Shown: one piece after another, positions 1 to 20,706 of the stretch | Layout of the letters: each line of letters starts with the position of its first letter | Position numbering within the stretch: position 1 is the first letter of the stretch | Virus record (IMG/VR): IMGVR_UViG_3300032516_000240 | Span: 1-20,706 of that record | Length of the DNA stretch: 20,706 nt | Source: a virus | Direction: 5' to 3' (one strand) | Notes under the pieces: generated by a model | Seen by the model: the letters and a program-made list of their open reading frames with translations, nothing else | Told to the model about the DNA's origin: nothing | Databases searched by the model: none | Position numbers and translations under genes: made by a program

Positions 1-100
1 ATACGGTTTGGTGGGGGTTTGGGCCCAAGTTAGGACGGAGTGACCGCGCTAGGTGGGCTAAGGGCCGTTTTGTGCCCTCAACGCACACGCTCGCGCGATC

Positions 101-680
101 GGGGCGAATACCACCTAATCATACCCTATCCTACCCGATAATGGCTTAAACGCCCTCTGCCCGCCCCATACTACCCTAAAGCCACCCAGCACACCCCATG
201 ATTACTGGTACTACCCTATGGCGTAGCATCACACCCTATGCCATAGCATACTACCCTATGGCGTAGCACTAGGGTGCTTGGCGTAGCGGCCAGCCCTATC
301 ACGTAGCACTAGGGTGCTTGACGTAGCATCCAGCCCTATCACGCCCAATGACGTAGCATCACGGCACTTGCTACCGTATCGCGCCCGCCTGGGCTCTAGG
401 AGGGTGCGCCAGGGCGCAGCCTACCCTAGCACGTAGCATAGTACCCAGTGACGTAGCGCACTACCCTAGCACATAGCACAAGGGCTCATCACGTAGCATC
501 AAGGCGCATAGTTACTCATCACATAGCACAAGGGCTCATCACGTAGCATCAAGGCGCAGGCTACCCCATGAGGGTGCATAGTACCTTCAATAGCGCATAA
601 GGGCGCATAGTTACTCATGAGGGCGCATGACTACTCATAAGGGCGACGAGGGTCCAATGAGGGCGAGGAGGGTCGCATCC
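101..680. repeat. Degenerate 10-bp phased repeat array
   Basis: The stretch reads as consecutive 10-base units with loose consensus N5-[GC]-[CT]-A-T-[GC]. Recurrent forms are acgtagcatc, ctaccctatg, agggtgcttg, agggctcatc and aaggcgcata. Between 121 and 580 about 22 CAT or TAT triplets fall at positions equal to 7 modulo 10 (for example 167, 197, 217, 227, 297, 327, 357, 437, 487, 497, 547, 577). A few CATs (242, 472, 522) sit exactly half a turn away. After one 9-base step near 590 the phase continues at 596, 606, 616, 626, 636 and 676. Ten is not a multiple of three, and TAG stops are frequent, so the period is not from coding. It matches one DNA helical turn. Confidence 0.85.
471..558. repeat. 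38-bp perfect direct repeat, 50-bp offset
   Basis: Bases 471-508 are repeated exactly at 521-558. Each copy begins acatagcaca and continues through agggctcatc and acgtagcatc to aaggcgca. The offset is 50 bp, five units of the surrounding 10-base array, so the copies keep the same helical phase. They differ immediately outside the repeat (ctaccctagc versus gttactcatc before it). This looks like a recent local duplication within the array. Confidence 0.9.
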
Positions 681-757
681 CTTCCGATCGCGGTGCGAGG
701 GGCGGGTCTTGCACGTCACGGTTGCGCGAGAGAAAAAGGTCCAAATTTGGTTTTCAC

Positions 758-786
758 TTGCCTTTTGCTTCACATCTACTTATCCT
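758..786 (+). promoter_or_regulatory. Candidate promoter placing the start site at the terS ATG
   Basis: TTGCCT at 758-763 and TATCCT at 781-786 are separated by 17 bases and resemble -35 and -10 boxes (matches are partial). Transcription would begin about 793, next to the ATG at 795, giving a leaderless message. No Shine-Dalgarno sequence precedes that ATG (the upstream bases are cctcccaccct), which fits. This rests on motif similarity only. Confidence 0.3.
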
Positions 787-794
787 CCCACCCT

Positions 795-1304
795 ATGACT
801 CACGCGCACCCATCAAGAACAGCTCTGCGTGCTGGACCAGAAGCGCAACAAGCACTACGGCCCATTCTTCAAGATGACTTCCTCAAGCACTACGCAGTAA
901 CTGGCTTGATAGGCAAGTCAGCGGAACTGGCCGGCACTGAACGGACCACCATTTTTAGCTGGCGCAAGGCGGATGCTGAGTTTGATGCCCGGTGTGTTTT
1001 GGCCCTGAAAACCTACTGTGAGGCGGTGGAAGCTGAGATCCATCGCCGCGCTATTGAGGGTGTGAACGAGCCTGTTTTTTACCAGGGCGAGGTGGTGGGT
1101 CACGTTACGCGGTACAGTGACCGCATGCTGGAACTCCACGCCAAGCGTCACATTCCCGAGTACCGTGAGCGCCAGCAGGTGGACTTGAATGTGAAGGGCG
1201 GCGTGATTGTCGTTCCTGGTATGGCCTTGACAACGCAACAGTGGGAGGCAACCGAGTTTGACACCGAAACCGACAGTCCAACTCTCCCTGTTCCAGCGCC
1301 CTGA
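795..1304 (+). CDS. terS: Terminase small subunit (HTH, DNA recognition)
   Basis: A 169-residue protein predicted to recognise viral DNA and load the packaging motor. Residues about 29-66 form a helix-turn-helix of the kind found in phage small terminases (KHYAVTGLIGKSAELAG, then TTIFSWRKADAEFDAR). A helical region and a short beta hairpin follow (EPVFYQGEVVGHVTRYSDR, residues 92-110), typical of this family, and then a variable tail. The reading frame is open back to 627, but those upstream codons lie in the repeat array and AT-rich leader and look non-coding. ATG 795 was therefore chosen although it has no Shine-Dalgarno sequence. Position directly before the large terminase supports the call. 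The gene adjoins the phased array at 101-680, a possible binding site. Confidence 0.8.
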   Translation: MTHAHPSRTALRAGPEAQQALRPILQDDFLKHYAVTGLIGKSAELAGTERTTIFSWRKADAEFDARCVLALKTYCEAVEAEIHRRAIEGVNEPVFYQGEVVGHVTRYSDRMLELHAKRHIPEYRERQQVDLNVKGGVIVVPGMALTTQQWEATEFDTETDSPTLPVPAP

Positions 1305-1584
1305 CAGCACAAAATACTGGGAAGTGCGCGTCCGCTCCAATATCCGTCTCGGGATAGCCCGCCTGGGCTTCCTTCCCTTTCCAGCAACCCCCCAGTCCAT
1401 CTCAATTCTGGCCGGGGCGCTGGCCGAGGAGCTTTGTGAGCAGTATAGGGACACCCTGGACCCATCTGAAGTGGCTCGCACGGCCCAGGAATGCTATCGG
1501 GAGATCCTGCTAGATCTACCCACGCCCAAACCCGGGGACGAGCAGCCCAATGATCGAGCGGTTAGAGTGGCGGGTTACAACTGA
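1258..1584 (+). CDS. Small hypothetical protein between terS and terL
   Basis: A 108-residue frame that overlaps the end of the small terminase gene by 47 bases and the start of the large terminase gene by 35. It begins with TTG, supported by GGGAGG at 1243-1248 nine bases upstream. No known domain is recognised. The N-terminal part has short beta-like stretches (YWEVRVRSNIRLGIARLGF). A helical stretch follows (ISILAGALAEELCEQYRDTL), with a proline-rich end. Without this frame about 245 bases between terminase subunits would be empty in an otherwise tightly packed operon, which argues that it is real. It may assist packaging, but nothing in the sequence shows this. Confidence 0.65.
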   Translation: MTPKPTVQLSLFQRPDSTKYWEVRVRSNIRLGIARLGFLPFPATPQSISILAGALAEELCEQYRDTLDPSEVARTAQECYREILLDLPTPKPGDEQPNDRAVRVAGYN

Positions 1585-3037
1585 GGGCATTGTCCCGATA
1601 CTGCATCGGGGCACCTCACAGGTCGAGGTGGCGTGGGCTCCTCAGCCTGGTAGTCAGGTGGCGTTTCTCACCTGCCCAGTGCAGGAAGCACTGTACGAGG
1701 GCGAACGTGGGCCGGGCAAGTCTGATGCTTTGATCATGGCCTTTGGCCAGCACGTGGGCAAGGGCTGGGGCCAGGCGTGGCGCGGAATCCTTTTCAGACG
1801 TACCTACCCCGAACTGCAAGACATCATCGCCAAATCGCAGAAGTGGTTCCCGCGTATCTGGCCCCAGGCCAAGTACAACCGGGCTGAGCACTTTTGGGAG
1901 TGGCCGGATGGGGAGATGTTCTTTTTCCGGCAGTTTGCTCGACCGGAGGATTACTGGAATTACCATGGCCACGAGTACCCATTCATCGCCTGGGAAGAGC
2001 TGACCAACTGGCACAGCCCCGACTGCTACAAGTCCATGTTCAGCTGTAGTCGTTCAACGGCAGTGGGCATACCACTGCTGGTACGTGGCACGTGCAACCC
2101 GTATGGGGTAGGGCATAACTGGGTCAAGGCACGGTGGCGGCTGCCGATTGCCATGGGGCGCGTTATGGGCCCAGTGATTCGGGACGCTGTGGATCGGGAA
2201 GGCCACCCAGAGCCGGAACGGGTGGCAATTCACGGAGAACTACGGGAAAACAAGATTCTGCTCCATGCCCAGCCCAATTACATTGCCAATTTGCGGGCAG
2301 CAGCGCGTAACCCGCAAGAACTGAAGGCGTGGCTGCATGGTGATTGGAACATTGTTGCCGGCGGCATGCTGGATGACGTGTGGGACCCCAAGATTCACGT
2401 ACTTCCAAACTTTCCCTTGACTCGTATCCCCAAGGGGTGGTATGTTGACCGGTCGTATGACCATGGGCAGTCAAAACCGTTCAGCGTGGGCTGGTGGGCG
2501 GAGTCCAATGGTGAGCCCCTCACTGTCAATGACCAGGTCTACGGCCCAGTGCGCGGAGACCTGATTCGCATTGCTGAATGGTATGGCTGGAACGGACAAC
2601 CCAATGAGGGACTGAACTGGGGTGGCCGTGAAATCGGCAGCGGCATACGAGAACGCGAACTCGCTTGGGGGTTAGAAGCAAGGCCAGGTGGGGCCGATGC
2701 GGCCATATTTGATGACTATGAGCCGGGCAGTAGCACTATTGGGGACATGCGGTCAGTAGGGGTGGACTGGGAAAAAGCGGATAAGTCCCCCGGGTCGCGC
2801 AAGCAGGGATGGGAACAGTTACGGAAATACCTACTGGCAGCACAAAACCCAGCACGCGAACATCCGGGGATGTTTGTGTTGGAGCGATGTGGACAGTTCC
2901 AGCGCACACTCCCAGTGCTGCCCCGATCTGATAGAGATCCGGATGATGTGGATGATGAGGCTGAGGATCACATTGGCGACGAGGTACGATACCGGTTGCG
3001 CCGCAAGCGCAGGATTGTGAGGTCGGGCACATGGTGA
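1550..3037 (+). CDS. terL: Terminase large subunit (ATPase and nuclease)
   Basis: The motor that pumps DNA into the procapsid through the portal and cuts the concatemer. The 495 residues show a Walker A-like loop GERGPGKS (51-58), a Walker B strand FIAWEEL (145-151) with the catalytic glutamate pair, and a coupling motif GTCNP (180-184). The C-terminal RNase H-like nuclease follows. YVDRSYDHG (298-306) supplies the first acidic residue, AIFDDY (385-390) fits the second, and the pattern DHxxDxxRY (473-481) closes the domain, as is common in phage large terminases. All key residues are present, so the enzyme looks intact. The start overlaps the preceding gene and has only a weak upstream GGGGA. 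The stop overlaps the portal start by 7 bases. Confidence 0.95.
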   Translation: MIERLEWRVTTEGIVPILHRGTSQVEVAWAPQPGSQVAFLTCPVQEALYEGERGPGKSDALIMAFGQHVGKGWGQAWRGILFRRTYPELQDIIAKSQKWFPRIWPQAKYNRAEHFWEWPDGEMFFFRQFARPEDYWNYHGHEYPFIAWEELTNWHSPDCYKSMFSCSRSTAVGIPLLVRGTCNPYGVGHNWVKARWRLPIAMGRVMGPVIRDAVDREGHPEPERVAIHGELRENKILLHAQPNYIANLRAAARNPQELKAWLHGDWNIVAGGMLDDVWDPKIHVLPNFPLTRIPKGWYVDRSYDHGQSKPFSVGWWAESNGEPLTVNDQVYGPVRGDLIRIAEWYGWNGQPNEGLNWGGREIGSGIRERELAWGLEARPGGADAAIFDDYEPGSSTIGDMRSVGVDWEKADKSPGSRKQGWEQLRKYLLAAQNPAREHPGMFVLERCGQFQRTLPVLPRSDRDPDDVDDEAEDHIGDEVRYRLRRKRRIVRSGTW

Positions 3038-4488
3038 AGGAAAACAGCCCCGCCGCCACCAGCCTAGCCTATGACCACATGCTGCCCAGCTGGGCCAAGA
3101 TCCAGACAGTGCTAGATGGCACGGAGGCGCTACGCAAGGCTGGAACGCTCTATTTACCCCAGCACAAGTACGAATCCAATGATGGGTACACGGAACGGCT
3201 CAGCAAATCGGTGTTGGTGAACCTGACCCGGCTCACGCTCCAGTCATGGGTGGGTAGACCGTTCAGCATTCCCATCAAGTTGGCGGACGTTCCACAGGAA
3301 ATCCTTGATCTGCTGACGGATGTGGACCTGCTGGGCTCTGACCTTCAGATGTTTGCCCGGAATTGGTTTTCTGACGGGGTGGCCAAGGCTTTCAGCCATG
3401 TTTATGTGGACTTTCCGCGCACTGACCTCACCCCTCAGCGTACTCTTCAAACTGACCGTGAGGAGCACATCCGCCCCTATTGGATCCACTGGCGTCCGGA
3501 GCAGCTTTTCTATGCCAGTAGCGAGATGGACCGGGGCCAGGAAGTGCTGACCGAAATTCGGGTGATGGAGAATGTGATCACCCGAGACGGATTTGTTGAG
3601 GCTTCTACACAGCAAATCCGCCGCGTCACCCTGGACGGTCAACGGGTTGAGCTGTTTCAGCTCAAAAAGTTGAGGGGCCGTGGCAAGGTGGTCTGGGCAA
3701 AGGTGGACGAGTACACCTTCAGTTTGCCCACCATCCCCTTGGTCACGTTCTATAGTGACCGTGAAGCGTTCATGCAGGGCACTCCGCCGTTGGAGGACTT
3801 GGCCGACTTGAATCTGTCACATTGGCAGGGGTACAGTGACCAGCAGGCTTGTCTCACGGTGGCCCGGTTCCCGATTCTTGCCCTGAGCGGGGGGTCCGAT
3901 TCTGAGGGTGTGTTGAAAATCGGCCCCAACCGGTGGCTGTACAGCCCGGACCCGGCGGCCAAGTTTTACTATGTGGAGCACAGTGGCAACGCCATTGAGG
4001 CGGGGCGTAAGGACTTGCTGGATAAGGAAGCCCGCATGTCTGAGTACGGGGCCGAGTTTTTGAAAAAGCGGCCCAGTGCTACCACGGCCACGGCGCGCAC
4101 GCTGGATTCCTCTGAGGCCACGTCCCCGCTTCAGGACATGGCGATGCGGTTTGCCACGGCCATGAACCGGGCCTTGGCCCTCACGGCGCAGTGGATGGAC
4201 CTCAAGGAGGGTGGTACAGCGCAGTTGCGCACGGACTTCGGGCCGGAGGACTCCAGCCCGGCGGAACTGACCACACTCCAGGCCACCCGCAAGGATCGTG
4301 ACATCAGCCGCGTCACCTACCTCAAGGAGATCCAGCGGCGCGGCATGTTGCCGGATGACTTCGATCAGGAAGCCGACGCTGAACTGCTTGAGGAAGAGTC
4401 CCTGGAGATGATTGGCACCCTGACGCCAACACCCCCTGAACCGAAGCCTGAGGAGACAGGGGAAGAAACCGAGCCTGAGGAAGAATGA
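3031..4488 (+). CDS. Portal protein (DUF4055-type)
   Basis: A 485-residue protein predicted to form the ring at the capsid vertex through which DNA enters and leaves. The N-terminal pattern YLPQHKYESNDGYTERLSKS (41-60), followed by a helix and SWVGRPFSIP (72-81), is characteristic of DUF4055 portal-like proteins. The long helix around residues 320-390 and the strongly acidic C terminus (from about 468, rich in E and P) also fit. The gene sits between terminase and a MuF-like head protein, the standard portal position. ATG 3031 lies inside the end of terL and has GTGAGG at 3017-3022 as ribosome site, so translation is probably coupled. Confidence 0.88.
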   Translation: MVKENSPAATSLAYDHMLPSWAKIQTVLDGTEALRKAGTLYLPQHKYESNDGYTERLSKSVLVNLTRLTLQSWVGRPFSIPIKLADVPQEILDLLTDVDLLGSDLQMFARNWFSDGVAKAFSHVYVDFPRTDLTPQRTLQTDREEHIRPYWIHWRPEQLFYASSEMDRGQEVLTEIRVMENVITRDGFVEASTQQIRRVTLDGQRVELFQLKKLRGRGKVVWAKVDEYTFSLPTIPLVTFYSDREAFMQGTPPLEDLADLNLSHWQGYSDQQACLTVARFPILALSGGSDSEGVLKIGPNRWLYSPDPAAKFYYVEHSGNAIEAGRKDLLDKEARMSEYGAEFLKKRPSATTATARTLDSSEATSPLQDMAMRFATAMNRALALTAQWMDLKEGGTAQLRTDFGPEDSSPAELTTLQATRKDRDISRVTYLKEIQRRGMLPDDFDQEADAELLEEESLEMIGTLTPTPPEPKPEETGEETEPEEE

Positions 4489-5618
4489 CCGCCAACCAGC
4501 AATTCTTTGACGCACAGGTCCGGCGAGCCATAAGTGTGGCCCGCTACACGTCGGGCGAAGCCCGGCGTGTGGTGGCGCTTCTGGACCAAGCCGACAAAGA
4601 ACTGATGGCGCTCCTACTGGCCAGGCTCACCCCCGGAGACTTCACCTCACAGCGGTACAAGGCCCTGCTGAAAGACATTCGCGCTTTGCGCGCTGAACTT
4701 TGGAAAGTGGCCCGGGGCACCAACCTGACGGAGATGACCCAGCTGACTCAACTGGAGCACTCCTGGGCCAATAGTGCCTTCACCCTGGCCATACCAGTCG
4801 AAATCAGTTTTGCTGTGGTGAGTGCAGAAACCTTGCAGTCACTGCTGACCACAACACCGTTCGGGGGAGCCAATGCTGCGCGCACCCTTCAGGCCTGGTG
4901 GGCTAGGCTTGAGGCCGTGGACGCGCAGCGTGTCCAGGAGGCAATCCAGTCCGGCTTGATACTGGGTGAGGGCATACCGGAAATGGCTGCCAGGGTCCAG
5001 CTGGTGCTTCCGTTGACCCGTAGAAACGCGGAGGCTGTTGTACGGACAGCGGCGAACTTCGCTGCCAGCCTAGCCCACGATGCCTTTTTCCAGGCCAACG
5101 CGGACATAATAGAGGCCTTGCGTTGGATGGCGATGTTGGATGGGCGGACGACGCCAATTTGCCGTGCCCGGGACGGCAAATTGGCCCCCGTAGTGCCCGG
5201 ACAAACAGTCCCACCCCCACGGTTGCAGCCACCCCAAGCACGCCCTCCCGCTCATGTAAAGTGCCGCAGCCGTATGATAGCCATCCTCAGTGTGCTGGGT
5301 ATAGCTGCTGAACTACCTGACCGCGCTTTTGTCCGTGACACCCGCACTGCCAAGCGTCGTGAGTTGGACTTTCGTAAACAGGCCCGGGCCACCGGGCGTC
5401 CCATCCAGGAACTGAAGCGTGAGTGGTCAGAACTGAACATTGGTCGTGTGCCCGGGGTGACCAATTATGATGAGTGGTTGCGCACGCAGTCCCGGGCCTT
5501 TCAGGATGAACTGTTAGGTGCCAAACGGGCTGCGTTGTTCCGTGGTGGAATGAAACTGGACCAGTTTGTGACCTATGACGGAAAGGAGCTTACCCTCAAA
5601 CAATTGGGAGGTGTGTGA
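4485..5618 (+). CDS. Minor head / head morphogenesis protein (MuF-like)
   Basis: A 377-residue minor capsid protein of the phage Mu gpF / SPP1 gp7 type, which in relatives binds the portal and enters the procapsid. The MuF signature is visible: LDGRTTPICRARDGK (218-232) followed by PPAHVKCRSR (254-263), with Cys226, His257 and Cys260 spaced as in the family. The N-terminal 200 residues are helical. The C-terminal segment (YDEWLRTQSRAFQDELLG, then FRGGMKLDQFV and LTLKQL) is a pattern often seen at the end of these proteins. The start codon overlaps the portal stop (ATGA), with GAGGAAG just upstream. The stop overlaps the next tiny gene (TGATG). Confidence 0.88.
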   Translation: MTANQQFFDAQVRRAISVARYTSGEARRVVALLDQADKELMALLLARLTPGDFTSQRYKALLKDIRALRAELWKVARGTNLTEMTQLTQLEHSWANSAFTLAIPVEISFAVVSAETLQSLLTTTPFGGANAARTLQAWWARLEAVDAQRVQEAIQSGLILGEGIPEMAARVQLVLPLTRRNAEAVVRTAANFAASLAHDAFFQANADIIEALRWMAMLDGRTTPICRARDGKLAPVVPGQTVPPPRLQPPQARPPAHVKCRSRMIAILSVLGIAAELPDRAFVRDTRTAKRRELDFRKQARATGRPIQELKREWSELNIGRVPGVTNYDEWLRTQSRAFQDELLGAKRAALFRGGMKLDQFVTYDGKELTLKQLGGV

Positions 5619-5665
5619 TGGCCTGCAAGGGTGGCAAAAAGAAGCCGAAGAAACCGAAGAAGTAA
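5618..5665 (+). CDS. 15-residue lysine-rich mini-protein
   Basis: The frame MACKGGKKKPKKPKK starts at an ATG overlapping the previous stop (TGATG) and ends with TAA. A GGGAGG ribosome site lies at 5606-5611, seven bases before the ATG. Eight of 15 residues are lysine, with KKP repeats and one cysteine. Its good ribosome site, its coupling and its exact fill of the gap suggest it is translated. Such a basic peptide could bind DNA, the portal or the acidic surfaces of procapsid proteins, but this is a guess. It could also be a chance frame. Confidence 0.6.
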   Translation: MACKGGKKKPKKPKK

Positions 5666-5667
5666 AC

Positions 5668-5681
5668 GGGGGTGATCCCCC
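5668..5681 (+). promoter_or_regulatory. Small hairpin abutting the scaffold gene ribosome site
   Basis: GGGGG (5668-5672) and CCCCC (5677-5681) pair around a TGAT loop. The Shine-Dalgarno AAGGAG at 5682-5687 begins at the next base. The stem could modulate ribosome access to the scaffold gene at 5699. No terminator-like U run follows. Confidence 0.45.
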
Positions 5682-5698
5682 AAGGAGCGTGACGCGTC

Positions 5699-6478
5699 AT
5701 GGAGTTCGACTTTGCAAAAAGCACCGTGGTGGACAACCTTGAAACGGTGCCGAAGGATTTTCAGGGGCTGTACCGGGAGCACGAGGGCAAGTTCAAACTC
5801 GACAGTGATCATGCCGGTGTGAAGTCGGCAGTGGCGGCCATTGTCGGGTTGAACCGGGCGTTGGTGGCCAGCCGGGGTGAGGCCCGGGACGCAGCCAAGC
5901 GGGCCGTGGACCTCACTTCCCTGGCAGACTACGGTACGGACCCTGCTTCCATTCTGGAGGGTATCCAGGCCAAGTTGGCTGCGGCGGCTAAGGGCACCGG
6001 TGAGGATGTCAAGACGGCGGTGGCCAAGGCCAAGGAGGCTCTGGAAAAGGAGCATGCCCGTCAGCTGAAAACTGCTGGAGACCAGAACGCGGTGCTTCAG
6101 GGCCAGCTGCACAAGCTGCTGATTGGGTCAGCGGCTACGTCGGCCCTGGCCGAGGCCCAGGCCGTGGATGTGGACCTGGTCATGCCCCACGTGGTGGGCC
6201 AGATTCGGGCCACGGACGAGAACGGTGAGGTGAGTGTGGTTGTGGTGGACGCGGCGGGAGCGGCCCGGTACAGCGGGGTCACTGGCAAGCACATGACCAT
6301 CAAGGAGCTGGTGTCCGAGATGAAGGGCAACACCAAATACGCCCTTTTGTTCAAAAGCAATGCCCAGTCTGGCGGCGGTACTCCGCCCACTCGCCGCACC
6401 ACCCCGGTGGCAACCGGTAAGGAAAAGGACTCCACGTCGAAAATCAATGATGGTTTGGCCGCTCGGCGCGGCCGATAA
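5699..6478 (+). CDS. Scaffold-like head assembly protein
   Basis: A 259-residue protein directly before the major capsid gene, the usual site of an internal scaffold that guides capsid assembly. The start region VPKDFQGLYREHEGKFKLD (17-35) resembles the opening of many phage scaffold or GP20-like minor structural proteins. An alanine- and lysine-rich helical stretch follows (about 90-140, such as AVAKAKEALEKEHARQL), probably a coiled coil. The C-terminal part (from about 145) has a compact beta-like region and a disordered, basic tail ending RRGR, a plausible capsid-binding end. No serine protease motif was seen, so a separate or no maturation protease is implied. ATG 5699 has AAGGAG at 5682-5687. 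Confidence 0.75.
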   Translation: MEFDFAKSTVVDNLETVPKDFQGLYREHEGKFKLDSDHAGVKSAVAAIVGLNRALVASRGEARDAAKRAVDLTSLADYGTDPASILEGIQAKLAAAAKGTGEDVKTAVAKAKEALEKEHARQLKTAGDQNAVLQGQLHKLLIGSAATSALAEAQAVDVDLVMPHVVGQIRATDENGEVSVVVVDAAGAARYSGVTGKHMTIKELVSEMKGNTKYALLFKSNAQSGGGTPPTRRTTPVATGKEKDSTSKINDGLAARRGR

Positions 6479-6599
6479 AATATCGCTTGCCTACTTGAGG
6501 GCAGGCAGCTAGTGTATCAGGAAAGGCCCCAGGGTGATCCAGGGCTACCCACTGAGTGAATCAGTGCCTGAATCAAAACGACAACCCTGGAGGTGACTC
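6479..6599 (+). promoter_or_regulatory. Leader of the major capsid gene with two hairpins
   Basis: This is the longest gap inside the operon (121 bases). It contains GCTTGCC (6485-6491) pairing with GGCAGGC (6500-6506, one G-U pair), and CACTGA (6550-6555) pairing perfectly with TCAGTG (6561-6566) over a 5-base loop. A strong GGAGGT ribosome site follows just before ATG 6600. Neither hairpin has a U run, so they are not classic terminators. They may stabilise or regulate the capsid message. No convincing promoter was found. Confidence 0.5.
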
Positions 6600-7556
6600 A
6601 TGAGTTCCGTGACTCTGGCTGAGAGTGCCAAACTGGCTACCGACGAGCTGGTTCAGGGCATCATCGAGAACATCATCACCGTCAACCAGCTGTTTGCTGT
6701 GTTGCCGTTCGATGAGATCGATGGTAACGCCCTGGCCTACAACCGTGAGAACGCCATTGGTGGTGCTGGTATTTTCGGTGTTGGCGACGCAATCGCTGAC
6801 GCGGACACCAACCCCATCTCTGGTGAGTCGGCGGGAGCCAAGGCTCCGGCCACGTTCTCGCAGGTGACCAGTGGCCTGACCTCGATCATCGGTGATGCTG
6901 AGGTCAACGGGCTGATCCAGGCCACCCGCAGTGGCAACAACGATCAGACCGGTGTCCAGATCGCCAGCAAGGCCAAGCACTGCGGGCGCATCTATCAGTA
7001 CATGCTGATCAACGGCACCGGCGCTGGCGATCAGTTCGACGGTCTGATCAACCTGTGCTCTGCGGGGCAGACCATCTCGGCGGCCACCAACGGCACCGCC
7101 CTGGCGCTGTCCACGATGGACAACCTGATGGATCTGGTGTCGTCCAAGGACGGGTACGTCGATTACTTCGCCATGCACGCTCGCGAGCGTCGGGCGTTCC
7201 GCGTGCTGCTGCGCGCCCTGGGCGGAGCCGGCATTGTGGAAGTGGTCGAACTGCCCAGCGGCGAATCGGTGATGAGCTACAGCTCGGTGCCGGTTTTCCG
7301 CAACGACTACATCCCCATCACAGCCACGCAGGGCAACGTCTACACGGCCAGCTACGTGTTCGCCGGCACGTTCGACGATGGCAGCCGCAGCAACGGCCTG
7401 GCGGGTCTGACGGCGGCCAACTACGCCGGCATCAACGTGGTGGACGTGGGTGAGAAGGAAGCTGCGGACGAGCACCTGTGGCGCGTGAAGTGGTACGCGG
7501 GCCTGGCGCTGTTCAGTGAGAAGGGTCTGGCCATGGCTTCGGGCATCATCCCGTAA
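6600..7556 (+). CDS. Major capsid protein (HK97 fold)
   Basis: A 318-residue protein expected to form the capsid shell. The opening SSVTLAESAKLATDELVQG, then ITVNQLFAVLPFDEIDGNA, matches the N-terminal pattern of HK97-fold capsid proteins that lack a long delta domain. The central segment (YQYMLINGTGAGDQFDGL, about 136-153) and the later VPVFRNDYIPIT (about 236-247) are typical P-domain and A-domain landmarks of this group. Codon use is strongly biased to C- and G-ending codons, in line with high expression. A GGAGGT ribosome site precedes ATG 6600, and the gene is flanked by hairpin-bearing leaders. It follows the scaffold gene, as expected. Confidence 0.92.
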   Translation: MSSVTLAESAKLATDELVQGIIENIITVNQLFAVLPFDEIDGNALAYNRENAIGGAGIFGVGDAIADADTNPISGESAGAKAPATFSQVTSGLTSIIGDAEVNGLIQATRSGNNDQTGVQIASKAKHCGRIYQYMLINGTGAGDQFDGLINLCSAGQTISAATNGTALALSTMDNLMDLVSSKDGYVDYFAMHARERRAFRVLLRALGGAGIVEVVELPSGESVMSYSSVPVFRNDYIPITATQGNVYTASYVFAGTFDDGSRSNGLAGLTAANYAGINVVDVGEKEAADEHLWRVKWYAGLALFSEKGLAMASGIIP

Positions 7557-7572
7557 CCGATGATGAGTTCAC

Positions 7573-7592
7573 GGGGGGCCACCTGGCCCCCC
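7573..7592 (+). terminator. Strong GC hairpin after the major capsid gene
   Basis: GGGGGGCC (7573-7580) pairs perfectly with GGCCCCCC (7585-7592) around an ACCT tetraloop, 17 bases after the capsid stop codon. No U run follows (AGCTATGT), so it is not a canonical intrinsic terminator. It could act as a partial terminator or protect the 3' end of a processed capsid message. Confidence 0.5.
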
Positions 7593-7624
7593 AGCTATGT
7601 CCACAACCCGACAGGAGGTGCCTG

Positions 7625-8200
7625 ATGGCACTTTATTTGGTTACCTCGGACACCGGTTCAGCGGCCAAAACCCGCAAGCTGGGTGCCAATGCCATGATCG
7701 TGTCTGCGGCGGACGCCACAGACGCTCTGGCCATCTGCCAGGCCAAGTTCGGCGGGGACAGCTCCTGGGCTGACGCCACCTTCACCGCCATCGCCGATGT
7801 CACCCAGGCCACCGCCAATGGGCTGGTGGGCTGGACGGTCACTGTCAAGGTCAACACCACGGTGCCGATTTCGGTTTCGTACACCGGCACGGCCACCAAT
7901 GACACCATCGACGAAATCGGTGCGGCGCTGGTCACGTTGCTCAACGCCACCGCCATCGACGGTGCGGCCTACTCAGCCAACGTGCTGAAGGTTGCGGAGA
8001 CCACGGATGGTATCGGTGACAAGACGGTCACCGTCACCTTCACGCCTCCGGCGGCCACCTATCCGGAAGCTGTTCACATTCCTGGTATGGTCGGGACCAT
8101 CGTTCACGAGGGCGTTTCGGGTGCGGCCCTGACTGTGGCGTTCAAGGCTGACGCCTACGTGGTGCCCACGGTGATTGCCAGCGTGGACTACAGGAGCTAG
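7625..8200 (+). CDS. Putative virion structural / decoration protein
   Basis: A 191-residue protein directly downstream of the capsid gene, with a strong AGGAGG ribosome site about seven bases before ATG 7625. The first 60 residues (ALYLVTSDTGSAAKTRKL, then ANAMIVSAADATDALAICQA) form a mixed segment. The rest is rich in Thr, Val and Ala (WTVTVKVNTTVPISVSYTGT, TVTVTFTPPAATYPEAVHI) and should fold as beta sheet, perhaps Ig-like. There is no signal peptide or membrane segment. Position and beta-rich composition suggest a capsid-binding decoration protein, but no specific family is recognised. Confidence 0.65.
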   Translation: MALYLVTSDTGSAAKTRKLGANAMIVSAADATDALAICQAKFGGDSSWADATFTAIADVTQATANGLVGWTVTVKVNTTVPISVSYTGTATNDTIDEIGAALVTLLNATAIDGAAYSANVLKVAETTDGIGDKTVTVTFTPPAATYPEAVHIPGMVGTIVHEGVSGAALTVAFKADAYVVPTVIASVDYRS

Positions 8201-8201
8201 A

Positions 8202-8717
8202 ATGCGGGGGTGCAAGGTACGGTTGGTGTTGACTGGCGCACGCGCAGGTAAGACTTGCACGTGCGGCAAGTTTCAAGCTGTCAACGGCGTCATCACCCTT
8301 TGGGGTGAAGAACGGACAGTGCGCGGTCAGGCCAAGTACCTGGGTTTGGTGTTTGCGGCATTCCCGGAGGAAGGCAATGGGAACGGTGCGCTTTGTTCCT
8401 CAGACGGATCACTTCAAGGCAGTGGTCAGTCCGAGCAGTCAGGGTTTGCCCAAGCACTTGCAAACCTCGGCGTTGGATCAGTTGACCCCGCGCCCCGGGA
8501 AGCCGAACGTGTACCCATCCCCCCGACTCGATACGAGCACAACCGGTTGGATCGGATCAAAGAAGTCGTGATGGCTTTGGACCACAGTAACGATCGCCAT
8601 TGGACAACGGACGGCTTGCCCCGTGTGGACTACGTGGCGGAGGTGCTGGACGACAGCACTGTCACCCGTAGGGACTTGGAGAAGGTCGCCCCGGATCTGG
8701 TTCGTGTAAAGGAGTAA
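8202..8717 (+). CDS. Hypothetical protein with C-terminal phage helical motif
   Basis: A 171-residue protein. ATG 8202 was chosen over the in-frame ATG 8175, which lies in the preceding gene, because AGGAG at 8192-8196 fits it. The N-terminal 50 residues are beta-like with CTCGK (residues 18-22). A low-complexity Gly/Ser/Gln linker follows. The C-terminal 50 residues carry ALDHSNDRHWTTDGLPRVDY, then VTRRDLEKVAPDLVR. This pattern (ND-x2-HWT-x2-G-x-PRV ... VTR) is familiar from small phage structural proteins and resembles a HeH-like helical module. Position after the capsid genes suggests a head or head-proximal part. Confidence 0.7.
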   Translation: MRGCKVRLVLTGARAGKTCTCGKFQAVNGVITLWGEERTVRGQAKYLGLVFAAFPEEGNGNGALCSSDGSLQGSGQSEQSGFAQALANLGVGSVDPAPREAERVPIPPTRYEHNRLDRIKEVVMALDHSNDRHWTTDGLPRVDYVAEVLDDSTVTRRDLEKVAPDLVRVKE

Positions 8718-8721
8718 CGTC

Positions 8722-8988
8722 ATGGCTGCTGCGAACTATCTGGTCTCTATCGCGGGTGCTGCGGACCCGTGCACCACCCTGATTGACGGCATCCACTGCA
8801 TGCTCATCAACGACGATGACGGGCAGACGGCGGCGCAGACCTGCGCCACGGCGGATGCCATTCTGGTGGCGGCTGGTCACGCGGTCCAGACCCCGTACTT
8901 TGGGTCCAGGCTGGCCATCTCCACCATGGACGCGGACAGCGACAACATCATCATCCTGCCCCGCGAGTTGGACAACAACATCACGTAG
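8722..8988 (+). CDS. Small hypothetical protein, head-gene cassette
   Basis: An 88-residue, acidic, alanine-rich protein (MAAANYLVSIAGAADPCTTL at the start, DADSDNIIILPRELDNNIT at the end) with an AAAGGAG ribosome site upstream of ATG 8722. No family is recognised, and there is no membrane or signal segment. Three cysteines (17, 26, 41) are spread over the first half. It is tightly placed between the HWT-motif gene and the BppU-like gene, so it is probably translated with them as a minor virion or assembly component. Confidence 0.65.
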   Translation: MAAANYLVSIAGAADPCTTLIDGIHCMLINDDDGQTAAQTCATADAILVAAGHAVQTPYFGSRLAISTMDADSDNIIILPRELDNNIT

Positions 8989-8997
8989 GGGTTGGCC

Positions 8998-9378
8998 ATG
9001 AGCGACGCGACGTATTTTCCCTTGAACCTGACCATTGTTCAGGGGGACGACGTGCCGATGACGTTCCTGTTCAGCCAGGACGGGGTGCCGCTGGACATCT
9101 CGTCCTGGTTGTTCTATTACACAGCCAAGGCAGCATATGCTGATGTGGACGCATCGGCCAAGATCACCGTCAACCCCACGGCTATGACGCTCAGCGCGTC
9201 CATTCCGGCGGGCACTGTGGACAAGCTCACTTTCGTTCTGCCCAAGGCCAGCACGGTGTTGATGGCTGCCGGTAATTACTACCAAGACCTTCAGGTCATT
9301 CGCACCGGCCTGGTGACCACGCTGGGTCGGGGTCTTTTGGTGGTTGAGGCCCAGGTAACGATTAGGACTGCGCCATGA
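8998..9378 (+). CDS. Beta-sandwich protein resembling BppU N-terminal domains
   Basis: A 126-residue protein. An upstream in-frame TTG (8992) exists, but ATG 8998 has AGGGG at 8987-8991 at a proper distance and was preferred. The sequence FPLNLTIVQGDDVPMTFLFS, then DGVPLDISSWLFYYTAKA, follows the pattern QGDD-x-hydrophobic ... G-P-x-D-I-S of domains at the N terminus of phage baseplate upper proteins and fibre anchors. Alternating strands continue to the end (TFVLPKAST, YYQDLQVIRTG). It probably serves as an adaptor that attaches the fibre encoded immediately downstream (ATGA overlap) to the virion. The family match is by eye. Confidence 0.65.
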   Translation: MSDATYFPLNLTIVQGDDVPMTFLFSQDGVPLDISSWLFYYTAKAAYADVDASAKITVNPTAMTLSASIPAGTVDKLTFVLPKASTVLMAAGNYYQDLQVIRTGLVTTLGRGLLVVEAQVTIRTAP

Positions 9379-11000
9379 CCGACTTCATTGAGAAGTTGCA
9401 CTTGGTCCGTTTGGTGGATGGCGCATGGGAAGTCACCGTCAACGACACGGTGGTGTTCCAGGTGGCCGCGTCCGTCCCTGGCACAGCGGTCAACGGGCTG
9501 CCTGCCGCTGGCACCACGGGCCAGATGCTGGTCAAGCATTCCGACGTTTACTACGATGCGGAGTGGATCACGCCGGCACCCGCCGTTGTCGGCCTGGGCA
9601 ATGTGACCAACGATGCGCAGTTGAAACGGGCTGCCGGGGACTTCGCCACCTTTGCTGAAGTCGTGGTGGTGGCCGACGACCTGTTGCTGTTTGAGGACAC
9701 CAGTGACGGCGGTGCCAAGAAAAAGCTTCAGGTCGGCAACCTGCCCAAACCTGTGGCCGATGACATTCTCTTGGTGTACTCGGGATGGGAGATATTCAGT
9801 GGCGGCACGGTGCTTGATGCTTTGAAAGATACTGATGCAGTTTTTGTGCTGTGGAATCAGCACATGTTCACCAAATCCAATCCCCATGAGACCACCAAAG
9901 ACCAGGTTGGCTTGGGCAATGTCCCCAACCTGGATACCACCGCAGCCGTTTCAGCCAGCCACACCCACTCGAACAGCGTGGAATTGGCTAAGGTCACCGA
10001 TGGCGATCATGACGTTCGTACCGACAACCCCCACGCCACCACCAAGGCACAGGTGGGGTTGACCAACGTTCCCGACATCGACACCACGGCAGCCGTTGCG
10101 GCGTCACATACGCATTCGAACAGCGCCCAACTCGCGTTGGTGTCCGATGGTGATCACGACGTTCGGACGGACAACCCCCACGCCACCACCAAGGCGCAGG
10201 TCGGGTTGACCAACGTCCCTGACATCGACACCACTGCCGCAGTTGCAGCCTCTCATACCCATTCGAACAGCGCCCAGTTGGCTCTGGTCACTGATGGGGA
10301 TCACGATGTTCGGACGGGCAATCCCCACTCGACGACCAAGGCTCAGGTCGGGCTGACCAACGTGACGGACGCGGCCCAGTTGACCCGTGGCGCGGGCGAC
10401 TGGACTGCTTTCACAGAGGCTACGCCAGCGGCCACGGACCTGATTCTGATTGAGGACGCAGACGACGGTGGGGCCAAGAAAAAGGTTCAGGTGTCCTCCC
10501 TGCCGGTGGGCAGTCACGCTCACGCAGCTTCAGCAATCAGTGTGGTCACTTCTGCCTTTGGGGGTGCGCTCACAAACGACGCCGCCAGCGACACTGTTCA
10601 GGAGTGCCTGGATAAGCTCGATGACCATAATCACGATGCCGCGTATGCGGTCAAGGCTCTGCCCGAAGCCATCGAGATTTGCTTCGACGGCGGAGGTGCC
10701 ACCCTCACCGTGGACAAGAAGGTGGACATCGTTGCCAAGTGCGCGATGACCATCACGGGGTGGACGCTGCTCGCGGATCAGTCGGGCAGCGTGGCCATCG
10801 GGGTTTGGAAAGACACCTACGCCAACTTCCCCCCGGTCATTGCTGATGTGCTGGTGACCCCCGCGATCACCACGGCAGTCAAGGCCCAGGCGTCCAGCCT
10901 CAACCTTGCGGTCGCGGCAGGGGACATCCTCCGCTTCAACATCAACTCCGCCACCACCATTCAGCGGGTCACGCTCGCCCTCACGGGGGTGCGGGCATGA
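9375..11000 (+). CDS. Phage fibre protein with tandem repeats (head or tail fibre)
   Basis: A 541-residue fibre, probably trimeric. Residues 1-70 form an attachment part. Residues 72-124 and 325-377 are two copies of one 53-residue module (32 of 53 identical). Between them lie three 49-residue repeats starting at 169, 218 and 267 with a partial fourth at 316, each beginning NPH-x-TTK-x-QVGL-x-NV, a well known fibre repeat. HxH pairs occur at 196/198, 245/247, 294/296, 381/383 and 418/420. The C-terminal 105 residues (EICFDGGGATLTV, WTLLADQSGSVAIGVWKDTY, VAAGDILRFNINS) match a beta-sandwich found at the tip of many phage fibres, the likely receptor-binding part. Its place before the connector genes makes a head or neck fibre possible. 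Confidence 0.85.
   Translation: MTDFIEKLHLVRLVDGAWEVTVNDTVVFQVAASVPGTAVNGLPAAGTTGQMLVKHSDVYYDAEWITPAPAVVGLGNVTNDAQLKRAAGDFATFAEVVVVADDLLLFEDTSDGGAKKKLQVGNLPKPVADDILLVYSGWEIFSGGTVLDALKDTDAVFVLWNQHMFTKSNPHETTKDQVGLGNVPNLDTTAAVSASHTHSNSVELAKVTDGDHDVRTDNPHATTKAQVGLTNVPDIDTTAAVAASHTHSNSAQLALVSDGDHDVRTDNPHATTKAQVGLTNVPDIDTTAAVAASHTHSNSAQLALVTDGDHDVRTGNPHSTTKAQVGLTNVTDAAQLTRGAGDWTAFTEATPAATDLILIEDADDGGAKKKVQVSSLPVGSHAHAASAISVVTSAFGGALTNDAASDTVQECLDKLDDHNHDAAYAVKALPEAIEICFDGGGATLTVDKKVDIVAKCAMTITGWTLLADQSGSVAIGVWKDTYANFPPVIADVLVTPAITTAVKAQASSLNLAVAAGDILRFNINSATTIQRVTLALTGVRA
9879..10364 (+). repeat. 147-bp tandem coding repeats in the fibre gene
   Basis: Three units of 147 bases (9879-10025, 10026-10172, 10173-10319) and a partial fourth (10320-10364) encode 49-residue repeats. 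Units 2 and 3 encode proteins identical at 47 of 49 residues, but their DNA differs at 22 of 147 positions, 19 of them silent. The first unit is more divergent in protein sequence. Confidence 0.9.
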
Positions 11001-11509
11001 GTGTTACCAACTGCCACGTCCCCAACAGCGGGAGTGATGGTGTTACGGGGACATACCCTGACACATCTGCAACGGTTTTGATAGCTATGTCTAATATTGC
11101 CGTCGGGGAATACCTGACGGCAGTAATAGACATAGACACTTCGCCCATTGGAACTGATGCCATAAGCGCGGCAACGCTCTATTGGTATCATGTTTCATAC
11201 ACCAAAACGCCCAAGGCAGAAACATACCAGCGTTTAATCAGTGTGGGATCCTCCACCATCCTTGACAGTACAGCTACCCCACCAGCGGCGGGATGGCATA
11301 GCCATGCATTGGAAGCAGGGGAACTCGCCAGCATCAATAAGACAGGCAACACCCGCGTGTGGCTCCAAGTAGGAGATCCCACCATCCAGCAGCGTAACTG
11401 GCAAATTCGAGCGTGGGATTACTCCCCCACGGGCACCTTCAGTTGTTACCTTGAGGTGACTCACGCAGCAGCGGGCGGCCCGACCACGGTTTCAATCCTG
11501 GGAGTGTGA
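10997..11509 (+). CDS. Beta-sandwich virion protein downstream of fibre
   Basis: A 170-residue protein whose ATG overlaps the fibre stop (ATGA). It looks like a single jelly-roll or DNRLRE/carbohydrate-binding-like domain. Strand-like segments are ATVLIAMSNIAVGEYLTAVI, AATLYWYHVSY, ETYQRLISVG, TRVWLQVGDP and WQIRAWDYSPTGTFSCYLEV. The conserved-looking AGWHSHALE (98-106) and RNWQIRAWDY (132-141) carry the charged and aromatic residues. Base composition is more AT-rich than the adjacent fibre gene, which hints at separate acquisition. It may decorate the fibre or bind surface glycans. The family assignment is tentative. Confidence 0.65.
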   Translation: MSVTNCHVPNSGSDGVTGTYPDTSATVLIAMSNIAVGEYLTAVIDIDTSPIGTDAISAATLYWYHVSYTKTPKAETYQRLISVGSSTILDSTATPPAAGWHSHALEAGELASINKTGNTRVWLQVGDPTIQQRNWQIRAWDYSPTGTFSCYLEVTHAAAGGPTTVSILGV

Positions 11510-11510
11510 C

Positions 11511-12038
11511 ATGGCCTTCACGCCTGAAACGGGAACCGGACTGGCGACGGCCAATGCTTACATCACACTGGCCGCGTTCAAGGCACACCACAATGATCGG
11601 GGGCGCGTGTACACGGGGCTGTATACGGATCCAGTGATCCAGACTGCTATCGTCAAGGCCACCGATTACCTGGACAAGCGGTTTGGCCGCCGGTTTCGGG
11701 GGGTCAAGGGCAGCAGCGCCCAGGCGTTGGCCTGGCCCCGGATAAGTGCTTTTGATGCCAGTGGGTATGCCTTTGAGGGTGTGCCGCGTCAGTTGGCCAT
11801 GGCCACAGCGGAATACGCCTGGGTGGCGCTGGGTTTGGGCACTACGGAGTTGGCCCCTACGGTTGAAGGCTCTGTGGAGGAAAAAACGGAAACGGTGGGG
11901 CCTATCAGCACCAGCCTCAGGTACAGCACCAGGTTCTCAGACAACTCACTGGTAACCGGCATTATGGAGTACCCGGAAGCTGACTTGTGGGTGCTGGAGT
12001 TATTGGAGTCTACGCAGTCCAGGGAAGTGTCGTTGTAA
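11511..12038 (+). CDS. Head-tail adaptor (DnaT-like / HK97 gp6-like)
   Basis: A 175-residue protein expected to bind under the portal as the first connector ring. The start GTGLATANAYITLAAFKAHH, followed by IQTAIVKATDYLDKRFGRRF and QALAWPRISAFDASGYAF, is the standard pattern of the phage family annotated as DnaT-like or gp6-like adaptors (helical, with a conserved AWPR segment around residues 73-76). Four helices are expected, the last around AMATAEYAWVALGLG. It begins one base after the previous stop with GGGAG upstream, and its stop overlaps the next start (TAATG). The DnaT name reflects database similarity only, not a replication role. Confidence 0.8.
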   Translation: MAFTPETGTGLATANAYITLAAFKAHHNDRGRVYTGLYTDPVIQTAIVKATDYLDKRFGRRFRGVKGSSAQALAWPRISAFDASGYAFEGVPRQLAMATAEYAWVALGLGTTELAPTVEGSVEEKTETVGPISTSLRYSTRFSDNSLVTGIMEYPEADLWVLELLESTQSREVSL

Positions 12039-12418
12039 TGGATTACACGGCAATGGCAGCTATGGCCAAGCGGCTCATTGATGCCAATGGGCGTACTGTG
12101 ACTGTGGTTAAGAACGGCACCACACCCCAAAACTCAGAACAGCCTTGGCGCGGGCTAGCTGATTATCCGGCAGTGTCTGTGACGGGGTTAGCGGCCTTTG
12201 TGCCCGGATCATCGGTGGCTACCTGGAGGGTTACGCTTCGGGACAACATCAAATTCGGTGCTAATTATGCTTTGTTTCCGGCATCAGATGACGCTGGGAA
12301 TCAGCTTGAGTTTTTCGATGAGATACTAGATAATGGGGTGCGGTGGAAAATAGTGAATGCTGAGATCATTGGCCCCACCACCGTGAGACTGCTGTATTTA
12401 TTTGAGGTGGCACGATGA
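12038..12418 (+). CDS. Head-closure / stopper candidate
   Basis: A 126-residue protein. ATG 12038 overlaps the previous stop. An upstream ATG at 11987 in the same frame is rejected because it lies deep in the adaptor gene. After a short helix (MDYTAMAAMAKRLIDANG) the protein is beta-rich (RTVTVVKNGTT, LAAFVPGSSVATWRVTLRD, ALFPASDDAGNQLEFFDEIL, RWKIVNAEIIGPTTVRLLYL). Size, fold pattern and position between adaptor and terminator fit the stopper that seals the head after packaging. The sequence itself has no unmistakable family motif, so the role is mostly from gene order. Confidence 0.65.
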   Translation: MDYTAMAAMAKRLIDANGRTVTVVKNGTTPQNSEQPWRGLADYPAVSVTGLAAFVPGSSVATWRVTLRDNIKFGANYALFPASDDAGNQLEFFDEILDNGVRWKIVNAEIIGPTTVRLLYLFEVAR

Positions 12419-12843
12419 CGGCAACCATAGCCCAAGCCCGGGATGATATGTTGGGGGTGCTCAAGACAGCTTGGGAAGCCAGTGCCATCAGTCAGGCCTT
12501 GCCTATGCTTTATCCAGATGTGGCGGGTGACCCGCCGACGGAAGGGGCTTGGGGACGGGCTACCATTTTACATACCGGGAGTGCTCAGGCCTCTTTGGCC
12601 AATCACGCAGGTGTGCGCCGTTTTCGTCGCACTGGGGTGGTCGTTGTTCAGTTGTTTACTACCCCCGGGGGCGGACAGGTGCTGTCAGATGATTTGGCTG
12701 CCGTGGTCAAAAATGCCTATGAGGGCATCACCACAACCAACGGAGTTGTGTTCCTGAACGTGACGCCCAGGGACATCGGGCAAAGCGGCGGTTTTTACCA
12801 AGTGAATGTGCAGGCAGACTTCGAATATGATGAGGTGAGATAA
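12415..12843 (+). CDS. Tail terminator protein (DUF4128-like)
   Basis: A 142-residue protein predicted to cap the tail tube and join it to the head connector. An N-terminal helix (ATIAQARDDMLGVLKTAWEA) is followed by the strands ATILHTGSAQASL, RRFRRTGVVVVQLFTTPGGG, then a helix (DDLAAVVKNAYEGIT) and the final strand FYQVNVQADFEYDEVR. The FYQVNV-x-ADFEYDE end is a hallmark of the DUF4128 / tail-completion family. ATG overlaps the previous stop (ATGA) with GAGGTGG upstream. The stop overlaps the tail tube start (TAATG), so terminator and tube are translationally coupled. Confidence 0.8.
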   Translation: MTATIAQARDDMLGVLKTAWEASAISQALPMLYPDVAGDPPTEGAWGRATILHTGSAQASLANHAGVRRFRRTGVVVVQLFTTPGGGQVLSDDLAAVVKNAYEGITTTNGVVFLNVTPRDIGQSGGFYQVNVQADFEYDEVR

Positions 12844-14387
12844 TGGCTACGAACGTCAGCAAAATCGACAGCAATGTGACAGGGCTGAGCTTTGCCGAGG
12901 AAAGCAGCTTCAAGACTCTCCCGGGTACGCCTGTGTGGTATCCGCTAGAGCCCAACAGCTATGCGGACTTTGGGGGTGAGGTGACCACCGTGGCGCGCAG
13001 TCCGATCAGCGCCAGTCGCCAGCGCAAAAAGGGTGTGGCTACAGACCTGGACGCCAGTGGTGGGTTCAACACCGACCTGACCCAGACCAACCTTCAGCGT
13101 CTGCTCCAGGGCTTCTTCTTTGCATCCTTGCGCATCAAGGACGAATACGGAGACGGCTCCGGAGTAATCACCGCTGCCACTACCGGCCCCAACACCTATA
13201 CCGGTACGGCCATTGGCACCGGCGTGGCTGTGGGGGCGTTGATTTTCGGATCTGGCTTCACCAACAGTGGTAATAATGGCCTGAAGCTGGTTACCACCGC
13301 AGCCACGGGTGTGTTGACCGTATCCGAGACCCTAACGGCTGAGGCTTCTCCCCCGGTAGCGGCCAAGCTGGTCACGGTAGGTGTCCAGGCCGGGGCGGGG
13401 GATCTGGACGTGGTGACCACGGGTGCCTTCACCACCATCACTTCCACCACGCTGGACTTCACCACTCTGGGCCTGGTCCCGGGTGAGTGGATCTACATTG
13501 GCGGGGATTCCGCCGCGCTGGGCTTTGCCACTGCGGTGAACAACGGGTTCAAGCGCATTCGGTCCATCGCCGCCCATGCCCTGGTTCTGGACAAGTCTGC
13601 CTCCGCCATGCAGGCTGAATCCAGCACCACGGAGACGGTCCAGATGTTCTTTGGCCGGGTGCTGAAAAACGAGACCGGCACCAGCATCGTGCGCCGCACC
13701 TACAACCTGGAGCGCACGCTGGGAGTGAATGACACGACGGATCCGACCGGGGTGCAGTCTGAGTACCTGACTGGTGCCGTACCGAATGAGTTCACCCTCA
13801 ATGTGCCTACGGCGGAGAAGATGACCTGTGACCTCACCTTTGTCGCCGGGGACAATGAGCAGCGCACCGGGGCCACCGACGTCAAGACCGGCACCAGGGT
13901 GGCGCAGGTCGAAGCCGACGCCTTCAATACCAGCAGCGACTTCAATCGCATCAAGATGGCGATTGTGGACGTTGCCGCGGAGGCCCCCACGGCCCTGTTC
14001 GCCTTCCTGACGGAGTTGAAGTTGACTGTCACGAACAACATCTCGCCCAACAAGGCTGTCGGTACGTTCGGGGCGTTCGACTGCTCCGCCGGCAACTTTG
14101 AGGTCAGTGGTGAGGTGACCGCGTACTTCGCGGGCACGGAAGCTGTGGCGGCGGTACGCAACTGTTCCGACATCACGATGGACTTCATCATGGCCCGGGC
14201 CAACACCGGTATCGCCGTGGATCTGCCGCTGCTCACCCTGGGTGATGGTCGGCCCAACGTGGAGAAGGACGCCCCCATCACGCTGCCGCTGAAGCTGGAG
14301 GCGGGAACGGGGGCCAAGGTTCTCAGCACCATGGACCACACGCTGCTCATGGTGTTCTGGGACTATCTGCCGACGGCGGCGATGTAA
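12843..14387 (+). CDS. Major tail tube protein with two extra beta modules
   Basis: A 514-residue protein expected to polymerise into the tail tube. The opening FAEESSFKTLPGTPVWYPLE, then GGEVTTVARSPISASRQRKK, is the signature of phage tail tube proteins of the Phage_tail_tube_2 type. The C-terminal half (about 300-514) completes the tube fold. Between them lie two related beta modules: residues about 105-170, with GFTNSGNNGLKLVTTAATGV, and about 185-270, with GFATAVNNGFKRIRSIAAHA. They make the protein longer than simple tube proteins and probably project outward. Codons are strongly biased, as in the capsid gene, in line with high expression. A GAGGTGA site precedes the start. Confidence 0.85.
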   Translation: MATNVSKIDSNVTGLSFAEESSFKTLPGTPVWYPLEPNSYADFGGEVTTVARSPISASRQRKKGVATDLDASGGFNTDLTQTNLQRLLQGFFFASLRIKDEYGDGSGVITAATTGPNTYTGTAIGTGVAVGALIFGSGFTNSGNNGLKLVTTAATGVLTVSETLTAEASPPVAAKLVTVGVQAGAGDLDVVTTGAFTTITSTTLDFTTLGLVPGEWIYIGGDSAALGFATAVNNGFKRIRSIAAHALVLDKSASAMQAESSTTETVQMFFGRVLKNETGTSIVRRTYNLERTLGVNDTTDPTGVQSEYLTGAVPNEFTLNVPTAEKMTCDLTFVAGDNEQRTGATDVKTGTRVAQVEADAFNTSSDFNRIKMAIVDVAAEAPTALFAFLTELKLTVTNNISPNKAVGTFGAFDCSAGNFEVSGEVTAYFAGTEAVAAVRNCSDITMDFIMARANTGIAVDLPLLTLGDGRPNVEKDAPITLPLKLEAGTGAKVLSTMDHTLLMVFWDYLPTAAM

Positions 14388-14404
14388 CACCGGAGGTCCA
14401 CAAA

Positions 14405-14836
14405 ATGTCGCTGTATGCTGATTTCAAGTCCGATGACAAGTCAGAGCAGGAGGGGGTTGTGCTGAATTACGGTGATTTTCGCATCACCGTAGCCCGGGCG
14501 GGAGGAGCCAACAAGCAGTACCTGAAGCTGTTGGAGACCAAGGCCCGCCCCTTTCAGCGGGCGATCCAGGCCGGGGCGTTTGGCAACGATCGCTCCATGG
14601 CCCTGCTCCAGGAAGTGTATGCTGAAACCGTCGTCCGTAACTGGGAAACCCGGGTGGGCGACGAGTGGAAGGCAGGCATTGAAAGTCCTGATGGTAGTCT
14701 GCTCCCGGTGACCAAGGAAAATCTCCTGGTCACCTTCATCAATCTGCCCGACCTGTTCGCGGATCTGGTTGAGAGCGCGGGCAAGGGCACATTGTTTCGT
14801 GCAGCTCTGCGTGAGGAGGCCGCAAAAAACTCGTAG
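14405..14836 (+). CDS. Tail assembly chaperone, short product (lambda gpG-like)
   Basis: A 143-residue product of the zero frame, start preceded by CGGAGG. Lambda-type tail chaperones coat the tape measure protein during tail assembly and are not in the virion. The sequence (LNYGDFRITVARAGGANKQY, then KLLETKARPFQRAI and LLQEVYAETVVRNW) fits this family, as does the location between tube and tape measure genes. The last codons GCA AAA AAC TCG TAG carry the slippery heptamer A AAA AAC. Ribosomes that slip back one base continue into the 125-codon extension that ends at 15207. So this gene should make two proteins with a shared N-terminal part. Confidence 0.85.
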   Translation: MSLYADFKSDDKSEQEGVVLNYGDFRITVARAGGANKQYLKLLETKARPFQRAIQAGAFGNDRSMALLQEVYAETVVRNWETRVGDEWKAGIESPDGSLLPVTKENLLVTFINLPDLFADLVESAGKGTLFRAALREEAAKNS

Positions 14837-14883
14837 AGTGCCTGCTTTACGATCTGGAGCAGGCACCCGGTGAGCAGCAGATC
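14824..14883 (+). promoter_or_regulatory. Programmed -1 ribosomal frameshift signal
   Basis: The heptamer A AAA AAC at 14824-14830 is in the zero-frame register required for tandem slippage (GCA AAA AAC). After a 7-base spacer, GTGCCTGC (14838-14845) pairs perfectly with GCAGGCAC (14859-14866). Part of the 13-base loop, GATCT (14851-14855), can pair with AGATC (14879-14883) to make an H-type pseudoknot. The zero-frame stop at 14834-14836 lies right after the slip site, and the -1 frame is open from before the slip site to 15207. Confidence 0.85.
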
Positions 14884-15207
14884 ATTCGGCAGTGCATGAG
14901 GGAGCGGTTGCCCCTACCGGATAGGATAGCCAATGCCCCGCAGATGTACCTTGGGCTTGAGCTGTACTACGATGCCTTCTGGGAGTTGGGCAGTTGTCGC
15001 GCCCTGGGCTGGTCCGTGGGGCCAATACCCTGGGTTGCGATCAATGATTACGCAGTTGCCTTTGACCTTGATGAGGAACAGCGCGAGACCTTATCCTATA
15101 TGGTGAGGGTGTTGGACCAGGCCTATCTAGGCTATCACGCCCCTAAGCCAGCAGGGAAGAAAAAGTGGCAACCTCGCGCAACTTCAAACAGTTCCACCAG
15201 CGCATAG
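14830..15207 (+). CDS. Frameshift extension of tail chaperone (lambda gpGT-like)
   Basis: The -1 frame contributes 125 codons after slippage at 14824-14830, giving a fusion of about 267 residues with the 142 residues upstream. The extension starts LVECLLYDLEQAPGEQQIIR and contains QMYLGLELYYDAFWELGSCR and IPWVAINDYAVAFDLDEEQR. The ATG at 14896 has no ribosome site, so independent translation is unlikely. In the lambda model the longer product bridges the tape measure protein and tube subunits. The end overlaps the next gene by 43 bases and is basic and serine-rich (KPAGKKKWQPRATSNSSTSA). Confidence 0.8.
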   Translation, partial: LVECLLYDLEQAPGEQQIIRQCMRERLPLPDRIANAPQMYLGLELYYDAFWELGSCRALGWSVGPIPWVAINDYAVAFDLDEEQRETLSYMVRVLDQAYLGYHAPKPAGKKKWQPRATSNSSTSA

Positions 15208-15584
15208 TCCTGACCGCCAAGGTTGTGGGCGTGGGTGCCACCAAGATAGTTCGTAAGGCTGCTGTGGCCATGGACACCACTGCAGCTATGACCACCCCGG
15301 TAGATACCGGCAGGGCCTGGGGAAATTGGCGCACGTCCATTGGATCCCCGCTTCTGGGGGAAACCGGGGCGCTAGGGCCGACGGCTGGTCCGGAGGCCGT
15401 TCTCGCTGGTGCTGCGGTCATAGCTACTTGGAAGCCGGGCATGGGAGCCATTTACGTGGCCAACAGTGTTCCGTACATCAAGGTGCTGGATGAGGGTCAT
15501 TCCGGGCAGGCTCCCCAAGGCATGACCCGGTTTGCCATCGCAGCGGCCAAACGTGAATTGAGGAAGGGCGGGTTGCTGAGATGA
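15165..15584 (+). CDS. HK97 gp10-like minor tail / neck protein
   Basis: A 139-residue protein with GTG start (AGGGA at 15153-15157 upstream; no earlier ATG fits). It overlaps the chaperone extension by 43 bases in another frame. The segment AAMTTPVDTGRAWGNWRTSI (40-59) is the classic T-P-V-D-T-G-R-A motif of the HK97 gp10 family. NSVPYIKVLDEGHSGQAPQG (99-118) is the second conserved block of the family, with the Y-x-x-x-L-x-x-G pattern. The C terminus is basic. Such proteins take part in head-tail joining or tail completion. Here the gene lies between chaperones and tape measure instead of with the other connectors. Confidence 0.8.
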   Translation: MATSRNFKQFHQRIVLTAKVVGVGATKIVRKAAVAMDTTAAMTTPVDTGRAWGNWRTSIGSPLLGETGALGPTAGPEAVLAGAAVIATWKPGMGAIYVANSVPYIKVLDEGHSGQAPQGMTRFAIAAAKRELRKGGLLR

Positions 15585-18019
15585 GCATCGAGAGCCTTGT
15601 CCTCTCCATCACCGAAAAGGGCGCTGTTCAGGTCAAGCGCAACATTGAGGGAATAGGCACCGGTGCGCTCAAGGCTTCCGGAGCCATGGCCCTGCTCAAA
15701 AACAGTATGAGTGCGCTTATGACCGGCGCGGTCGCGGTGGGCATTGTCCAGATGGTGGACAAGTACACCATCATGCAGAACCGATTGAAGCTGGTCACCC
15801 GTGGTTCTGAGGAATTGGGGGCGGTGACTGATCGACTTTTCAAGATCAGTGAAAACACCCGCAGTTCCTTCACCGCCACCGGTGAAATGTATGCTCGTAT
15901 GGCGCTGGCCTCGCGCGAATTGGGCAAAACACAGAACGAGCTTCTCCAGTTCACGGAGTCGCTCAACCAAGCCATCATTCTTAGCGGGGCCAGTGCCCAG
16001 GAAAGCCAGGCTGGTATGATCCAGCTGTCGCAGGGCTTGGCGTCGGGTGCGTTGCGCGGTGATGAGTTGCGCTCTGTGATGGAACAGCTGCCGATGGTGG
16101 CTGACGTGGTTGCCAAGTCCTTGGGTGTCAGTCGTGGCGAGTTCCGTAAGATGGGCATTGAGGGCAAAATCTCAGCCAAAATTGTGCTGGACGCTTTTAC
16201 CAAGGCCCGGGTTGAGTTGGCGGAGAAGTTTGCCAAGACCGTGCCCACCGTGGGGCAGGCCCTGACGGTGTTGAAAAGTAACCTGACCAAATTGTTTGGT
16301 GAGGCAGCCACGGCCAGTGGCACCTCACAGGCTTTGTCCGGATTCATTATCTCAATTGCCAAGGCTCTGCCTAAACTGATAGAGGGAGTGACGGTGCTGG
16401 GGGATACTGTGGCACTGACATTCAAGGCCATAGGTACCATCTTCAAAAAGACCAACGCCGACTTGCAGTCCATGGGCACGGATTGGGCAGGAGTGTTCAG
16501 TGCCATCATTTTGGGACTGCTTTCTCTACTCCGGGCAGTGGTAACTGTAGTGGATAAAATACTCGGCACCTTTGCCGGCCTAGTTGGTGCAATACAGGCT
16601 GCCGCCCTTGTGATAGTGGAGACTTTTGAGCGTATGGGTAAAAAGGATTTTGTTGGTGCTGCGGAGACGATGAAGCAGGGCGGGGGCCTGATGAAGCAGG
16701 CCTTTTTGGATGGCTGGAAAGCAGATGTCGGCACCAAGGTGGTTGATGAGGTGATTGGTGGGGTAATGGACTTGGCAGCCATGCGTGCTGGTAAGCCTAA
16801 GAAACCGGTCAATTTGGATGTGGGTATTGCTGGTGGATCTGATCAGCCCTTTGGTTCTTTAGCCCGGGGTGGTAGGGGCGACAAGGATAAATGGGGGCCG
16901 TATATCCAGGGTCTGCGGGACGAGTACACCATTCTCTCAGACATCAACACGGAACGTGAAATCACTTCTGAGCTACTGAAGGCGCAGGCTTCTTTAGGAA
17001 ATCAGTGGAGCCAAGCCCGAGAAGCTGAGGCAGAGGCTCAACTGCTTCTTAACCGCTCCAAAAGGGAAGAAGTGACCCTATACGATCAACTTACTTCTGC
17101 TCAACGAGAGTTTGACCAGGGCTTTGCTACTCTGGAACGTATTAAGCCAACAATTGAGTTGGCTCAGTACAATCAGGAACTGTTGCGCCTCAAGGAAAAC
17201 TTGGCCAATGCGCAGCCTGAGTTTGTGAAGATGATGAAAAGTCTGGAGGACCAAGCCAAGGTGCTAGGTATGTCTCCCTTGGAGGGGGCCATTGAAACTA
17301 GCCTTCAGGCTGCTCGCCCCAAAATGACTGATGAGGAACTGGTAAAGTTTGAAGCTCAATTGCGTACCAACCAGGGCAAAGAGGAAGAAATCAGGTTGAC
17401 GGAGCAGTTGAGTGGACCCATGCGTCAGTACAATTTGGATATGGCAGATGCTGAGGCGGCGCGTAAGTTGGGGATCATCTCTCAGGAGGAGTTCAACCAG
17501 AAGAAAAGGCAGTACACTCAGGTGCTGATGGACGGCATAGGTGAAATCTATATGGAAGCAGAAGCCTACAAGGTGTTGTGGGACAATGCTTCTGCTGCCT
17601 TGGACAGCTTCATTGAGACAGGCATTTTCAGTTTCCGGGAGTTTTCAGCTCAGATACTGCTGGAGTTGGAAAAGATCATTGCCAAAATGCTGCTCATGAG
17701 GGCGTTTAAGGCCATTGGCATTCCGCTGCCGGGCTTTGCCACGGGGGGCAGCTTCATGGTGGGTGGCCAGGGCGGCACGGACAGCCAGCTAGTGGCTTTC
17801 AAGGCTTCTCCCAAGGAGCGTGTGACTGTACAAACGCCCGGGCAGCAAATGGCAGGGCAGTCAGGCGCTAGCCCCCCGGCTCAGCGCCCCATCATCAAGA
17901 TCATCAATGTGAGCAACCCTGATGATGTCAAAGACGCCATGGGCAGTACTGAAGGCGAACAGGTGATCATGAACGTGATCCAACGCAATCGGGCCTCCGT
18001 CAGACAGGCAATATCATGA
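15581..18019 (+). CDS. Tail tape measure protein
   Basis: An 812-residue protein that sets tail length and is released with the DNA on infection. Residues about 62-255 match the tape measure domain of siphophages (TDRLFKISENTRSSFTATGE, GASAQESQAGMIQLSQGLAS, ALRGDELRSVMEQLPMVADV). A hydrophobic stretch (about 306-346, ILGLLSLLRAVVTVVDKIL and AAALVIVETF) could insert in the host membrane. A long helical, charged middle (about 430-640) gives the rod. The C-terminal part (FREFSAQILLELEKIIAKML) resembles lambda-type tape measure ends. At about 0.15 nm per residue, the established scaling, the tail would be near 120 nm. The start overlaps the previous stop (ATGA) and the end overlaps the next start. 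Confidence 0.92.
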   Translation: MSIESLVLSITEKGAVQVKRNIEGIGTGALKASGAMALLKNSMSALMTGAVAVGIVQMVDKYTIMQNRLKLVTRGSEELGAVTDRLFKISENTRSSFTATGEMYARMALASRELGKTQNELLQFTESLNQAIILSGASAQESQAGMIQLSQGLASGALRGDELRSVMEQLPMVADVVAKSLGVSRGEFRKMGIEGKISAKIVLDAFTKARVELAEKFAKTVPTVGQALTVLKSNLTKLFGEAATASGTSQALSGFIISIAKALPKLIEGVTVLGDTVALTFKAIGTIFKKTNADLQSMGTDWAGVFSAIILGLLSLLRAVVTVVDKILGTFAGLVGAIQAAALVIVETFERMGKKDFVGAAETMKQGGGLMKQAFLDGWKADVGTKVVDEVIGGVMDLAAMRAGKPKKPVNLDVGIAGGSDQPFGSLARGGRGDKDKWGPYIQGLRDEYTILSDINTEREITSELLKAQASLGNQWSQAREAEAEAQLLLNRSKREEVTLYDQLTSAQREFDQGFATLERIKPTIELAQYNQELLRLKENLANAQPEFVKMMKSLEDQAKVLGMSPLEGAIETSLQAARPKMTDEELVKFEAQLRTNQGKEEEIRLTEQLSGPMRQYNLDMADAEAARKLGIISQEEFNQKKRQYTQVLMDGIGEIYMEAEAYKVLWDNASAALDSFIETGIFSFREFSAQILLELEKIIAKMLLMRAFKAIGIPLPGFATGGSFMVGGQGGTDSQLVAFKASPKERVTVQTPGQQMAGQSGASPPAQRPIIKIINVSNPDDVKDAMGSTEGEQVIMNVIQRNRASVRQAIS

Positions 18020-19260
18020 GCTGGATCAAAGGCACAGCCACAAGCTACATCGACCTGTCCAACAAGTTGGTCGCGGCGGCCACGGGGCAAAGCCTGCAGA
18101 CCGTGGACAGTATTGCAGACGGCGGCACGGGCTACTCGATTGGGGACATCTTGACGTTGGTCGGGGGCACAGGAACCGTGGCTGCACAGGTGGAAGTGTT
18201 GACCGTGGCAGCCGGTGTGGTCGCCACCACGCGCCGCGTCAACGACGGGGTATACACGGTACCACCCACGGACCCGGTGGCCACCACGGGCGGCGCAGGC
18301 ACATGCACGCTCAATTGCACGTTCGCGTCCAACGGCTGGACCGCGCTGCTTAATGCTGTGCGCACGGGGTCAGACCGAGACGTCATTCTCCAAGGCTCTG
18401 GAGGAGGTACGGACGAAATTTTCATCGGCTGGCGCACGTTCTTCAGTGCTGGTGTTGGCTATTACAATTGGGAATTGCATGGGTTCCAGGGCTACAGCGC
18501 GAGTTTGCCCTACGTGGAGCAGCCCGGCATGTCGCCTGGACTATATGACGGTGCTGATCCTTCTGGATCGTACTTGGTGTCCTCCAACGCCTCCCAGAAC
18601 TACTGGTTCTCCATCACCCCCTATCGGATCATCGGGGTGATCCAGGTTGGGTCATCGTATCTACCGTTCTACCTTGGCTTCGGCAATCGGTTTGCCACCA
18701 GCGGTGAGTACCCATACCCGCTGATGGTTGCGGGTTGCACGTCGCTGTTCAGCGCGATAATCTCTACAGGCATGTCAGCTCTGACTGACCCGTCTCGCAG
18801 CACGTCAGCCTCAGTGAGAGGGCCAACGCAGGTGCTATGGGTTGATGGGACTTGGTACGGGGTGGCCAATTCCTCTATCGCAGGGGCTACCCGTGTGGCG
18901 CTGACTGATCGTGTGGTCATTCCCACAGGCCTTACTGCTGGGGGTGATGACTGTGGCCTTGAAGATCGGTTCATGAGTTCTACGGGCGGATTTGTCGAGA
19001 TCATTTCGCGCGTAACTGCAGCGGCAGCCAATCTATGGAATGATGGGGTGGGGTCCACTATCTTGTTGCTGCCTTGCATTGTGGTTTTCTACTCGCCCAG
19101 CCCCCAAGTGGTGATGGAGATAGACGATGTGCTTTGGCTGAGCACGTTTGACGGCCCGGCCAACCAGGACAGGGTTATCGACGGTGCCAACGTGTACCGG
19201 GTGTTTCAGAATTGTGCACGTATCGAAACGTGCTCATATCTCGCGATCAAAGAAGGCTGA
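18016..19260 (+). CDS. Tail-tip-region structural protein with beta insertion
   Basis: A 414-residue protein directly after the tape measure gene (ATGA overlap), a place for distal tail or tail-tip proteins. The N terminus (WIKGTATSYIDLSNKLVAAA) resembles that of the next gene product. Residues about 28-104 form a beta module (GGTGYSIGDILTLVGGTGT, then PPTDPVATTGGAGT) that is common as an insert in virion proteins. The main part follows, beginning NGWTALLNAVRTGSDRDVIL and GGTDEIFIGWRTFFSAGVGY, a pattern met in phage tail-associated proteins of unknown structure. It is aromatic- and glycine-rich, with no catalytic motif seen. The function is a guess from context. Confidence 0.7.
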   Translation: MSWIKGTATSYIDLSNKLVAAATGQSLQTVDSIADGGTGYSIGDILTLVGGTGTVAAQVEVLTVAAGVVATTRRVNDGVYTVPPTDPVATTGGAGTCTLNCTFASNGWTALLNAVRTGSDRDVILQGSGGGTDEIFIGWRTFFSAGVGYYNWELHGFQGYSASLPYVEQPGMSPGLYDGADPSGSYLVSSNASQNYWFSITPYRIIGVIQVGSSYLPFYLGFGNRFATSGEYPYPLMVAGCTSLFSAIISTGMSALTDPSRSTSASVRGPTQVLWVDGTWYGVANSSIAGATRVALTDRVVIPTGLTAGGDDCGLEDRFMSSTGGFVEIISRVTAAAANLWNDGVGSTILLLPCIVVFYSPSPQVVMEIDDVLWLSTFDGPANQDRVIDGANVYRVFQNCARIETCSYLAIKEG

Positions 19261-19263
19261 TCA

Positions 19264-20256
19264 ATGGCTTATGAAACTGGTTCAGCCACCAACCTTGGTG
19301 ACCTGGTAACCAAACTGGGGACGTTTCTCACCGGGTGTACTGCTGCGTGGACCCAAGACCAATTGCTCAATAGCAGCCCCAACTATTACGCTACCTTTCA
19401 CAAAGACGACTGCTTTGTGAGCTTCAGGTGGGCAGGGGTTGCTGCCAACTTAGCGGTGTTCCATCAACTGTCATATGTTTCTGGTACACCGGGCACGGCA
19501 GCCATGGGAGATTCCGGCAATGGGCTCACGGGGACTGGCGATGCCACCACAGCCCGTAGAGTCAGTTGCCTGACCACGGGAGCATACACGTATCACTTTT
19601 TCGCATCGGACGCAGCCCCCTACTATTGCCACGTTGTGCTAGAGATCGCCACGGGTAAGTACCGCCATTTTGGATTTGGAAAGCTGACCAAATTTGGCAC
19701 TTGGACGGGGGGAGAGTATTGCTACGGAGGAATTTGGAGTCAGTCGGTCAGTTATGCTGCCAATCCCACGTCCATCTATCATGCTTTGGGGCTGGATGGG
19801 CTGGCCACCACGATAGCAGACTGTGCAACAGTTCGCATTGTCGGCCTTACCGGCATGAGCATGGATGCTGACAGTCGGTGGGGTGTGGTAGCCACAGGTA
19901 CTCCGGGAACCGATCGATCAGGAGAACCTCGCTACCGGTTGTTCGGTGGCAGCCGATCCGGCTTCTGGGGCTGGGCCATGGGATGGATACCCGCCACTGC
20001 GCTCAATGCATACAAGCCATTGATCCCCATTCCGGTGATCTGGCGGGATACTGCCGCCACGCCGGACACTTGGTTGTGGCTAGGGGAGCAACCGGATACT
20101 GCCATCATCAACATGAAGCATATCAACGCTGGGGACGAGATCACCGTCGGCTCTGACACCTGGGCAGTGTTCCCCTGGGCCGTTAAGCAGTACGGAGTGG
20201 GTGCCACCACCGAGGAATCCAGAAACGCAGGCATTGCCTACAAGAAGATTGTATAA
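19264..20256 (+). CDS. Tail-associated structural protein, shared N-terminal motif
   Basis: A 330-residue protein, start preceded by AGAAGG. Its opening (AYETGSATNLGDLVTKLGTF, then LTGCTAAWTQDQL) matches the N-terminal pattern of the preceding gene product without the beta insert, so the two are probably related virion components. Aromatic and glycine residues are abundant (FVSFRWAG, GGEYCYGGIWSQSVSY, GGSRSGFWGWAMGW), as is common in tail-tip and receptor-contact proteins. Six cysteines are distributed along the chain. No enzymatic motif, membrane segment or signal peptide is seen. The stop overlaps the next start (TAATG). Confidence 0.7.
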   Translation: MAYETGSATNLGDLVTKLGTFLTGCTAAWTQDQLLNSSPNYYATFHKDDCFVSFRWAGVAANLAVFHQLSYVSGTPGTAAMGDSGNGLTGTGDATTARRVSCLTTGAYTYHFFASDAAPYYCHVVLEIATGKYRHFGFGKLTKFGTWTGGEYCYGGIWSQSVSYAANPTSIYHALGLDGLATTIADCATVRIVGLTGMSMDADSRWGVVATGTPGTDRSGEPRYRLFGGSRSGFWGWAMGWIPATALNAYKPLIPIPVIWRDTAATPDTWLWLGEQPDTAIINMKHINAGDEITVGSDTWAVFPWAVKQYGVGATTEESRNAGIAYKKIV

Positions 20257-20706
20257 TGGCGGACTGGGTTGGGTCTCTCCAGCGAGCATTTGGCAGCCAG
20301 GTAGAGGGTGACCGTTACCTAGTGCCTGGGGTATCCACCGATCTCACGGTGCCCCCGCAAATTTTCTCTCTTGTTACTTTGCCCGTGGTTTCAGATGGCT
20401 CTTGGGAGGCCACAGGCCTGAGTTTGGTACCCGCGTTTCCCGCTGTTGATTGGGTGGGTGCCCGGTCAGAAGGCCCATCCCAATTCTGGTTTGAACGGGT
20501 GATCGTATTTCCCACAACTGTAGTGTTGGGCAATATTGTTACCACGGTGATCACTGAAATTGAGATATATAACTCATGCAGAGATTCCACCCGCAGTCTC
20601 ACGGCCGCCACCAACAATGCCGGTTTGGGAGTGTCCTTCCGCGACTTGCCCGGCCTGCCCTGGTCCATTGGCCCGCAGGTAGGGCTTATTGTCCAGGTTC
20701 AGGTGC
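20256..20706 (+). CDS. Partial structural protein, cut by window edge
   Basis: A frame of 150 codons from ATG 20256 (overlapping the previous stop, TAATG) remains open to the last base, so the gene continues beyond the window. It begins MADWVGSLQRAFGSQVEGDR. Later segments include VGARSEGPSQFWFERVIVFP, VTTVITEIEIYNSCRDSTRS and LPGLPWSIGPQVGLIVQVQV. The I-E-I-Y-N-x-x-R stretch followed by a beta-rich region recalls large tail proteins of environmental siphophages that carry Ig-like domains, but the family is not certain. The ribosome site is weak (AAGAAG), consistent with coupling to the gene before. Confidence 0.75.
   Translation, partial: MADWVGSLQRAFGSQVEGDRYLVPGVSTDLTVPPQIFSLVTLPVVSDGSWEATGLSLVPAFPAVDWVGARSEGPSQFWFERVIVFPTTVVLGNIVTTVITEIEIYNSCRDSTRSLTAATNNAGLGVSFRDLPGLPWSIGPQVGLIVQVQV

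Follow-up and report, generated by a model that had tools for sequence, protein, structure and literature searches.

A Helically Phased Array of Degenerate 10-Base Units Upstream of the Terminase Genes of an Uncultured Phage, a Candidate Packaging Site

Genes and Promoter at the Locus

The window analysed here is a 20,706-bp IMG/VR phage contig with late genes. On the plus strand, the gene for the terminase small subunit (TerS, 795..1304; phrog_4044, E 1.3e-40) is followed by those for the terminase large subunit (TerL, 1550..3037; phrog_979, E 1.6e-27) and the portal protein (3031..4488; phrog_145, E 6e-118). The other late genes on the contig encode head morphogenesis, scaffold, major head and tail proteins. 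A 147-bp tandem repeat at 9891-10363 (3.2 copies, 80% matches) codes for 49-aa repeats in a tail-fibre-like protein (9375-11000).

TerS has 169 aa and a predicted N-terminal helix-turn-helix (HTH). Its AlphaFold model (pLDDT 83.5) has an all-helical N-terminal part that includes the HTH, a long helix and a beta hairpin. The best Foldseek match is to chains of the Sf6 TerS (Sf6 gp1), with a probability of 1.00 but a weak E-value of 0.06, and the HTH region also matches the Sf6 gp1 sequence weakly (E 0.013). The Sf6 TerS chains form rings.

Immediately before TerS, we found a putative near-leaderless late promoter at 758..786 on the plus strand (TTGCCT, 17 bp, TATCCT; the TerS ATG follows after 8 nt); this pair fell below the threshold of a generic promoter scan. 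The nearest relative, L002, has the same layout at its TerS gene (TTGACT-17-TATCCT-7 nt), and those of L007, L004 and L112 are similar. Pairs of the form TTGNNN-17/18-TANNNT lie 6-9 nt before the TerS ATG at 758-795 in the window, 268-304 in L002, 2859-2897 in L007 and 2667-2703 in L004. No Shine-Dalgarno sequence was seen before the TerS start in the window or in L002; these layouts suggest that transcripts of the late operon may have almost no leader.

A Lattice of 10-Base Units

Degenerate 10-base units, one per helical turn, form a noncoding lattice that runs from 101 to about 689 and ends about 105 bp upstream of the TerS start; the array of L002 likewise lies directly before TerS. The window array holds about 59 units, which are not independent counts since part of the periodic signal is recent tandem duplication. 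The first register (101..589, assigned to neither strand) comprises about 48 units and was delimited by autocorrelation, unit profile and register counts. Its recurring words are CTACCCTATG, ACGTAGCATC, AGGGCTCATC and GTTACTCATC, with [CT]AT at unit positions 7-9. A single 9-base step near 580-590 shifts the register by one, and the phase is then held to about 689. This second register (590..689, also without strand) has about 10 units, whose scores in register -1 are mostly positive. The earlier note had counted about 55 units up to 676 with a 9-base step near 590; the step and the maintained phase stand, and the array is slightly longer than it had stated.

The periodicity of 101-680 was tested by autocorrelation against 500 dinucleotide shuffles. 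Identity was 0.367 at lag 10 (0.258 in shuffles, z 5.5), 0.489 at lag 20 (about 0.26 in shuffles, z 12.0), 0.493 at lag 40 (z 11.9) and 0.432 at lag 50 (z 9.7), at each of these lags above every one of the shuffles, while lags 16, 24, 34 and 54 were depleted. Of all 300-bp windows in the 20.7 kb, those that rank highest in lag-10 identity nearly all lie inside 1-820. The array spectrum also shows a 5.0-bp component.

The word positions agree with this. CAT or TAT starts at 7 modulo 10 in 22 of 26 cases within 101-589, and past the 9-base step all six starts fall at 6 modulo 10. TAG starts at 4 modulo 10 in 13 of 21 cases; TAG at p4-p6 had been noticed in many units. The exceptions at 242, 472 and 522 had been described as CATs exactly 5 bp out of register, which is correct, but there is one further off-register start, at 120. 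Column information sums to only about 4 bits over the 10 columns, so the units are degenerate. Tandem Repeats Finder (TRF) gave periods of 20 and 40 within the array; every period reported there is a multiple of 10, the pattern that a purge of out-of-phase duplications would leave. A coding repeat was rejected, as no long ORF runs through the array. The 10-base lattice is thus confirmed.

DNA and RNA Properties of the Array

Bent or flexible DNA had been offered as an alternative to a packaging site, with predicted curvature as a check. An intrinsic bend is not supported: in a wedge model the array is curved by 30.9 degrees per 120 bp and the rest of the window by 32.6, and the DNase-I bendability of the array is not exceptional. 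Unit positions 8-9 are AT-rich (a WW dinucleotide stands there in 65% of units), GC-rich steps lie about half a turn off, and such phased AT and GC steps would allow wrapping. GC content across 1-795 is 0.62, 0.57, 0.56 and 0.53. A structured RNA element was also rejected, as folding was no better than that of shuffled sequence on the two strands (z -0.49 and -0.88) and the array had no Rfam match.

The Array in Related Phages

In L002, whose TerL and TerS are 88% and 64% identical to those of the window, the contig end falls inside an array of the same type that runs on to TerS. Both contigs therefore break at or near the array, which assembly breaks caused by the repeats would also explain. 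A unit profile trained on the window scored 1.95 bits per unit in L002, in one register, and the best of 6,000 control segments scored -1.86. With the 30-bp duplications of L002 removed, the profile still gave 0.71, compared with 0.03 for the highest control of the same length. The duplication period is 30 in L002 (TRF) versus 20 and 40 in the window, all multiples of 10.

The exact array was common to only these two phages. The window profile, run over all TerS/TerL loci, found no third phage, the next locus (L083) being within noise. An exact-word search of IMG/VR for TACCCTAT-NNN-GTAGCAT gave 13 matches, all single and none in arrays; a pattern of L002-type words found L002 only; a looser word pattern gave 36 matches, again all single; and the TerS profile had no match in bacterial genomes. 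In L083 (2290-2420), about 0.8 kb before a distant TerS, the inverted words CTACCCTGCTACTCATC ... GATGAGTAGCAGGGTAGC, close to the window units, flank an AT-rich stretch; this is not a 10-bp array.

More distant relatives with conserved terminases, including the Mesyanzhinovviridae phages Ab18, Epa5, CN1 and Donnerlittchen, lack the 10-bp lattice. The earlier note had set such an absence beforehand as an observation against its packaging reading; the comparison with relatives is positive for L002 and negative for the distant phages. These distant relatives do have a noncoding block before TerS, of 640-930 bp in CN1, Donnerlittchen and Ab18; in Ab18 this gap, at 926 bp, is by far the largest intergenic gap. 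Other short repeats occupy the same place in distant relatives (GAGTTACTTGAG in Ab18, TTACTTAGGTT in CN1). Over 86 TerS-group loci, 25 noncoding tandem repeats lie within 1.2 kb upstream of TerS versus 4 elsewhere (p=3e-5), for about equal noncoding lengths (10.6 vs 11.3 kb). Their commonest period is 9 bp.

Phased Arrays across IMG/VR

Scanning IMG/VR for five CATs spaced 10 bp matched at least 120 records. The array counts that follow are samples and not totals, taken with CAT as the anchor and from fragmentary contigs. Lag-10 identity was at least 0.55 in 71 of the 120 matches listed, and among these matches arrays were present in about 60 other IMG/VR records. We kept 49 non-duplicate records among the matches listed, in which the arrays are mostly noncoding, and TerL was recognised (phrog_2, phrog_9 or phrog_38) in 34 of them. 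Among these listed matches, 14 of 34 have the array upstream of TerL at a distance of no more than 2 kb, where 6.4 would be expected from random array placement in the same contigs (p=0.0007, at a distance chosen after inspection of the data). The corresponding downstream interval is not enriched (4/34 vs 7.1 expected). For the listed contigs of at least 12 kb, 6 upstream arrays were found vs 1.8 expected (p=0.0065), and at 1 kb the upstream enrichment among the listed matches is weak (6 vs 3.7, p=0.15).

The collection scan compared periods of 10 and 11 bp, both near one helical turn. The 11-bp control set comprised at least 35 noncoding records, nine with a usable TerL position, and among the matches listed three of these nine arrays lie within 2 kb upstream of TerL, with 0.65 expected. 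Because the 11-bp set shows the same tendency, the common feature is helical phasing and not exactly 10 bp, and a requirement for exactly 10 bp was dropped. For a statistical association between helically phased arrays and terminase genes, this evidence is good but not conclusive. The CATs were on mixed strands relative to TerL, and this candidate indicator of array direction was abandoned.

In L314, L217 and L259, the only three listed records examined in which it was recognised, a PHROG terminase small subunit lies between the array and TerL; the order in L314 is array, 82 bp, TerS, TerL. Further array examples are L286/L266, L256 (a long run of degenerate units), L228, L254, L239 and L308. 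Small proteins with AT-hook-like GRPK repeats (a weak Pfam match in one) are encoded between the decamer array and TerL at L286:3645-4052, L256:11937-12326 and L228:9157-9576, and are possibly unrecognised TerS.

Some long decamer arrays are not close to TerL. They include L237:785-1070, with CATTCAACAG units and an anti-repressor gene nearby, and L241:6310-6570, with AACATGCGCT/ACATTTGTTC units, and likely reflect other functions of decamer arrays. At L269:7970-9359, a decamer array (AGAAGTTATG/CAAAGTTATG) is followed by a small protein and then a TubZ-like tubulin; this array is probably a tubC-like centromere in a phage.

Packaging-Site Interpretation and Its Alternatives

On the best reading, the array would be the packaging-initiation (pac) region of a headful-packaging phage, in which an HTH ring of TerS would contact one unit per helical turn; our belief and our doubt in this reading are about evenly balanced. 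It was already proposed from the sequence in the earlier note and is now partly supported, by the array in L002, the one close relative identified, by phased arrays upstream of terminases in unrelated phages, by the neighbouring gene being TerS and by the Foldseek match to the Sf6 TerS; TerS binding, ring wrapping and cutting at this site are what we infer from them. In such a mechanism, TerS made from the next gene would assemble into a ring with one HTH per subunit. Each 10-base unit would show the same DNA face, so that successive units would meet successive HTH domains, with the DNA either encircling a TerS ring or following a stack of rings. Degenerate units held in strict phase fit a specificity built on many weak contacts, all in phase, and not on one strong operator. 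The next step would be recruitment of TerL, which would cut first within the array or next to it.

The spacing between neighbouring HTH motifs in SF6-type TerS rings is about one helical turn, and binding by multiple weak contacts combined with conformational selection has been proposed (PMC4737164); one decamer per HTH would thus be a simple geometric match. With nine to eleven subunits per ring, about 59 units would be enough for five or six rings. Since the repeat is 10.0 bp over nearly 50 units and relaxed B-DNA has about 10.5, a bound array would overtwist the DNA or follow a superhelix. A pac site is stated as confirmed in Bordetella phage LK3, of the same family (PMC8471281). Against the model, a review doubts nucleosome-like TerS binding (PMC9611059), and the HK97 TerS threads DNA through its channel (PMC11331095).

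A replication origin, with the units as iterons for a phage initiator or a P4-like primase-helicase in the one large noncoding stretch that separates early from late genes, seems unlikely to us, even though SPP1 origins consist of direct repeats and an AT-rich element (PMC6316719), L002 encodes a RepB-primase/DUF5906 protein and Donnerlittchen has a P4-type primase immediately before this noncoding region. The TerS-upstream region, being the largest gap of Ab18, may hold more than one element. No AT-rich unwinding element adjoins the array, however (GC 0.53-0.62 across 1-795), and there is no reason to expect iterons in front of terminase genes across unrelated phages; GC skew, with no clear minimum or switch here in Ab18 or Donnerlittchen, was uninformative as a test. 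We consider it improbable that the units, lying before the late promoter at 758, are many sites for a phage transcription activator with a RinA/ArpU-like role. The promoter-like TTGNNN-17-TANNNT pair does stand between the array and TerS in the window and L002, and DNA of Lactiplantibacillus phage H1-Guo that matches the surroundings of an 11-bp array is flanked by an ArpU-like DUF1492 gene on one side and the terminase operon on the other; both roles could also coexist, as SPP1 pac overlaps late promoters (PMC6316719). Yet -35 and -10 boxes can already be recognised in the promoter, and no activator gene is visible on the contig, from which the early region of this phage is missing. To our knowledge, nearly 600 bp of sites also far exceeds what late activators use.

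Neutral tandem-repeat DNA, expanded by slippage without a role, would account for the 20-, 30- and 40-bp local duplications, which show recent slippage. Several observations make it a very improbable explanation of the whole array, namely the strict 10-bp phase over degenerate, non-identical units, a profile and register common to L002 although the duplications differ, and the recurrence before terminases; pure slippage would also yield steps other than multiples of 10. Hardly credible here is a partition-like centromere, its units bound by a small filament-forming HTH protein as in tubC or parC. The L269 array (7970-8070), directly before its small protein and TubZ-like tubulin, indicates that decamer arrays may serve such systems, but the neighbours here are TerS and TerL (in the window and L002) and the portal gene, and the late proteins scanned include no partition NTPase.

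Returning to the packaging reading, it is conceivable, though we hold the idea as doubtful, that many unrelated tailed phages use helical phase itself as a packaging code, in which a TerS ring would read collectively a lattice of weak, degenerate contacts spaced 10 or 11 bp and not one specific word. How TerS recognises pac, by wrapping or by threading, is disputed (PMC9611059, PMC11331095). A natural 590-bp site with one degenerate contact per turn would be a ready substrate to decide it, since wrapping and threading predict opposite outcomes for register-shift mutants (insertions of 5 or 10 bp). Should the recurrence before terminases be borne out, candidate packaging sites in uncultured phages could be found from sequence alone.

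Comparison with Known Systems

The tubC and parC centromeres consist of direct repeats near one helical turn, on which small HTH or RHH proteins form a wrapped filament. Unlike them, the window array adjoins terminase and portal genes with no partition NTPase. The SPP1 oriL/oriR iterons are also direct repeats, bound in SPP1 by a phage protein (PMC6316719), but the window lacks an adjacent AT-rich unwinding element.

In the literature searched, largely outside subscription journals, no long decamer lattice is described as a packaging site. The earlier statement that no described phage site is built this way needs softening, given the similar arrays in many IMG/VR records and the two 21-bp direct repeats of the Escherichia phage 9g pac (PMC5567051). 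The SPP1/SF6 pac (pacL, pacC, pacR) resembles the window array in lying at the TerS gene, overlaps late promoters, and is proposed to wind around a TerS ring whose HTH domains are spaced by one helical turn (PMC4737164, PMC6316719). It differs in having a few short boxes and no long decamer lattice, and SPP1-type pac is intrinsically bent, whereas no intrinsic curvature is predicted for the window DNA. In phage 9g, the pac has two repeats and a 12-bp core, in contrast to about 59 degenerate 10-bp units over 590 bp in the window; like the window array, it lies upstream of the terminase gene, its 21-bp direct repeats span about two helical turns, and the cut of this headful site has been mapped beside the repeats (PMC5567051).
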